Shown in pieces: positions 1-64,000 of a stretch of DNA of 64,000 nucleotides. This stretch comes from Aldersonia kunmingensis (lineage in GTDB: Bacteria > Actinomycetota > Actinomycetes > Mycobacteriales > Mycobacteriaceae), in contig NZ_LRRB01000111.1 of the NCBI RefSeq assembly GCF_001646865.1, positions 1 to 64,000 on the forward strand. The letters are read 5' to 3'. The notes under the pieces are model-generated. The model searched no databases. It saw nothing but the letters and a program-made list of their open reading frames with translations, and was not told where the DNA came from. The position numbers and the translations under genes were made by a program. Positions within the stretch are counted from its first letter, which is position 1. Each line of letters opens with the position of its first letter.

Positions 1-321
1 CTCGAAGCCGTCAGCGGTCTTGTACTGCGGCAGCGCCATCACGCCGGCGTTGTTGACGAGCACGTCGGCGCGGTCGACCGACTCGGCGAAGCTACGCACC
101 GAGGCAAGGTCCGCCAAGTCCAGTTTTGCGACCGTGGCATTGGGTCCGATCGATTCCGCTACGGCATTGGCGGTGTCGGTATTTCGGCATGCAAGCACCA
201 CTGCGGCACCGGCCTTGGCCAGGGCGCGAGCGGTCACCTCACCGAGGCCGCTGTTCGCGCCGGTCACAATGAATTTCCGGCCATCTTGCGGGGGAATGTC
301 GCTGGCGGTCCATTTCGTCAC
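1..321 (-). CDS. Short-chain dehydrogenase/reductase, N-terminal part (cut by window edge)
   Basis: The N-terminal ~107 residues of an NAD(P)-dependent SDR of the retinol-dehydrogenase-like type; the C-terminus lies outside the window. The Rossmann motif TGANSGLGE and the NNAG motif are readable. The GTG start (321-319, peptide VTKWTASDIPPQ) is chosen because it matches the complete paralogue immediately upstream (361-1239). The two genes are highly similar at DNA level, including the bases just upstream of the start, so they are a recent tandem duplication. Substrate is unknown. Confidence 0.8.
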   Translation of the reverse strand, partial: MTKWTASDIPPQDGRKFIVTGANSGLGEVTARALAKAGAAVVLACRNTDTANAVAESIGPNATVAKLDLADLASVRSFAESVDRADVLVNNAGVMALPQYKTADGFE

Positions 322-360
322 GCGCAGAGTGTGCCACCGACATGCCCCGCCGGGAAGGGC

Positions 361-1239
361 TCAGGTGAGCTGGTAGGTCACCCCGGTGAGCCGCTCGGAG
401 AGTTCCCATAACTGCGCGGCCATCGCGGTGTCCTTCGACCGTCCGGACGATGCCGATTTCGCCGGATAGCCACGCGTCCCGAAAAAGTTCTTGGGGCCGT
501 AGAACTCGCCGCCCTCGGCGTCCGGTGAGGTAGCCGCGAAAAGCTGAGACAGCGCCCCCATCTCGGCACTCTGGCCGAAGATCTTGTTACCGACCGCCAT
601 CAGCGGGTCGAAGATCGACTCCGTATGCGACTGCAGATTCGTCGCCGCGTACCCGGGGTGGGCCGAGTACGAGGTCACCTTCGAGCCTGCGCGGCTCAGT
701 CGCCGCTGCAATTCGCGGGCGAACATGAGGTTCGCCAGCTTCGACTGGCCATAGGCCGACCAGCGCTCATACTTGCGCTTCTCCCAGTTCGGGTCGTCGA
801 TAGAGATATTGCCGGCCCGGTGCGCACCGCTGGACACCGTGACCACTCGGTCGGTGACCTTGGGCAGCAGCAGACCCGTCAGCGCGAAGTGCCCGAGATG
901 ATTTGTGCCGAACTGCATCTCGAAGCCGTCGGCGGTCTTGCGCTGAGGCACCGCCATGAGGCCGGCGTTGTTGACGAGAACGTCGACACGATCGACAGAC
1001 TCGGCGAAGCTACGCACCGACGCGAGGTCAGCGAGATCGAGCTGCGCCACGGTGGCGTTGGGGCCAATCGACTCGGCCACCGCGGCGGCCTTGTCGGTAT
1101 TTCGGCAAGCAAGCACCACGGCGGCGCCGGCTTTGGCGAGTTCGCGGGCGGTTACCTCACCGAGGCCGCTGTTCGCGCCGGTCACAATGAAAGTCCGGCC
1201 ATTTTGCGGGGGAATGTCGCTGGCGGTCCATTTCGTCAC
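361..1239 (-). CDS. Short-chain dehydrogenase/reductase (retinol dehydrogenase-like)
   Basis: A 292-residue SDR, a usual length for this subgroup. Visible features are the cofactor motif TGANSGLGE near residue 20, the NNAG motif, the catalytic Ser in VTVSSGAHR and the YxxxK pair in AYGQSKLANL. These indicate NAD(P)-dependent oxidoreduction of an alcohol/carbonyl substrate that cannot be named. An open frame continues further upstream, but the family's N-terminus begins at VTKWTASDIPPQ (GTG at 1239-1237). It lies just upstream of its tandem paralogue (1-321) in the same direction. Confidence 0.85.
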   Translation of the reverse strand: MTKWTASDIPPQNGRTFIVTGANSGLGEVTARELAKAGAAVVLACRNTDKAAAVAESIGPNATVAQLDLADLASVRSFAESVDRVDVLVNNAGLMAVPQRKTADGFEMQFGTNHLGHFALTGLLLPKVTDRVVTVSSGAHRAGNISIDDPNWEKRKYERWSAYGQSKLANLMFARELQRRLSRAGSKVTSYSAHPGYAATNLQSHTESIFDPLMAVGNKIFGQSAEMGALSQLFAATSPDAEGGEFYGPKNFFGTRGYPAKSASSGRSKDTAMAAQLWELSERLTGVTYQLT

Positions 1240-1303
1240 GCGCAGAGTTTGCCACCGACATGCCCCCGCCGGGAAGGCCGTTCCCGTCAGATCTTGTAGT
1301 GCC

Positions 1304-1996
1304 TCAGATGTTGCAGGGCACCATCGCGTATCCGGCGATATCGCACGAACTCTTGTTGGACAACTTCCAAGTACCGTCGACCCACGTCCACGACAGCGGG
1401 AGGAAGCGGTCACCCATGCCGACGACCGACATCTTCAGCTGCGCATCCATCCGGTCGCCGTTGACGGTGACCGGACCGGCGACCGTCCAGGTGAAGATCG
1501 GGCCCGCCGAGGCGAGCATGTTCGCAATCTGGTTTACCGTCCCCAGCCCTGCGTTGCCGGACTCGAGCTCGGCGGCCCTGGCGTCGGGCGCAGAGCTTGG
1601 ATTGAGCACGACCCTCAGCTTGTTGATGAGCTCGCCCTCGCTCAGCGCGGCCGGAGCGGCAATCTCCTCGGCGGTGACCGGCGCCGCAACAGGCTCGGCA
1701 ACCGGCTCTGCCGCGGGCGCCGCAACAGGGGCGGCGGCCGGCGCGGGAGCCGCGGCCGGCGCAGGAGCTGGGGCGGGCGCCGGCGCGGGTGCCGCAGGAG
1801 CCGAGGCGGAAACGGCGGCCGGGGCCGGCGCCGCGGGCAGTGCCACCACGGTCTGGGGGCTGCTGTTCCCGTTGTCGTTATCGACCAGCATCATTCCCAC
1901 GACACCGATCGTCACTACGATCGCCGACACCACTGCGGAAACACCTGCCGAAACGGCTACTGTCACGGCCGAAGTCGAGCCTTCACGTCCACTCAT
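1304..1996 (-). CDS. MTB12-like low-molecular-weight antigen family protein
   Basis: A 230-residue secreted or membrane-anchored protein. It has one hydrophobic segment at about residues 10-38, a long Pro/Ala-rich linker (about 55-105), and a C-terminal domain that resembles mycobacterial MTB12/CFP2: the stretches ARAAELESG, FTWTVAGPV and GTWKLSN followed by two Cys. The Pro-Ala linker probably spans the cell wall. The family is known as immunogenic exported proteins without a settled biochemical role. It is divergent from the siderophore-binding lipoprotein gene; the shared 166-bp spacer carries an iron box, but no evidence ties this gene to iron. Confidence 0.75.
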   Translation of the reverse strand: MSGREGSTSAVTVAVSAGVSAVVSAIVVTIGVVGMMLVDNDNGNSSPQTVVALPAAPAPAAVSASAPAAPAPAPAPAPAPAAAPAPAAAPVAAPAAEPVAEPVAAPVTAEEIAAPAALSEGELINKLRVVLNPSSAPDARAAELESGNAGLGTVNQIANMLASAGPIFTWTVAGPVTVNGDRMDAQLKMSVVGMGDRFLPLSWTWVDGTWKLSNKSSCDIAGYAMVPCNI

Positions 1997-2118
1997 CGCA
2001 CCCTCGCTGAATTTCGAGTTCCACCCCTGGCCACACGCTCCAGAAAGGCGTCCAATGTCCTACCGCGCAGTGGCTATTTCCGAAACCCCCCGCTGCGGCG
2101 GAACTAGCCTAAGCCTAG

Positions 2119-2137
2119 TCAGGTAAGGCTATGCAAA
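2119..2137 (+). promoter_or_regulatory. IdeR/DtxR-like iron box before the lipoprotein gene
   Basis: The 19-mer TCAGGTAAGGCTATGCAAA matches the IdeR consensus TTAGGTTAGGCTAACCTAA at 14 of 19 positions by hand alignment. It ends about 25 bp before the start of the siderophore-binding lipoprotein gene, so iron-loaded IdeR would block transcription. The right half is the weaker one. Confidence 0.55.
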
Positions 2138-2162
2138 GATAGCGTTCTATCAGATAGGAGCT

Positions 2163-3161
2163 GTGTTGACTTCACGCGACCGTGGACGACGAGTTATTTG
2201 TCGTCTCGCTTTCACGGCGCTCGCCGCATCCATGACTCTCGGCCTTGCCGCGTGTGGCGGCGATAGCGCCGATGACCAGGCCGGATCCGGTGGCTCGGTG
2301 ACCATTGACCACGCACTCGGCCAGACCACGATCGAGGGTGTCCCGACGCGCGTCGTCGCGCTCGGCACGCAGTGGGCCGATGCATCGCAAGTGCTGGGCG
2401 TCACACCCGTCGGTTATCTGGATCTCCTCGGCATGAGCACCGGTGGCCAGGCCGCGCCGTGGGAACCCGCCGAACTGTCGGAGGCGACGAAGGTCAACCC
2501 GCAGGGCGACATCGTCGAGCAGGTCGCGGCGCTGAATCCCGATCTGATCCTCGCGCCGGGCTTCGGCGCAGACAAAACCACGTTCGACAAGCTCAACCAG
2601 CTGGCACCGACGATCCCGAGCCTGAGCAAGGCGCAGATCGAGAAGTGGCAGGACCAGGTGAACGTCCTCGGGCGGATCTACCACAAGGAAGATCAGGCGC
2701 AGCAGGTCATCGGCGACGTCGAGGGCAAGATCGACGCGATCAAGGAAGCCAACCCGGGCATTGCCGGCAAGACCTTCCTGACCTCCTACCTCGCGTCGCC
2801 GACGCAGCTGATGGTGCTCGCCGACCCGAAGGACGGCGCGAGCGCGCTGTTCACCGAGCTCGGCATGGTGCTGCCGCAGAAGCTGGTCGATGAGGCCGGC
2901 CCGTCCGGTGGACGAATTCCGTTGTCACCGGAACGAATCGGTGACCTGAACTCGGACATGATGGTCGCGACCGCGGCACCCGGAATAGACGCGACGTTCC
3001 AGTCGCTGCCGGGATACAACGACCTGCCGTCGGCCCGCAACGGCACGCTGGTGTACCTCGACATCGTCTCGGGCACCGGGCTGAACATGCCGACGGCCCT
3101 TTCGCTGCCCTACGTGCTGAACAAGCTCGAGCCGGCGCTCGAGAAGCTGGGCCAGCAGTAG
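2163..3161 (+). CDS. Iron-siderophore ABC transporter substrate-binding lipoprotein
   Basis: A 332-residue periplasmic-binding-type protein (FecB/FepB, TroA-like fold). It has a signal peptide and lipobox LAAC with the lipidated Cys at about residue 31. The mature part shows the family pattern TRVVALGTQWADA near the N-terminus and ALNPDLILA around residue 122. It should capture the ferri-siderophore at the cell surface and pass it to a permease that is not in this window. The open frame starts at GTG 2163, but AGGAG (2156-2160) sits closer to ideal spacing for TTG at 2166. Its place beside the NRPS genes and behind an iron box supports siderophore uptake. Confidence 0.85.
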   Translation: MLTSRDRGRRVICRLAFTALAASMTLGLAACGGDSADDQAGSGGSVTIDHALGQTTIEGVPTRVVALGTQWADASQVLGVTPVGYLDLLGMSTGGQAAPWEPAELSEATKVNPQGDIVEQVAALNPDLILAPGFGADKTTFDKLNQLAPTIPSLSKAQIEKWQDQVNVLGRIYHKEDQAQQVIGDVEGKIDAIKEANPGIAGKTFLTSYLASPTQLMVLADPKDGASALFTELGMVLPQKLVDEAGPSGGRIPLSPERIGDLNSDMMVATAAPGIDATFQSLPGYNDLPSARNGTLVYLDIVSGTGLNMPTALSLPYVLNKLEPALEKLGQQ

Positions 3162-3170
3162 CAACTCGAT

Positions 3171-3206
3171 CGGGCCCGGCGCGGGTTGACGCCGGGCCCG
3201 TTTCGT
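3171..3206 (+). terminator. Rho-independent terminator after the lipoprotein gene
   Basis: Perfect 11-bp arms (CGGGCCCGGCG and CGCCGGGCCCG) with an 8-nt loop, followed by TTTCGTATTT. It lies 10 bp after the lipoprotein stop and just before the SD of the ABC ATPase gene, so it may only partly separate the two. Confidence 0.7.
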
Positions 3207-3243
3207 ATTTCGCCTCAACCCGCCGACCGACCGAGGAGGTCCG

Positions 3244-4217
<974 letters not shown>

Positions 4218-4221
<4 letters not shown>

Positions 4222-4997
4222 CGGCCACCCACGAGCGCGAGTCCGCCAGCGGATTCACGCAATGGAGCGCGCTTTCCGTGCGCTCGATCGCCGGTGGAGT
4301 CCGCGAAGGCGAACTGATCTTCGCGATCTTCACCCCGGTGATCTTCTTCGTGTGCTTCTACGTGCCGCTGCACGAGATGTTCGAGTTCACCGGCGGCAAC
4401 TATGCGCAGTACCTGGTCCCGGTGATCGTGCTGCAGTCGATGCTGTTCACCGCCATCGCGGCGGCAGAACGCTCGGCCGCGGATTCGCTGAGCGGTATGG
4501 GCACCCGACTGCGCGCTCTGCCGGTGCCGGCGTTGGTGCCGCTGTTCGCCCGGATGAGCGCCACGATGTCGCGCGCGGTGCTGTCACTGATCGGTGCCAT
4601 CGTGGTCGGCTTGATCGCGGGCTTCCGGTTCAACGGCGATCTCGTCGACACGTTGGGATTCGTCGCCATCTCCCTGCTGTTCGCACTCGCTCTTTCCCTC
4701 GGCACCGACGCGCTCGGCTCGGTGTCGAAGAATCGCGAGGCGACCGGGCAGATGCTCATGGTGCCGCAGTTGCTGCTCACCATGGTGTCCACCGGAATCG
4801 TTCCCGCCCAATCGTTCCCGGAGTGGATTCAGCCGTTCGCGCGAAACCAGCCGATCTCCCAGATCGCCGCTGCCCTGCGCGGGCTGGCCGAGGGCACTTC
4901 GACGGGAGCGCAGATCGGCATCGCGCTGGCGTGGACGATCGGGATGCTGGCCGTATTCGTCGCTCTGACTCTTCGCATCGCGACGAAGGAGCGTTGA
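4218..4997 (+). CDS. ABC-2 type permease (DrrB-like)
   Basis: A 259-residue membrane protein with about six hydrophobic segments and the ABC-2 family region PEWIQPFARNQPIS near residue 200. It overlaps the ATPase gene by 4 bp and is followed after 4 bp by a second permease, giving a DrrA-B-C-like operon. It would form one half of the transmembrane channel. The substrate cannot be read from sequence; context suggests the salicylate-capped siderophore. Confidence 0.88.
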
Positions 4998-5001
4998 GCT
5001 G

Positions 5002-5814
5002 ATGAGTACCAATTCTTTCCCCATCACGACACTGCCCGCCGAGACCTCGCTTCGCGCATTCGGCTCGGCGACGATGCTGCAGTCCGGCCGGTTGCTGCGG
5101 CGCTGGACGCGCGAGCCCGCGATCCTGGTGCAGTCGCTGATCTTCCCGGCCTTCCTGTTGGTGGTCTTCGACTGGGTGCTGGGCAAGACCGTCACGCTGT
5201 TCAGCGGCGAGGACAGCCTTTTCGGCCTGGTGCCGATGTCCGCGCTATTGGCCGGCATGTTCGGCACGATCACCACCGGAATCGCGCTGACAGCCGAACG
5301 GGACAGTGGTCTACTCACCCGCTTCTGGGTGCTGCCGGTGCATCGTGCGTCCGGGCTGGCGAGCCGGTTGCTCGCCGAGGCGGTCCGCACGTTGGCGACG
5401 ACGGTGATCCTCACCGCGGTCGGTTACGCGCTGGGCTTCCGTTTCGAGCAAGGGTTTGTCTCTGCGCTCGGTTTCATCGCTGTCCCGGTGCTTTTCATCA
5501 TCGGCTTCGCCACGATGATTCTCGCGATAGCGGTGGTGACCTCCGGGCGCTCGGCACTGGAGCTGCTGGCCTCGATCTGCCTGCTGATGCTGTTCTTCAA
5601 CTCGGGATTGGTCCCGGTGGACAAGTATCCGGACTGGCTCCAGCCGGTCGTGCGCGCGCAGCCGATGAGCCCTGCGATCGAGGCCATGCGTGGCCTGTCT
5701 GCCGGCGGTCCCGTGCTCACGCCGCTGCTGCAGTCGCTCGCCTGGACCGTCGGGTTCGTCGTCGTATTCGGCGTGCTCGCGGTCCGTGGCTATCGCCGCG
5801 CGGCCTCGGAGTAG
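5002..5814 (+). CDS. ABC-2 type permease (DrrC-like)
   Basis: A 270-residue permease with six predicted hydrophobic segments, related to the preceding gene: it has the same PDWLQPVVRAQPMSP-type region near residue 210 and TAERDSGLLTRFW near residue 95. Starts at ATG 5002 four bases after the upstream stop, with GGAG overlapping the upstream gene end. It is the second channel subunit of the exporter and converges on the NRPS gene to the right. Confidence 0.88.
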   Translation: MSTNSFPITTLPAETSLRAFGSATMLQSGRLLRRWTREPAILVQSLIFPAFLLVVFDWVLGKTVTLFSGEDSLFGLVPMSALLAGMFGTITTGIALTAERDSGLLTRFWVLPVHRASGLASRLLAEAVRTLATTVILTAVGYALGFRFEQGFVSALGFIAVPVLFIIGFATMILAIAVVTSGRSALELLASICLLMLFFNSGLVPVDKYPDWLQPVVRAQPMSPAIEAMRGLSAGGPVLTPLLQSLAWTVGFVVVFGVLAVRGYRRAASE

Positions 5815-5817
5815 TCC

Positions 5818-5867
5818 CCAGCGCGCACCTTTCGGCGCCGCCGCGCACGCCTGGGCGTGCGCGCTGG
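5818..5867. terminator. Inverted repeats between convergent exporter and NRPS genes
   Basis: Outer 11-bp arms CCAGCGCGCAC (5818-5828) and GTGCGCGCTGG (5857-5867) compete with an inner 10-bp hairpin CGCGCACGCC/GGCGTGCGCG (5842-5863). There is no T-run, but the position between two convergent genes makes a bidirectional terminator the likeliest role. Confidence 0.45.
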
Positions 5868-5887
5868 CCGCACAAGGTACGCGGCGA

Positions 5888-8800
5888 TCAGAGCTTGGCC
5901 AGTTCCGCCACGGCCCGCTGCCAAGCCCCGATGATCGCGTCGATATCCGAGTCGGTGAAAAGCGCCGCCGGCCAGCGCCATCCCGCGGTGACCTGGGGGC
6001 CGTCCGCACCGGACACCACCGCGACGGTGACTTCGAGTGCGTATGTCAGCGGCAGATCGGGTTCGGGCGCGACCGGGAGTGCGGCGTTGAGCGCCGGATT
6101 GGTGACCATCGACCATGGTCCCCCGGCGAACAGAGCGGCATCGGCGCGATCGAAGCGGCCCAGGTAGTTGAGCAGCACCTGCGGTCGCGGCGCATCCGCC
6201 AACTCGTGACGGTTCCGCAGCAGCCCGAAATCGAAGCCACCATTCGGCAGCGCACCCACCCGGGTGAGCACATCGGCGAGTACGGCCGCCGGATCGTGTG
6301 GTGTCGCAACGGCACCGGCGCGGATCGGGAAATCGGTGCTGAACCAGCCGACGGTGCGGCTCGTGTCGGTAGCTGCTTCGCCGGCGACATCGTCGGCGCG
6401 GCCGTGATGCTCCAGTGCGACGGCTACGCCGATCGCCGGGTCGGCGCCGCGCTCGGACCGCCACGCCGCCACCGTCAATCCCGTTGCGGCGAGCAGGTAG
6501 TCGCGCGGTTGCCCGTCGCCGCGCCGCGCCGCCGTATCGAGCAGTTCGGCGGCCGGTACCGTGACACTCCGGGTCCGGACATCGGCGGCCACATCGGCAG
6601 TCGGCTCCAGGGGCCGTGCACCGAACGGGCTCTCCTGAACCGCAGATTGCGCCGACCAGAACTCGACCTGTCCGGCGATCTCTGCCGAATCGGCGCGTCG
6701 CGCAACGAGCTCCGACCACTGGCGGTATCCGGTGATCTCGCGGTCGAGCCGGATTCGCTCACCGGCCCGGAGCTGTTGCCAGCCGAGGGCGAAATCCCCA
6801 AGCAGCACAGGCCAGGTCACCGCATCGGCGGCGAGACGGTGTACCGAAAGCTGCAATAGATCCGCGCCGTCCGTCCGCGCATAGCGGACCGCCTGCACCA
6901 TCGACCCGCGGGCGGGGTCGATCCGGTCGATTGCAGCACTCGCCTGCTCGGCAAGGATCGGCCCCACCGCACCGGTCACCTCGACCGACCGCAGCACCTG
7001 CTCGACAGGTACGGAACCCGGCGGCCGAGTATGCAGCTCGAATTCGTCTCCGATGCTGCGCAATTCGGCACGAAGCAGGTCATGGTTGTCCAGCACCGCC
7101 TCGAGCAATGAACCAAGATCGTCATCACCAACACCCTCGGGCAATTCGATCAGCTGGGTCAGGCTGTGTCGCCGGAAACCGCCGCGGCGCAACAGTTCAC
7201 GTGCCTGCGGTAGGAGCGGGAGCGGACCGTACATGGCGACCGTCTCGGCCTCTTCGACGGCGGAGTCGATCGCCGCGGCGAGATCGCGAACGGTGGTGTT
7301 GGTCATCACCATTCGCGGGCTGATCCGCAGTCCCGCCGAGCGAGCCCCGCTCACCAGACCGATCGCGGCGATGCTGTCCATCCCGAGTTCGAAGAAGTCG
7401 TCATCGATTCCCGGTGCGGCACCGTCGAGCAGCGCCGCCAGCGCCTTGCACAGCGCGCGCTCGGTGTCGGTGCTCGGAGCGGTCGCTGCACCGCGGCTGG
7501 CGAGCGCCTTCGCCGCAACCGCGGCGAGTTCGCGCTGATCCAGCTTGCCGTTCGGCGTCAGCGGCAACTCCGTGAGCGCGATGATCCGGCTCGGAATCAG
7601 ATAAGCCGGAAGGCGCCCGGCGAGCGCGGAGCGCATCCCGGTGACGTCGGGGGCAGTCCCATCCTGGCCCACCACAAAGCCAATCAGCACCGGCGCATTG
7701 GCACGACGCACGACAATCGCAACCGACGTACGGACGCCCGGCAGGTCGGCGAGCGCCAACTCCACCTCGGCCGGTTCGATCCGGAATCCGCGGATCTTCA
7801 CCTGGTCGTCGGCGCGGCCGTGGTACTCGATCGCACCGTCACCACTGCGCCGGCGCACGAGATCGCCGGTGCGGTAGAGCCGTTCACCGCCACGCTCCTG
7901 GCCGGCGACGAATCGAGCGGCAGTCTCCCCCGGCTGATCCACGTAGCCGCGGGTAAGCTGGTCACCCGCAAGGTACAGCTCGCCGATGGTGTCGTCCGGC
8001 ACCATGCGTAGCCGCGAATCAAGCACGTAGGCGATCATCCCCGCGAGCGGGCGGCCAATGGCGGGCCGGCCAGTGGTCCCCACCGGGGCGCACACCGCGT
8101 CCACACTCGTCTCGGTCGGGCCGTAGAAGTTGAAAACCTTGGTGTCGCGCAGGCGACCGAGCTGTGCCCACGTGGCGTCGCCGATCGCCTCGCCGCCGAG
8201 TCCGAGAATTGGGAGCCGACAACGGCTCTCACCGTTCTCGTCGCGGTACATCAGCCCCGCGGCGGCGAGCGCGGCGAACATCGACGGGCTGGTCTCGAGC
8301 ATGTCCACCCCCGTCGAGGTGATCAGCTCGACAAGTTGGTGCGCGTCGCGCTGGGTATCGGCATCGAAAAGTTCGATGCTGTGCCCGGAGAGCAGCGCCA
8401 GCGTCGGTTGCCAGGACGCGTCGAAGACCAGTGACCAGGCATGCCCCACCCGCAGCGGCCGACCGAGTTCTGCGGCCACCGGACCGAGAATGTGCTCGGC
8501 GTGGTGCGCGAGCAGTTGCACGACGCCCCGGTGGTTGGCCATCACGCCCTTGGGTTCTCCGGTCGATCCGGAGGTGAAGATGATGTAGAGCCGCTGATCG
8601 GGGTGGACCGCGATGCCCGGGTTCTCGACCGGCGCCTCGAAGGGCTCGTCGACGCGAAGCGTGGTCAGGCCGGCCACGAGTGCCTGGGACTCGGCGTCGG
8701 TGACGGCGTGCCGCGCTCCGGACCGGCGCAGCATCACCTCGATCCGATTCGCCGGGGCGGTGACGTCGAGCGGAACCGACACGGCCCCGGCCTTGGCGAT

Positions 8801-10423
8801 GCCGAGGATCGCGACGACGAACTCAGGTGTGCGCGGAAGTGCCAGGGCGACAGTGTCTTCCGTACCAACACCGAGTGCGCGCAAGCGGTGTGCGATGCGG
8901 TTCGCTTCGCGGTTCACCTCCGCGTAGGTCAGGGTGCGCCCGTGGAAGCCGATCGCGACGCGGTCGGGATTCTGCCGGGCATGCCACTCGAACAGGGCGT
9001 GCACGGTCCGGGCCGGCGGGGTCTGGCCGAGCGGGGTATGGCTCGTAGCGACGATGCGGTCGCGTTCGCCGGCAAGCAGCACGTCGATCCGGTCCGGGTT
9101 CGCATCGGCGAGCGCGGGCAGTTGGCGCAGCACATGCAGAACCCGTTGTCCGACGAGTTCCGGGTCCAGGTCACCGAGCAACTCGCGACGGAACTCGACA
9201 CCGAGGACCAGGTCGTCATCGAGCAGATACGGGACAACGACGAGCGGGTAATGCGTGAGACTCTGCAGGTGAACCGGGATGAACCGCACCCCATCCGGTG
9301 CCTCGACGACTTCGGGGGCACTGGACGCGGAGCCTCCGGAGCGGCCCGTCAAACCACCGCCGCGCGGTGCGTTCTGAAACACCATCAGGGTGTCGAAAAG
9401 TTCGCCGAGCCCGGCGTTCTTCTGCACGGCGGACAGGCCGAGATAGCCGTGACCGCGTAGGCGGGAGGACTCGCGCTGCAACTCGGTGCAGTGCTCGAGC
9501 ACGCTGCGATCGTCCAGGCGGACCCGGAGCGGGATCGTGTTGATGAACAGGCCGACCATCGATTCGATGCCCGCGATCTCGTCGGGTCGACCGGAAATGG
9601 TGTTGCCGAACACCAGGTCCCGGCGGTCGGTGAGCCTGCCGAGTACCACTGCCCAGGCGAACTGGGCGAGCGTGTTGGCCGTGAGGTTATTTCGCCGCGC
9701 CCAATCCAGCAGCGTCGCAGTGTCTTCCGTGCCGAGCCTGAGCTCGCGCGACTGCGGAAACGGATCGGCGGCGACACTGTCCTGCGCGGAGGTTACCGCC
9801 AGCTTCGTCGGCGTCTCGACGCCGTCGAGATGCTGCGCCCAAACTCGTTCGGACTCGGCGTGATCCCGCCCGGCCAACCACACGATGTAGTCGCGGTACA
9901 GCCGGGGCGCCGGCCACTCGGCGAGCGAACCACCCGACAGGTAGGCACCGACCAGTTCGCGCACGAACACCGGAACCGACCATCCGTCCATGATCAGGTG
10001 GTGCGCAGTGCCGATCAGCCGGCGCCGGCCCTCACCCGTGTCGAGCAGCAGAAATCGCAGCGCGGGCCCCGAGGAAAGGTCGAACGGCCGGCGGCGGTGC
10101 TCGTCTGCCGCCGCCTCGAACTCATCGGGCGTCGCTTCTGCGAACTCCCATGGGATCTCGAAAGTGCTCGGCACGATCTGCACTGGCTTCGGGACGTTCT
10201 TGTCCCAGAACGACACCCGCAGGTTGGGGTGTCGACGCAGCACCTCGTGAGCACCGCGCTGGAGCCGGTCGATATCGAGCGGTCCCTCGATGTCGGCGAC
10301 GAACTGGATGACGTACGGATCGCCAAGTCCGTCGGACATCCTCGCCAGCGTGAACAACCCCTGCTGCAGGGGGCTCAGCGCAAGAACGTCCTCGATCGCG
10401 GGCGGGGTCGCCGCAGTGGTCAT
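5888..10423 (-). CDS. Non-ribosomal peptide synthetase, C-A-PCP plus degenerate E-like domain
   Basis: A 1511-residue one-module NRPS, probably the last module of the siderophore line. Order: condensation domain (about 10-440, HHLIMDG at 141-147 intact), adenylation domain (about 460-960, TSGSTGEPKG, NFYGPTE, YRTGDL, NGKLD), PCP (GMDSIAA near 1020), then a C-terminal domain like an epimerase. That domain keeps NYLGRF, but its HHxxxD motif reads HRLAAD, so the second His is Arg; epimerase activity is doubtful and cyclising or release activity is an alternative. No thioesterase. Reading the specificity pocket by hand gives D-A-Q-E-G-G-F-V-D-K; the acidic E278 and D331 recall ornithine codes, so a basic residue is plausible. 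Overlaps the upstream NRPS by ATGA. The C domain also carries a copy of the dispersed coding repeat. Confidence 0.88.
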   Translation of the reverse strand: MTTAATPPAIEDVLALSPLQQGLFTLARMSDGLGDPYVIQFVADIEGPLDIDRLQRGAHEVLRRHPNLRVSFWDKNVPKPVQIVPSTFEIPWEFAEATPDEFEAAADEHRRRPFDLSSGPALRFLLLDTGEGRRRLIGTAHHLIMDGWSVPVFVRELVGAYLSGGSLAEWPAPRLYRDYIVWLAGRDHAESERVWAQHLDGVETPTKLAVTSAQDSVAADPFPQSRELRLGTEDTATLLDWARRNNLTANTLAQFAWAVVLGRLTDRRDLVFGNTISGRPDEIAGIESMVGLFINTIPLRVRLDDRSVLEHCTELQRESSRLRGHGYLGLSAVQKNAGLGELFDTLMVFQNAPRGGGLTGRSGGSASSAPEVVEAPDGVRFIPVHLQSLTHYPLVVVPYLLDDDLVLGVEFRRELLGDLDPELVGQRVLHVLRQLPALADANPDRIDVLLAGERDRIVATSHTPLGQTPPARTVHALFEWHARQNPDRVAIGFHGRTLTYAEVNREANRIAHRLRALGVGTEDTVALALPRTPEFVVAILGIAKAGAVSVPLDVTAPANRIEVMLRRSGARHAVTDAESQALVAGLTTLRVDEPFEAPVENPGIAVHPDQRLYIIFTSGSTGEPKGVMANHRGVVQLLAHHAEHILGPVAAELGRPLRVGHAWSLVFDASWQPTLALLSGHSIELFDADTQRDAHQLVELITSTGVDMLETSPSMFAALAAAGLMYRDENGESRCRLPILGLGGEAIGDATWAQLGRLRDTKVFNFYGPTETSVDAVCAPVGTTGRPAIGRPLAGMIAYVLDSRLRMVPDDTIGELYLAGDQLTRGYVDQPGETAARFVAGQERGGERLYRTGDLVRRRSGDGAIEYHGRADDQVKIRGFRIEPAEVELALADLPGVRTSVAIVVRRANAPVLIGFVVGQDGTAPDVTGMRSALAGRLPAYLIPSRIIALTELPLTPNGKLDQRELAAVAAKALASRGAATAPSTDTERALCKALAALLDGAAPGIDDDFFELGMDSIAAIGLVSGARSAGLRISPRMVMTNTTVRDLAAAIDSAVEEAETVAMYGPLPLLPQARELLRRGGFRRHSLTQLIELPEGVGDDDLGSLLEAVLDNHDLLRAELRSIGDEFELHTRPPGSVPVEQVLRSVEVTGAVGPILAEQASAAIDRIDPARGSMVQAVRYARTDGADLLQLSVHRLAADAVTWPVLLGDFALGWQQLRAGERIRLDREITGYRQWSELVARRADSAEIAGQVEFWSAQSAVQESPFGARPLEPTADVAADVRTRSVTVPAAELLDTAARRGDGQPRDYLLAATGLTVAAWRSERGADPAIGVAVALEHHGRADDVAGEAATDTSRTVGWFSTDFPIRAGAVATPHDPAAVLADVLTRVGALPNGGFDFGLLRNRHELADAPRPQVLLNYLGRFDRADAALFAGGPWSMVTNPALNAALPVAPEPDLPLTYALEVTVAVVSGADGPQVTAGWRWPAALFTDSDIDAIIGAWQRAVAELAKL
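9327..9342. repeat. Dispersed coding repeat, variant copy in the NRPS C domain
   Basis: GCGGAGCCTCCGGAGC differs at one base from the 16-bp core found elsewhere in the window. In the NRPS frame (minus strand) it gives the linker GRSGGSASSAP at about residue 360. Confidence 0.6.
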
Positions 10424-13400
10424 CGCTGTTCCCAGGACGACTGCAGCGCGGCGAGTGCATCCGCGTCCAGGCCGGATCCGCTCATCGGGGCCGCTTCCGT
10501 GTCGGCCACAACGGTCTCGGTCGCATCGGCCCGGTCGAGTGCCTCGGCAAGCTCGGCCACGGTCGGGTTCTCGAAGACCAACTGCGGCGTGAGCTCGAGA
10601 CCCTCGCCGCGGGCACGTGCAGCGAACTGCACGGACACGATACTGTCGCCGCCGAGAGCGAAGAAACCGTCGTGGCGGCCGACGCGCTCGACGCCGAGCA
10701 GATCCTCCAGGACCCGGGCCAGTGCTCGTTCGGTATCGGTGGCCGGCGCCTGGTAGTCACGCACCGTGACCACCCGCGGTACGGGCAGCGAAACACGGTT
10801 GAGCTTGCCGGATGCGGTCAGCGGCATCGCCTCGAGCAGCGTCACGGACGAGGGAAGCATGTACCCCGGCAGCGACGACGCAAGGTGCGCACGCACTGTC
10901 GCGACGAACTCCGATTCGTTGACGTCGGCATCCACTGCGGTGACATAACCGGCGAGACTCTGCCCGTTCTCCGAGTCGTACACCCGGGCCGCGGCAAGCG
11001 CGACACCCGGCGTGGACCGCAGCGCGGCCTCGACCTCGCCGAGTTCGATGCGGAAGCCGCGCAGCTTCACCTGGTGATCGGTGCGGCCGGTGAACTCGAG
11101 GTCCCCGATAGCGTTCCAGCGGGCGCGGTCGCCCGTGCGATAGATCCGCTCACCCGGGTAGGCCGGGTACGGGTTCGCAATGAACCGAGCTGCGCTGAGC
11201 CCAAACCGGTTCCAGTACCCGCGCGCCACCTGGCGACCCGCGACGTACACCTCGCCCACCACGCCGATCGGCGCCGGGGCGAGATTCTCATCGAGCACCA
11301 GCACCCGAGCCGCTGGCACGGGTGTACCGACGCGCAGGCGCTCGCCCTGCACACCTCGCACGATGCCGCCCGCGGTTTCCGTTGCGCCGTAGGAGTTCAC
11401 GACCTCCGAGTCGGGCGCGACCCGACGAAGCCGGTCGAGCAGCAGCTGCGTAAGCGGCTCACCACTGCTCACCCAGCGCCGCACCGAACCCACCGCGTCC
11501 GGGTCGATGTCCATCAGCGCCGAAATGGTCGTCGGCACCGCGGTCACCTGAGCGACCGGGTTGTCCCGGATCAGGCGAGCGATGGCCTCCATATCCCGTG
11601 CCTCGGCGTCATCGGCGAGCAGCAGCGTGCAACCCGCGGCGAGGCCGGCGATGAACTCCAGGCAGGGATCGAGGAAGCTCAGCGCGCCCTGTGCAAGGCG
11701 CACGTCGGGCGCGGCGATCGGGAACCGAACCGGCTGCCAGGCAAGGCGATTCGCCATCGCCTCGTGTGTGCCGAGCACGCCCTTGGGAACACCGGTCGAG
11801 CCCGACGTGAACATGAAGAATGCCGGGTTGTCGCCGTGCGGCATGACAAACACCGGGACCTCGATGTTCGCGAGTTCGTCGCGCACCGGCGCATCGTCGA
11901 GCAGCAGCGCGCGCTTCACCGCGATCTCCGGCAGCGCGGGCGCAGTCGACGAATCAGCGATCACCACAACCGGATTCGCGTCCTCGACCATGAGGGTGAG
12001 GCGCTCGATCGGGTAGCGCATATCGAGCGGGAGGAATCCCGCACCCGATTTCAGCACGGCGACCAGCGCGACGATCATGTCGATCGAACGCGGCAGCGCG
12101 ATCGACACGAACGTCTCGACGCCCGCGCCGCGCGCCTGCAGTGCCGCCGCGAGCCGGTCCGAACGGCGGTGCAACTCGGGGTAATCGATACTCTCGCCGG
12201 CGCACACGATCGCGGTGCCGGTGAACTCCCTACTCGGCTCCAGGAGCTCGGGAATCGAGTTCACATTCAGACCCTCGACCGGGCCACCGTTGGTCCACTC
12301 GCCCAGCAAGCGAGTGCGCTCATCGGCGCCGAACACCTCGATCTCGCCGAGGCGCAGATCGGGCTGCTGCGCAAACGCAGCCAGCACTCGTCCGAGACGC
12401 TCCGCGAGCAGCTCCACCGTGCCGCGGTCGTAGAGGTCGGTGCGGTAGCTGATACCGCCACCGAAGCCGGAGCCCTCGGCGAAGAAGTCGAACGCGAGAT
12501 CGAACTTCACCGTGTCGAATTCGGGCACGATCATTTCGAGGTGGCCACCACCTGCGATGTCCTGGCTGTATTCGCCGGACTCGCGCAGATGCACCAGCAC
12601 CTGGAACAGCGGGTGCAGGGACAGCGAACGCTCCGGGTTGAGCGCGTCCACGAGCCGCTCGAACGGCAACTCCTGGTGGTCGTACGCCTCGAGCGCGGTG
12701 TCCTTCGCGCGTAGGACGGAGTCACGCACGCTCGGGTCACCGGCGAGGTCGTTGCGCACGACGAGCGTGTTCACGAAGAAGCCGACGATCTCGGCCAGGT
12801 GGCCATCGGTGCGGCCGGCGATCGGCGTACCGAGCGGGATGTCAGCGCCGGCCCCGAGCTTGTGCAGCAGCGCCGCAACCGCGGTCTGCAGCACCATGAA
12901 ATCGCTTGCACCCGTTTGCCGTCCCAGCTCGGCCAGCCCGGCCCTCACCCCGGGGCTGACCTTGAACGGCACGGTCTCTCCGCGGTTGGACGCCACTTGC
13001 GGTCGCTGGCGGTCCTTGACCACCGTGGTGTCCTCCGGGACACCTGCGAGTTTCCCTCGCCAGTACTCGACCTGTCGCGCGCCAACGCTGTTCTCGGCAT
13101 CGTCCCCACCGGTGAGGCCGAGGAGTTCGCGCTGCCAGACCGCGAAATCGGCGTACTGCACGGGCAGTTCGGTCCAGGCCGGGGCCTGACCGTCGAGTCG
13201 AGCCGAGTAAGCGGTGAGCAGGTCACCGAACAGCACGGGGGTCGACCACTCGTCGCCCGCGATGTGGTGGATCACCACCGAGAGCACGTGTTCGCCGTTG
13301 CCGCAGTCGAAGATCCGGCCGCGGACAGGGATTTCCGAGTCGAGCTCGAAGCAGTGATTCTTGGCCGCGGTGAGCGCCGCTTCGACCGCCTCGCCCGGGC

Positions 13401-16400
13401 CGAGCCCGATGATCGGCACCTCGACCGGCGCCGGATCGAGAATCCGCTGGTACGGCGTGCCATCGCGATCCGGGTAGGTGGTGCGCAGGATCTCGTGCCG
13501 GCCAACCAGATCCGACAGCGCCGCGGCCATGGCCGGTGCGTCGATGGTGCCGGTCAGGCGTGCCTGGAACGGGATGTTGTAAGTCGGGTTCGCACCCTCG
13601 AGCTTGTACAGGAACCACTGGCGCAGCTGGGCATACGACAGCGGAAGCTCTCCGCTGCGGTCCGCGCGGCGCAGCACCGGCCGATCGCTGAACTGCGGGT
13701 CGGCCAGCTTATCGTCGACCAAGGCGGCCAGGCCGGCCACCGTCGGCGACGCGAACGCCTCGCGGATGTTCACCTCGACACCTAGCTCGGTGCGCACGCG
13801 CGAGATGAGCTTGGTCGCGAGCAGCGAGTGCCCGCCGAGATCGAAGAACGAGTCCTCGGCTCCGACTCGATCCAAACCGAGTGCACCGGCGAATAATTCG
13901 GCCAGAAGGATCTCGGTCGGCGTCTCCGGATCGCGTGTGGCCTTGCGCCGAGTGAGGACGGGCTCGGGCAGCGCCTTGCGGTCCAGCTTGCCGTTGGCGG
14001 TGATCGGCACCTCGTCGATGACGGTGAACGCCGATGGCACCATGTACTCCGGCAGCGCACCGGACACGTGCGCCCGCACCGCGTCGATATCCAGTTCGAC
14101 GTCGCGGTTGGGGACGACATATGCGGCAAGGATCTTGCCCACGCTCGGCACGTCGGCAGCAATCACGACGGCCTGCGCGACATCCGAATGCGCGGCCACG
14201 GCCGATTCGACCTCGCCGAGCTCGATCCGGAAGCCGCGGACCTTCACCTGCTCATCGGCACGGCCGACGAACTCGAGTTCGCCGGTAGGAGCGGAGCCTG
14301 CGGAGCGACCATCGGACACGCTGTTCCAACGCGCGAGGTCACCGGTGCGGTAGAGCCGTCCGCCCGGGGTGAACGGGTCGGCAACGAAACGCTCGGACGA
14401 AAGGCCCGCGCGGCCGAGATAGCCACGCGCAAGCTGCGTTCCGCCGATGTAGACCTCGCCGACCGCACCGACGGGCACCAGCTGCAGCGACGTATCGAGC
14501 AGGTAGGTCTGGGTGTTCGGCTTGGGCGAACCAATCGGCACGATCCGTACGCCCTGCGGCTCATCGACCTTGTAGCGCGTCGCCGCGAGCGTCGTCTCGG
14601 TCGGCCCGTAGAAGTTGTGCAGCATCGCATCGAAGGTCGACTTGAACTTGTCGGCCAGCTCGCCGGGCAGGGCTTCGCCACCGATCGGGATGCGGCGCAA
14701 CGACTTCCACTCCGAGACGCCCGGCAGCATCAGGAACAGCCCGAGCAGCGACGGCACGAAGTGCATCGAGGTGATGTTGCGGCGCAGCAGCAGTTCGGTG
14801 AGGTACGGAATGTCCTCGAGACCGTCGGGCTTCGGGATGACCAGGCGGGCACCGGCGGCGATGGTGCCGAACATCTCGCCGACCGATACGTCGAAACTCG
14901 TCGATGCGACCTGCAGCAACGCGTCGTCCGCGCCGACCTCGTACTCCCCGGCCATCCACTCGAGGTACTCGACGATGGCGCGGTGCTCAACCGGAACACC
15001 CTTGGGCAGACCCGTGGATCCGGAGGTGTAGATGACGTATGCCAGGTTCGACAGGCGAAGCGGCGCAATGCGATCCGCATCGGTTGGGGCCGTGGACGGA
15101 TAGTGGCGGGCGGCGTCCTCGGCGTTGTCCGCGGCGCTCAGCGCGACCTTCGGCGCCGAGTCGGACAGCATGTAGGCGATCCGGTCCTCGGGATAGGTCG
15201 GGTCCACCGGCACGTACGCGGCGCCGGCCTTCATCACGCCGAGTGCGGTGACGACCATGTCGACGCTACGACCGAACGACAGCGCAACCAGGTCGTCGGG
15301 TCCGACACCCTGCGCAATGAACCAGTGCGCCAGCCGGTTTGCTCGCGCATCGAGTTCGGCGAAGGTGATATCGCCATCGTCGGTCATCAGCGCGACGGCG
15401 TCCGGGGTGCGGGCCACCTGCGCCTCGACAATGCCGGCGAGGGTGCGTGTTGCGGCCGGCGCATCTTCGCCGGTCGCGTAGCCGAGCAGCTTGGCGCGGT
15501 CGGCATCGCCGAGCATGTCGAGCTGCCACAGTTCGGCATCCGGTCGCGCCACCGCATCGGCAAGCAGCCGGACGAAGTGCGCGACAAGGTCGGTCACGAT
15601 CGCCTCATCGAGCACGTCCGTGAGGTACTCGGCGTCGATCGTGCCGCCGGCGGGAGCGGAGCCTGCGGAGCGACCCGGGTTCACTGTGGAGAGCTCGGCG
15701 ATGAGGCTGAGCGGCACCTGCGCGACACCGGCATGCAAGTCGGCGCGGTGGGAGCTGAATCCCTTTGCCGCGAAACCGGTTCCGGTGCCGCTGCGAGCAG
15801 CGAAGCTGAGCCGGGCCAGGGACGCGACGCCGGCGCTGCGGTCCGGGTTCAGCTCGGCGACCAGCCGGTCGAGGCCGACGCCCTGATGCGCGAAGGCACC
15901 GGTGCACTCGGTGACCGTCGCGGCGACAAGCTCGCGGAAGGTCTCACGGCGGCCGATCCGGGCGCGCAGGGCCAGCGTATTGCCGAAGTAGCCGAGCGCC
16001 TTTTCGGCTCCCGCACGGCGCTGCACCACCGGGGTGGCGACGAGGAACTCGTCCGCACCGGTGTAGCGGTGCACGACCGCATTGAACGCGGCGAGCAGCA
16101 CCATGAAGGTGGTGGCTCCCTCGCTGCGGGCAAAGTCACCGACGGCGCCGATCAGTTCGGCCGGCACGTGCGCCTCGACATGAGCCGCAACCGGCGAGGG
16201 GTTGGCGGAGACACCGGTCTCCCCCGGCAGTTCGAGCGGCTCGGGCAGTGCACTGATGTGCTCGCGCCAGTAGGCGAGATCGGCAGCGTCCGCGGCCGAG
16301 GAATCGGGGCGACCGAGGACCTCGAGGTCGAGGTAGTGAGCGACGCGGGTGCGCAGTTCCGTTTTCGCACCGGCGTCCTCGTCGTAGGCCCCCGCGACGG

Positions 16401-17037
16401 AGTCCGCGTCGTAGGCAGCCGACAACTCCGCGAAGAACGGGTCCCAGCAGTCGTCGTCCCACGCGATGTGGTGGACGACGAGCACAAGGACATGACGATC
16501 GGCAGACTCACGAACCAGCGTCGCGCGCAGCGGCAGGTCCGTGCTCAGGTCGAACGGTCGGCCGAACTCGAGGCGCGCGATGGCCTCGATGCGATGCGGG
16601 TGGTCCTCCGCGGCGAGATCGGACAGATCGTGGACGGCGAACTCTGGCGCAGCGTCGTCGGCCACCGACTGGTACGGCTCGCCTGCCTCATCGGCGCGGT
16701 ACGTCGTGCGCAGCACGTCATGCGTCGCAGCGACGCGGCCGAGCGCACGCTGCAGCCGGTCCGGATCGAGCGGACCTTCGAGGACGAACCCGACGCAGAT
16801 GTTGAGCGTCGTCCCGGCGGGTTCAATCTGCTGGACGAACCACATCCGGCGCTGACCGTCGGACAGCGGGTAGCGCTGAGCGGCGTCACGCGGCGGTGCC
16901 ATGGTGACCTGGGTCGATGCGGCGAGGCCCTGCTCGGCGAGGCGGCGGCGGAGCAGCGCCCGCTTGCGATCCTCGAGCGAGCCTGCGCCCTCCGGATTCG
17001 AATCGGCGTCTGACCTGGTTTCGGTGTTCGTCACCAT
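10420..17037 (-). CDS. Two-module non-ribosomal peptide synthetase (C-A-PCP-C-A-PCP)
   Basis: About 2205 residues. Module 1: C (HHIAWDD), A (TSGSTGLPKG, NFYGPTE, YRTGDL), PCP (LGGHSLLA). Module 2: C (HHIAGDE), A (TSGSTGVPKG, NSYGATE), PCP (LGGDSIVS). Both C domains have an acidic residue in place of the final Gly of HHxxxDG. Hand-read pocket of A1 is D-V-G-H-P-G-F-L-A-K. In A2 the position of the near-invariant Asp235 is Leu (SFLDPCLEF), so its substrate may not be an ordinary alpha-amino acid. ATG 17037 (MVTNTETRSD) is preferred over GTG 17124, because the latter would begin directly against the iron box at 17130-17148. Copies of the dispersed coding repeat lie in C1 and A1. Coupled to the next NRPS by ATGA. 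Confidence 0.88.
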   Translation of the reverse strand: MVTNTETRSDADSNPEGAGSLEDRKRALLRRRLAEQGLAASTQVTMAPPRDAAQRYPLSDGQRRMWFVQQIEPAGTTLNICVGFVLEGPLDPDRLQRALGRVAATHDVLRTTYRADEAGEPYQSVADDAAPEFAVHDLSDLAAEDHPHRIEAIARLEFGRPFDLSTDLPLRATLVRESADRHVLVLVVHHIAWDDDCWDPFFAELSAAYDADSVAGAYDEDAGAKTELRTRVAHYLDLEVLGRPDSSAADAADLAYWREHISALPEPLELPGETGVSANPSPVAAHVEAHVPAELIGAVGDFARSEGATTFMVLLAAFNAVVHRYTGADEFLVATPVVQRRAGAEKALGYFGNTLALRARIGRRETFRELVAATVTECTGAFAHQGVGLDRLVAELNPDRSAGVASLARLSFAARSGTGTGFAAKGFSSHRADLHAGVAQVPLSLIAELSTVNPGRSAGSAPAGGTIDAEYLTDVLDEAIVTDLVAHFVRLLADAVARPDAELWQLDMLGDADRAKLLGYATGEDAPAATRTLAGIVEAQVARTPDAVALMTDDGDITFAELDARANRLAHWFIAQGVGPDDLVALSFGRSVDMVVTALGVMKAGAAYVPVDPTYPEDRIAYMLSDSAPKVALSAADNAEDAARHYPSTAPTDADRIAPLRLSNLAYVIYTSGSTGLPKGVPVEHRAIVEYLEWMAGEYEVGADDALLQVASTSFDVSVGEMFGTIAAGARLVIPKPDGLEDIPYLTELLLRRNITSMHFVPSLLGLFLMLPGVSEWKSLRRIPIGGEALPGELADKFKSTFDAMLHNFYGPTETTLAATRYKVDEPQGVRIVPIGSPKPNTQTYLLDTSLQLVPVGAVGEVYIGGTQLARGYLGRAGLSSERFVADPFTPGGRLYRTGDLARWNSVSDGRSAGSAPTGELEFVGRADEQVKVRGFRIELGEVESAVAAHSDVAQAVVIAADVPSVGKILAAYVVPNRDVELDIDAVRAHVSGALPEYMVPSAFTVIDEVPITANGKLDRKALPEPVLTRRKATRDPETPTEILLAELFAGALGLDRVGAEDSFFDLGGHSLLATKLISRVRTELGVEVNIREAFASPTVAGLAALVDDKLADPQFSDRPVLRRADRSGELPLSYAQLRQWFLYKLEGANPTYNIPFQARLTGTIDAPAMAAALSDLVGRHEILRTTYPDRDGTPYQRILDPAPVEVPIIGLGPGEAVEAALTAAKNHCFELDSEIPVRGRIFDCGNGEHVLSVVIHHIAGDEWSTPVLFGDLLTAYSARLDGQAPAWTELPVQYADFAVWQRELLGLTGGDDAENSVGARQVEYWRGKLAGVPEDTTVVKDRQRPQVASNRGETVPFKVSPGVRAGLAELGRQTGASDFMVLQTAVAALLHKLGAGADIPLGTPIAGRTDGHLAEIVGFFVNTLVVRNDLAGDPSVRDSVLRAKDTALEAYDHQELPFERLVDALNPERSLSLHPLFQVLVHLRESGEYSQDIAGGGHLEMIVPEFDTVKFDLAFDFFAEGSGFGGGISYRTDLYDRGTVELLAERLGRVLAAFAQQPDLRLGEIEVFGADERTRLLGEWTNGGPVEGLNVNSIPELLEPSREFTGTAIVCAGESIDYPELHRRSDRLAAALQARGAGVETFVSIALPRSIDMIVALVAVLKSGAGFLPLDMRYPIERLTLMVEDANPVVVIADSSTAPALPEIAVKRALLLDDAPVRDELANIEVPVFVMPHGDNPAFFMFTSGSTGVPKGVLGTHEAMANRLAWQPVRFPIAAPDVRLAQGALSFLDPCLEFIAGLAAGCTLLLADDAEARDMEAIARLIRDNPVAQVTAVPTTISALMDIDPDAVGSVRRWVSSGEPLTQLLLDRLRRVAPDSEVVNSYGATETAGGIVRGVQGERLRVGTPVPAARVLVLDENLAPAPIGVVGEVYVAGRQVARGYWNRFGLSAARFIANPYPAYPGERIYRTGDRARWNAIGDLEFTGRTDHQVKLRGFRIELGEVEAALRSTPGVALAAARVYDSENGQSLAGYVTAVDADVNESEFVATVRAHLASSLPGYMLPSSVTLLEAMPLTASGKLNRVSLPVPRVVTVRDYQAPATDTERALARVLEDLLGVERVGRHDGFFALGGDSIVSVQFAARARGEGLELTPQLVFENPTVAELAEALDRADATETVVADTEAAPMSGSGLDADALAALQSSWEQR
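14291..14306. repeat. Dispersed coding repeat, copy in NRPS A1 domain
   Basis: Exact core GCGGAGCCTGCGGAGC on the plus strand. In the NRPS frame it yields GRSAGSAP between the YRTGDLARWN motif and GELEFVGR, near residue 910. The second A domain of the same protein has about ten fewer residues at this point, so the copy looks inserted. Confidence 0.75.
15656..15671. repeat. Dispersed coding repeat, copy in NRPS C1 domain
   Basis: Exact core GCGGAGCCTGCGGAGC. It encodes GRSAGSAP near residue 454, in a loop of the first condensation domain (context [13 protein letters not shown]). The flanking bases (23 bp in all) are the same as in the copy at 14288-14310. Confidence 0.75.
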
Positions 17038-17129
17038 GTACCGCGGACCCTTCTCAAACCGATTTTCGCGCGCCCGTACTGCAAATGCGGACGAGCAATT
17101 GCACAGCATGAGGGCGAGCCTCACGACCG

Positions 17130-17148
17130 GTTGGTAAGCCTAGCCTAA
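17130..17148 (-). promoter_or_regulatory. IdeR/DtxR-like iron box before the two-module NRPS
   Basis: Read on the minus strand, TTAGGCTAGGCTTACCAAC matches the IdeR consensus at 15 of 19 positions, the best box in the window. It lies about 93 bp upstream of the chosen NRPS start, giving this gene its own iron-controlled promoter. Confidence 0.7.
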
Positions 17149-17214
17149 CCACCGCCGCCCCGCATCGAGGAGGTCCGGGTCTCGGCGTCCCGTAAGCCGT
17201 CCCCGGACCGCCGA

Positions 17215-17344
17215 TCCCACATAGTGAGCGAATCCCACACTGTGAATGGAAGAAATGTTGCGTTAGGCGGGGTGAACGATCCGTTCACCCCGCTGAGCGC
17301 AACTGAACTTCCGTTCACGGCTTGGGCGGCGTCCCACATAGTGA
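17215..17344. repeat. Large composite hairpin bounded by 13-bp direct repeats
   Basis: The gap of about 330 bp between the MbtB-like and two-module NRPS genes holds a perfect 12-bp hairpin (GCGGGGTGAACG, loop ATC, 17267-17293). It extends outward as imperfect arms (GTTGCG/CGCAAC, then a 19-bp arm pair with 15 matches) to about 17234-17324. The direct repeat TCCCACATAGTGA occurs at 17215-17227 and 17332-17344, with a variant at 17233. A separate 8-bp hairpin GGTCCGGG/CCCGGACC sits at 17172-17209. It could be a terminator/attenuator for the upstream gene, a regulator site array, or a MITE-like element. Confidence 0.6.
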
Positions 17345-17366
17345 ACGGGACACCCGCGGTCGACCG

Positions 17367-20300
17367 TCAGGCGTCGGCGAGCAGGTCGGCGTCGTCGAGG
17401 TCGGCAATCTCGAGGTAGATCTGCGCGACCTGATCCAGGCGGCCGGGCACGGCATCCTTATCGGCGAGCCTGGTCGCCAGCGCGGCGACCGTGCGGGCGG
17501 CGAAGATGTCCGACACGATTGCCTGCGGCGCATCCAGCCAGTCCCGGACCCGTGCGATCACGGTGGTGGCGAGCACGGAATCGCCGCCGAGGGAGAAGAA
17601 GTCATCCTCGACACCCACCCGCTGCTCACCCAGAACTTCCCCGACGATCCGGGCCAGCGCGGACTCGAGATCGGTGCGCGGCTCGACGAATCCGCCGTCG
17701 GCGTCGCCGATCTCGACCATGGCCTGAATCTTCTTACGGTCGAGCTTGCCGTTCGGGGTCAACGGGAACCGCTCGAGGACCACAATCCGGGTCGGCACCA
17801 TATAGGTCGGTAGCACCTCGGCAAGTTCGGCGGCGAGTGCTGCGCCGTGGTCGGCGCCGAGCGCCTCCGAAGCCGCGCGCTCCGGATCGACGGTCACCGC
17901 CGCTACCAGCTTGGGCGCGCCCGAACCGACGATGGCCGCGACCGCTCCGGTCACGCCCGGCAGCGACCGAAGTCCACCTTCGACCTCGCCGAGTTCCACG
18001 CGGTAGCCCCGGATCTGCACCTGATGATCGGCACGGCCCAGGAATTCGATGGTGCCGTCGGGCCAGTAGCGAGCCATGTCGCCGGTGCGGTACCAGCGGA
18101 TGCCGTCGTGCTCAACGAACCGCTCGGCAGTCCGCTCCGGGTCGTTGCGGTAGCCGGCAGCGACGTTCGCGCCGCCAACCCACAGCTCGCCGGACACCCA
18201 GTCGGGGCAGTCGCGACCGATCTGGCTGACCACCCGGCACCGCACATTGCGCAGTGGCACACCGAACGGCACCGCTGCCCAATGCGCCGGCGCGGGCGCG
18301 GTGACCTCGCAGATGGTGTTGTGGATGGAGGTCTCCGTGGCGCCGCCGAGGCCGGCGAACCGGGCACCGGGCACCTGGGCGGCCAACCGCGCGACCAGGT
18401 CCGCGCCGACCCAATCTCCACCGAGGGTCACCGCACGGAGCGAGTCGCCGAGCTGATCGCCGCCGACCTCGAGGATCATGTCGAGCATGCTCGGCACGCA
18501 GTTCAGAATGGTGACGCGGTGCTCGCGCAGCAGTTCCACCCAGGTGGTCGGCTCGGCGCGCTGCTGCGCGTCGAGGGTTACCAGCGATCCACCTGCGGAG
18601 AACATGCCGAAGATGTCGTAGACCGACGCATCGAACTCCAGCGCGGAAAGGGCGAGCACCCGGTCACCGCTGTGCACTGCGAACCACTCGTTCACAGCGT
18701 CGATGGTGTTCATCGCACCGCGATGTGGGACGTCGACACCCTTCGGGGTGCCGGTGGAGCCGGAAGTGAAGATGACGTACGCGATGCTGTCGGTGGCGGG
18801 CATCTCCGGCGCGGTCAGCGGTTCCGCAAAATACCGAGCTGTGTCGATGCCGACGACTGTGACGTTCGGGCCGAGGTCGGCACCCTCGACGGACAGCGCC
18901 GCCGCGATGCCGCCGGTGCGCAGGATCTCGGCGCGGCGGCCGGCAGGCTGGTCGAACCCAATCGGTACGTAGGTACCACCTGCGGCGAGGACGCCGAGGA
19001 CACCGAGGATCTGGTCCGGGCCCTTGGGTAGCTGCACGGCGACGGCGTCGCCGACGGAAACTCCCGCGGCGCGCAGCGCACCGCCGACGGCCAGGGCGCG
19101 GGTGGCGAGCTCGCCGTATGTCCAGCCGCCCTGAGTACCGTCGAGGCCCCAGACCACCGCGGGGGCTTCGGGTTTCGCCAGCGCGTTCGCGAAGAAGCCC
19201 TCATGCAGTGCACGCCCGCTGACCTGGCCGTCAGTGGCGTTCACCGCCGACCGAACCGCTGCCTGGGCCAGCGGCAGTCGTACGGCGGCTTCGGCAGACC
19301 AGCCCGCGTCGCCGTCACACAGGCGGCCGATGGCGGCCGTGTATTGGTCGAACATCGTCGCGATCAGGCCTGCGGGGAAGGCGGATTCGCGTACGTCCCA
19401 GTTGAGCAGCAGCCCGCCGCGAACCTCGGTGACCTGCGCGTCGAGCAGCACCTGCGGACCCTGCGAGATGATCCACACCGGCTCACCGAACGCCGCGGTG
19501 ACGCGCTCGTCGAACAGTTCGCCGAGGTTGAGTGCGCTGGTGTAAACGACCGGCGCGAGCACCTGCTCGCCGCGTCGGCGACCGAGGTCGCGCAGCACCT
19601 CGAGACCGGCATATGCAGAATGGGAACCATTGGTGTGCAACGTCTTCTGCAACGCGAGCGCGCGGTCGAGCACGCTCGCGTGCGCCGACACATCGACGTC
19701 GAGCATCACCGAGGAGGTGAAATCGCCTACCAGGCGGTCGATCTCGGGATGCACTGGGTTGCGGTGGAACAGGGGGAGGTTCAGCAGGAACTTCGATTCC
19801 GACGACCAGCCGCCGATGGTCTCGGCGAACACCGAGGCGAGCGCCATAGCGGGCGTTACACCCCGCTCGTGCGCGCCAGTGAGCAGCCGCTGCTTCGCAA
19901 CGGGGTCGATCCAGTGGTGCATCCGGACAGTCCGGTGTGACGCGGCGGACGCAGCCGCGGTGCGGGTCCGAAGCCCTGCGTCGGCGATCACCGGAAGCGC
20001 GGGAGCTGAGGGAAGGTCGTCGAGCCGGTCCTGCCACCATGCTCGGTCGCGCTCGCGGGCGGCAGCGTCGTCGGTGCCGGACTGCTCGGTGCGGAAGCGC
20101 CGGTACGAATAGGTGGCGGGCGGGATTTCCTCACCGGCGTAGAGACGCGCGAGATCGGCCATCGCGACGCGGTAGCTCATCGCGTCGCCGGCGAGCATGT
20201 CGACGTCCACGTGCAACCGCGACGCGCCGCCGGGCAATCGGGTCAGCACGATCTCGAGTACCTGACCGTCGGCGACATTCATCCGCTGGTGGGTCTTGTC

Positions 20301-20906
20301 CTCGCGCAGCTCGGCGAGCCGTACTTCGACCGTTTCCGCGGACTCGTCGCGCAGGTCGACCACACCGAAGACCGGGACCACCGGACGCGCCAGAATCTGC
20401 TGAGTGCCGTCGGGCAGGAAGCGCACGCGGAACATCGGGTGCAACTCGACCAGTCGGTCCACTGCCCGCTCGAGCGCCTCGGCGTCGACGTCGGCACCAT
20501 CGAACTCGACATAGAGATGGGCCGCGACGCCACCTAGTTCCTGGCTGTCTTGGCGACCGATCCAGTACGCGTGCTGCATGGGTGCGAGCGGGAATGGCTC
20601 GAACTCGGCGGCCGGGTCGGTTTCGCTCTCGGCACCGACCGGTTCGGGCGTAGGTTCGGCTGCCGCGTCCTCCTCCGCGCCAAGCGCGGCGATCCAGCTT
20701 TCAATGTTCGGCTCGGCGGCCAACTGGGCGAAGTTGATATCGAAGCCACGCTTACGCCAGCGTCCGGCCAGCTTCATCATGCGGATGGAGTCGAGCCCGA
20801 GCGAGATCAGATCGTCCGCGTCCCCGATATCGTCGACAGGCTGCGCCAACAGCTCGGCGACCTGCTCGCGAATCTCGGTCTTGCTGATCGGGCTCGAGTA
20901 CGTCAA
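17367..20906 (-). CDS. mbtB: MbtB-like NRPS: aryl carrier, cyclisation, adenylation, PCP
   Basis: A 1179-residue starter NRPS. Order: aryl carrier protein (GLDSIRMM, about 10-80), heterocyclisation domain (about 95-530, with D-x4-D-x2-S present as DMLAGDAMS), adenylation domain (about 560-1040, TSGSTGTPKG, GGATETSIHN), PCP (LGGDSVLA, about 1090). It would take salicylate from the AMP ligase onto the ArCP, condense it with Ser, Thr or Cys and cyclise to an oxazoline or thiazoline. The hand-read pocket D-A-Y-N-T-G-L-I-H-K is nearest the Thr code. Unlike M. tuberculosis MbtB there is no C-terminal thioesterase; the protein ends soon after the PCP. TTG start with GAGGAG 5 nt upstream. Confidence 0.88.
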   Translation of the reverse strand: MTYSSPISKTEIREQVAELLAQPVDDIGDADDLISLGLDSIRMMKLAGRWRKRGFDINFAQLAAEPNIESWIAALGAEEDAAAEPTPEPVGAESETDPAAEFEPFPLAPMQHAYWIGRQDSQELGGVAAHLYVEFDGADVDAEALERAVDRLVELHPMFRVRFLPDGTQQILARPVVPVFGVVDLRDESAETVEVRLAELREDKTHQRMNVADGQVLEIVLTRLPGGASRLHVDVDMLAGDAMSYRVAMADLARLYAGEEIPPATYSYRRFRTEQSGTDDAAARERDRAWWQDRLDDLPSAPALPVIADAGLRTRTAAASAASHRTVRMHHWIDPVAKQRLLTGAHERGVTPAMALASVFAETIGGWSSESKFLLNLPLFHRNPVHPEIDRLVGDFTSSVMLDVDVSAHASVLDRALALQKTLHTNGSHSAYAGLEVLRDLGRRRGEQVLAPVVYTSALNLGELFDERVTAAFGEPVWIISQGPQVLLDAQVTEVRGGLLLNWDVRESAFPAGLIATMFDQYTAAIGRLCDGDAGWSAEAAVRLPLAQAAVRSAVNATDGQVSGRALHEGFFANALAKPEAPAVVWGLDGTQGGWTYGELATRALAVGGALRAAGVSVGDAVAVQLPKGPDQILGVLGVLAAGGTYVPIGFDQPAGRRAEILRTGGIAAALSVEGADLGPNVTVVGIDTARYFAEPLTAPEMPATDSIAYVIFTSGSTGTPKGVDVPHRGAMNTIDAVNEWFAVHSGDRVLALSALEFDASVYDIFGMFSAGGSLVTLDAQQRAEPTTWVELLREHRVTILNCVPSMLDMILEVGGDQLGDSLRAVTLGGDWVGADLVARLAAQVPGARFAGLGGATETSIHNTICEVTAPAPAHWAAVPFGVPLRNVRCRVVSQIGRDCPDWVSGELWVGGANVAAGYRNDPERTAERFVEHDGIRWYRTGDMARYWPDGTIEFLGRADHQVQIRGYRVELGEVEGGLRSLPGVTGAVAAIVGSGAPKLVAAVTVDPERAASEALGADHGAALAAELAEVLPTYMVPTRIVVLERFPLTPNGKLDRKKIQAMVEIGDADGGFVEPRTDLESALARIVGEVLGEQRVGVEDDFFSLGGDSVLATTVIARVRDWLDAPQAIVSDIFAARTVAALATRLADKDAVPGRLDQVAQIYLEIADLDDADLLADA

Positions 20907-20968
20907 CGCTGCTCCTCAATATGATTCCGCCGAACCGCACGGGCTTGAGGGAAAGCATAACCGCGTGG

Positions 20969-20987
20969 GTAGGCTTGCCTTACCTTA
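20969..20987. promoter_or_regulatory. IdeR/DtxR-like iron box in divergent promoter
   Basis: Minus-strand reading TAAGGTAAGGCAAGCCTAC matches the IdeR consensus at 14 of 19. It lies between the divergent MbtB-like gene (63 bp away) and the salicylate-AMP ligase gene (44 bp away) and could control both. Confidence 0.65.
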
Positions 20988-21030
20988 GTCCAAAGCAGCC
21001 GCCAATTCAGTACGCGATCGTGAGGCCACC

Positions 21031-22671
21031 ATGCAATCGGAACCCGTAACCGACGCCGCGACCCCGCGGGGGCACCGAGACGGGTTCATCCCCTTCCGCG
21101 ACGAGCTTGCTGCGGACTACCGCGCAGCCGGCTACTGGCGGGGCAGCACGCTGGGCTCGCTGCTGCGCGACGCGGCTGGGCGGCGTCCCGAGGCGACGGC
21201 CCTGCTCACCGACGAGGAACCCCGCACCTACCGCGCGCTCGACGAGGCCGCCGACGAGATGGCCGCCGGTTTCATCGCGCAGGGCATCGCACCCGGCGAC
21301 CGCGTGGTAGTGCAACTGCCGAACCGGCCGGAGTTCGCGGTCGTGTTTTTCGGCCTGCTGCGCGCGGGCGCGATTCCGGTGCTGTGCCTGCCGGCGCATC
21401 GCAGCGCGGAGATCGGCCACCTCGCCGCGCTGTCCGAGGCCGTCGGCTACGTCATTGCCGACACCTTCGGCGGCTTCGATTACCGAGACCTCGCGCGAAC
21501 CGTGCGCGAACGGGTGCCGAGCCTGGAGCACGTGTTCGTCCTCGGCGATCCGAGTGAGTTCACTGCCCTGTCCGAGGTTCCACGCCCCGCGCGCGAACTG
21601 CCCGAAGCAGACCCGGCCGACATCGCGGTACTCCTGGTGTCGGGCGGCACAACCGGACTGCCGAAGCTCATCGCCCGCACCCACGACGACTACGCCTACA
21701 ACGCCCGGGCCAGCGCGGAAGTCTGCGCGCTCGGCCCCGAGGACGTGTACCTGGTGACGCTGCCGGCGGCGCACAACTTCCCCCTCGCCTGCCCGGGCAT
21801 CCTCGGCACCATCGCGACCGGCGGCTCGATCGCGTTCGTCGACGATCCCAGCCCGGAAAACGCGTTCGCCGCGATCGAGCGGCACGGCGTCACGGTGACC
21901 GCTGTGGTGCCTCCCCTGGCCCAACTCTGGTGTGCCGCAACCGACTGGGAGGAAGCCGACCTTTCTTCGCTGCGGCTGCTACAGGTCGGCGGCGCCCGAC
22001 TGGCGGACAGCAATGCCGCCGAGGTCCGCCCCGCGCTCGGCGCGCAGCTGCAGCAGGTGTTCGGCATGGCCGAGGGCCTGCTCAACTACACCCGTCTCGA
22101 TGATCCGGACGAGCTGGTCTTCCGCACGCAGGGCCGGCCACTTTCTCCGCACGACGAGCTCCGCATCGTCGACGAGAACGGCAACGAGGTCGCCGCGGGC
22201 GAGGAAGGCGAACTGCTCACGCGCGGTCCGTACACGATCCGCGGCTACTACCGCGCCGAGGCGCACAACGAACGCGCGATCACCGCCGACGGCTACTACC
22301 GCAGCGGCGATCTCGTGCGGCAGTTACCCAGCGGACATCTGATCGTCTCCGGTCGCGTGAAGGACGTCATCAACCGTGGCGGTGAGAACATCTCGTGCGA
22401 TGAGCTCGAGGACCACCTGCTCGCACATCCGGCCGTGCGCCACGCCGCCGCGGTCGGTATTCCCGACGATTCCCTTGGTGAACGAGTCTGTGCCGCACTG
22501 GTTCCCGCGGATACCGCTCTGCCGACGCTCGCGGAGCTGAAGGAATTCCTGCTCGGTCGTGGGCTGGCCACCTACAAGCTGCCGGACCGGATCGCCTCGC
22601 TCGACGCGCTGCCCGTCACCGCCGTGGGGAAGATCGACAAGCGAAAGCTCGTCCCGATGATCGACCAATAA
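21031..22671 (+). CDS. mbtA: Salicylate (2,3-DHB)-AMP ligase, MbtA/EntE-type
   Basis: A 546-residue stand-alone adenylating enzyme, the usual length for aryl-AMP ligases of siderophore pathways. The AMP-binding motif VSGGTTGLPKL is near residue 205, GMAEGLLNYTR near 350, and the C-terminal NRGGENIS and GKIDKRKL motifs are intact. It activates salicylate, made by the salicylate synthase next door, and loads it on the aryl carrier domain of the MbtB-like NRPS. GAGG lies just upstream of ATG 21031. Salicylate rather than 2,3-dihydroxybenzoate is inferred from the neighbouring mbtI-like gene; no entA/B/C genes are present. Confidence 0.9.
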   Translation: MQSEPVTDAATPRGHRDGFIPFRDELAADYRAAGYWRGSTLGSLLRDAAGRRPEATALLTDEEPRTYRALDEAADEMAAGFIAQGIAPGDRVVVQLPNRPEFAVVFFGLLRAGAIPVLCLPAHRSAEIGHLAALSEAVGYVIADTFGGFDYRDLARTVRERVPSLEHVFVLGDPSEFTALSEVPRPARELPEADPADIAVLLVSGGTTGLPKLIARTHDDYAYNARASAEVCALGPEDVYLVTLPAAHNFPLACPGILGTIATGGSIAFVDDPSPENAFAAIERHGVTVTAVVPPLAQLWCAATDWEEADLSSLRLLQVGGARLADSNAAEVRPALGAQLQQVFGMAEGLLNYTRLDDPDELVFRTQGRPLSPHDELRIVDENGNEVAAGEEGELLTRGPYTIRGYYRAEAHNERAITADGYYRSGDLVRQLPSGHLIVSGRVKDVINRGGENISCDELEDHLLAHPAVRHAAAVGIPDDSLGERVCAALVPADTALPTLAELKEFLLGRGLATYKLPDRIASLDALPVTAVGKIDKRKLVPMIDQ

Positions 22672-22672
22672 T

Positions 22673-22759
22673 CGATCGCTTCTGCGCGTCGCAGCCGCGA
22701 TCGAGCAAGCCCGGAAGCTGCCCGGAATCGATCCGGACCGCGTGGCCCTGTGGTTCTGA
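22673..22759 (+). pseudogene. Remnant of an alpha/beta-hydrolase gene
   Basis: Directly after the AMP ligase stop there are 28 sense codons ending in TGA. They read like the nucleophile-elbow approach of dienelactone-hydrolase-type proteins: RVAAAIEQARKLPGIDPDRV then ALWF. The normal continuation (GxSxGG) is missing and no start is present, so this is a gene scrap. It is recognised by eye only. Confidence 0.45.
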
Positions 22760-22767
22760 TACACGCC

Positions 22768-22801
22768 AAAGCCCTTGCTCGGCGATCCGAGCAAGGGCTT
22801 T
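22768..22801. terminator. Bidirectional terminator between mbtA and mbtI
   Basis: Perfect 15-bp arms AAAGCCCTTGCTCGG and CCGAGCAAGGGCTTT with a CGAT loop, bounded by A- and T-tracts. It lies between the convergent AMP ligase and salicylate synthase genes. Confidence 0.85.
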
Positions 22802-22816
22802 CGCGTTGGTGCGTGT

Positions 22817-24145
22817 CTACCGCGCGACGAGGTACGGGCTTACGCTGCCCAGCTTTTCGCAGGTCTCCTCGAATTCACGCTCGGGGCGCGACTGGCCGAT
22901 GATGCCGGCGCCGGCACGCAGCCAGGCGCCCTGTGCAGTCTGGTAGACAGCGCGCAGCACTAGCGTCGCCTCGAAGGATCCGTCCGGACCGACCGACAGC
23001 ACTGCACCCGAGTACAGCCCACGCGGTTCGCCGTCGAGCCGGAAGATGGCATCCACGCAGTCCCGCTTGGGAATTCCCGACGCGGTCACGGACGGGAACA
23101 GCACGTCGAGTGCTTCCCAGCCGGTGCGGTCGGCCGCGAGCAGCCCGCGCACGGTGGAGGCGAGGTGCTGCACGCTGCCACGCTCGCGCACGGTCATGTA
23201 ATCGGAGACGGCCGTGGTGCCCGGCTCGGAAACCGAGGCGATCTCGGCAAACGACGTGCGCACCGAGACCGCGTGCTCGACGATCTCCTTCGGGTCGGAC
23301 TCGAGGTCGCGGCGTGCCGCACTGTCGGCATCCTCGCCGAGTCCGAATGCCCTTGTACCGGCGAGCGGTTCGGTGGTGACTTCGCCGAGCTCATCGACCG
23401 AGGCGACGAGTTCCGGGCTGAAGCCGGCGGCCTCGAGATCGCCGAGGCGGAAGAGGAACGAGCGGGCCGGGCTGTTGTTCGCCCGGCCGAGCCGGTAGGT
23501 CGCCGGCATATCGATCGGGAAAGGCACCTCGACGCGGCGCGACAGAATCACCTTCTGGTAGTCGCCGCGGTCGATCTCGGCAACGGCCGCGGCCACACGG
23601 TCGCGGTAGTTCGTCGGGTCCTGGCGAATATCGAGTTCGCGGGCCGTCGGTAGTTCGCCGGTGCCTGCCTGCGCGGCGAGTGCCCGGATCGATTCCTGCT
23701 CATCGGGAGTGCCGCCGCTGATCTCCAGCGCAGACTCCGTCACCCGGACTTCCACGCGCGGAATCATCAGGTGCGCCAACGGAATCCGCTCGGTCAGGTA
23801 CCGCTCGGCGCCGAGCGCGTAGGCGCACGATTCGAAGGCGAGCCAGCCGTAGGCGCGGTGATCGCTCGCGGCAGGGTCGATTTCCTGCAGCGCGGCGAGC
23901 GCGGCGCCGATGACCTCGGCGGGGCGCCCGGTCCAGGTCGCAGACTCCGTCGTGTCATCCCACGTGGTGCGCACCTGCTCGGTGTCGAGCACGACGCTGC
24001 CGCGTGCCTCGCCCGCGAATACCCATTCCCCGAGGCGTTCGTAGACGACGTAGTCGGCAAAGAGCCCCGATGCGGCCAGATTCGCGACCACGGCAGCGGG
24101 GTCGAGTGCGACGTCGATGCGCAGGTGTGCGTCCGTGGGCGACAA
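22817..24145 (-). CDS. mbtI: Salicylate synthase (MbtI/Irp9-like, chorismate-utilising)
   Basis: A 442-residue chorismate-binding enzyme converting chorismate through isochorismate to salicylate. The general base Lys of GDYQKVILSRR is at about residue 198, TEPLAGTRA follows near 245, and the C-terminal GLYSGAVLS and RAGAGIIGQS motifs are present. These are the positions used in MbtI/TrpE-fold enzymes. The TTG start is supported by GGAGG 4 nt upstream (complement at 24150-24154). It supplies the cap for the siderophore, and an iron box lies about 38 bp upstream. Confidence 0.9.
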   Translation of the reverse strand: MSPTDAHLRIDVALDPAAVVANLAASGLFADYVVYERLGEWVFAGEARGSVVLDTEQVRTTWDDTTESATWTGRPAEVIGAALAALQEIDPAASDHRAYGWLAFESCAYALGAERYLTERIPLAHLMIPRVEVRVTESALEISGGTPDEQESIRALAAQAGTGELPTARELDIRQDPTNYRDRVAAAVAEIDRGDYQKVILSRRVEVPFPIDMPATYRLGRANNSPARSFLFRLGDLEAAGFSPELVASVDELGEVTTEPLAGTRAFGLGEDADSAARRDLESDPKEIVEHAVSVRTSFAEIASVSEPGTTAVSDYMTVRERGSVQHLASTVRGLLAADRTGWEALDVLFPSVTASGIPKRDCVDAIFRLDGEPRGLYSGAVLSVGPDGSFEATLVLRAVYQTAQGAWLRAGAGIIGQSRPEREFEETCEKLGSVSPYLVAR

Positions 24146-24182
24146 CTATCCTCCAGATAAGGGCGACCTTAGAATTCGTTGA

Positions 24183-24201
24183 TGAGGTTAGCATTACCTT
24201 G
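24183..24201 (-). promoter_or_regulatory. IdeR/DtxR-like iron box before mbtI
   Basis: TGAGGTTAGCATTACCTTG matches the IdeR consensus at 13 of 19. A smaller palindrome, TAAGG-GCGA-CCTTA, lies between it and the mbtI start (about 24157-24171). The box could also affect plsB on the other side, but plsB starts 120 bp away. Confidence 0.6.
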
Positions 24202-24321
24202 CCTGCTGTGGGAGCGCACCGATCACAGTGAGCAGAAGAACCTGGCCGGACGGCAAAATCGCTGCGCCGATTCCGCTGACAGCAGGACAATGGAGGACAT
24301 GGACCGGTACTCGGAGGCGCC

Positions 24322-26718
24322 ATGACCCAGGAACTCACGTCTCGTCCGTCGGCGGGCCCGTCCGGTTCCGATCAGCCTCCCATCGTTGTCCTCATCGACG
24401 CGTCCACGACGGTCGAACATGACGTCATCGATCGCTGGCTGGCCACGGAAGGCCTGAACACGGCACTCGGGCTGCCGAAACCGGACTCCCGCCTCGATCT
24501 CGATCTCGACGAAGTCGCGACCCACCTGACCCGCCGCGAAGACGACCCTCTGATCGTGCCCGTGCGAGTGCTCTGGCTTCCGCCAGAGCGGGATGGCATC
24601 CGGCGAGCGCGGTTCTCCGACCTCGTGTTCTCCAATCCGCGGGATCCGCACCGGCTGATGCAGCGCTGGATCGTCCGCAATGCTCCGGACCGCCATCGCG
24701 TACTCACCGGCCGGCCTGCCCGGCTCAGCGAACTGTGCGCCCGCTACGCCGACCGCGAGCCAACCAGGGCCGCGCTGGCCCGGTCCATCATCCGCGCCGC
24801 GCGGTTATCGCTGGATCGCTCGGAACGTGCGGTCATCGGCGCCCGCTACAAAGTGCCACAGCACGTGGCCGAGGAAATCCTGGAGTCCATCGAGTTCCGA
24901 CGACAGCTCGATGGGCTCGCCGACGACCTCGGCATCGAGCATGGCGAGGCGTACCGGCGCGCCGAGAACAACCTGCGGGACATGGTCGCGACCCAGACCG
25001 CGCTGGTTTCCGACCTCTTCAACCAGGTAATGCGTCCGTTGCACCGGTCCGCATGGCAGATCGACGCCGACGAATCCAGCCTCGCAAAGCTGCGGCGGCT
25101 CAACGAGCGCCAGCCGCTGATCTTCCTTCCGTCTCACCGGTCCTACGTCGACCCGTTCGTCCTCGACGAGGTGCTGGCGCGCAACGATTTCCCACCAAGC
25201 CATCTCATCGGCGGCGCAAACCTGAACTTCTGGCCGATCGGCCCGCTCGCTCGTCTGAGCGGCGCGATCTTCATTCGCCGCAGCTTCGGAGACGACGAAA
25301 TCTATAAGGCGTGCGTTGCCGAGTACCTCGGCTACCTGCTCGCCAAGCGCTTCAACCTGGAGTGGTACTTCGAGGGCGGCCGCACCAGGACCGGCAAGCT
25401 GCGCCCACCTCGGTACGGCCTGCTGAACTACCTCGCCGCCTCGGTGCGGACGAACAAGGTGGACGACGTCCTCCTGGTGCCGGTGTCCATCACCTACGAA
25501 CGGCTCAACGAACTCGGCGCGATTGCTGTCGAGCAACTTGGTGGCGGCAAGAAGTCCGAGGGGATCAGCTGGTTCGTCAATTACATTCGCAGCCAGCAGA
25601 AAGCGGCTGGCAAGGTCTACGTGCGCTTCGGCGAGCCGCTGTCGGCCCGCGGTCGCCTCTTTGCGAACGGCGATCCGCTGGTTGCCGCAGGCGGAAATGA
25701 AATGCCGGCCTCCGTCATCGAAGGCGCAACTGGGCCGGACGACGACGGCGAAGCGCGGCTCGCGGTGCAGAAGGTCGCCTTCGAACTCGCGGTCGGCATC
25801 AATGACGTCACGCCGGTCACGGTCAATGCGGTCGTGACCCTCGCCCTGCTCGGCGTCCAGTCGCGTGCGCTCACCGGCAGCGAGGTGCGCGCCGTCGTCC
25901 GGCCGGTGCTCGACTACATCGAGAAGCGCGGCATACCGAAGGGCGACCTCGATCTGCTGCGCAGCAATGCGGGACTGGTCAGCGTGCTGGAAGAACTCTC
26001 GGCGGCGAAGGTCGTCACGATCTATGCCGGCGGTGACGAGCCGGTCTATTCGATCGAGCCCGGCCAGCATCTGATTGCGGCCTTCTACCGCAACAGCGCC
26101 ATGCACTGGTTCGTCAACCGCGCGCTGCTCGAACTCAGTGCGCTCGCCGCATCGGAAAATCCAGCGGCACTCCCGTTCGAGAAGGGGTGGGCGGAGGCCG
26201 AGCGACTCCGCGACATGCTGAAGTACGAGTTCTTCTTCCCCGACCGCGAGACGTTCCGTGAGCAAATGAAGATCGAGGTCGACCTCATCGACCCGGACTG
26301 GCGAACGCGATCGGTCACCGCACTGGAACTGCTCGACTACCTGACCAAGACCGGTTTCATGATGGTGCACCGCACGCTGCGGTCGTTCTTCGACGCGCAA
26401 CTCGTTGTCGCCGAGCGGCTATGCCTGCGCGGCCCCGAAGAGGATATCGACCGCAAAACGCTCATCACAGAATGCGTCGGCGTCGGCCAGCAGATGCTTC
26501 TGCAGTCCCGGCTGCACAGCCCCGAGTCGGTCTCATCCGAACTGTTCGCCTCCGCGATCCGGCTTGCGAACAACCGCGGGTTGCTCACTGGGGGCGGCGA
26601 GGACCTCGCCGCGCGGCGTGACCAGTTCGCCGCCGACCTGCGTGATATTTCCAGCCGAATCACCAAGGCAGCGCTGCTCGACGAGTCGAATCGGAGGCTG
26701 ACCGGTGGACTTCGATAA
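24322..26718 (+). CDS. plsB: Glycerol-3-phosphate 1-O-acyltransferase
   Basis: A 798-residue PlsB-type enzyme that acylates glycerol-3-phosphate with acyl-CoA/ACP in the first step of phospholipid and triacylglycerol synthesis. The acyltransferase motif HRSYVD is near residue 271, followed by the substrate-binding region with FEGGRTRTGK around 350 and the VPVSITYER block. Length fits mycobacterial PlsB2. GGAGG lies 4 nt before ATG 24322. The 3' end overlaps the HAD-PlsC gene by 14 bp, the same pairing as Rv2482c/Rv2483c. Confidence 0.93.
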   Translation: MTQELTSRPSAGPSGSDQPPIVVLIDASTTVEHDVIDRWLATEGLNTALGLPKPDSRLDLDLDEVATHLTRREDDPLIVPVRVLWLPPERDGIRRARFSDLVFSNPRDPHRLMQRWIVRNAPDRHRVLTGRPARLSELCARYADREPTRAALARSIIRAARLSLDRSERAVIGARYKVPQHVAEEILESIEFRRQLDGLADDLGIEHGEAYRRAENNLRDMVATQTALVSDLFNQVMRPLHRSAWQIDADESSLAKLRRLNERQPLIFLPSHRSYVDPFVLDEVLARNDFPPSHLIGGANLNFWPIGPLARLSGAIFIRRSFGDDEIYKACVAEYLGYLLAKRFNLEWYFEGGRTRTGKLRPPRYGLLNYLAASVRTNKVDDVLLVPVSITYERLNELGAIAVEQLGGGKKSEGISWFVNYIRSQQKAAGKVYVRFGEPLSARGRLFANGDPLVAAGGNEMPASVIEGATGPDDDGEARLAVQKVAFELAVGINDVTPVTVNAVVTLALLGVQSRALTGSEVRAVVRPVLDYIEKRGIPKGDLDLLRSNAGLVSVLEELSAAKVVTIYAGGDEPVYSIEPGQHLIAAFYRNSAMHWFVNRALLELSALAASENPAALPFEKGWAEAERLRDMLKYEFFFPDRETFREQMKIEVDLIDPDWRTRSVTALELLDYLTKTGFMMVHRTLRSFFDAQLVVAERLCLRGPEEDIDRKTLITECVGVGQQMLLQSRLHSPESVSSELFASAIRLANNRGLLTGGGEDLAARRDQFAADLRDISSRITKAALLDESNRRLTGGLR

Positions 26719-28132
26719 CGCGCTCGAGCGGGTCCGCAAAGGGCCCGAGGGACCGCACATCGGCGCATTCTTCGACTACGACGGCACCCTGATCCACGGC
26801 TTCTCCGCCGCGAACTTCTATCGCGACCTCATCATGTCCCGCAAGGTTTCCCCTCTCCAGCTGGCCGAGACCGTGGTTGCCGGAATCCGCGGAACATCGA
26901 ATGAGGCGGATTTCGAACGGTTCGTCCGGTCGGCCCTGAAGGCTTACGCGGGTCACACCGAGGATGAGCTCCACGAGCTATCGAATCGAATCTTTACCCG
27001 GGAGATCGCTGGGCAGATGTATCCGCAGGCATGGCAGCTATTGCGTGCGCACGAGGCCGCAGGCCACACACTCGTGGTGGCTTCCTCGGCCACCTGGTTC
27101 CAAATCGCGCCTGCTGCAGAAGAACTCGGCATTCCCAACATTCTCGCAACACCGGTGGAGATGCGCGATGGCGTCGCGACCGGGCGGATCACCGGCCGCA
27201 CGCTGTGGGCCGAGGGCAAGGCGGCAGCGGTCACGGACTTCGCGCGGAACAACGACATCGACCTCGACCAGAGCTACGCCTACGGCAACGGCACCGAGGA
27301 CGTCGCGTTTCTTTCCTCGGTCGGAACCCCGACCGCGCTCAACCCGGACAGGGGACTGACCAGGCACGCCGAGGAGCACGACTGGCCGATCGTTCGGCTG
27401 CGCCCGCGCGGCGGTGCCGGTGTCAGCCAGCTCGTGCGCACCGCCGCGGGTTACACCGGCCTGTTCGGCGGAGCGGCCCTCGGGATCGCGACGAATCTTG
27501 GCCGCAGCCAACGCAACATGGTGGACGGCATGATCTCGAACGCGTCGACCTTCGCGCTGTTCGGCGCCGGCGTACACATCAACATCGTCGGCAAACGGCA
27601 CGCGCGGGCGCCGCGCCCGGCGGTGTTCATCTTCAACCATCAGAGCGAGTTCGACCTGCTCGTGATGGGCGAGGTCCTCCACGGCGGCTTCACCGGCATC
27701 GTGAAAAAGGAGATGGCCGCCAATCCGCTGTTCGGGCCAATGCTGCGCTTCGGCGGTGCGACCTTCATCGACCGGAAGAACACCGACAAGGCCAAATCGG
27801 AGCTCAAGCCCGTCGTCGAGACGTTGAAATCCGGTGTGTCCGTGATTGTCGCGCCCGAGGGCACGCGCTCGCTGAGCCCACGACTCGGCGAGTTCAAGAA
27901 GGGCGCCTTCCATATCGCGATACAGGCCGGGGTGCCGATCGTCCCCGTGGTGATCCGCAATGCCGGCGAGATCTACTGGCGCAACGCGAGAGCGATCCGG
28001 CAGGGCACCATCGATGTAGCGGTGCTCGAACCGATCGATGTCAGCGAGTGGGATCCCGCGCACCTCGACTCGAACGTCGCAGAGGTACGACAGCTATTCT
28101 TCGAGACCCTGCTGGACTGGCCGAAGGGCTGA
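26705..28132 (+). CDS. plsC: HAD phosphatase-PlsC fusion (1-acylglycerol-3-phosphate acyltransferase)
   Basis: A 475-residue bifunctional protein. The N-terminal HAD-IB phosphatase domain has the nucleophile motif DYDGT at 24-28 and continues to about 225. The C-terminal PlsC domain has NHQSEFD near 311 and the substrate motif EGTRS near 385. The second domain adds the sn-2 acyl group to make phosphatidate. The HAD part is usually labelled phosphoserine phosphatase-like, but its substrate is unproven; a lipid-phosphate role is possible. GTG start inside the plsB end implies translational coupling. Confidence 0.92.
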   Translation: MDFDNALERVRKGPEGPHIGAFFDYDGTLIHGFSAANFYRDLIMSRKVSPLQLAETVVAGIRGTSNEADFERFVRSALKAYAGHTEDELHELSNRIFTREIAGQMYPQAWQLLRAHEAAGHTLVVASSATWFQIAPAAEELGIPNILATPVEMRDGVATGRITGRTLWAEGKAAAVTDFARNNDIDLDQSYAYGNGTEDVAFLSSVGTPTALNPDRGLTRHAEEHDWPIVRLRPRGGAGVSQLVRTAAGYTGLFGGAALGIATNLGRSQRNMVDGMISNASTFALFGAGVHINIVGKRHARAPRPAVFIFNHQSEFDLLVMGEVLHGGFTGIVKKEMAANPLFGPMLRFGGATFIDRKNTDKAKSELKPVVETLKSGVSVIVAPEGTRSLSPRLGEFKKGAFHIAIQAGVPIVPVVIRNAGEIYWRNARAIRQGTIDVAVLEPIDVSEWDPAHLDSNVAEVRQLFFETLLDWPKG

Positions 28133-28133
28133 C

Positions 28134-29018
28134 GTGCTCCCCGTTCGTGACGGTCTCAATCCGAGCCGTCTCCGGTTGCCGCCGGGCGACTGGCCGACGG
28201 TTCTGGTTTATCTGCTCGAGCGCTTCCCGTCCGACGCGGTCCGGTTGCGGGAAAAGGTCGCCGCCGACGAGGTAGTGGACGGCCGTGGGGCGCCGATATC
28301 GGAACAAACCCCCTACCGCAGTGGCGATTTCGTGTACCTCTATCGCGACCCGCCGGTCGAGACGCCGGTGCCGTTCGATGTCGAGATCCTGCATCGTGAC
28401 GATGACCTGCTCGTCGTGGACAAACCACATTTCCTGGCCAGCACGCCGCGCGGCGGGTTCATTGTCGAGACTGCGCTGGTGCGACTGCGCCGCAAGCTGG
28501 ACTTGCCGGAACTCTCGCCCGCGCATCGGCTCGACCGCCTTACCGCCGGCGTACTGCTCTTCACGGTGCATCGAGCCGCGCGCCGGGATTACCAGATGCT
28601 GTTCGCGCAGCGGCTCGTTCAGAAGCAGTACGAGGCAATCGCCGGCTTCGACCCCGCAGCACCGCTGCCGTTGCTGGTGCGCAGCCATATCGTCAAACGA
28701 CCGGGCGTATTGCAGGCCCAGGAGATCCCCGGTCCGGACAACAGCGAGACGCGCATCGAGCTGATCGAATCCCGCGACGCGCTGGCCCGGTACAGCCTGC
28801 TGCCCACCACCGGAAAGACGCATCAACTACGCGTGCACCTGAATTCGCTCGGCATTCCCATCGTCGGCGATCCGCTCTACCCGGACGTGCTCGACATTGC
28901 CCCGGACGACTACCGCAACCCGCTCCGACTGCTCGCGCGGCGGCTCACCTTCGACGACCCCCGAACCGGCCAATCGCGCACCTTCACCAGCCGCCGCACC
29001 CTCGACTGGCCGGACTAG
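28134..29018 (+). CDS. RluA-family pseudouridine synthase
   Basis: 294 residues with the catalytic Asp motif HRLDRLTAG near residue 131 and the RluA-type KTHQLRVHLNSLGIPIVGDP block near the C-terminus. It isomerises uridine to pseudouridine in rRNA or tRNA; the target position is not readable. GTG at 28134 is chosen because it begins one base after the plsC stop and keeps the family's N-terminus; the longer frame lies inside plsC. It appears to be the last gene of the plsB-plsC operon. Confidence 0.88.
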   Translation: MLPVRDGLNPSRLRLPPGDWPTVLVYLLERFPSDAVRLREKVAADEVVDGRGAPISEQTPYRSGDFVYLYRDPPVETPVPFDVEILHRDDDLLVVDKPHFLASTPRGGFIVETALVRLRRKLDLPELSPAHRLDRLTAGVLLFTVHRAARRDYQMLFAQRLVQKQYEAIAGFDPAAPLPLLVRSHIVKRPGVLQAQEIPGPDNSETRIELIESRDALARYSLLPTTGKTHQLRVHLNSLGIPIVGDPLYPDVLDIAPDDYRNPLRLLARRLTFDDPRTGQSRTFTSRRTLDWPD

Positions 29019-29029
29019 GACCGCCAAAC

Positions 29030-29087
29030 GGGTGCGAATTGTGCAAACGGGGGCGAAACTTCGCACCCACAAACACAATTTGCACCC
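29030..29087. repeat. Imperfect inverted repeat after the pseudouridine synthase gene
   Basis: Arms GGGTGCGAATTGTG (29030-29043) and CACAATTTGCACCC (29074-29087) differ at one base. The spacer itself contains GGGCGAA and TTCGCACCC, giving a third related half. Probably a terminator or a small intergenic repeat. Confidence 0.5.
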
Positions 29088-29148
29088 GGGAAGCAGGCCA
29101 CACGCGAGCACACTTCCAGACGGGGCCTACCGCATCCCCGCCACGGTT

Positions 29149-29188
29149 ACCGACAGTAAATTTTGTCTTGACAGTTCTTCTTGTCGGT
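29149..29188. promoter_or_regulatory. Promoter and candidate operator of the ArsR-SRPBCC operon
   Basis: Arms ACCGACA (29149-29155) and TGTCGGT (29182-29188) flank a -35-like TTGACA (29168-29173 region) just before the ArsR-type gene. The position fits an autoregulatory operator; no clear -10 box is seen. Confidence 0.4.
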
Positions 29189-29202
29189 GAGACGCTAAGT
29201 TC

Positions 29203-29802
29203 ATGCACGAGATCGCAGCCATTGAGGATCCGGCCGCCGCGGAGGTTTCGCTCGACCCGATTCGCGCCAGCCTCCTTGCCGCCCTCAGCACCCCCGGCTC
29301 GGCGTCGAGCCTGGCGCCGCAGCTCGGGCTCACCCGGCAGAAGGCGAATTACCACCTGCGCGCGCTCGAGGAGCACGGACTGGTGGAACTCGTCGCCGAA
29401 CGCAAGAAGGGCAACGTCGTCGAACGCGTGTTTCAGGCGACCGCAGCCTCGTACGTCATCTCCCCCGCCGCACTGGCCGCCGTCGCCCCGGACCCGGCAC
29501 GCGCGCCGAACCAGCTGTCTGCACGATGGCTGCTCGCGCTCGGCGCCCGCCTGGTCCGCGAGCTCGGCACCCTCATCGCCGGTGCCGATGCCGCACGAAA
29601 ACCATTGGCCACCTACGGGATCGACACGGAGATCAACTTTGCCACCGCTGCCGATCGGGCCGCGTTCGCCGAGGAGCTCGGCACGCAGGTGGCGACCTTG
29701 GTCGGCAAGTATCACCGCGAGAACGCAGCCGGCGGGCGACGTCATCGACTCGCCGTTGCGCTGCACCCCACCCCGAAAACCACTATCGAGAAGGCGAACT
29801 GA
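29203..29802 (+). CDS. ArsR-type winged-helix regulator
   Basis: A 199-residue protein with a winged HTH at about residues 20-85: LRASLLAAL-type helix, LAPQLGLTRQKANYHLRALE recognition region, then the wing EHGLVELVAERKKGN. It lacks an obvious Cys metal site. The stop is one base from the next ATG, so it is co-transcribed with two SRPBCC-domain genes, a common ArsR-AHSA1 arrangement in actinobacteria. The regulator probably controls its own operon; the inducer is unknown. Confidence 0.82.
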   Translation: MHEIAAIEDPAAAEVSLDPIRASLLAALSTPGSASSLAPQLGLTRQKANYHLRALEEHGLVELVAERKKGNVVERVFQATAASYVISPAALAAVAPDPARAPNQLSARWLLALGARLVRELGTLIAGADAARKPLATYGIDTEINFATAADRAAFAEELGTQVATLVGKYHRENAAGGRRHRLAVALHPTPKTTIEKAN

Positions 29803-29803
29803 C

Positions 29804-30505
29804 ATGTGGAAGCCCTTCGAACTCAACCGAACCGTCGAACTCTCCGTTGATCCGCAGACCGTGTTCGAGGCGGTCAGCACCGGAACCGGCGGTTGGATGT
29901 TCCCAAGCGAGATCGAACCCGCCGTCGGTGGCGACGATGGTGAGGCCAAGGTCGCGGCATGGGAGCCTGGCCGCCGGTTGACCATCGAGGTCGGCGACGA
30001 GGGCGACTGGTACAACAAGCTCGACTACAGCATCGAGCCGAGTGGAACCGGCAGCGTCCTGCACTACCAGCACCGCAGCGTGCTCCCCGACGAACTTTGG
30101 GACGTACAGTTCGCCGCCTGCGACAACCACACCGACTTCTATATGCACACCCTCGGTGAGTACGTCGATCACTTCGCCGGCCGCGACGTCGCCTACGTCA
30201 ACGTCAACGGGCCGGACGGCTCGGCCACGACGGATGGGTTCGAGAAGCTACGCACCAGCCTCGGGGTCGAATCGGTCGGCCAGCGAATCGCTCTCACCAT
30301 CCCCACTCTCGGCACGCTCGACGCCACGGTCGATTTCGCCAACGCCAACTTCATCGGGCTGCGCACCGGTGACGCGCTGTACCGTTTCTACGGGCGCAAC
30401 GCGTGGGGCGGCCCGGTCGGGATGTCTGCGCATATCTTCGCCGAAACCGATACGGCCGCAACCGAAACTGCCCTGCAGGACTGGCTGAACTCCCTCTACT
30501 CCTAG
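29804..30505 (+). CDS. SRPBCC (AHSA1/polyketide-cyclase fold) protein
   Basis: A 233-residue protein that starts with the AHSA1-type pattern FELNRTVELSVDPQTVFEAV and GGWMFPSEIEP, then a lipocalin-like cavity fold; no catalytic motif is obvious. It is related to the next gene: both share the TDFYMHTLGEY/TDFYLHSLAEY, GLRTGDALYRFYGR/GLRSADTLYRFYGR and terminal WLNSLYS/WLEGVYA regions. Start ATG one base after the ArsR stop. Ligand and function unknown. Confidence 0.8.
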   Translation: MWKPFELNRTVELSVDPQTVFEAVSTGTGGWMFPSEIEPAVGGDDGEAKVAAWEPGRRLTIEVGDEGDWYNKLDYSIEPSGTGSVLHYQHRSVLPDELWDVQFAACDNHTDFYMHTLGEYVDHFAGRDVAYVNVNGPDGSATTDGFEKLRTSLGVESVGQRIALTIPTLGTLDATVDFANANFIGLRTGDALYRFYGRNAWGGPVGMSAHIFAETDTAATETALQDWLNSLYS

Positions 30506-30516
30506 ACGAGGAAACA

Positions 30517-31227
30517 ATGGCGCACGAATTCCGGATCGAACGCGAAGTCGTCCTGCCCGCGAGTCCTGAGCAGGTGTTCGCGGCGGTCACCGAGGGCACC
30601 GCCGGGTGGATGTTCCCCACGCCGCCTGCCGATCCCAACGATCCGAGCCCGGACAACCCGGTGCAGACCTGGGATCCGCCGCATCATCTCGCGGTCCGCC
30701 AGGACGGCCCGGACGGCTGGTTCAACGCCCTCGAACACATCATCGAGGCGCGCGACGGCGGCACCGCTGTGGTGCGGTACGTGCACTCGGGCATCATGAC
30801 CGACGACTGGGAATCGCAGTACGACGGCGCGAGCAAGCACACCGATTTCTACCTGCACAGCCTCGCCGAGTACTTGCAGCACTTCGCCGGAATGCCGGTG
30901 ACCTATGTCGCCACCGAGGGTCCCGAAAGCTCCGGTGCGCCAGGATCATTCGCGCGACTCGCACCGGCACTCGGAATAGCCGAGGCTGCATCTGCGGGAG
31001 ATGCTGTGGCCCTGAATATTCCGGGGATCGGGCGAATCGACGCGGTCATCGATTACCGCAACGAGTGGTTCCTCGGACTGCGGTCAGCGGATACCCTCTA
31101 CCGCTTCTACGGCCGAGACAGCTTCGGCGCCACAGTCGATGCCGCGCACCACGTGTTCGGTCGTGAGGTCAACGCGGAGGCCGAGGCAGCCGCGTGGCAG
31201 GAGTGGCTCGAAGGCGTCTACGCCTGA
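30517..31227 (+). CDS. SRPBCC (AHSA1-like) protein, paralogue of the preceding gene
   Basis: 236 residues, START/SRPBCC fold, with GGWMFP-like GTAGWMFPTPP near residue 30 and the shared YRFYGR block near 190. It follows its paralogue by 11 bp with GAGGAAACA before ATG, so it is the third gene of the ArsR operon. The two proteins may act as a heterodimer or bind related hydrophobic ligands; this is inference from the tandem arrangement. Its last 10 bp overlap the convergent hydrolase gene. Confidence 0.8.
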   Translation: MAHEFRIEREVVLPASPEQVFAAVTEGTAGWMFPTPPADPNDPSPDNPVQTWDPPHHLAVRQDGPDGWFNALEHIIEARDGGTAVVRYVHSGIMTDDWESQYDGASKHTDFYLHSLAEYLQHFAGMPVTYVATEGPESSGAPGSFARLAPALGIAEAASAGDAVALNIPGIGRIDAVIDYRNEWFLGLRSADTLYRFYGRDSFGATVDAAHHVFGREVNAEAEAAAWQEWLEGVYA

Positions 31228-32162
31228 GCGGCCAGGCGAATGCGCTCCAGCGTCGACGAGGTGGCGGCACCGGTCACCTCGTCGATGAGTTCGATGGCGG
31301 CGTTCGCGAGCAGTTCCGGATGGGAGAACGGCAGCCAGTGCCCACCCTTGACCACCCGAAACCACACCCGATCCGCCCAGCGCGCCTCGTCTGCATAGAG
31401 CGACTGCCGCACTGCCGGGTCGCGGGTGCCGACAATGATCTGCACTGGGATCTTCGTCGACATTCCCTGGGCGGTAAGCGGATTGGTGCGTCGATCCAGC
31501 AGCACCCGGCGGTAGATGCGGAGCCCGCTGACGATATCGTGCCGGAAGTTCGGCCCAAGGTGAATCTGGTCGATGGGAATCCGTTCCACGGTCGACAAGA
31601 AACGCTTCCACCGTCCCGCGGCGTCGCCACGGCCCAACACGAACGCCGGCAACACCGGCAGTGAGAAGAAGATCGAGTACGCGAACGACCCGATTGCCGC
31701 AAGAGGCAGCGCGATGTTGCGTGGAGTGGGACGACGCAACCGGGACCTGGCCCAGGCGCCGGCGTGCCCGAGGCTCGGGCCCGATACCGAGGTGAACGAC
31801 GCGACGCGACGGGTGGCATCCGGACCCGTCACCACTTCCCAGGCAGAAATGCTGCCCCAGTCGTGGGCGAGGATGTGGACCGGGCGGTCCGGGCTGATCG
31901 CGTCGATCACGGCCTCGTGGTCGGCGGCCAGTTTGGCGACGGTGATGGCATGGCTGCCGGGCGGGGCTGTCGATTCACCGTGGCCGCGATTGTCGACGCG
32001 GATGACCCGGAACCGATCGGTCAGCATTGGCACCACGTTGTGCCACAGCTCGTGGCTGTCAGGCCAGCCGTGGAGCAACAGGACGGTCTCGCCGTCCGGG
32101 TTGCCCTCCTCGAACACCGCGATGTCGACATCGCCGTTGCGCACCGTGTGCCGCGTGACCAT
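31218..32162 (-). CDS. Alpha/beta hydrolase (epoxide-hydrolase/dehalogenase type)
   Basis: A 314-residue alpha/beta-fold enzyme with the oxyanion motif HGWPDS near residue 30, DNRGHGES, and AHDWGS near 100, where Asp is the predicted nucleophile; the C-terminal GGHWLPFSHPE supplies the His. An Asp nucleophile points to epoxide hydrolase or haloalkane dehalogenase chemistry rather than an esterase. GGGGGAG lies upstream of ATG 32162. It is the gene downstream of a TetR regulator in the same direction, which may control it. Confidence 0.82.
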   Translation of the reverse strand: MVTRHTVRNGDVDIAVFEEGNPDGETVLLLHGWPDSHELWHNVVPMLTDRFRVIRVDNRGHGESTAPPGSHAITVAKLAADHEAVIDAISPDRPVHILAHDWGSISAWEVVTGPDATRRVASFTSVSGPSLGHAGAWARSRLRRPTPRNIALPLAAIGSFAYSIFFSLPVLPAFVLGRGDAAGRWKRFLSTVERIPIDQIHLGPNFRHDIVSGLRIYRRVLLDRRTNPLTAQGMSTKIPVQIIVGTRDPAVRQSLYADEARWADRVWFRVVKGGHWLPFSHPELLANAAIELIDEVTGAATSSTLERIRLAAQA

Positions 32163-32232
32163 GGCCTTCACTCCCCCGACTCCGTCGTCCGAGATTATCT
32201 GGTACTCATCGTTACATACATATCTGGTGCCG

Positions 32233-32853
32233 TCACCCCGCCAGCCCCGATGCGACGAACCGCTCGACCACCCGCCGCTCCGCGGCAGCATCCGGAAAAG
32301 GCCATTCGACCAGGGCTAGGACGACCCGGACGATCCAGTTCGCCGCATCGTCGTCGGGTACCCCACCAAGCCCCGGCGCGGAGCCCGCGGAGTGCCCACC
32401 AAGCCCCGGCGCGGAGCCCGCGGAGTGCCCACCCAGCACGGCCGACGCCATCTGCGCCACCACGGGCGATCCCGAGAGGTACGCGTTGCTGCCACCAGAC
32501 CGAACATTCGCGAACCAATGCGAGACCACCGGGTCGGCCCGAATGATCGCCACCGCCACCAGGATCGCCTCGGAAATGCGCCGCGGTCCCGACAGCTTCG
32601 CCGTCGCCGATGCAACCCGACTGGTCACCGCCACTGCGGCCCGCGCGATCGCCCCGTCCACCAGCGCCGATTTCCCACCGACGTACCGATAGAGCGTTGC
32701 GCGCGAGCATCCCGCCCGGGCCGCGACGTCGTCCATGCTCACGTCGCCGAAGCCGCGTTCCAGAAAGAGTTCGGTGGCCACCGCATAGATCCGGTCCTCG
32801 GCCATCGCGCGGCGACTCCCGCCGGCAAGCCAATCGGCGCGCTCGTCCGACAT
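32233..32853 (-). CDS. TetR/AcrR-family regulator with a duplicated linker repeat
   Basis: 206 residues. The N-terminal HTH (about 20-65, VSMDDVAARAGCSRATLYRYVGGK) is typical TetR. The ligand domain contains GHSAGSAPGLG twice in tandem near residues 142-163, encoded by two 33-bp units of the dispersed coding repeat. It lies upstream of the hydrolase and divergent from the P450 gene, so either could be a target. The extra Gly/Ser/Ala/Pro loop is not a family feature. Confidence 0.85.
   Translation of the reverse strand: MSDERADWLAGGSRRAMAEDRIYAVATELFLERGFGDVSMDDVAARAGCSRATLYRYVGGKSALVDGAIARAAVAVTSRVASATAKLSGPRRISEAILVAVAIIRADPVVSHWFANVRSGGSNAYLSGSPVVAQMASAVLGGHSAGSAPGLGGHSAGSAPGLGGVPDDDAANWIVRVVLALVEWPFPDAAAERRVVERFVASGLAG
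32362..32427. repeat. Two perfect 33-bp tandem units inside the TetR gene
   Basis: Units at 32362-32394 and 32395-32427 each contain GCGGAGCCCGCGGAGT, a two-mismatch copy of the dispersed core. The 33-bp length keeps the TetR frame and produces GHSAGSAPGLG twice. Copy number could vary between strains. Confidence 0.8.
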
Positions 32854-32885
32854 GACGCTCTCCGATCACTCTGGCCGCGCATTCA

Positions 32886-32898
32886 TCTCATGGTGAGA
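32886..32898. promoter_or_regulatory. Small palindrome in the TetR-P450 divergent promoter
   Basis: TCTCA-TGG-TGAGA lies 33 bp upstream of the TetR start, between it and the divergent P450 gene. It is short, so the operator assignment is tentative. Confidence 0.3.
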
Positions 32899-33048
32899 CA
32901 GATAGTTGATTCTGTATAGCTTTCACCAGCACCTTCTCGGAATTGGAGCCTGCCGTCCGGAGTTACCCGTCTCGTGTAGAGACGGTGATTGACACCCGTA
33001 TCGCACATGTCGGACCGTCTGGAGGTACCCACCAATGAGGAGCAGCCC

Positions 33049-34269
33049 ATGACCTCCGCGCCGCCCGACAGCCTCGACGTCTTCGATCCCCGCCACCTCG
33101 ACGACCCGAACCGGCTGTACGACCTGTTGCGCTCGACCGCACCGGTGCACCGCGTCGGAGAGACGAACTTCTACCTGGTGTCGAGCTGGGATCTGGTGAC
33201 CGAGGCTGTAAGCCGCACCGATGACTTCTCGTCCAACCTCACGGCAGCGCTGGTCCGCGGGCCCGACGGAACGTCATCCGTCTTCGAGATGGACGTGCTC
33301 GGGTCCGCGATGCATGTGCTGGCCACCGCCGACGACCCGGCGCATGCCGCGCAACGTCGCATCGTGGCGCCCGCGGTCGGGCAACGGCTGAAGGCAATCG
33401 AGCCGATGGTCACCGAACTCGTCGAACAACTGTGGTCCGAGAATCTGCGCGACGGGCGAATCGAGTGGGTGTCGGGCATGGCGGACCGACTCCCGCTCGC
33501 CGTCGTGGCTCGGCTGCTCGGGCTGCCTGACGAGGATCTCCCGCAGCTGCTTGGTTGGGCCTACGACAGCACCGAGATGCTCAGCGGTCTCGTCGAATCC
33601 GACCGGATGGGTCAGCTCACGACCTCAGCCGTCGAGTTGGCGGGGTACCTGTACAGCAGTCTGCAGTCCGCACGCGACGAGCCGCGCGATGACGTGACAG
33701 GCGTCCTCGCGAGCGCGGTCGACGCCGGTGAGATCGCCCCCGAGGTAGCCGTGCTGATACTCGTCCAATTGGTCGGTGCCGGTGGCGAATCCACCGCTGC
33801 GCTGACCGCCAACGCAGCGCGCATGCTGGCTGCCGATGCCGAGTTGCAAGATCGACTCCGCGCAGAGCCCGCACTCATCGGCAACTTTCTCGAGGAAGCG
33901 CTGCGGCTCGAATCACCGTTCCGGGCCCACCACCGGCACGTCACGACCGACACCAGCCTCGGCGGTGTCGACCTCCGCGCGGATAGCCACCTCATGCTGA
34001 TGTGGGGTGCGGCCAACCGGGATCCGGCCAACTTCGCCGAACCGGACCGGATCGATCTCGACCGCAAAGGAAGCCGGGCACACGTCGCGTTCGGCAAGGG
34101 TGCACACTTCTGCATCGGCGCGGCGCTCGCACGCATGGAGGCCCACGCGGCAATCGCTGCCTTGCTCGAGAACAGCAGCCGGGTCTCGCTCATCCACAGC
34201 GACGAGCCGCGCTGGGTGCCGAGCATCATGGTCCGACGGCACGAATACCTGCCGCTGCGCATCTCCTGA
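33049..34269 (+). CDS. Cytochrome P450
   Basis: A 406-residue soluble bacterial P450. The I-helix motif GAGGEST is near residue 246, ExxR as EEALRLES near 283, and the haem-binding stretch FGKGAHFCIGAALAR has its Cys ligand near 354. It would hydroxylate a small substrate with external ferredoxin/reductase; none is encoded next to it. ATG 33049 is chosen for GAGGAG at 33037-33042 with 6-nt spacing; the track of upstream starts lacks this. A five-codon ORF (33034-33051) overlaps the start as ATGA. An MFS pump and a flavin monooxygenase follow on the same strand. Confidence 0.92.
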   Translation: MTSAPPDSLDVFDPRHLDDPNRLYDLLRSTAPVHRVGETNFYLVSSWDLVTEAVSRTDDFSSNLTAALVRGPDGTSSVFEMDVLGSAMHVLATADDPAHAAQRRIVAPAVGQRLKAIEPMVTELVEQLWSENLRDGRIEWVSGMADRLPLAVVARLLGLPDEDLPQLLGWAYDSTEMLSGLVESDRMGQLTTSAVELAGYLYSSLQSARDEPRDDVTGVLASAVDAGEIAPEVAVLILVQLVGAGGESTAALTANAARMLAADAELQDRLRAEPALIGNFLEEALRLESPFRAHHRHVTTDTSLGGVDLRADSHLMLMWGAANRDPANFAEPDRIDLDRKGSRAHVAFGKGAHFCIGAALARMEAHAAIAALLENSSRVSLIHSDEPRWVPSIMVRRHEYLPLRIS

Positions 34270-34397
34270 GACCGGCGAGTGTCTGAGAACACATGCAGGT
34301 CAGGGTGTATTCAAGACCACAGCTGGACGATTGACCATACAAATCTTCCCCGGTGTATGTTCGCGACAGGATCGGCCCCCGAGAACGAAGCGAGCAC

Positions 34398-36041
34398 ATG
34401 CAGACACCGACGGCAGCGCCTGCCACCCGACTCGACTTCGCAACCGTGTGGCTCGTCGGCGTCGCGTGTGCCGCGCTGAGCATCGTGGTCGCTGCCATGG
34501 CGGCACTCAACACCGCGCTGCCCGAGATCGCGCCGAATCTGCAGGCCAGCACGATCCAGATGACCTGGATCATCGATGGCTACACACTCGTCCTGGCCGC
34601 GCTGCTGCTTCCCGCCGGCGCGGTCGGTGACCGCTGGGGCCGGCGCGGCGTCCTGGTCGCGGGCATGGTTGTGTTCGCGGTCGCGTCGCTGCTGCCGCTC
34701 TGGGTCAACGACCCGACACTGTTCATCGCCACGCGCTGCCTTGCCGGTGTCGGCGCGGCGATGGTTATGCCCTCGACCCTGTCGCTGATCTCGTCCGGCG
34801 TGCCGGAGGACAAGCGGCCGCTGGCCGTCAGCGTGTGGGCGGGTGTCGCCGGCATCGGCGCGATCGCCGGGTTCTTCGTGACCGGCATGCTGCTGGAAGC
34901 GTTCAGCTGGCACTCGATCTTCATCACCTTCGCCGCGTCCGCGACTCTGCTCGCCGTGCTGTCGTGCACGATTCCGACGTCCAAGGACAGCACGCCGAAG
35001 GCCTTCGACCTGCTCGGCTCGGTGACGTCGGCACTCGCCGTCGCCGTGTTCGTCTACGGCCTCATCGAGGCACCGCAGCGCGGTTGGCTCGATCCGATCG
35101 TGCTCGCGGCGCTGTTCGGCGGGGTCGTGCTCGCCGCCGCGTTCATTTGGCTGCAGATCAACGGATCCCGCCAGCTGATCGACGTCAAACTCTTCCTGAA
35201 TCGCGCATTCGGGTCGGGCGCATTCTCCGTCACGCTGCAGTACCTCGCGTCGTTCGGCACGTTCTTCCTGATCCTGCAGCGTTTCCAGATGGTCATGGGC
35301 TACTCGCCGCTGAAGTCCGCGGTCGCTCTGCTGCCCTTGGTCATCGTCATGCTGGTCTCGACGCTCGTCGGCAACTGGTTCGCTGTGCACGTAAACCTGC
35401 GCAGCACGCTGGCCGGCGGCATCCTCATCGCCGGCGTCGGGCTCATCAGCCTCGGTGCGTTCGACAACACCGAGTACTGGCAGGTGTGCGGGGCGCTGTG
35501 CGTGATGGCGGTTGGCATCGGATTCGCTTCCGCGCCCGCCACCACCGCGATCATGATGAATACGCCCGAGGACAACCACGGCGTCGGATCGGCGATCAAC
35601 GACACCGCCCGCGAACTCGGCGCAGCGATCGGCATCGCACTGGCGGGCAGCATCGTTGCCGCCGGATACAGCAGCCGCATCGTCGAGACCGCCGACACCG
35701 CGCGCGAGCAGGTCGACCGCACCGCCGCCGCCTTCGCGGGAACCGAACAGGGCCAACAGATCTCGGCCCAGGCCGATCAGATGCACGAGTACGTGTCGCG
35801 CTCCCTGCCCGAGGCGATGGCCGTCTCCGAGCAGGCAGCCGCTCAGGGGCAAACCGGACTCGCGGCCCAGATCGCCGAGGGCGCGCAGCAGGCGTTCCTC
35901 GACCCGATGGCGCAGGCCAGCCTCGCGCTCGGCGCAGTTCTGGTCGCGAGCGGTGCCCTGCTGGCCTGGTGGGCGCCGAAGGCGATCACCACCGAGCCGG
36001 TCGAGCAGCCGGAGGAGCTCGCGGAGCCGGTCCCGGTCTAG
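34398..36041 (+). CDS. MFS transporter, DHA2 (14-TM) drug-efflux type
   Basis: A 547-residue membrane protein with about 14 hydrophobic segments. The N-terminal TWIIDGYTLVLAALLLPAG and GDRWGRRG loop and a long hydrophilic stretch near residues 430-500 are typical of EmrB/QacA-type proton antiporters. Start ATG 34398 (MQTPTAAP) gives the normal N-terminus. It follows the P450 gene and precedes a flavin monooxygenase, so it may export or import their substrate. Substrate unknown. Confidence 0.88.
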   Translation: MQTPTAAPATRLDFATVWLVGVACAALSIVVAAMAALNTALPEIAPNLQASTIQMTWIIDGYTLVLAALLLPAGAVGDRWGRRGVLVAGMVVFAVASLLPLWVNDPTLFIATRCLAGVGAAMVMPSTLSLISSGVPEDKRPLAVSVWAGVAGIGAIAGFFVTGMLLEAFSWHSIFITFAASATLLAVLSCTIPTSKDSTPKAFDLLGSVTSALAVAVFVYGLIEAPQRGWLDPIVLAALFGGVVLAAAFIWLQINGSRQLIDVKLFLNRAFGSGAFSVTLQYLASFGTFFLILQRFQMVMGYSPLKSAVALLPLVIVMLVSTLVGNWFAVHVNLRSTLAGGILIAGVGLISLGAFDNTEYWQVCGALCVMAVGIGFASAPATTAIMMNTPEDNHGVGSAINDTARELGAAIGIALAGSIVAAGYSSRIVETADTAREQVDRTAAAFAGTEQGQQISAQADQMHEYVSRSLPEAMAVSEQAAAQGQTGLAAQIAEGAQQAFLDPMAQASLALGAVLVASGALLAWWAPKAITTEPVEQPEELAEPVPV

Positions 36042-36110
36042 TTGGTTCGAAGCTCGGTTCGGCCACCTGCCCAGCGATACCCTTGGCAGAGGCGTCGAGA
36101 GGGTTCCGTC

Positions 36111-37571
36111 ATGTCAACGGACGACCACATTTCTGCGGACGTATGCATCGTCGGCGCGGGTATCGCCGGACTGAATGCGCTGTTCGTGGCGAGCCGATAT
36201 CTGAAACCCGAGCAGAAGGTCGTGCTCGTCGACCGACGTTCCAGCGTCGGCGGGATGTGGGTGGACACCTACCCCTACGTGCGGTTGCACCAGCCGCATC
36301 CGCTTTTCACCGCGGGCAATATCAAATGGACCATCGGTCGCGAGCCGGAGTACCTCGCCGATCGAGACGAGGTTCTCGCGCATCTGCACCACTGCCTCGG
36401 GGAGATCGGCAAACGCATTCGGATCGACGTGCGGCTCGGCTGGACGTACGACGGATTCGTAGAGCACAGCAACAGGGTGGAGATCACCTGTCACGACGGC
36501 GACCGCACGCTCAGGATCACCGCCGACAAGCTGATCACCGCCTACGGCGCCCGCGTGATTCCCAATGAGCCGCTGGAGTTGTCGAGCGACCAGGTGCATT
36601 CGGTATCGCCGGACTACTGCGATATGCGCGGGGCACAGATCAAGTCCAACAACGCTCCGGTGTGGGTGATCGGCGGCGGCAAAACCGGGATGGACACGGC
36701 GAACGCCCTCCTGACCGAATTCCCCGGGCGCGAAGTGAATCTCATCGCCGGATCGGGAACGTTCTTCACCCGCCGCGATGAGCTGCTGCCCGCCGGACGC
36801 AAGCGCTGGTTCGGCGGCACCCGGCCGAACAAGGTGTTCGTCGAGATGGCGCGCCGATTCGACGGCACCAACGAAACCGAGGTCCGCGACTGGTTCCGCC
36901 GCACCTACGCCCTTCAGATCACTCCGGACCCACGCAACTACTTCTTCGCCTTTCTCTCCGACGCCGAGAACGAGTTCGTGCGCGCGGGCATCAACGAGGT
37001 GCTCACGGACCACTGCGTGGACGTGACCGACGACGGCGGCTCGCCTGTCCTCAACCTGCGCAGCGGCGACTCACGCCCAGTGGAGCCGGGCAGCTGGTTC
37101 GTCAATTGCACCGGCTACCTCAACGCCAAGGACTTCCCCTACGAACCGGTCCTATCCGCGGGCGGCCGGGTCATGTCGGTCAACTCCCGAGCGCTGACTC
37201 TGGCCTTCTCCTCGTTCTGTGGGTACTTCCACGCGCATCTGTTCTTCCTCGACAAGCTCGCCACCACGCCGCTTTACGAGCTGGACTACGACGAGTTGCG
37301 CAGGAAGTCGGCAGGCGTGTTCCCGTACGCCGTCGCGACGCTGCTGCAGTACAACCTGGGATTGATCTACGACGCCCTCCCTGCCAAGGCGTTCCTGGAG
37401 TGGGGCCTCAACTTCGACCGCTGGTACCCGCTGCCCCGCCAAATCGCCGGCCAGGTGCAGTACCGGATGACGTATCGCAGGCATCGCGAGCACTACAAGC
37501 AGACGCTGGATACCGTGCGCGAGCGGTTCGACGTGCACTGCGGGCCGTCGTTGCGTACCGCGGTCAGCTAA
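36111..37571 (+). CDS. FAD-dependent NAD(P)H monooxygenase (FMO/Baeyer-Villiger-like)
   Basis: 486 residues with two dinucleotide folds: VGAGIAG near residue 15 for FAD and GGGKTGMD near 187 for NAD(P)H. The N-terminal SVGGMWVDTYPYVRLHQPHP stretch and the later NCTGYL motif resemble flavin monooxygenases, but the canonical FxGxxxHxxxW/P signature is not clearly present. It would oxygenate an organic substrate. GAGAGGG lies 7 nt before ATG 36111. It is the third same-strand gene after the P450 and MFS genes. Confidence 0.78.
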   Translation: MSTDDHISADVCIVGAGIAGLNALFVASRYLKPEQKVVLVDRRSSVGGMWVDTYPYVRLHQPHPLFTAGNIKWTIGREPEYLADRDEVLAHLHHCLGEIGKRIRIDVRLGWTYDGFVEHSNRVEITCHDGDRTLRITADKLITAYGARVIPNEPLELSSDQVHSVSPDYCDMRGAQIKSNNAPVWVIGGGKTGMDTANALLTEFPGREVNLIAGSGTFFTRRDELLPAGRKRWFGGTRPNKVFVEMARRFDGTNETEVRDWFRRTYALQITPDPRNYFFAFLSDAENEFVRAGINEVLTDHCVDVTDDGGSPVLNLRSGDSRPVEPGSWFVNCTGYLNAKDFPYEPVLSAGGRVMSVNSRALTLAFSSFCGYFHAHLFFLDKLATTPLYELDYDELRRKSAGVFPYAVATLLQYNLGLIYDALPAKAFLEWGLNFDRWYPLPRQIAGQVQYRMTYRRHREHYKQTLDTVRERFDVHCGPSLRTAVS

Positions 37572-37758
37572 TTCCGAGCACACCATTTCGTTGCGGTTAA
37601 TCACACATTGGGCGGAGAATAAGGGCAGCTAGGGGCCCCTGACATCAATCGCAGGGTCGCATAAGCGCGGGTAGCTGCAGCCCGACGAACAACGGCTCCC
37701 AACGGCGCTTTCACACACTCAATTCCCGCACGTCTCTTGACACACCAGGAGCAATGCC

Positions 37759-38125
37759 ATGGCCACGTTGGTTTCACGAAACTTCGACTCTCCCGACGAA
37801 ACCCGCACCCCCGAAAAAAACAGAAATGGCCGTCGTCGACCTGAATGGAGCGAAGGTAGCTCGCTTGACTGCCCAGCCCGGCTGGCGCTGGTCCGAATGC
37901 ATCAAGCCGGTGGTGGGCGGCGACAGCTGCCAGGCCGGCCATCTGGGAGTGATCGTTGCCGGGCGCATCCACATCAAGTGCGATGACGGCACCGAGGGCG
38001 AGGCGGGGGCCGGCGAGGCCTACGCCATCGAACCCGGTCACGACGCGTGGGTGGTTGGCGATGAGGCGTTCGTCGCCTACGAGTTCGACACCACGACCGC
38101 GAGCAACTACGCGAAATCCAAGTAG
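37759..38125 (+). CDS. Cupin-domain protein with a frameshift at an A7 run
   Basis: A small single-cupin protein of unknown role. Translation from ATG 37759 (AGGAG 7 nt upstream) gives MATLVSRNFDSPDETRTPEK, then the frame is lost at GAAAAAAAC (37813-37821). The next frame (+1) continues as TEMAVVDLNGAKVARL with the intact cupin core (GHLGVIVAGRIHI, EPGHDAWVVG) to 38125. Removing one A joins both parts into about 122 residues. Either an indel in the strain, a sequencing error, or slippage-dependent expression; an internal start at ATG 37826 is also possible. Confidence 0.65.
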
Positions 38126-38164
38126 TACCAACGAAAGAACCGGAGGAAGCACAGCATCAACCGA

Positions 38165-38439
38165 TGTCGCGGGTGTCGATCCCCGACGGATTGACCGCGG
38201 CTGCCAGGAGTCGATGGAGGCGACATCGTCCACCACGAAGGCAACCCGGCTGTTGGCGAGCGCATTGCGGAACTTCCGGCTCTTGGCCATGGCATGCCCG
38301 TCTCTGTCGATCGTGTCGGTGCGATCGTTGTGACGGAAGCCGACGGGACTGACCTGCAGGTCCCGTCGGGTTGCGCGGTGGCGATCCGACCCAGTCGCTG
38401 TGGGGCCAAGTACTCCAGTTCGGCGTCGGTGAAGTTCAT
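38165..38439 (-). pseudogene. Frameshifted remnant of a pyridoxamine-5'-phosphate-oxidase-like (PPOX) gene
   Basis: Reading starts well at ATG 38439: MNFTDAELEYLAPQRLGRIA and TAQPDG, the usual N-terminus of F420/FMN-dependent PPOX proteins. Near 38365 the frame shifts, and the family sequence continues in another frame as VSPVGFRHNDRTDTID then MAKSRKFRNALANSRVAFVV and SIDSWQPR. It then degenerates before the C-terminal half. At least one frameshift plus truncation; not functional as written. It partly explains the otherwise gene-poor 37.6-38.6 kb stretch; 38440-38585 holds nothing else recognisable. Confidence 0.7.
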
Positions 38440-38585
38440 GGTGTACCTGCCCTTTGGGGGGATCAGGTTGCTGGCGGGCTTCCGGGCCGCAGCCGGATCG
38501 GAGGATGGTTTCAGCCGCGATCCGCGCCGCCAATCGAATCACGGGCCGTTGTGGTCCGTCGCCGTTCGCGATCGGAGGCTCCGAG

Positions 38586-39410
38586 ATGCGGGGCGCTAAC
38601 GCGCAAAGCATGCGCAGTGACCCGAGGCAGGCCGCCCTGATCGGTGTCCTGCTCGCGCTCGCGGCGGGGAGTTGGCTGGTGGTCGATCGCCGGATGTCGG
38701 GCATGGACCGCGGGCCGGGAACTGATCTGGGGTCGCTGAGTTTCTACGTCAGCGCGTGGGTGGTGATGATGGCCGCGATGATGTTCCCGTCGATCATTCC
38801 CATGGTCGCCGCCTATCAGCGCGTGCAGCAGGCGAACCGAGCCCGCGGCCGCGCCGTGCCCGGTGGTACCTCGGTGTTCGTGGGTGGGTATCTGGTCACC
38901 TGGACATTGTTCGGCCTCGCCGCATACGCGCTGTTCGCGCTCGCGCGCGGACTCGGCGCGACCCCCACCGGCGACCGAGCAGCGCTGTACGTGGCGGGCG
39001 GGGTACTCGTCGGTGCCGGCATCTACCAGGCGACGCCTTTCAAGGACGCGTGCTTGTCACACTGCCGTAGCCCGGTGGCGTTCGTGATGGAGCATTGGCG
39101 CGGCGGAGTTCGCGGCGCCGCCGATATGGGCACGCGGCAAGGACTGTGGTGCATCGGCTGCTGTTGGGCGCTGATGGCGTCGCTGTTCGCGCTCGGCGTG
39201 ATGAGCGTGACGTGGATGCTTCTGGTCACCGCAATGATCGCCGTCGAGAAACTCCTGCCCTCGAAACGGATCGCCAAGACCGCAGTGGCGGTAGTGCTGG
39301 TGACGTTGGGACTGGCGGTCGCCTTCGTGCCCAGTCACATACCGGGCCTTGTCGTCCCGGGTGTCGGCGGAATGGAAGACGAGATGCACATGGACGACAT
39401 GCAGATGTAG
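38586..39410 (+). CDS. DUF2182 membrane protein with Met/His/Asp-rich tail
   Basis: 274 residues with about six to seven hydrophobic segments; the block AWVVMMAAMMFPSIIPMV and the GLWCIGCCWALM segment are hallmarks of DUF2182 (predicted metal-binding membrane proteins). The C-terminus ends MEDEMHMDDMQM, a likely metal (copper-type) ligand cluster. GGAGG lies 7 nt before ATG 38586; longer upstream reading has no SD. It converges on a DUF1326 gene, a pairing often seen. Function is not established. Confidence 0.83.
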   Translation: MRGANAQSMRSDPRQAALIGVLLALAAGSWLVVDRRMSGMDRGPGTDLGSLSFYVSAWVVMMAAMMFPSIIPMVAAYQRVQQANRARGRAVPGGTSVFVGGYLVTWTLFGLAAYALFALARGLGATPTGDRAALYVAGGVLVGAGIYQATPFKDACLSHCRSPVAFVMEHWRGGVRGAADMGTRQGLWCIGCCWALMASLFALGVMSVTWMLLVTAMIAVEKLLPSKRIAKTAVAVVLVTLGLAVAFVPSHIPGLVVPGVGGMEDEMHMDDMQM

Positions 39411-39453
39411 GGCGACATGACCCACCGTTGACCGCTGGTGGTCAGGCCAAGTT

Positions 39454-40062
39454 CTAACCCTGCCAGGCGAACTCGCGGAAGTGCCCGTTCTTCCCGGTGT
39501 TGTCGAACGCCAGCCCGTAGTCGGGATCGTCGTATCTGCCGATGATGCTGCGCGCGATCGGCAGATCGGCGCCCATTGGGTGAAACACGTTGACAATCTT
39601 CATCACTGCCGAGGTGTCGGGCGCGCGCAGGCCTTCCACTTCGAACTCCATGATGTCCGGCACCTCTACCCGCTTGCGGTCGCCATCGGAGGTGAACGCG
39701 ATGGGGACAAACTTGACGCCCAGTTGCTCACCGGTGAATCCGGCGAGCATCTCCGGCGGCCCGCCCTGCGCGCCGGACAGCACCGCACCAAGCGCCTCGC
39801 GCTGCGAATCTTCCGCACGTTCGTCGATGTAGAGGGCCACCCGCCAACCGCCGTCGGCCATCACTGCCGGCGCGTCGACGACCATCACCACGTTGAGGTC
39901 GTCCAGTCGCACTTCGTCGCTGTTGCCCTCACCGATATGCAGGATGAGGGGAACGAGACAGCGATCGTTGTCCGCCGGGCCCTGCATCGACGAAGTGATG
40001 CACGGACACAGGATGTCGCAGTTGCAGTTCTCGAAGTACTCACCTCGAAGTTGCCACGCCAT
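39454..40062 (-). CDS. DUF1326-domain protein
   Basis: 202 residues with the typical Cys-rich N-terminus YFENCNCDILCPC (residues 9-21), which could hold a metal or disulfides, and a beta-rich body with FVPIAFTSDGD. No signal peptide or membrane span. AAGGGAG lies 8 nt before ATG. It converges on the DUF2182 membrane protein gene 43 bp away; the two families commonly neighbour each other, so a joint role is likely but undefined. Confidence 0.82.
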   Translation of the reverse strand: MAWQLRGEYFENCNCDILCPCITSSMQGPADNDRCLVPLILHIGEGNSDEVRLDDLNVVMVVDAPAVMADGGWRVALYIDERAEDSQREALGAVLSGAQGGPPEMLAGFTGEQLGVKFVPIAFTSDGDRKRVEVPDIMEFEVEGLRAPDTSAVMKIVNVFHPMGADLPIARSIIGRYDDPDYGLAFDNTGKNGHFREFAWQG

Positions 40063-40235
40063 GACTGGACTCCCTTCCGTCTAAATCGTCGTCGTGCGTC
40101 GGCCCGGCCGTCTCCTCTCCGCAGGGGCTGGGGATAATTGTCCTCGTCGGCAGGACCCGGGTCCAGAGCTCACCGCGTCTGGGTTACACCAATCGAATGT
40201 CACTTTCAGCAGTGCGTCGATGCGTGCGGTAAACC

Positions 40236-41150
40236 ATGAATACGCTGCGTGACGTGGACATCGTCGATGCTCATCAGCACTTCATAAACTCGACCGATCT
40301 TGTCTACCCCTGGATCGAGAATCGCCAACCCGTGCTGACGGCCTTGCTGCCGAACTATTACGACGCCGCGCACCGATACCTGCCCCAGGACTATTGGGCA
40401 GATGTCGCCGAGGTGCCCGTCAAAGCCTCGATTGCGTGCGAGTTCGGAGCCGCAGACGGTGTCGCCGAAGCGACGTGGGTTCAGCAGTACGCGAACCGGT
40501 TTGGTGCTCCGAACGCCGCCATCGCGGCCGTCCAGCTCGATTCGCCTGATCTGCGCGATGTTCTGGCGCGATATCGCGATCTTCCGATAGTCCGTGCGGT
40601 GCGCCAGCCGCTCTATTGGGCGGCCGAACCCCGCAGGCGACTGGGCGCGCGAGGCGACTATCTGTCGGATCCGGTGTGGCTTCGGGGATTCGAACACGTC
40701 GCCGACGCGGGACTGGTGTGGGATTTGCTCGTGTACGACGAACAGCTACCCGAGACGCACGATCTCATTACGTCCTTTCCGGACACGACGTTCGTGTTGG
40801 AAGCGACGGGCTGGCCGCTCGACCGCACCAGCGACGGCTTCGCCCGTTGGGACGAGCGCCTGCAGGTTGTGAGCGAGTATCCGAATGTCGTCCTCAAGTT
40901 GCAGGGAATTGCCCTCATCTTCGGAACGTCGGTAGACGAGATCGGCCCGTGGATCCGGAAGGCAATCGACATATTTCGGCCGGAACGCTGCATGTTCGCC
41001 TCGCACTACCCCATCGACCACCTGCTGTGGGATTGCCAAACGATGGTGCAGACCATCCAGGCTGCCCTGGGCGACATGTCTGCGAAGGGGGAAGCCGATT
41101 TCTTCGGTGAAACTGCACGCAGGGTGTACACCCTGCCAGACGGCGGCTAG
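40236..41150 (+). CDS. Amidohydrolase-2 family metal-dependent hydrolase
   Basis: 304 residues, TIM-barrel amidohydrolase (COG3618-like). The metal motif HxH appears as DAHQHF near residue 14, with LVYPWIEN next, FVLEATGWP near 190 and the C-terminal SHYPID stretch near 263. Such enzymes hydrolyse lactones or cyclic amides or decarboxylate; the substrate is not evident. Stands alone, same strand as nothing close upstream. Confidence 0.82.
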   Translation: MNTLRDVDIVDAHQHFINSTDLVYPWIENRQPVLTALLPNYYDAAHRYLPQDYWADVAEVPVKASIACEFGAADGVAEATWVQQYANRFGAPNAAIAAVQLDSPDLRDVLARYRDLPIVRAVRQPLYWAAEPRRRLGARGDYLSDPVWLRGFEHVADAGLVWDLLVYDEQLPETHDLITSFPDTTFVLEATGWPLDRTSDGFARWDERLQVVSEYPNVVLKLQGIALIFGTSVDEIGPWIRKAIDIFRPERCMFASHYPIDHLLWDCQTMVQTIQAALGDMSAKGEADFFGETARRVYTLPDGG

Positions 41151-41277
41151 TGCACAATCCATCTCATGCGGCTGATCGGCTACTCCTCGCCGGTTCAGCG
41201 CTCGACGACGTGGCCAAGCTGACGCATGCGGCCGAACGTGTAAGTCCGTCCTCCCGCCAGGTACGAAACGCGGAGGC

Positions 41278-41832
41278 TCAGCCCAGACCGGCCATCGCTG
41301 CCACGTGGCCGGACGCGCCAACTCCCGTCACGTCATGCGCGTGGCGCCCGGCCTGGTACAACGCCCAGCACATCACTCCGAACGCCGCGGTGTGCACTCC
41401 TGCGCGGACGATGTTCCAGGTCACCCATTTGCTTTCGAAATCCTGCCTGGCCGCGGCGAGCATCGCCGCACTGTCGGAGGGGTCGACCTGGGCCAGGCCG
41501 TTGTTCAACGGGACGTTGATTCCCATCGTGATAGCAAGGGCGAGAACATAGAACGCTGCGGCGACGACAACCCACAGCAGCACCTTCCGGCGGTCCGCGT
41601 CGAGGTGGGTGAGGGCCGCGATGACCGCGAACACCAGTCCGCCGCCGAAGCAGAACGCGAACCACGGATTGAGGATCGCAACGTTGATCTTGTTGAACAC
41701 GTCCACGAACGTTCGGTCGTCCACGTTCGCAAGCGCATTCATCACCGAGTACGCGTACGCCCAGAACAATCCTGCGGTAAGTCCCATGGTGATGATGGCT
41801 CCGATCAGGGAACCGGTACGCAGCGCCGACAT
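41278..41832 (-). CDS. DUF1772 integral membrane protein
   Basis: 184 residues with four hydrophobic segments; LTAGLFWAYAYSVMNAL near the N-terminus and PLNNGLA near residue 110 are characteristic of DUF1772 (anthrone-oxygenase-like) proteins. Divergent from an AraC regulator (41960), with a 127-bp shared promoter, so it is the probable target of that regulator. Function unknown. Confidence 0.8.
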   Translation of the reverse strand: MSALRTGSLIGAIITMGLTAGLFWAYAYSVMNALANVDDRTFVDVFNKINVAILNPWFAFCFGGGLVFAVIAALTHLDADRRKVLLWVVVAAAFYVLALAITMGINVPLNNGLAQVDPSDSAAMLAAARQDFESKWVTWNIVRAGVHTAAFGVMCWALYQAGRHAHDVTGVGASGHVAAMAGLG

Positions 41833-41959
41833 GGCAGCTCCTCGCTTTTGGCTGGCGGCTTCTTGGCTCCAGTCAAATCCGTCCGAGTGAGACGAAACAT
41901 AGTCCAGCTGCTTGATTACATACGCAAACGTCTATTCCTTGGGGGGTAGTGTCGCCGAC

Positions 41960-42895
41960 ATGGATGCGTTGGTCAGCCTGCTCACCGGGCCCCGCGCGCA
42001 GGGCGCCTTTCTGCTCCGCTCGATCATGGACGCGCCGTGGTCGATGCGGATCCAGGACGAAGCACCCCTCACCGTCGTGGCGATCGTGACCGGCAGCGCG
42101 TGGATCCGCCCGGACGGCCTCGACGCCGTACACCTGCAACCGGGCGATGTGGCGGTCGCCCTCGGCCCAACGCCGTACCTGGTGGCCGACGACCTGGACA
42201 CGCCGGCGCAGGTGATCATCCACCCAGGACAGCGATGCACGACGCTTTACGGCGCGGATCTGGCCCAGGAGATGAGCCTGGGCGTACGCACCTGGGGCAA
42301 TTCCCCGCACGGCGAGACGACCATGCTCACCGGCACCTACCAGATGGCCGGTGAGGTGAGCCGCCGGATGCTCAGGGCGTTGCCGACTTTGGCGGTGCTG
42401 CGGGCGCAGGATTGGGATTGCCCGCTGATCCCATTGCTCGCCGACGAGATCGTCAAGGACGAGCCCGGGCAGGAGGCGGTGCTCGACCGGCTGCTCGATC
42501 TGCTGCTGATCGCAGTGCTGCGGGCCTGGTTCGCCCGGGCGGAGGGCGAGGCACCGGGCTGGTTCCGGGCGAACAGCGACCCGGTGGCGGGCCACGCCCT
42601 GCGGCTGATCCACAACAACCCGGCGCACGCGTGGACGGTGGCGTCGCTGGCCACCCAATCCGGCGTCTCCCGAGCGGCACTGGCCCGGCGCTTCACCGAA
42701 ATGGTCGGGGAGCCGCCGATGTCCTATCTCACCGGCTGGCGACTTGCCCTCGCGGCGGACTTGCTGCACGAGCCTGACGCCACCGTCGACTCGGTGGCGC
42801 GAAAGGTGGGTTACAGCAACGGGTTCGCGCTCAGTGCGGCGTTCAAGCGGGTGCGCGGGGTGAGTCCGCGCGAGCATCGGAGGCTGGCCGGCTAG
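41960..42895 (+). CDS. AraC-family transcriptional regulator
   Basis: 311 residues. The N-terminal cupin-like sensor (about 1-170, TVVAIVTGSAWI, LQPGDVAVAL) is followed by two HTH motifs at about 215-305 (WTVASLATQSGVSRAALARR and VDSVARKVGYSNGFALSAAF). ATG 41960 is chosen because the sensor domain of this subfamily begins MDALVSLL; the open frame extends 16 codons further. It probably regulates the divergent DUF1772 gene. Confidence 0.86.
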   Translation: MDALVSLLTGPRAQGAFLLRSIMDAPWSMRIQDEAPLTVVAIVTGSAWIRPDGLDAVHLQPGDVAVALGPTPYLVADDLDTPAQVIIHPGQRCTTLYGADLAQEMSLGVRTWGNSPHGETTMLTGTYQMAGEVSRRMLRALPTLAVLRAQDWDCPLIPLLADEIVKDEPGQEAVLDRLLDLLLIAVLRAWFARAEGEAPGWFRANSDPVAGHALRLIHNNPAHAWTVASLATQSGVSRAALARRFTEMVGEPPMSYLTGWRLALAADLLHEPDATVDSVARKVGYSNGFALSAAFKRVRGVSPREHRRLAG

Positions 42896-42996
42896 CGGCT
42901 CGAGAATTCCGTACGCCAAGTGATCCTCCGCCTCGTACGCGAAGGCCGACTAAACCGCAGCCGGGCTGGGCTCGAAGCCCGCAAGCATCGCTTCCA

Positions 42997-43022
42997 GCGC
43001 GGCGGGCCCTGGCCCGCCGCGC
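42997..43022. terminator. GC-rich hairpin between convergent AraC and hydrolase genes
   Basis: Perfect 12-bp arms GCGCGGCGGGCC and GGCCCGCCGCGC with a 2-nt spacer, ending 9 bp from the hydrolase stop. No T-run, so termination is inferred from position and stability. Confidence 0.5.
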
Positions 43023-43030
43023 AGGGCTGA

Positions 43031-43888
43031 TCAGTTGGCCGCCCCTTCGGAATCGGTCGAACCGGTCCGCGCCGCGGCATGTTCGAGCGCCCACGACAAC
43101 GCGTAGTCCGCGATTTCCTCCCACCCGTCCTGGCTGACCAGGCGGTGCGTCCGGCCGGGGTACTCGACGCGCTCGACAAGCGCGGTGCCCTTGGCATACT
43201 TGCGCAGGGCAGCCTTCTGGATGGCGGGTGGCGCAACGTGGTCTTTGTCGGCCGAGATCAAGAGCAGCGGTGCACGATCAGGCTTACGGAAGTCAACCTT
43301 CGTGATTCCGGACTTCGGCTTCGGCAGTGACAACACGCCCTCGAAGAAGACGCGATTGTAGGAGTTGATCGCGCTGGCCTCCCATTCGCGATCCGAGTCG
43401 GCGCGCGTCAGATCATTGCCGAAGGTATAGCGGAAGTGCCTCTTGGACAACGCGTTTGCGCCGCGCGCGGCAAACGGATTCCACAGGATCGGCAGGCCGG
43501 TCTTCAGCGTCGAGAACGGAAGGGTCAGCACGCCCGCAGGCTGGCCGGGAGCAACGCCGACACCGGCGATGCCGAGGCCACGGTCGAGCAGCATCTGAGT
43601 GAAGATGCCGCCGAATGAGTGGCCCATAATGACGGGCTTCTCGGGCAGCGCGCGGATGCGTTCGTCGTAGGAGTCCACGATCTCGCGTATCCCAATGCCT
43701 TTCAACGCACTCGGGTCTGCCCGGACTTCGGCCGGTGTTCGGTCACCGATGCCGGGCCAGCCCGGAACAATTACTTCGTGTCCGAGTCCCCGGAAACGCT
43801 CGGCCCAGGTGTCCCAGCTCGACGGGGTCATCCACAGCCCGTGGACGAGAACGATCGGTGGCTTTCCGCCACTCGTGTTGGTGGTCAT
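43031..43888 (-). CDS. Alpha/beta hydrolase
   Basis: 285 residues. Lipase-like N-terminus VLVHGLWMTPSSWD, nucleophile elbow GHSFGG (Ser) near residue 96, later ISADKDHV supplying the Asp, and GRTHRL the His. Resembles uncharacterised hydrolases of the lysophospholipase-like group; substrate unknown. ATG 43888 has GGAGAGAGC just upstream. It lies 28 bp downstream of another alpha/beta hydrolase gene on the same strand, probably one transcript. Confidence 0.83.
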   Translation of the reverse strand: MTTNTSGGKPPIVLVHGLWMTPSSWDTWAERFRGLGHEVIVPGWPGIGDRTPAEVRADPSALKGIGIREIVDSYDERIRALPEKPVIMGHSFGGIFTQMLLDRGLGIAGVGVAPGQPAGVLTLPFSTLKTGLPILWNPFAARGANALSKRHFRYTFGNDLTRADSDREWEASAINSYNRVFFEGVLSLPKPKSGITKVDFRKPDRAPLLLISADKDHVAPPAIQKAALRKYAKGTALVERVEYPGRTHRLVSQDGWEEIADYALSWALEHAAARTGSTDSEGAAN

Positions 43889-43916
43889 GTGCTCTCTCCA
43901 ATTCTGTTTCGAGGTA

Positions 43917-44744
43917 TTAAGAGCGGACGAAAGCGAGCAGGTCCTCGGACAGCCGATGCTTCTCGGTGTCGGGCAGTGCATGCCCGGCGCCCTCGTAGAC
44001 CTTCAGTTGCGCACCGGCGATCAGCTTCGCCGAGCGTGCACCGCCAACTTCGAACGGCACGATCTGGTCGTCGTCGCCGTGCACGACCAGCGCAGGGACG
44101 TCGATCTTCGCCAGGTCTTCGCGAAAGTCGGTGGCGGAGAACGCGGCGATGCACTCGTACGCACCCCGGTGCCCTGAGGCCAGACCCATCAGCCAGAACG
44201 CGTCGCGCGTCCCCTCCGGCACATCGCCGCGGCGGTTGTGCCCGAAGAACGGCCCGTCGGCGAGATCCCGGTACAGCTGCGAGCGCCCGGCGCGCTCGCC
44301 GGCACGGATTTCGTCGAACACCTCGATCGGCAGACCCGCGGGATTGTCGTCGGTGCGGAGCATGAACGGCGGTACCGCGGAGACCAGCACAATCTTCGCG
44401 ACGCGTGCAGAACCATGCCTGCCCACGTAGTGCGCCACTTCGCCGCCACCCGTCGAATGTCCGACGAGGGTGACGGCGGTCAAGTCGAGCTTCTCCAGCA
44501 AGGTCGCGAGATCGTCTGCGTACGTGTCCATCTCGTTGCCATGCCAGGTCTGGGTGGAGCGGCCGTGCCCGCGCCGGTCGTGGGCGATGACTCGACAGCC
44601 GTGCTCGGCGAGGTAGAGCGCCTGGCTCTCCCACGCGTCGGAGTTCAACGGCCACCCATGACTGAGCAGCACGGCCGGTCCATCGGCCCGTCCCCAGTCC
44701 TTGTAGAAGATCTCGGATCCGTCCTCGGTGATCACGAAGCTCAC
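43917..44744 (-). CDS. Alpha/beta hydrolase (non-haem chloroperoxidase/arylesterase type)
   Basis: 275 residues, the usual length of cofactor-free haloperoxidase/esterases. It shows [11 protein letters not shown] near residue 34, HDRRGHGRS, the nucleophile [12 protein letters not shown] near 98, DDDQIVPF and the terminal [14 protein letters not shown] His. GTG 44744 with GGGGAG 6 nt upstream is chosen; the long upstream frame is not family sequence. Divergent from a LuxR-type regulator gene that may control this hydrolase pair. Confidence 0.87.
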
Positions 44745-44914
44745 GGTGTCTCCCCTCGATCGGCTGCTTCGACGATCCCGTGCCGGTCCGGTTCCCCGCA
44801 TCCCGTGTCGCACGTAGTCCCGACGTGCGCATAACGGGCACGAACGTGTATCGCGGGATAATCTTCTGGCGTCCCCACGCTCGGAAGTTGGGGCGGCGAA
44901 AGTTACCGGATGCG

Positions 44915-47644
44915 ATGAGCGCGGTGCTATTGGGTCGAGCAAGCGAATGCCGTGAGCTGGACGACCTTCTCGCCCGAGCCGGATCTGGTGCGGGCGGGGT
45001 TACCGTGCTGACCGGCGAAGCCGGAGTGGGTAAGACCGCACTGCTCGAGTACGTGGCCGGGCGAACGTCCTTCCGGATCGAGCGATTCGACGGCTTCGCA
45101 TCCGAAAGCACGCTCGCGTTCGCAGGGCTGCAGAGATTCCTGCTCCCCTTCCGCGACGCCTTCGACGACCTACCCGCGCGTCAACGCGAAGCGCTGCAGA
45201 TCGCACTCGGTGAGATCGACGGTCCACCGCCCGATCGGTTCCTGATCGGCATCGGTACGTGGTCACTTGTTCGGTCCGGCGCCGAACGTGATGGCCTGCT
45301 ACTCCTCGTCGACGATCTGCAGTGGGTCGACCGGGAGACATTCGACGTCCTGGTATTCGTAGGCCGTCGCCTGCTCTCCACGAAGGGCGCGTTGGTCGCC
45401 GCAAACAGGGGTGACACTGCCGGACTCGAAGGGTTCCACCGAATCGATATCCGCGGATTGGCACGCCGCGATGCGCTGGACCTACTTCGACGGGTGCGGC
45501 CCGGGCCGATCGATCCCCGAATCGCGGACCGGATCGTCACGGCGACAGGTGGAAACCCGCTCGCTCTGACCGATCTCGGCCTCGAGTTGTCCAGGCACCA
45601 ATTGGTCGGCGGCACAATACTTCCAACGCCGATTCCGATCGGGACGCATTTGGAGCGTCACTACCTGCAGCAGGTCCGGGCCTATCCGCGGGACACGCAA
45701 ATGTGGCTGTTGATCGCGGCAGCTGACGATACCGGCGCGATCGACCAGGTGTCGGCGGCAGCGAATGCCCTCGGTCTGCCGGGCGATGCAGCACGACTTG
45801 CGGAAGATGACGGGCTGATCGCGATCGGCACCCGGATCAAATTCCGGCATGACCTCGTCCGTTCCGCAATCTATGGCGGCGCCACAGCGGCGCAGCGTCG
45901 CGATGTCCACCACGCGCTGTCCGATTCCGTCCCGGGACCCGACGACTGCGATCGGCGTGCATGGCATCTCGCCAGCGCGTCGCTCGGGCAGGACGACGAC
46001 GTCGCAGCCGAGTTGGAAGCGGCAGCCAACCGCGCCCGTGATCGCGGCGGCTACTTCGCGCGCACGATGTTCTTGGCCCGCGCAGTCGAATTGTCCGGGC
46101 CGGGTGCCCAACACATCGCCCGCGCGCTCGCAGCGGCGGAGGCCGCGGTAAATGCGGGATCTGCGCCGCAGGCGAGAGCGTTTCTCGAGATCGCCGAACC
46201 GCATTTGGAAGACGACGTCCAGCGGGGGCAGGCGGCCCTGATTCGCGCCGGATTGCAGGCACAGTCCGGAGATCAGGCCGCCATGGCAACAGTCTCGGCG
46301 ACGTGCGTCGAGGCAGCCACGCTGTTCGAACGCTGCGATCCCGACCGTGCGCGTGATGCACTGCTGTACGCCTTCGAGACGGCACTGGGGGCGGAATGGC
46401 TGCTGACGAAGACCACATTGGACCGACTTTGCGAATTGGCGTTGCGACGCCGGTTCTCCCAGGACCGTCCGGAGCTTCCGTGCCTACTGCTCAGCGCGCT
46501 CGCCATGTTGCACACCGCGCCATTCGAACAATCCGCGCCGCATTTGGACCGAGCGATCGCGCTCATGCGCTCGACAACGGTCCCCGACGCCGACGTCGTG
46601 CGCACAGCGGTCTTGGCAGTGGCAGTCACCACAGCCGTTTGGGACGAAACGACTCGTCACGAGTTCCTCGAGCGTGCCATCACGGTCGCTCGCACAAACG
46701 GCGCCATGCCCGCGCTGGCATCCTTACTGTGGATCGAATCGGTCACCGAGACCGTCCTCGGCGAATTATGTTCTGCCGAATCGCTTCTCGCAGAGGTTGA
46801 CGAGCTTGCCGTCATAATCGGGGCGACCGACAACCGTCGCGAGACGTACCGCAACCCCGAATTCATCGCGTGGCGCGCCGTCGACGGCGATCGGGCCCGC
46901 GCCGAGATCGACCGCTGCCGCGACGCCGCGCACGCCCTCGGTCTCGGCGCTGCCGAGACACTCACTCAGTTCGCCGACGCAATCCTGTTCATCAGCGAAT
47001 CGAACTACGACGAGGCGTTCAAGACACTCCAGCCAATCTGTGCACGGCAGTTCCTTCAGATCAGTCTGCGTGCACTTCCCGACCTGATCGAGGCGGCGGC
47101 GCGGTCCGGCCGACGGGACCAAGCCGACCACGCACTGAACCAGTTCGCAGCTATCGCCGAGACGGTCCGAACACCCTGGGCGCTAGGGCTTTTGGCCAGA
47201 TCCCGGGCACTGTGTGCCGATATCGGAACCGAGCAGCACTACCTCGACGCGATCGAGTATTTGTCCACCGGCCGCGCCCGGGCAGACCTCGCACGAGCAC
47301 ACCTGCTCTACGGCGAATGGCTGCGCCGGCAACGGCGCCGCCGCGACGCACGGGCTCAGCTTCAAGGCGCGGTCGAACTCTTCGAAGCGATCGGCGCGGG
47401 TTTGTTTGCTCGCCGTGCCCGCAGTGAACTCGAGGCGACCGGCGAGCACATCACCACGCCACACCTACTGACGCCGCAAGAGTCGGCGATCGCGAAGATC
47501 GCGGCGACAGGAGCCACGAATGCCGAGATCGCTCAACGACTGACCCTGAGTTCGCACACGGTCGACTACCACCTCCGGAAGGTCTACCGAAAGCTCGGGA
47601 TCACCACGCGCCGCGCCATCGCCGGCACCCTGCGTGACGCTTGA
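44915..47644 (+). CDS. LuxR-family ATP-binding regulator (LAL type)
   Basis: 909 residues, the size of large ATP-binding LuxR regulators. Walker A GEAGVGKT is at 34-41 and Walker [11 protein letters not shown] near 130. A long helical TPR-like middle region follows, and the C-terminal LuxR HTH at about 848-905 shows [20 protein letters not shown] and [21 protein letters not shown] 44915 (MSAVLLGR) is the family start. It is divergent from the hydrolase pair and converges on an MFS gene. Ligand unknown. Confidence 0.88.
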
Positions 47645-47822
47645 CCTGCCTGAAGGCCCGTTCGAGTGGCAGCCAAATCGCGCGTCATAGCGCGAGGGCC
47701 ATATGTGCGTGCTCGCGAGACCGAACAAATGGCCCGCGACACGCCTTCCGGAGGGGCCATTTGCTCGTGATCACCGCGGACGGGCCGCCGTGCGTACCAC
47801 GGGTTCAGCGCAACGACGACGT

Positions 47823-49412
47823 TCAGTCCGGCTTTGGATCCCCGCCCGCAGGTGCGTCGGCCCGCCTCATCCGGAACGAGTTGAGTAGCCCCAACAGACC
47901 CGCCAAGAGCGGAACCAACAACGCGATTTGCAGCGCGATAGGCCGTGCATCGGTGTTGATCCGGATGATCTCGTCCTTGATCTGCGGTGGTTGGCCCACG
48001 AGCAATTCGTCGAGCGCGCTGTTGCTCATGAGCTCGGCGTCGTCCTCGAGTACCTGCGCCACCTGCTGTTGCTCGGCCGGCGGCAGCACGTCGCTCGACT
48101 CTGCCATCGCGGTGAACGTGAACGACAGGGTTGCGAGCATGATCGCACCGGCGAATGCCAGCCCGAACGATAGGCCGAACGACCCGGCCGCCGAGTTGGT
48201 CCCCGCTGCTTCGCTGACGCGTTCCTCCGAGATCGGGGCAAGCGTGTAGTTGTTCAGTTGCGACACCAGCAATCCCAACCCCGAACCCGCGATGATCAGG
48301 GGAACCACCAGTCCCCAACCGAATTCGGCCCTGGGCACGATCGGGATCAGCACGGCGATGCCGATCGAGAGCAACACGAATCCCCACCGGATGATGCTGC
48401 TCGGTGGCCGGTCGCCGGCTTTCTTCCCGGCGAGAAGCGCGACCACGAACATGCTCAGCGACAACGGCGCGAGGGACAGCCCTGCCTGCATGGCGTTGTA
48501 TTCGAGCACCATCTGCAGGTAGATCGGCAGCGCGATCATCGTGCCGCCCAGCGCGATCTGCTGGAGCATCTGCTGCGAGACACCCAACCGGAACACCTTG
48601 GACCGGAACAGATCCGGGTCGAGCAGCGTCGGTTCGCCACGCCGCTTGCGCCGAAGCAGCCAGTACACCAGCGCGGCCAGTGCGATCGCGCCGACAGCCA
48701 GCAGCGCACCCACGGCCTCGCCACCCTCCTGCCACACCAGGATGCCCAACACAATCCCGCCCATACCAAGCACGGACAGGGCCGCACCCACCACGTCGAC
48801 GCCTCGGTCTCCCGTGTACGGGACATCGCGGACCAGCTTGATACCCGACAACACGACCGCGATGATGACGACCTCGAGCGCGAAGGCGACGCGCCACGAC
48901 AGGTACGTGGTGATGAAGCCGCCGAGCAGGGGGCCGACGGCGGCGGCGATCGCCGCGGCCGCGCCGACCAGGGCGTAGACCTTCTTCTGCTCGTCGCCTT
49001 CGAAATTGCCGTGGATCAGGGATTGCATCGCCGGAAGTAGCAACGACGCCCCGATTCCGCCCACCACCGCCCAGAAGATGATGATCGCTGTCAGGTCCTG
49101 TGCGACTGTCATCGCCGCAGCACCGACGGCGTAGCCGAGCAGGCCGAGTACGTAGGCCCGTCGGCGCCCGATCAGGTCACCGACCTTGCTGCCGATCAGG
49201 ATGAACGCCGCCGACACCAGTGCCTCGAGCGCGATCGCACTCTGCACGCCGCTGACGGTGGTGTCGAGATCGCGAACCACCGAGGAGATCGACACATTCA
49301 TCAGGGACGTGTCGACGACGAGGACGAACATCGCCATGGAAAGCAGCAGTGCGAGCAACCGTCCCTGCCGGCCTTCGCGCGCGACACCGCTTTTCGCCGA
49401 TCCTTCGGTCAT
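47823..49412 (-). CDS. MFS transporter, DHA2 drug-efflux type
   Basis: 529 residues with about 14 hydrophobic segments. Motifs include VVDTSLMNVSISSVVRDL in the first helix and the GSKVGDLIGRRRAYVLG loop-2/3 motif. A hydrophilic extracytoplasmic stretch (residues about 430-480) precedes the last helix. ATG 49412 (MTEGSAKSGV) fits; upstream reading is non-coding. Probably an efflux pump; substrate unknown. A small membrane-protein gene lies upstream on the same strand. Confidence 0.87.
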   Translation of the reverse strand: MTEGSAKSGVAREGRQGRLLALLLSMAMFVLVVDTSLMNVSISSVVRDLDTTVSGVQSAIALEALVSAAFILIGSKVGDLIGRRRAYVLGLLGYAVGAAAMTVAQDLTAIIIFWAVVGGIGASLLLPAMQSLIHGNFEGDEQKKVYALVGAAAAIAAAVGPLLGGFITTYLSWRVAFALEVVIIAVVLSGIKLVRDVPYTGDRGVDVVGAALSVLGMGGIVLGILVWQEGGEAVGALLAVGAIALAALVYWLLRRKRRGEPTLLDPDLFRSKVFRLGVSQQMLQQIALGGTMIALPIYLQMVLEYNAMQAGLSLAPLSLSMFVVALLAGKKAGDRPPSSIIRWGFVLLSIGIAVLIPIVPRAEFGWGLVVPLIIAGSGLGLLVSQLNNYTLAPISEERVSEAAGTNSAAGSFGLSFGLAFAGAIMLATLSFTFTAMAESSDVLPPAEQQQVAQVLEDDAELMSNSALDELLVGQPPQIKDEIIRINTDARPIALQIALLVPLLAGLLGLLNSFRMRRADAPAGGDPKPD

Positions 49413-49513
49413 GGACCTACCACCTGACAGTCGCGCGTCGGCTACGGGAACAGCAGAATATCCCGCCGACCGGTTGGATGGCTGTGCTTCTGCGACCGAG
49501 CAAGCGGGCGTGC

Positions 49514-49762
49514 TCACTTTGCCTTGAGCACAACCTGTACCGAGATGACGATGAGTCCGATCAACCCGCCAGTCACGGCAGCAATCACCAAACCGCGCCC
49601 GAGGTAGCCGGCCCTCCGGCTGGCGAGGACCGCGAAAGCCATCAGTGTCAGCGTGCCGATGATCAGCACGATCGCGCGGACATGAGTGATCCCCAACGGC
49701 GTCGACATTCCGACGGCGAGAACGATCAAGGCCGGCCACGCGATTCCACACCCGGAAGCCAT
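49514..49762 (-). CDS. Small three-helix membrane protein, hypothetical
   Basis: 82 residues, almost entirely hydrophobic: three predicted membrane helices separated by SRRAGYLGRG and THVRA. No family recognised. It sits between the tRNA-Phe terminator and the DHA2 pump gene, same strand as both. Coding status rests on the clean hydrophobic pattern and lack of an alternative gene. Confidence 0.5.
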   Translation of the reverse strand: MASGCGIAWPALIVLAVGMSTPLGITHVRAIVLIIGTLTLMAFAVLASRRAGYLGRGLVIAAVTGGLIGLIVISVQVVLKAK

Positions 49763-49796
49763 TCGCGGAGCGTCGGGCGAATGGCGCCCTATAAAC

Positions 49797-49829
49797 GAAA
49801 AGCCCCTCGCTCACGAGGAGCGAAGGGCT
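49797..49829 (-). terminator. Terminator of the tRNA-Glu/Asp/Phe cluster
   Basis: 12-bp arms with one mismatch (49801-49812 and 49818-49829), followed on the minus strand by TTTT. Lies 7 bp after the encoded CCA of tRNA-Phe. Confidence 0.75.
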
Positions 49830-49838
49830 GAATACTGG

Positions 49839-49912
49839 TGGCCAGGGCCGGGATCGAACCGGCGACCTTCCGCTTTTCAGGCGGACGCTCGTACCAACTG
49901 AGCTACCTGGCC
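49839..49912 (-). tRNA. tRNA-Phe (GAA)
   Basis: 74-nt cloverleaf on the minus strand: acceptor GGCCAGG/CCTGGCC, anticodon GAA in CCTGAAAAG, T-loop GTTCGATC, discriminator A. CCA is encoded (49836-49838). Last gene of a three-tRNA cluster. Confidence 0.95.
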
Positions 49913-49940
49913 AGGTCGAGCGAAGCGACTGGAAATACTT

Positions 49941-49967
49941 CTGGCACCCGGGAAACCCGGGTGCCAG
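49941..49967. repeat. Perfect 12-bp hairpin between tRNA-Phe and tRNA-Asp
   Basis: CTGGCACCCGGG, AAA loop, CCCGGGTGCCAG. Flanking GCGAAGCGACTGG and CCAGTCGCATCGCTTGC extend the symmetry. Probably a processing or attenuation structure in the tRNA precursor. Confidence 0.6.
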
Positions 49968-49979
49968 TCGCATCGCTTG

Positions 49980-50053
49980 CGACCCTGACGGGACTCGAAC
50001 CCGCGACCTCCGCCGTGACAGGGCGGCGCGCTAACCAACTGCGCCACAGGGCC
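49980..50053 (-). tRNA. tRNA-Asp (GTC)
   Basis: 74-nt cloverleaf: acceptor GGCCCTG/CAGGGTC, anticodon GTC in CCTGTCACG, T-loop GTTCGAGT, discriminator G as usual for tRNA-Asp. CCA not encoded. Confidence 0.95.
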
Positions 50054-50083
50054 TTGCTTGTACTGCTACTGGTCTTGCAACCG

Positions 50084-50156
50084 TACCCCCTACGGGATTC
50101 GAACCCGCGCTACCGCCTTGAAAGGGCGGCGTCCTAGGCCGCTAGACGAAGGGGGC
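50084..50156 (-). tRNA. tRNA-Glu (TTC)
   Basis: 73-nt cloverleaf: acceptor GCCCCCT/AGGGGGT, anticodon TTC in CCTTTCAAG, T-loop GTTCGAAT, discriminator A. First gene of the Glu-Asp-Phe cluster. Confidence 0.95.
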
Positions 50157-50270
50157 CCGTCGGATTACTCCGACCAGTTCCCCCCAACGGCTGTCCGTTG
50201 GGAGCGAGGATTAGCTTAGGACAGACGTTCAGATATTCCCAAATCGGCTGGTCAAGCCACTAAAACGACC

Positions 50271-50927
50271 CTATTCGAGGTCATCCACCGAGGCGCCCGT
50301 CTGCCATCCATCGCGCTGGAATCGGGCCCACCATTCGGGGGTCGCCACCGCTTGGATGATTACCTCCATGGACTCCTCGAACCGGGGACGGATGTCCTCG
50401 GACTGGGTGAGCAGGTCCCCCATGTACCGCTGACCAGCCAATGCCGCGCCGAGAACGCGTGTGAATTTAGCCACATCGGCATCGGCTCGAAGGTGGCCGC
50501 GCTCCTTTGCCTGCTCAGCGAGCACAATGGCCACTCGCCCCCAACCAGACGCCGCACCCGCTTGCACATCCGCATAGAAGTCGGGTTCGACGATGAGCCG
50601 AAACTCGGCCTGCACGACCGATTCGCGCTGGAACCGCAGAGCGATCTCGTCGATGATGCCGTGCAACGCTTCGAGCGGCTCCAGCTCGGTGCGGGCGACC
50701 CAGCGGTCGGTGGTGTGCCGGTAGCGGATCATCGCTTCCTTGAGAACCGCCCTGGCCAGATCCTCTTTCGAACCGAAATGGAAGTACATCGCGCCCTTGG
50801 TCGCGTTCGAACGTTCCAGAATCCGGTTCAGCGACGCTGCCGCATAGCCGCTCTTGGCGAACTCGGCCGCAGCCGATTCGACTATTGACGCGCGAGTCCG
50901 CCGCGCACGCTCCTGCTGCCCTGCCAT
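50271..50927 (-). CDS. TetR-family regulator (ScbR/ArpA-like)
   Basis: 218 residues. The HTH region SLNRILERSNATKGAMYFHF followed by GSKEDLARAVL is of the type seen in gamma-butyrolactone receptors (ScbR/ArpA) and their pseudo-receptors. The ligand domain has conserved-looking Trp residues. No butyrolactone synthase (AfsA) gene is in the window, so it may sense another signal. It stands alone upstream of the tRNA cluster on the same strand. Confidence 0.82.
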   Translation of the reverse strand: MAGQQERARRTRASIVESAAAEFAKSGYAAASLNRILERSNATKGAMYFHFGSKEDLARAVLKEAMIRYRHTTDRWVARTELEPLEALHGIIDEIALRFQRESVVQAEFRLIVEPDFYADVQAGAASGWGRVAIVLAEQAKERGHLRADADVAKFTRVLGAALAGQRYMGDLLTQSEDIRPRFEESMEVIIQAVATPEWWARFQRDGWQTGASVDDLE

Positions 50928-51079
50928 GCCTCTTTGCCTCTCATGGCCCCGCCCAGCATGGATTCTGTATCAAGATCGCCAAGTCGGCCAGGTGGCAGAT
51001 TTTCAACCCATGTGCGAAAGCAGAATCGACCTTAACTTGGGGGGCGAAAATTAGCACAACGTTTGCTACGCTTCTGCCG

Positions 51080-51112
51080 TCTCGGGTGCGCCTCAGGGGT
51101 GCGCACCCGAGA
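51080..51112 (-). terminator. Hairpin downstream of corA
   Basis: Perfect 12-bp arms TCTCGGGTGCGC and GCGCACCCGAGA with a 9-nt loop, 40 bp past the corA stop. No strong T-run. The rest of the 224-bp gap shows only AT-richer promoter-like sequence for the TetR gene. Confidence 0.55.
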
Positions 51113-51151
51113 CACTAACTCTGCCAACATGGCGATCGCGCTTCGCGCAGG

Positions 51152-52357
51152 TCACAGCCAGTCACGGCGCCGGAACATGAACCACAGTCCGCCCCCGAGG
51201 CCAATCAAAAGCGCTGCGCTGAGCCAGAACCCGAACTTGTCGCCATAGCCCGGGAACGGCACATTCTGACCGAAATACCCGGTCACGCCCGTAGGGATCG
51301 CGATGATCGCCGCCCATGCCGTGAGCTTCTTCATGATCTCGTTGAGCGAGTTCCCCTGCATCGACAAACTGGTGGCCAGGATCGCCTCGATGGCATCGCG
51401 CTGACCATCGATCCGCTCGGAGGCGTGGATCGCATGTTCGTACACGTCAAGCAGGTAGGAATTCATCTCCTGGGCCGCCGGATGGATCCCGCCGCGGCCG
51501 ATAGTCGCCAGCACCTCCGAGGTGGGCAGGACGATCCGCGCCAGCGCAGCAACCGCCCGCCGGAGCGTGAAGGTGCCCAGCTGCACGGCGCGCCCCGGAC
51601 CGGAACCCTCGAGCAGCTCGTCCTCGACCGACAGAATCCGCTCGTCGAGGTCGTCGAGGGCGTTGAGGAACCCGTTGACGAGCTGATCGAGCAGAGAGAA
51701 CAGCAGGAACGGAACGCCGTGCACCGCGAGATCGGCGTTGCTGTCGTACTCGTCGATCACCTCATCGATCGGGAATCCCGGCGCCGACCGGATCGTCACT
51801 ACCTCACGCTCGAACACCACGATGGCAATGTCGGTGGTGTCGAGCCGACGAGCGTCTTCGTCGAATGCCGCCGACCGAACATGCACGATCTTGTGCGCGG
51901 GCAGCCGCACGATCCGGGGGCGTCCGCGGCTGGACAGTGCGCTGTCGAGCGTGAACCGAGTCAGTGGATCGTCACCCCCGATCATCGGCGCCAGCTCTGC
52001 TAGCTGCGCTGGCGTCGGAGCCAGGAGATCCACCCAGATCACGGTCTCGGTGTCCCGGCGGAACTCCGCGAGCTCGGAGGGCCCGACGTCCTCGGCAACG
52101 AGCGCGCCGGCGCGATAGATCCGGTTGTGCATCATGCCCGCGCCACTGCGATCACGGCCGGACTCCTCGACCGCCACCGGTTTCTCCGCCACTGCACCAC
52201 TCCTCGCGTCGACTGGCCCGCCCGCTGCCGAATCTCGATCCGGCACCTCGATCGTCACACGCTCTGGCTGATCTGGGTCGCTCCGCAGGTTCCGCGACCC
52301 GACCCACCGGGAGCCGGTGTGCCAGCGAGAAATCCGGCCATTAGACTCAGCGTCCAC
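51152..52357 (-). CDS. corA: CorA-type magnesium/cobalt transporter
   Basis: Up to 401 residues. A cytoplasmic funnel region is followed by two C-terminal membrane helices; the pore signature between them reads GYFGQN where classical CorA has YGMN, as in some actinobacterial members. A positively charged tail FRRRDWL ends the protein. The start is uncertain: the open frame begins at GTG 52357, right against tRNA-Lys on the other strand, with no SD; ATG at 52135 (MMHNRIYRAG) would give about 327 residues and leave room for a promoter. Confidence 0.85.
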   Translation of the reverse strand: MDAESNGRISRWHTGSRWVGSRNLRSDPDQPERVTIEVPDRDSAAGGPVDARSGAVAEKPVAVEESGRDRSGAGMMHNRIYRAGALVAEDVGPSELAEFRRDTETVIWVDLLAPTPAQLAELAPMIGGDDPLTRFTLDSALSSRGRPRIVRLPAHKIVHVRSAAFDEDARRLDTTDIAIVVFEREVVTIRSAPGFPIDEVIDEYDSNADLAVHGVPFLLFSLLDQLVNGFLNALDDLDERILSVEDELLEGSGPGRAVQLGTFTLRRAVAALARIVLPTSEVLATIGRGGIHPAAQEMNSYLLDVYEHAIHASERIDGQRDAIEAILATSLSMQGNSLNEIMKKLTAWAAIIAIPTGVTGYFGQNVPFPGYGDKFGFWLSAALLIGLGGGLWFMFRRRDWL

Positions 52358-52430
52358 GCCCCTATAGCTCAGTTGGTAGAGCTACGGACTTTTAATCCGC
52401 AGGTCCCAGGTTCGAGCCCTGGTGGGGGCA
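52358..52430 (+). tRNA. tRNA-Lys (TTT)
   Basis: 73-nt cloverleaf: acceptor GCCCCTA/TGGGGGC, anticodon TTT in GGACTTTTAATCC, T-loop GTTCGAGC, discriminator A, CCA encoded (52431-52433). Divergent from corA. Confidence 0.95.
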
Positions 52431-52437
52431 CCACACT

Positions 52438-53454
52438 TCAGTGTCCGAACGCTTTGCTCTGCGCTCGCACCAGCTCGATCAGGTCGCCGGCGACGACGTT
52501 CACGTCCCACAGATGCAGTCCCCAGTTCGCCATCGGCACGGCGGGTAGTGCCGATGCGGGCAGGCTGCCGCCACCTTCGACCATCAGCACACGCGCTCCG
52601 TTAGTCGTCGTGCACCGGCCCGAGTACGCATCTACCGGACGGCCACCGATCAGGCTGTGCAGCTGGGCCGACCGGTCGCTGCCCAGCGCGGCCGGATTGG
52701 TGCACAGCACCTCGTAGTCCGGTCCCGCCGGATAGCCCGGACGCAAGGGGGTTGCGGGTGACAGCCCGAAACGGGCGTCGGGCGGAGGCGTGACGCCGTA
52801 CGCCGAATACCCGATCACGCAGCCAATCTGGCCCCACGACGTACAGGCCGGTGTCCGAGCAAAGTCGCCACCCACGACCTTGCCCTTCGGGACGAGAACG
52901 TTGCCGCCGATCAACAGCGCCGACACCAGGCGATCGTGGTCGGCGGTCGGCTCGATCCGCTCGCGGAGCAGGACCCGCAGCATGCCCGTTCCCTGCGAGT
53001 GACCGATCAGGACGACGCCGCGGCCGTTGTTGTGATGCGCCATGTAGTCGTCCCACGCGGCGAGCACGTCCGAGTAGCCGACCTGCTGCGAACGGGCCCG
53101 GTCCTGCGGTGACAGCGTGAAGATGCTCTTCAGCGTGGCTTGCCTATATATCGGCGCCCAGATATTGCAGACGCCGTCGAACGGACTCGCCTGCAGTCCG
53201 GCAATCCCGATCTGCTCACCGCCGACAGTCCGGTCGGCGACATCGCCAAGCTGCGCCGAGATCGTCGGATAGACATAGAAGCAGTCGACCGGCGCGCCGG
53301 TGCCGCCACCGCACGGATCCCCCGCGGCCCCCGGGCGGCACAGCCAGACCGTTTCGGGGGCGGGCTGGCCGGACGCAAGTGCCGGCAGTCCGAGTATCAA
53401 GGCCGCGAGGCAAGTCCCCACGAGAACGAGGCGCTTCAGCGCCGCTGCAATCAT
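52438..53454 (-). CDS. Secreted DUF3089 alpha/beta-hydrolase
   Basis: 338 residues with a signal peptide (about 1-32, ending LALASGQ-type). The mature protein starts with VWLCRPG and CFYVYPTISAQ, typical of DUF3089; the nucleophile elbow is IGHSQGTG near residue 155. Probably an exported esterase/lipase-like enzyme. ATG 53454 (MIAAALKR) gives a normal signal peptide. The stop lies a few bases from the tRNA-Lys 3' end on the other strand. Confidence 0.82.
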   Translation of the reverse strand: MIAAALKRLVLVGTCLAALILGLPALASGQPAPETVWLCRPGAAGDPCGGGTGAPVDCFYVYPTISAQLGDVADRTVGGEQIGIAGLQASPFDGVCNIWAPIYRQATLKSIFTLSPQDRARSQQVGYSDVLAAWDDYMAHHNNGRGVVLIGHSQGTGMLRVLLRERIEPTADHDRLVSALLIGGNVLVPKGKVVGGDFARTPACTSWGQIGCVIGYSAYGVTPPPDARFGLSPATPLRPGYPAGPDYEVLCTNPAALGSDRSAQLHSLIGGRPVDAYSGRCTTTNGARVLMVEGGGSLPASALPAVPMANWGLHLWDVNVVAGDLIELVRAQSKAFGH

Positions 53455-53502
53455 GCGCAGATGGTATCGACGCACGGTCACGATTCCCCGTGTTTCGCGT
53501 CG

Positions 53503-53877
53503 CTAGTTGCCGCCGTCTTCGTCCGCGACGATGCGCGCGAGTTTCTTGGGCGCGACAAGCGTGTAGGACGTCCGGATCCATTCCCGGAGTTGCTCCCACC
53601 GCGGTTCCGACACGCCGGGCGGAACACTCAGGCTCACCCATCCGTGGCGGCCGAGTCCGTATGCCGCAGGCGTGGCATCGGGATCGGTCGCGACAACGGC
53701 TTCCGCCTCCGGCTTGCCGAGCTTGACGGTCAACGAAGTCGCCTCTGCGTCAGCGAAAACGAAGTTTTTGCCGCGAACCCGGAAGGTCGGGTGGTCGCCC
53801 CATTCCTCGATGTCGACCCGCTGCGCTTCGGGCAGTTCGGCGGCGATCCGTTCCAGGCGAACCATGTTGTCGCTCAC
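53503..53877 (-). CDS. MmcQ/YjbR-family protein
   Basis: About 124 residues of the MmcQ/YjbR DNA-binding-like fold: FRVRGKNFVFADAEA near the N-terminal third, GRHGWVSLSVP in the middle and WIRTSYTLVAPKKL at the end. The role of the family is poorly defined. GTG 53877 (VSDNMVRLERIA) or ATG 53865 are both possible starts. Confidence 0.78.
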   Translation of the reverse strand: MSDNMVRLERIAAELPEAQRVDIEEWGDHPTFRVRGKNFVFADAEATSLTVKLGKPEAEAVVATDPDATPAAYGLGRHGWVSLSVPPGVSEPRWEQLREWIRTSYTLVAPKKLARIVADEDGGN

Positions 53878-54036
53878 GTGCGAAATGGTCCCACGCCGAT
53901 GTGTGAGCCCCACGCAACTCGGGCGTGGCCTTACAATTGTGATTTGTAACGCTCCGGGACAGCGAGCGATATTGACGCAGCGTCACGGATTGCCCAGAGT
54001 GATCGCGGCTTGTAGTAGCGATCAGTCGGCCGGAAA

Positions 54037-54052
54037 CCTACGCTGGCGTAGG
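54037..54052. promoter_or_regulatory. Palindromic operator candidate upstream of desA
   Basis: CCTACGC-TG-GCGTAGG lies about 60 bp before desA. Perfect 7-bp arms in the promoter region of an acyl-ACP desaturase suggest a TetR-type regulator site (mycobacteria regulate desaturases through MadR); I cannot confirm its exact motif. Confidence 0.5.
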
Positions 54053-54110
54053 GTCGGGTGCGATGACGCACGGCCTGGAACGGAAACCTTAACGATCGAG
54101 GGGCTTATTA

Positions 54111-55067
54111 ATGGTGCGAGATCTCACACAACTCGAGCTGCTCACTGAGCTGCAGCCGGTTGCGGAAGAGAACGTCAACCGGCACATCTCGATGGCGAAA
54201 GAATGGCACCCGCACGATTACGTGCCGTGGGACGAGGGCCGGAACTTCGCAGCGATGGGTGGCGACGACTGGGACATCGAGCAGTCCCAGCTGGGCGAGG
54301 TCGCCCGGGCCGCCATGATCACCAACCTGCTCACCGAGGACAACCTGCCCTCCTACCATCGCGAGATTGCGGAGAACTTCTCCCGCGACGGCGCATGGGG
54401 CACGTGGGTCGGCCGCTGGACCGCTGAGGAGAACCGCCACGGCATCGTGATGCGGGACTACCTCGTGGTCACCCGCGCCGTCGATCCCGTCGAGCTCGAG
54501 CGTGCCCGCATGGAGCACATGACCAACGGCTTCGCCACGCCCGCAATCGAGCATGCGAAGTTCCTGCATTCGGTCGCCTACGTGACCTTCCAGGAGTTGG
54601 CCACCCGCGTGAGCCACCGCAACACCGGCAAGGCTTGCGACGAGCCGATCGCCGACAAGATGCTGCAGCGCATCGCGGCCGACGAGAACCTGCACATGAT
54701 CTTCTACCGCAACCTGTGCGGCGCCTCCCTCGATCTGGTCCCGGACCAGGCCCTCGAGGCGATCAATGTGATCGTGCAGAACTTCCAGATGCCGGGCGCC
54801 GGCATGCCGAACTTCCGGCGCAACGGCGTGCTGATGGCCAAGCACGGCATCTACGACCTGCGTCAGCACCTCGAAGAGGTCGTCTGGCCGGTTCTGCGCA
54901 AGTGGCAGATCTTCGAGCGCAACGACTTCACCCCGCGCGGCGAGGCGACCCGCGAAAGCCTCGGCAACTTCCTCGAGAAGCTCGAGGAGGACGTCGTGAA
55001 GTTCGAGGAGCAGCGTGACCGCATGCTCGCCCGCGAAGCCAAGAAGCGCGAGCAGCAGGCCTCCTAA
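54111..55067 (+). CDS. desA1: Acyl-[ACP] desaturase (DesA family)
   Basis: 318 residues of the soluble di-iron acyl-ACP desaturase type. The iron-ligand motifs are EENRHG near residue 106 and DENLHM near 191. It introduces a double bond into ACP-bound fatty acid, in mycobacteria as part of mycolic-acid precursor synthesis. Length and sequence style fit DesA1; the neighbours (dus, LCP gene, phoU, pst, mshD) match the Rv0824c-Rv0819 order. A palindrome in its promoter suggests lipid-responsive control. Confidence 0.9.
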   Translation: MVRDLTQLELLTELQPVAEENVNRHISMAKEWHPHDYVPWDEGRNFAAMGGDDWDIEQSQLGEVARAAMITNLLTEDNLPSYHREIAENFSRDGAWGTWVGRWTAEENRHGIVMRDYLVVTRAVDPVELERARMEHMTNGFATPAIEHAKFLHSVAYVTFQELATRVSHRNTGKACDEPIADKMLQRIAADENLHMIFYRNLCGASLDLVPDQALEAINVIVQNFQMPGAGMPNFRRNGVLMAKHGIYDLRQHLEEVVWPVLRKWQIFERNDFTPRGEATRESLGNFLEKLEEDVVKFEEQRDRMLAREAKKREQQAS

Positions 55068-55077
55068 AGTTCGTCAC

Positions 55078-55113
55078 AAAGACCCCGCGCGACTCGTTCG
55101 CGCGGGGTCTTTT
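55078..55113 (+). terminator. Rho-independent terminator after desA
   Basis: AAAGACCCCGCGCGA, loop CTCGT, TCGCGCGGGGTCTTTT: a long perfect stem with A/T tails, 11 bp after the desA stop. Confidence 0.9.
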
Positions 55114-55173
55114 GCGTTCCCGGGTTGTGTGATGCGGGATGTGCGGGTTCGCCCACGTAAAATCGCTCCCGCT

Positions 55174-56313
55174 ATGACTCTTCGCATCGGTTCGCTCGAA
55201 CTCGCCAGCCCCGTCGTCCTCGCGCCGATGGCGGGTGTCACCAACGTCGCCTTCCGCACGTTGTGTCGCGAGCTCGAGGTCGCCCGCGCCGGCAGCGTCT
55301 CCGGGCTGTACGTGTGCGAGATGGTCACCGCCCGCGCCCTCGTCGAGCGGCAGCCCGCGACGTTGCACATGACGACGTTCGCGCCCGACGAGGCACCGCG
55401 CTCGTTGCAGCTCTACACGGTGGACCCGCAGACCACCTACGAAGCCGCGAAGATGATCGTCGACGACAACATGGCCGACCACATCGACATGAACTTCGGC
55501 TGCCCGGTCCCGAAGGTCACTCGCAAGGGTGGCGGCGCAGCTCTGCCGTACAAGCGCACATTGTTCGGGCAGATCGTCGCGGCAGCGGTGAAGGCGACCG
55601 AGGGCACCTCGATTCCTGTGACCGTGAAGTTCCGGGTCGGCATCGACGAAGAGCACCACACGCACCTCGACGCCGGCCGGATCGCTGCGGCCGAGGGGGC
55701 TGCCGCCGTCGCGCTCCACGCGCGTACCGCGGCGCAGCGGTACTCGGGCGAGGCCGATTGGTCGCAGATCTCACGGCTCAAGGAGCACGTGACCGATGTC
55801 CCAGTGCTCGGCAACGGTGACATCTTCAGCGCCGACGACGCGATGGCGATGATGCGCGAGACGGGCTGCGACGGTGTCGTGGTCGGCCGCGGCTGCCTCG
55901 GCCGCCCCTGGCTGTTCGCAGAGCTCGCTTCCGCGATGCGCGGCGAACCGGTGCCGACCCCGCCCAACCTTGGCGAGGTCACCCGCATTATCCGCCGCCA
56001 CGCCGAGCTGCTCGCGGCTCACCACGGCGAGGACAAAGGCATGCGTGAGCTGCGCAAACACGTCGCCTGGTACCTGCGCGGCTTCCCGGCGGGCTCAGAC
56101 CAACGCAGCGCGATGGCGCTGGTGTCCTCGCTCGCCGAACTCGATGAGCTGTTGTCCCGGTTCGATCCGGATGTACCCTTCCCGCCCGACGCCGAAGGTC
56201 CGCGCGGACGGCAGGGCTCACCGGCCAAGGTCGCACTGCCCGACGGGTGGCTCGACGATCCCGAGGACTGCCTGGTTCCCGCCGGTGCCGACCTCATGCA
56301 TTCTGGAGGCTGA
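55174..56313 (+). CDS. dus: tRNA-dihydrouridine synthase
   Basis: 379 residues. The FMN-binding start PVVLAPMAGVTN is near residue 13, IDMNFGCPVPKV near 105 carries the catalytic Cys, and GNGDIFSADDA and VVVGRGCLGRPW close the TIM barrel. It reduces specific uridines in tRNA to dihydrouridine using NADPH. ATG 55174 is the family start; the longer frame begins inside desA. Orthologous in position to Rv0823c. Confidence 0.92.
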   Translation: MTLRIGSLELASPVVLAPMAGVTNVAFRTLCRELEVARAGSVSGLYVCEMVTARALVERQPATLHMTTFAPDEAPRSLQLYTVDPQTTYEAAKMIVDDNMADHIDMNFGCPVPKVTRKGGGAALPYKRTLFGQIVAAAVKATEGTSIPVTVKFRVGIDEEHHTHLDAGRIAAAEGAAAVALHARTAAQRYSGEADWSQISRLKEHVTDVPVLGNGDIFSADDAMAMMRETGCDGVVVGRGCLGRPWLFAELASAMRGEPVPTPPNLGEVTRIIRRHAELLAAHHGEDKGMRELRKHVAWYLRGFPAGSDQRSAMALVSSLAELDELLSRFDPDVPFPPDAEGPRGRQGSPAKVALPDGWLDDPEDCLVPAGADLMHSGG

Positions 56314-56453
56314 GCAGGGCGTTCTCCGATTGACGGCGATTCGAGATCGGAGCGCTGTGGTGAAATCGTTATCATTGCTCCGAACCTCCGGTCGTAACCG
56401 CGCGATCGAGGGGTAGCTAGGACGCGGAAACGGCGAGAGGCAAGGTTCCATCG

Positions 56454-58496
56454 GTGGGTGACGACAGGCAATCGCCCCCGCATGGGGATGACAGCCCCGC
56501 GCCCTGGGAGCGACATCTCTCCGAGAACTCAGGGCCTGAACACGACCGCCCCCGTCTGGGAGAGCGCCGCCGACCGGCCGGTACCCCGCGTTCCGACGCA
56601 GACCACGAGCCCGAGTCTCATCAAGAGCGCCCACGCCGCAAGCTGCTGCCGATCCGACGACGAAAACCGGATCCATCCACCGCCGATCGACTCTCGGTCG
56701 CCGATATCGTGGAGAAGGTCGCCGAGGAATCCGGCACGTTCGAAGCCGTCTCTGGCACCACTGCCCACCGCCGCGCGGATGCCCCGCCCCCGGCGCCGAA
56801 TGTTCCGCGCGCCCCGTCGCCAGCCGACGCCGAGACGGAGCGGATTCCGAAGGCGCCGTTCGCGATGCCACGCTTCGTCGGAAGGCCGCGGGACCCCGAG
56901 GGGGATCAGCCGCAGCTGTCGCGTCTGACACTGAGCCGCGAGCGCCGTCGTCGTCGTTTCCGCGCCGCAGGCCGCGTAATGACAGCGATCATCGCGGTGA
57001 TCGCACTCACCGGAACGGGTGTCGTCTGGGCCTACCTACGTTCCACCGACAGCGGGTTCGAACAGGTCTCCGCCCTCGACGAGGAGTCGGCGGACGTCCT
57101 GGACCCGATCGGTCAGACCGGTGACGAGACGTACCTCATCGTCGGCACCGATACGCGCGCGGGCCAGAACTCGTCGATCGGCGCAGGCTCCATCGACGAT
57201 GCCGCGGGCGCGCGGTCCGACACCGTGATGCTGGTGAACATTCCGGCCGATCGCAGCCGGGTCGTCGCAGTCTCGTTCCCGCGTGACCTCGACGTCACTC
57301 GGCCGTCGTGCGAGGCATGGGACAACGACACCGCCACCTATACCGGCGAGATCTATCCCTCCGCCGACAACGACAAGCTCAACGCCACCTATGCGCTCGG
57401 CGGCCCCAAGTGCCTGGTGAAGGTCATCCAGAAGATTTCCGGACTGAAGATCGGCCACTTCGTCGGGATGGACTTCTCCGGGTTCGAGTCGATGGTCAAC
57501 GAGATCGGCGGCGTGCAGGTGTGCACGTCCACCCCGCTGATCGACGATGAACTCGGCACCGTCCTGGCCAACCCCGGCAAGCAGAACATCAACGGCAAGA
57601 CCGCGCTCGACTACGTGCGTGCCCGCAAGGTCGAGGCCGAGGGCAACGGCGACTACGGCCGGATCAAGCGCCAGCAGCGCTTCCTCGCGTCGCTGCTGCG
57701 CGGGGTGCTGTCGAACAAGGTGTTGCTCGACCCGGGCAAGCTGAACGGCTTCATCAACGCCTTCACCCGGGACACCTTCGTCGAGAAGGTCACCACCAAA
57801 GATCTCCTCACGCTCGGCAAATCGCTGCGCAATGTCGACGCCGGCGCGGTCACCTTCCTCACCGTGCCGACCTCCGGCACAACCGAGTGGGGCAACGAGA
57901 TCCCACGCACCGACGACATTCATGCGATCTTCAACGCGATCATCGACGACAAGCCACTGCCGGGCGAGGAACGCGCGCCCGCGGTGAACTCGACGACATC
58001 GAGCACGAAGTCCACCCCGTCGTCGAGTGCCGCGCCGAAGCCGAAGCAGACCGCGGTCGAGCCGGAGTCGGTGACGCTGCAGGTCTCCAATGCCTCGGGC
58101 GTCTCGGGTGTCGCAGCCTCCGCGGCAAGCGACCTGGGTTCGTACGGCTTCCAGATCTACCAGGTCGGCAACTACTCGGCCGGCACCGCAACCGCCACCG
58201 AGGTGCACTTCTCGCCGGGCCACGAGCGCGAGGCCGCGACGGTCGCCTCGGCAATTCCGGGTGCGGTGATCGTGAAGGAAACCGGTCTCGGCAGCATCGT
58301 GGAGCTCGTCATCGGATCGGACTACGACGGCGCGACCATGGCGCCGACCTCCGCCGGACGCGAACTGTCCGAGGCGACGCTCACCCCGGCGACATCCACG
58401 GGCGAATCGTCGTCGACCTACGGATCGGCGCCGACGACGACGGAATTGCCCTCCGATCTGGATGTGACAAACGCCGCCGACGATAAGTGCGCTTAA
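56454..58496 (+). CDS. LytR-CpsA-Psr (LCP) family protein
   Basis: 680 residues. A disordered charged N-terminus (about 1-160) precedes one membrane helix near 165-185, the LCP domain (LIVGTDTRAG near 225, RSDTVMLVN, VSFPRDL, DYVRARK and YGRIKRQQ with the conserved Arg residues), and a C-terminal LytR_C domain near 535-625. LCP enzymes attach arabinogalactan or other glycopolymers to peptidoglycan outside the membrane. GTG start. Corresponds in position to Rv0822c, but with a longer N-terminus judged by eye. Confidence 0.9.
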   Translation: MGDDRQSPPHGDDSPAPWERHLSENSGPEHDRPRLGERRRPAGTPRSDADHEPESHQERPRRKLLPIRRRKPDPSTADRLSVADIVEKVAEESGTFEAVSGTTAHRRADAPPPAPNVPRAPSPADAETERIPKAPFAMPRFVGRPRDPEGDQPQLSRLTLSRERRRRRFRAAGRVMTAIIAVIALTGTGVVWAYLRSTDSGFEQVSALDEESADVLDPIGQTGDETYLIVGTDTRAGQNSSIGAGSIDDAAGARSDTVMLVNIPADRSRVVAVSFPRDLDVTRPSCEAWDNDTATYTGEIYPSADNDKLNATYALGGPKCLVKVIQKISGLKIGHFVGMDFSGFESMVNEIGGVQVCTSTPLIDDELGTVLANPGKQNINGKTALDYVRARKVEAEGNGDYGRIKRQQRFLASLLRGVLSNKVLLDPGKLNGFINAFTRDTFVEKVTTKDLLTLGKSLRNVDAGAVTFLTVPTSGTTEWGNEIPRTDDIHAIFNAIIDDKPLPGEERAPAVNSTTSSTKSTPSSSAAPKPKQTAVEPESVTLQVSNASGVSGVAASAASDLGSYGFQIYQVGNYSAGTATATEVHFSPGHEREAATVASAIPGAVIVKETGLGSIVELVIGSDYDGATMAPTSAGRELSEATLTPATSTGESSSTYGSAPTTTELPSDLDVTNAADDKCA

Positions 58497-58540
58497 TCGG
58501 CCGAACCGACAGTCGCTTTAAGGCGACCGAACCGACAATA

Positions 58541-58578
58541 GGCATTCATTAGGTGTTCACCCACCTGCACTGAATGCC
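58541..58578. promoter_or_regulatory. Nested inverted repeat upstream of phoU
   Basis: Outer arms GGCATTCA (58541-58548) and TGAATGCC (58571-58578) enclose AGGTG and CACCT. The centre contains GTTCACC, a single PHO-box-like half unit. Could be the LCP terminator or a phoU control site. Just upstream, CGAACCGACA occurs twice around a small hairpin (58502-58537). Confidence 0.45.
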
Positions 58579-58606
58579 ATGACGTCCGCCAGTAAGCTGT
58601 CGTATT

Positions 58607-59284
58607 ATGCGCGTCGCTTATAACGAGAACATGAACCTGCTCGCGGAGACTCTCGGCCGAATGGCCGATATCGCGGGCGCGGCGATGGACAAAGCCACCC
58701 AGGCCCTTCTTCAGGCCGATCTGAATCTCGCCGAACAGGTGATTACCGATTACGACGAGATCACCGTCCTGACCCAGCAGGCAGAAGAGCGCGCGTTCGG
58801 CCTACTTGCCCTGCAGGCGCCCGTCGCGACCGACCTGCGGGCAATCGTCAGCGGTATTCAGATCGTCGCCGATGTGGACCGGATGGGCGCGCTCGCACTG
58901 CATATCGCGAACATCGCGCGACGCCGGCACCCGAACCATGTGCTGCCCGAAGAGGTCAACGGCTACTTCGCCGAGATGGGCCGGATCGCTGTCGCACTCG
59001 GCGAGGCGGCCAGGGAGGTCATCGAGACCCGCGATCCCGAGCGTGCCGCGCGCATCGCCGACGAGGACGAGGCGATGGATGACCTGCACCGGCACCTGTT
59101 CACCGTCCTGATGGACCGGGACTGGAGCCACGGCGTCGCGAGCGCGGTCGACATCACCCTGCTCGGTCGCTTCTACGAGCGCTTCGCCGACCACGCCGTC
59201 GAGGTCGGGCGCCGGGTCATCTTCCTCGCCACCGGACAATGGCCGACCGCGGATGAGGAAGAGCACGGCCTCACCTCGCGCTAA
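58607..59284 (+). CDS. phoU: Phosphate transport system regulator PhoU
   Basis: 225 residues of the PhoU three-helix-bundle repeat fold, starting [20 protein letters not shown]; two PhoU repeats carry the metal-binding E/D-rich segments (for example [10 protein letters not shown] near 150). PhoU restrains the PhoR-type kinase and Pst uptake when phosphate is plentiful. It converges on the pstSCAB operon. The mycobacterial counterpart is PhoY2 (Rv0821c). Confidence 0.92.
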
Positions 59285-59308
59285 TACTTCACACACAATC
59301 AGCCCAGG

Positions 59309-59337
59309 AAGCGCCCCGCGAAAACCGCGGGGCGCTT
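59309..59337 (+). terminator. Terminator after phoU
   Basis: Arms GCGCCCCGCG (59311-59320) and CGCGGGGCGC (59326-59335) with an AAAAC loop, then CTTTCGTCTTT. Confidence 0.88.
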
Positions 59338-59380
59338 TCGTCTTTCGATTGCTTGGGCATCGGATGGCCGGGAACGCGAA

Positions 59381-59416
59381 ACGGCCCCCGCCCTGCGTTC
59401 GCAGTACGGAGGCCGT
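59381..59416 (-). terminator. Terminator candidate after pstB
   Basis: ACGGCC and GGCCGT arms enclose an inner CTGCG/CGCAG hairpin; on the minus strand TTTCGCG follows. It lies 27 bp beyond the pstB stop and ends the pst operon. Confidence 0.55.
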
Positions 59417-59442
59417 CCTCGCCGAGTGGTCTGGGGCGTGCC

Positions 59443-60219
59443 CTACCCGAAGCGGCCGGAGATGTAATCCTCCGTGGCCTGCTTGTTCGGGTTCGAGAAC
59501 ATCTTCTCGGTGTCGTCGATCTCGATGAGCTTGCCCGGCTTGCCGGTCGCCTCGAGGTTGAAGAAGGCGGTCTGATCGCTCACGCGAGCGGCCTGCTGCA
59601 TGTTGTGGGTGACGATGACGATCGTGTAGTCCTTTTTGAGTTCCTGCATGAGGTCCTCGATCGCCAGCGTCGAGATCGGGTCCAGCGCCGAGCACGGCTC
59701 GTCCATCAGCAGCACGTCCGGCGAAACCGCGATTGCCCGGGCGATGCAAAGACGCTGCTGCTGACCACCGGATAGGCCGCCGCCGGGCTTGTCGAGGCGG
59801 TCCTTGACCTCGGTCCACAAGTTCGCTCCGCGCAGCGAGCGCTCGGCGACCTCGTCGAGGCGGGCCTTGCCACGCACACCCTGCAGCTTCAAGCCGGCCA
59901 CGACGTTGTCGCGAATCGACATGGTGGGGAACGGGTTCGGCCGCTGGAACACCATGCCGATGGTGCGGCGGACGCCGACCGGATCAATCTGCGGCGCGTA
60001 GATGTCCTCACCGTCGAGCAGGATCGCTCCATCGACGCGTGCCCCCGGGGTGACCTCGTGCATCCGGTTGAGCGAACGCAGCACGGTTGACTTACCGCAA
60101 CCGGACGGGCCGATGAAGGCCGTAATGCTGCGCGGTGGCACGGACAGCCCGACGTCGGCGACGGCGTGAAAATCGCCGTAATAGATATTGACGTCCTTCA
60201 AATCGAGACGCTTTGCCAT
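59443..60219 (-). CDS. pstB: Phosphate ABC transporter ATP-binding protein
   Basis: 258 residues, the standard PstB length. Walker [10 protein letters not shown] near residue 37, Q-loop QRPNPFP, signature LSGGQQQRL near 150 and Walker [14 protein letters not shown]. Energises phosphate import with PstA and PstC. Last gene of pstSCAB; 43 bp separate it from pstA. Counterpart of PhoT (Rv0820). Confidence 0.96.
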
Positions 60220-60262
60220 CAGTGCTCCAGAGAGATATCGAGGTTGGCGTAATTAGTGTTAA

Positions 60263-61174
60263 TCATTTGCGCACCGTGGAGTAGTGCCCGATGACTTTCG
60301 CGACGATGTTGAGCACCGCCAACAACAGAATCAGCGTCAGTGCCGCGCCCCAAAGGCGATCCGATCCGGCCTGTGTCGGGTTGTTCATTTCCGCCACCAT
60401 GACGCCCGGCAGCGTGCCCATCTCACCGGAGAACAAATTGGTGTTGATGAACGGCGCATACCCGACCAGGATCAGCAGCGGCGCGGTCTCGCCGAGCACG
60501 CGGGCGACCGCGAGCATGACGCCGGTGATGATGCCCGCCATCGCAGTCGGCAGCACGACCCGGGCGATCGTCTTCCACTTCGGGACACCGAGTGCGTAAG
60601 ACGCCTCACGCAGATCCTGCGGCACGATCCGCAACATCTCCTCGGTGCTGCGCACCACCACCGGCACCATGAGCAGCACCAGCGCCAGCGACACCGCGAA
60701 CGCGGACTTGGGGAAGCCGAAGGTCGCGATCCACAGGGCGTAGATGAACAGCGCCGCGACGATGGATGGGACGCCGGAAAGGATATCCACCATGAACGTG
60801 GTGATTCGCGCCATCAGGCCACCCCGGCCATATTCGACGAGGAAGATCGCGACGAATATGCCCAGCGGAACCGATATCACGGTGCACACAAGGCCTTGCA
60901 GGATCGTGCCGATCAGCGCGTGGTAGATGCCGCCGCCGGCGGCCGAGGCCGACAGCCCGCTGAACGAGTGCGTGAACCAGGTCCCGCTCAGCATCGTCGG
61001 CAAACCCTTGACGATGACGGTGCCGATCACCCAGAACAGCGGGATCAGCGCGATCCCGACCGAGATGGTGATCAGGCCGGTGGCCGTCCAGTCCGAGGTT
61101 CGGCGCCGGGTGCTGACGCCCTGGAAGGTCGCTTTCTTGATCGGGCGCTGTAGCTCGACGTCACTGACTGTCAT
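60263..61174 (-). CDS. pstA: Phosphate ABC transporter permease PstA
   Basis: 303 residues with six hydrophobic segments and the inner-membrane component motif EASYALGVPKWKTIARVVLP near residue 190, which docks on PstB. Overlaps pstC by 4 bp (ATGA), so the two permeases are translationally coupled. Confidence 0.95.
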   Translation of the reverse strand: MTVSDVELQRPIKKATFQGVSTRRRTSDWTATGLITISVGIALIPLFWVIGTVIVKGLPTMLSGTWFTHSFSGLSASAAGGGIYHALIGTILQGLVCTVISVPLGIFVAIFLVEYGRGGLMARITTFMVDILSGVPSIVAALFIYALWIATFGFPKSAFAVSLALVLLMVPVVVRSTEEMLRIVPQDLREASYALGVPKWKTIARVVLPTAMAGIITGVMLAVARVLGETAPLLILVGYAPFINTNLFSGEMGTLPGVMVAEMNNPTQAGSDRLWGAALTLILLLAVLNIVAKVIGHYSTVRK

Positions 61175-62226
61175 CCGTCCGCCTTATTCGAAACGACGGC
61201 CCGCGCCGCGGCGTTGACCAGGAAGGTGAGCAGGAACAGCACCAGACCCGCAGCAATGTAGGCGCCGGCCTGGATGTCGTTGTTGAACTCTGCATAGCCG
61301 AGCGCGATCTTCGAGGCGATCGTCGAACCGCCGTCGAAGAGCGACCAACCGAACGGCTGCGAGGTGGTGCGCAGGATCATGTAGAGCGCCATTGTCTCGC
61401 CGAGCGCGCGACCGAGGCCGAGCATCGATCCGCTGATGTATCCGGAGCGGCCGAACGGCAGCACCGTTGTCTTCATGACTTCCCACTTGGTCGCGCCCAG
61501 TGCGAGTGCCGCCTCGATGTGCATCACCGGGGTCTGCGCGAACACCTCGCGGGAAACGGCGGTGATGATCGGCAGGATCATGACCGCGAGGACGATGCCG
61601 GCGGTGAAGATCGTGCCGCCGCCCTCTACCGAGCTCGACCCGTCTGCGAAGAAGGGGATCCACGACAGGTTCTCGTTGAGCCACACAGCGAACGGTGCGA
61701 TCGCCGGCGCGAACACGAGGATGCCCCACAGGCCGTAGACGATCGAGGGCACCGCCGCGAGCAGGTCGATCGTGTACGACAACGGGCGGCGTACCCGCGG
61801 CGGTGCGTAGTGGCTGAGGTAGAGCGCGATGCCGAGCGACAGGGGCATCGCCAGCAGCAGCGCGAACGCCGACACGAACACGGTGACCTGGAACAGATCC
61901 AGCACACCGAAGGCCATGTCGTTGATGTCGGTGGTGTTCCACTCACGGCTGGTGAGGAAGTTCACGGTGTTCCGCTGCAGTGCGGGGATCGCACGCCAGA
62001 CGAGGAACACGCCGATCGCGGCAATGATGGCGGTGATCAGCGCTGCCGATCCCGTCGCGAGCCCGTTGAAGATCCGGTCACCCGGCCGGACGACCGAGCC
62101 GGAGGTCTTGGTAGCGATCTTGACCTCCTTCGGGTCGCCGATGGGTGCGTCGGGCGCCCGGTGGGCGCCGCCTCCGTGCTTGTCGGAGGCGGCGCTCGAG
62201 GACACCGACGTTGGCGCGTCAGTCAT
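61171..62226 (-). CDS. pstC: Phosphate ABC transporter permease PstC
   Basis: 351 residues; a hydrophilic N-terminus of about 55 residues, then six membrane segments and the docking motif EAALALGATKWEVMKTTVLP near residue 237. Forms the channel with PstA. Separated from pstS by 88 bp that contain a hairpin. Confidence 0.95.
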   Translation of the reverse strand: MTDAPTSVSSSAASDKHGGGAHRAPDAPIGDPKEVKIATKTSGSVVRPGDRIFNGLATGSAALITAIIAAIGVFLVWRAIPALQRNTVNFLTSREWNTTDINDMAFGVLDLFQVTVFVSAFALLLAMPLSLGIALYLSHYAPPRVRRPLSYTIDLLAAVPSIVYGLWGILVFAPAIAPFAVWLNENLSWIPFFADGSSSVEGGGTIFTAGIVLAVMILPIITAVSREVFAQTPVMHIEAALALGATKWEVMKTTVLPFGRSGYISGSMLGLGRALGETMALYMILRTTSQPFGWSLFDGGSTIASKIALGYAEFNNDIQAGAYIAAGLVLFLLTFLVNAAARAVVSNKADG

Positions 62227-62262
62227 GCGCTCACGGTTCCTGTCCTTGATAAATGGTATGGC

Positions 62263-62307
62263 GAGAATGCGGAACGAGCCGGGGAAGTTGCCTCACTCCG
62301 CACTCTC
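62263..62307 (-). terminator. Intercistronic hairpin between pstS and pstC
   Basis: Arms GAGAATGCGGA (62263-62273) and TCCGCACTCTC (62297-62307), one mismatch, with a 23-nt loop. It is placed to reduce read-through or stabilise the pstS message, giving more binding protein than permease. Confidence 0.5.
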
Positions 62308-62314
62308 TTGTGAC

Positions 62315-63436
62315 CTACTGCCCGATGGACGAAATGGAGGCGCTGACCGTCTCCTTGAACGAGTCCGGCAGCGGCACGTAACCGAGGTTTTCCAGATCCT
62401 GCTGACCCTCGTTCACGGCGCTGGTCAGGAACGACTGCACGGCCTGGGTGGTCGCCTCGTCGTAGCCCTTCGAGCAGACAATCTCGTAGGTGGCCAGGAT
62501 CAGCGGGTAGGCGCCCGGTTCGGTGGTCGCGTAGGTGCTCTTCAGGTCCAGCGCGAGATCCTTGCTGCCCGGCGTCTTGAACGGAGTGTTCGCAATCGCC
62601 TTGCTGGCGCTCTCGGTGCTGACCTCGACCGCGCCGGAGCCGGTGTTGATCTGGGCCGAGTTCAGCTTGTTCTGGTCAGCGAACGACTTCTCGACGTAGG
62701 TGATCGAACCCGGGGTGGTGGCCACGCCCTGCGCAACACCGGCCGAGCCCTTGGCGCCCTGTCCGATGCCGCCCTTGAAGTCCGAGCCGGCACCGCCGGT
62801 CCATGCGCCGTTCGAGGCCGCGGTGAGGTACTGCTGGAAGTTGTCGGTGGTGCCCGAGGAATCCGAGCGGAAGAACACCACGATGTCCTTGTCCGGCAGG
62901 GTGGTGCCCTCGTTGAGCGCGGCGATGGCCGGGTCGTTCCACTTCTTGATGGTGCCGTTGAAGATCTTCGCGGCGGTGTCACCGTTGAGCACGAGGTTGT
63001 CGACACCGTCGATGTTGTAAGCCAGCGACACCGGGCCGAAGACCAGCGGCAGGTTCCAGGCGTCGTTACCGGCGCAGCGCTGCTTCGCCGCCGCGGCCTG
63101 CTCTTCCTTGATCGCCGAGTCGGAACCGGCGAAGTCGATCTGGCTCGCGATGAACTGGGTGCGGCCGTCACCCGAACCGCTCGGGTTGTAGGCGACGTTG
63201 ACCGTCTTGCCCTTGTCGTTGCACACGGCGATGTACACGGAGGTGAACGCGTCCATCGCGTTCTTCTGCGCGGAGGAACCAGCGGCCGAGATCTTGTCCT
63301 TGCCTTCACACGTCGCCGTCGAGCCCGACGTGTCCGCCGACGACGATGCGCTGTTGTCGTCGCTGCCACAGCCTGCGAGTGCGATCGCACCGAGGGCGAT
63401 CGCACCGATAAGGGCACTGCTGCGCTGGAGCTTCAC
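62315..63436 (-). CDS. pstS: Phosphate-binding lipoprotein PstS
   Basis: 373 residues. Signal peptide with lipobox LAGC near residue 23; the mature protein has SSAQKNAMDAF, NPSGSGDGRTQF and RSDSSGTTDNFQQYL, the phosphate-binding loops of PstS. Captures phosphate at the cell surface for PstCAB. GTG start with GGAGG 6 nt upstream. A PHO box lies about 145 bp upstream. Confidence 0.95.
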   Translation of the reverse strand: MKLQRSSALIGAIALGAIALAGCGSDDNSASSSADTSGSTATCEGKDKISAAGSSAQKNAMDAFTSVYIAVCNDKGKTVNVAYNPSGSGDGRTQFIASQIDFAGSDSAIKEEQAAAAKQRCAGNDAWNLPLVFGPVSLAYNIDGVDNLVLNGDTAAKIFNGTIKKWNDPAIAALNEGTTLPDKDIVVFFRSDSSGTTDNFQQYLTAASNGAWTGGAGSDFKGGIGQGAKGSAGVAQGVATTPGSITYVEKSFADQNKLNSAQINTGSGAVEVSTESASKAIANTPFKTPGSKDLALDLKSTYATTEPGAYPLILATYEIVCSKGYDEATTQAVQSFLTSAVNEGQQDLENLGYVPLPDSFKETVSASISSIGQ

Positions 63437-63579
63437 CTATGTCCTCCGGAAATTCATTGCCCTGACCGCGGTTGCGGCCCATGAGCGCCATCTGCCTGCA
63501 CACCCGGATCAGCGCCGAGCGGCGAGCGACGTCGTCGCCCACGCAAAACGTAGGGGTACTCGATGGACGAATATCCGCA

Positions 63580-63601
63580 TAGCGGTGAACTTGGGGTGAA
63601 C
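63580..63601 (-). promoter_or_regulatory. PHO box upstream of pstS
   Basis: On the minus strand two 11-bp direct repeat units, GTTCACCCCAA and GTTCACCGCTA, match the actinobacterial PhoP-binding unit (GTTCACC repeated every 11 bp). Predicts induction of pstSCAB by phosphate starvation. Confidence 0.75.
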
Positions 63602-63622
63602 AAAGCTGACCGTAATGTCCGA

Positions 63623-64000
<378 letters not shown>

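Follow-up and report, generated by a model that had tools for sequence, protein, structure and literature searches.

The window analysed here (the whole stretch of 64,000 nucleotides from an Aldersonia kunmingensis contig) carries a convergent pair of genes, 43 bases apart, encoding a PpoB2-family membrane protein and a soluble DUF1326 protein (Table 1). Comparison with other genomes indicates that the two form a real, widespread and little-described pair, a variant of the PpoB2 copper chaperone system in which the partner is not the usual one. A search of the open-licence literature found no paper naming DUF2182 or DUF1326. The membrane protein matches PF09948 with an E-value of 3e-63 (213.6 bits against a curated cut-off of 28.7) and the soluble protein matches PF07040 with an E-value of 8.1e-51 (173.1 bits, cut-off 25). 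The DUF2182/DUF1326 pair described in the first-pass annotation is thus present at its coordinates, with both Pfam scores far above the cut-offs. The same annotation had left the pair without an assigned role, which no longer holds for the membrane partner. The Pfam name for DUF2182 is now PpoB2, described as a "copper chaperone", and, according to an excerpt of PMC2855505, the PpoB2 of Marinomonas mediterranea is the copper chaperone of a tyrosinase, PpoB1, to which it delivers copper specifically and not to another copper oxidase. The Pfam assignment therefore gives the window membrane protein a functional precedent.

Table 1. Positions of the PpoB2/DUF1326 genes and of their sequence features in the window
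Feature	Position	Strand	Remarks
PpoB2-family (DUF2182, PF09948) membrane protein gene	38586..39410	+	ATG to stop, 274 aa
GGAGG, probable ribosome-binding site for PpoB2	38574..38578	+	read in the sequence
PpoB2 predicted first outer loop, residues 38-50	38697..38735	+	13.8% Met in the family; M37 beside and M40 in the loop
PpoB2 MMAAMM, residues 61-66, in TM2	38766..38783	+	two interleaved MxxxM pairs
PpoB2 CLSHC (C156, C160), predicted cytosolic side after TM4	39051..39065	+	model helix 151-161
PpoB2 CIGCC (C189, C192, C193) in TM5	39150..39164	+	conserved Cys
PpoB2 C-terminal tail MEDEMHMDDMQM, predicted outside	39372..39407	+	low-confidence AlphaFold2 helix 261-272
DUF1326 (PF07040) soluble protein gene	39454..40062	-	202 aa
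DUF1326 penta-cysteine site, C13-x-C15-x3-C19-P-C21...C35	39958..40026	-	near-invariant in 136 relatives

The PpoB2 protein ends with GGMEDEMHMDDMQM. The DUF1326 translation starts with MAWQLRGEYFENCNCDILCPC and exhibits NCNCDILCPC inside its N-terminal part. The pair in the window is a mixed one: the closest PpoB2, at locus L045, exhibits 53% identity, and the DUF1326 of the same locus is just 27% identical. A DUF1772/anthrone-oxygenase-like protein is also encoded in the window (41278-41832, minus strand), with a score under the cut-off of the model for the chryseobasin helper ChrI.

Among 151 genomes of the window's family, PpoB2 was found in 16, DUF1326 in 14 and both in 11 (Fisher test, 9e-11). 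The pair is patchily distributed in this family, and the two genes are adjacent in all 11 genomes having both. The corresponding numbers for 246 genomes of the window's phylum, a sample that overlaps with the family sample in some genomes, are 51, 48 and 43 (4e-34), with DUF1326 lying within 3 kb of 52 of the 67 PpoB2 matches. A second phylum, that of Marinobacterium (G403, locus L118), was sampled with 299 genomes: PpoB2 is present in 37, DUF1326 in 31 and both in 31 (1.7e-36), the adjacency holding for 41 of 48 PpoB2 matches and 41 of 45 DUF1326 matches. The proposal that the two families are commonly paired is thus borne out in all three samples.

These three samples are free of bias to the DUF1326-linked branch. 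A further scan of a genome collection used as query an alignment of nine DUF1326-linked PpoB2 sequences, which biases it to that branch, and returned at least 80 loci. Among the matches listed, 75 of 80 have DUF1326 within 251 bases; of the other five, one has it at 2.7 kb and four are without it, two of them on contigs under 5.3 kb. The neighbouring genes occur in every orientation. A tree built from 81 PpoB2 proteins implies at least nine changes of gene order, with the pair kept together throughout. A mirror-tree comparison of PpoB2 and DUF1326 gave a correlation of 0.66, reached in none of 1000 permutations, a value that is uncorrected for species kinship and is no proof of contact. At L044 (7771-8550) the gene beside a DUF1326 without PpoB2 encodes a DUF1942 protein whose C-terminus is rich in Met and Cys, and on the Cupriavidus plasmid pHG1 (L131:8649-8876) the gene of a GDCCVxC (seleno)protein directly follows the pair.

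Where DUF1326 is missing, other genes are found beside PpoB2. In the family sample, each of the six weaker PpoB2 matches has a tyrosinase gene at most 1.5 kb away and none has DUF1326, against no tyrosinase within that distance for the eleven stronger matches. The window PpoB2 has no adjoining tyrosinase, a point that concerns the tyrosinase-linked branch and leaves its profile-based membership in PpoB2 untouched; a second PpoB2 of the same genome, one of the six, does have one (L026, G000:C28:484-2399), both kinds of pair being present in one organism. The phylum sample contains 15 PpoB2 matches without DUF1326 within 3 kb. Ten of their neighbourhoods were fetched, an eleventh is the second PpoB2 just mentioned, and four were left out. 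Tyrosinase adjoins PpoB2 in three of the ten (L199, L201, L204) and DUF899 in one (L196). At L203 PpoB2 is divergent from a gene whose Cys-rich product weakly matches the copper storage protein Csp1 (E-value 6e-6, far below the model cut-off). At L198/L226 it lies within a molybdenum-hydroxylase cluster, and L200, itself a fragment, has a piece of tyrosinase about 3.3 kb off. No clear partner was seen in the neighbourhoods L195, L197 and L202. In the second phylum, four genomes have an above-cut-off PpoB2 and no DUF1326, with tyrosinase (L267, L269) or DUF899 (L268, L270) next door; two further such genomes fall below the cut-off, and an extra PpoB2 copy (L271) has neither tyrosinase nor DUF899 nor DUF1326 beside it.

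DUF899 adjoins PpoB2 at four loci lacking DUF1326 (L196:3831-5373, L079:8651-10771, L268:3498-5125, L270:4244-6957). It was identified by PF05988 in L196 and L079 and by similarity in L268 and L270, and is thioredoxin-like according to a weak AhpC/TSA match. DUF899 is a third partner family of PpoB2. Since PpoB2 genes without DUF1326 are often found beside tyrosinase or DUF899, PpoB2 seems to act as a single membrane module whose cytosolic partners can be exchanged. No obvious signal peptide was seen on the tyrosinases inspected, whose N-termini were read by eye, and none on DUF1326.

The PpoB2 alignment was reduced from 178 to 175 sequences by dropping rows that covered less than 60% of the profile or contained X, and to 145 at 90% redundancy. 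The AlphaFold2 model of PpoB2 (pLDDT 88.9) exhibits seven membrane helices, the choice of crossing helices being our own reading. Its best fold match among solved structures has a Z-score of 5.4, a value that speaks neither for nor against a relative, and a search by sequence found no solved relative of PpoB2 or DUF1326. Averaged over the 145 relatives, the loops on the N-terminal side carry 7.5 K+R and 2.8 D+E and consist of 2.2% Met, and those on the opposite side carry 1.3 K+R and 3.4 D+E and consist of 11.7% Met. From this charge pattern and the AlphaFold2 model we predict an orientation with the N-terminus inside and the C-terminus outside, which would place the Met-rich loops outside. 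In TM2, M65 and M66 are present in all 145 sequences, M61 in 144 and M62 in 116. The cysteines are similarly conserved: C156 in 136, C160 in 144, C189 in 144, C192 in 137 and C193 in 143 of the 145. The conserved putative ligands of PpoB2 are, on this alignment, the MMxAMM of TM2 and the five cysteines, in the membrane, rather than the tail. All five cysteines are found in 127 of 129 DUF1326-linked copies, against none of the seven tyrosinase-linked ones. The latter form one clade (SH-aLRT 97 in a quick tree), and the five-Cys split therefore counts as a single event.

The DUF1326 alignment was treated in the same manner (176 sequences, 170 after dropping, 136 at 90% redundancy). C13 and C15 are each kept in 134 of 134 sequences, C19 and C21 each in 134 of 135, and C35 in 135 of 136. 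The DUF1326 of G133 (L036:8580-9179) has lost the Cys motif in frame, with an apparent frameshift near the start. The AlphaFold2 model of DUF1326 (pLDDT 97.5, pTM 0.92) has the fold of an acetoacetate-decarboxylase-like barrel (Foldseek E-value 9e-5). Its structural alignment with acetoacetate decarboxylases has a Z-score of 10.0 over 154 of 202 residues at 3.5 A, with 8% identity. Membership in that family was considered and rejected: the fold fits, but hhalign gives no profile relation between the two (probability 0.1%), and the 136 DUF1326 proteins have no conserved Lys column, whereas the Lys of the PK motif is invariant in 12 acetoacetate decarboxylase (PF06314) relatives. We therefore do not file DUF1326 with the acetoacetate decarboxylases.

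The first-pass annotation had pictured the C-terminal tail of PpoB2 and the Cys cluster of DUF1326 as complementary sets of metal ligands, a view that loss of both from their families would have refuted. This was not the outcome: the cluster is near-invariant (134-135 of 136) and the tail is partly kept. The letters of the tail are not conserved, and the putative ligands kept in PpoB2 are those in the membrane (M61, M65, M66, C156, C160, C189, C192 and C193). Fewer than eight tail residues are present in 84 of 145 PpoB2 sequences and at least eight in 61; among these 61, 49 contain at least two Met and 43 an MxM or MxxM. At least three Met occur in the last 18 residues of 26 of 145 PpoB2 sequences, against 20 of 1186 neighbouring ORFs, some of which are surely no genes. 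As far as the alignment tells, the Met-rich tail is a feature of one lineage and not part of the core of PpoB2.

What these ligands serve is a matter on which our judgement is evenly balanced: PpoB2 and DUF1326 may be a copper supply pair working as a Met-to-Cys relay, with DUF1326 as the acceptor and probably a copper-dependent client. Copper would be taken up outside by the methionines of the outer loops and of the Met-rich tail, might move by way of MMxAMM (TM2) and CxGCC (TM5) to the inner-side CLxxC, and would be handed to cytosolic DUF1326, whose five cysteines would bind Cu(I). The path through PpoB2 is guesswork, because no solved relative shows it. The analysis shows the pairing, the conserved ligand residues, a predicted topology and fold, and the exchange of DUF1326 for tyrosinase or DUF899 at other loci; we infer copper as the metal, the direction of its movement, its binding and transfer, and any activity of DUF1326. 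Copper, already put forward with a "perhaps" in the first-pass annotation, is the most likely metal, as suggested by the precedent in the family, the Met motif, neighbouring tyrosinases and the locus L224 (1591-4816). At this locus a PpoB2 gene, with no DUF1326 in its vicinity, overlaps the beginning of the gene for a copper-type P-ATPase (TIGR01511, 519.6 bits against a cut-off of 397). A point against a copper supply pair is that the CxCx3CxC arrangement might instead bind Zn or some other soft metal. It is quite improbable, in our view, that PpoB2 and DUF1326 handle a soft metal other than copper in the window's branch, such as zinc or iron, or that the cysteines serve thiol redox chemistry, to which the weak AhpC/TSA match of the DUF899 partner would point; the MMxAMM and the Met-rich outer face of the PpoB2 family fit Cu(I), and the family precedent, in the excerpt of PMC2855505, is copper.

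DUF1326 occupies the place that tyrosinase has in ppoB1-ppoB2, and would therefore be the acceptor and probably the client itself. A role of DUF1326 as a soluble metallochaperone or adaptor, taking copper from PpoB2 and loading enzymes encoded elsewhere, seems to us rather doubtful. Its dense, near-invariant N-terminal Cys cluster, its small size and solubility, and the frequent occurrence of the pair alone, with no enzyme gene beside it, would all suit such a role. However, DUF1326 replaces an enzyme beside PpoB2, and its copies can outnumber PpoB2 (five against one in G175, four against one in G242); these several copies, together with the enzyme-like barrel fold, favour a client over a chaperone. 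On a broader form of the client reading, which we regard as somewhat unlikely, PpoB2 would be a general Cu(I) channel metallating one dedicated cytosolic protein encoded next to it, the clients being exchanged among tyrosinase, DUF1326 and DUF899. In that case DUF1326 would represent a class of cytosolic copper enzymes not recognised so far, an acetoacetate-decarboxylase-like barrel with a copper-thiolate site replacing the Lys.

The wider neighbourhoods count against a copper supply pair insofar as they hold no constant third gene indicating a use of copper and no consistent copper gene. Neighbours were clustered in 108 loci, and 86 close ones on the same strand were scanned with Pfam; neither approach revealed a constant third gene. 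Tyrosinase is the commonest among the 86 (7 of 86), always without DUF1326. A CopA-like ATPase was found at just one of 126 loci searched, 6.6 kb away (L224 was found separately). The latter count also speaks against a role of the pair in copper defence or storage, with DUF1326 sequestering Cu(I) and PpoB2 moving it across the membrane, a role that we regard as quite unlikely. The thiolate-rich site of DUF1326, the patchy distribution, the copper ATPase beside PpoB2 at L224 and the Csp-like protein at L203 agree with such a role, but the known PpoB2, as given in the excerpt of PMC2855505, serves the metallation of one enzyme and not resistance.

Two candidate clients were considered and rejected. 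SBP56/methanethiol oxidase was suggested by L128 and L061, and occurs in 5 of the 151 genomes of the family sample, none with DUF1326. L128 (7548-14190), on a Marinovum plasmid, encodes PpoB2, DUF1326, an acyl-CoA ligase, DmdA, an alcohol dehydrogenase and SBP56 consecutively, its PpoB2 and DUF1326 carrying the annotation "involved in DMSP breakdown"; at L061 SBP56 lies near the pair. CO dehydrogenase was suggested by L226 (3746-14974), where PpoB2 lies between XdhC and a MocA-like gene in a CO-dehydrogenase-like cluster. It was rejected on its AYRGAGR motif, which we take to mark the CO-dehydrogenase-like form without copper. Berberine-bridge-type (BBE) FAD oxidoreductases gave 10 matches near the pair against 2 farther away, three of the 10 having trained the model and three being distant relatives only (E-value about 1e-20). 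Unrelated bacteria carry them near the pair (L205, L207, L208, L084, L087, L129, L200).

Most bacterial copper enzymes are thought to be kept out of the cytosol. If a copper supply pair is the right reading, a widespread membrane protein that seems dedicated to one cytosolic partner, and that has switched partners, would be a route of copper into this compartment, and the uncharacterised families DUF1326 and DUF899 would be likely copper proteins. What had been one DUF next to another would become a case with a definite metal, ligands and an expected phenotype.

Three known systems bear comparison with the window pair. Its PpoB2 belongs, by score, to the same Pfam family as that of the Marinomonas ppoB1-ppoB2 operon (COG5486, PF09948), the likeness being one of family and description. 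Both have an adjacent gene for a soluble partner, to which copper transfer is proposed. In the window this partner is DUF1326 instead of tyrosinase, and the window PpoB2 has the five conserved cysteines, of which one to three are missing in the seven tyrosinase-linked relatives compared. Ctr-type copper importers have a Met-rich outer segment, an MxxxM in TM2 and an inner Cys, and PpoB2 resembles them, in a purely functional comparison, in all three. Unlike Ctr, with its three helices, PpoB2 has seven predicted ones and matches PF09948 only in Pfam, not Ctr. Finally, DUF1326 shares its overall fold with acetoacetate decarboxylases (3cmb, 5upb, 3bgt), from which it differs in sequence (the 8% identity given above) and in having the penta-Cys site in place of their conserved Lys.
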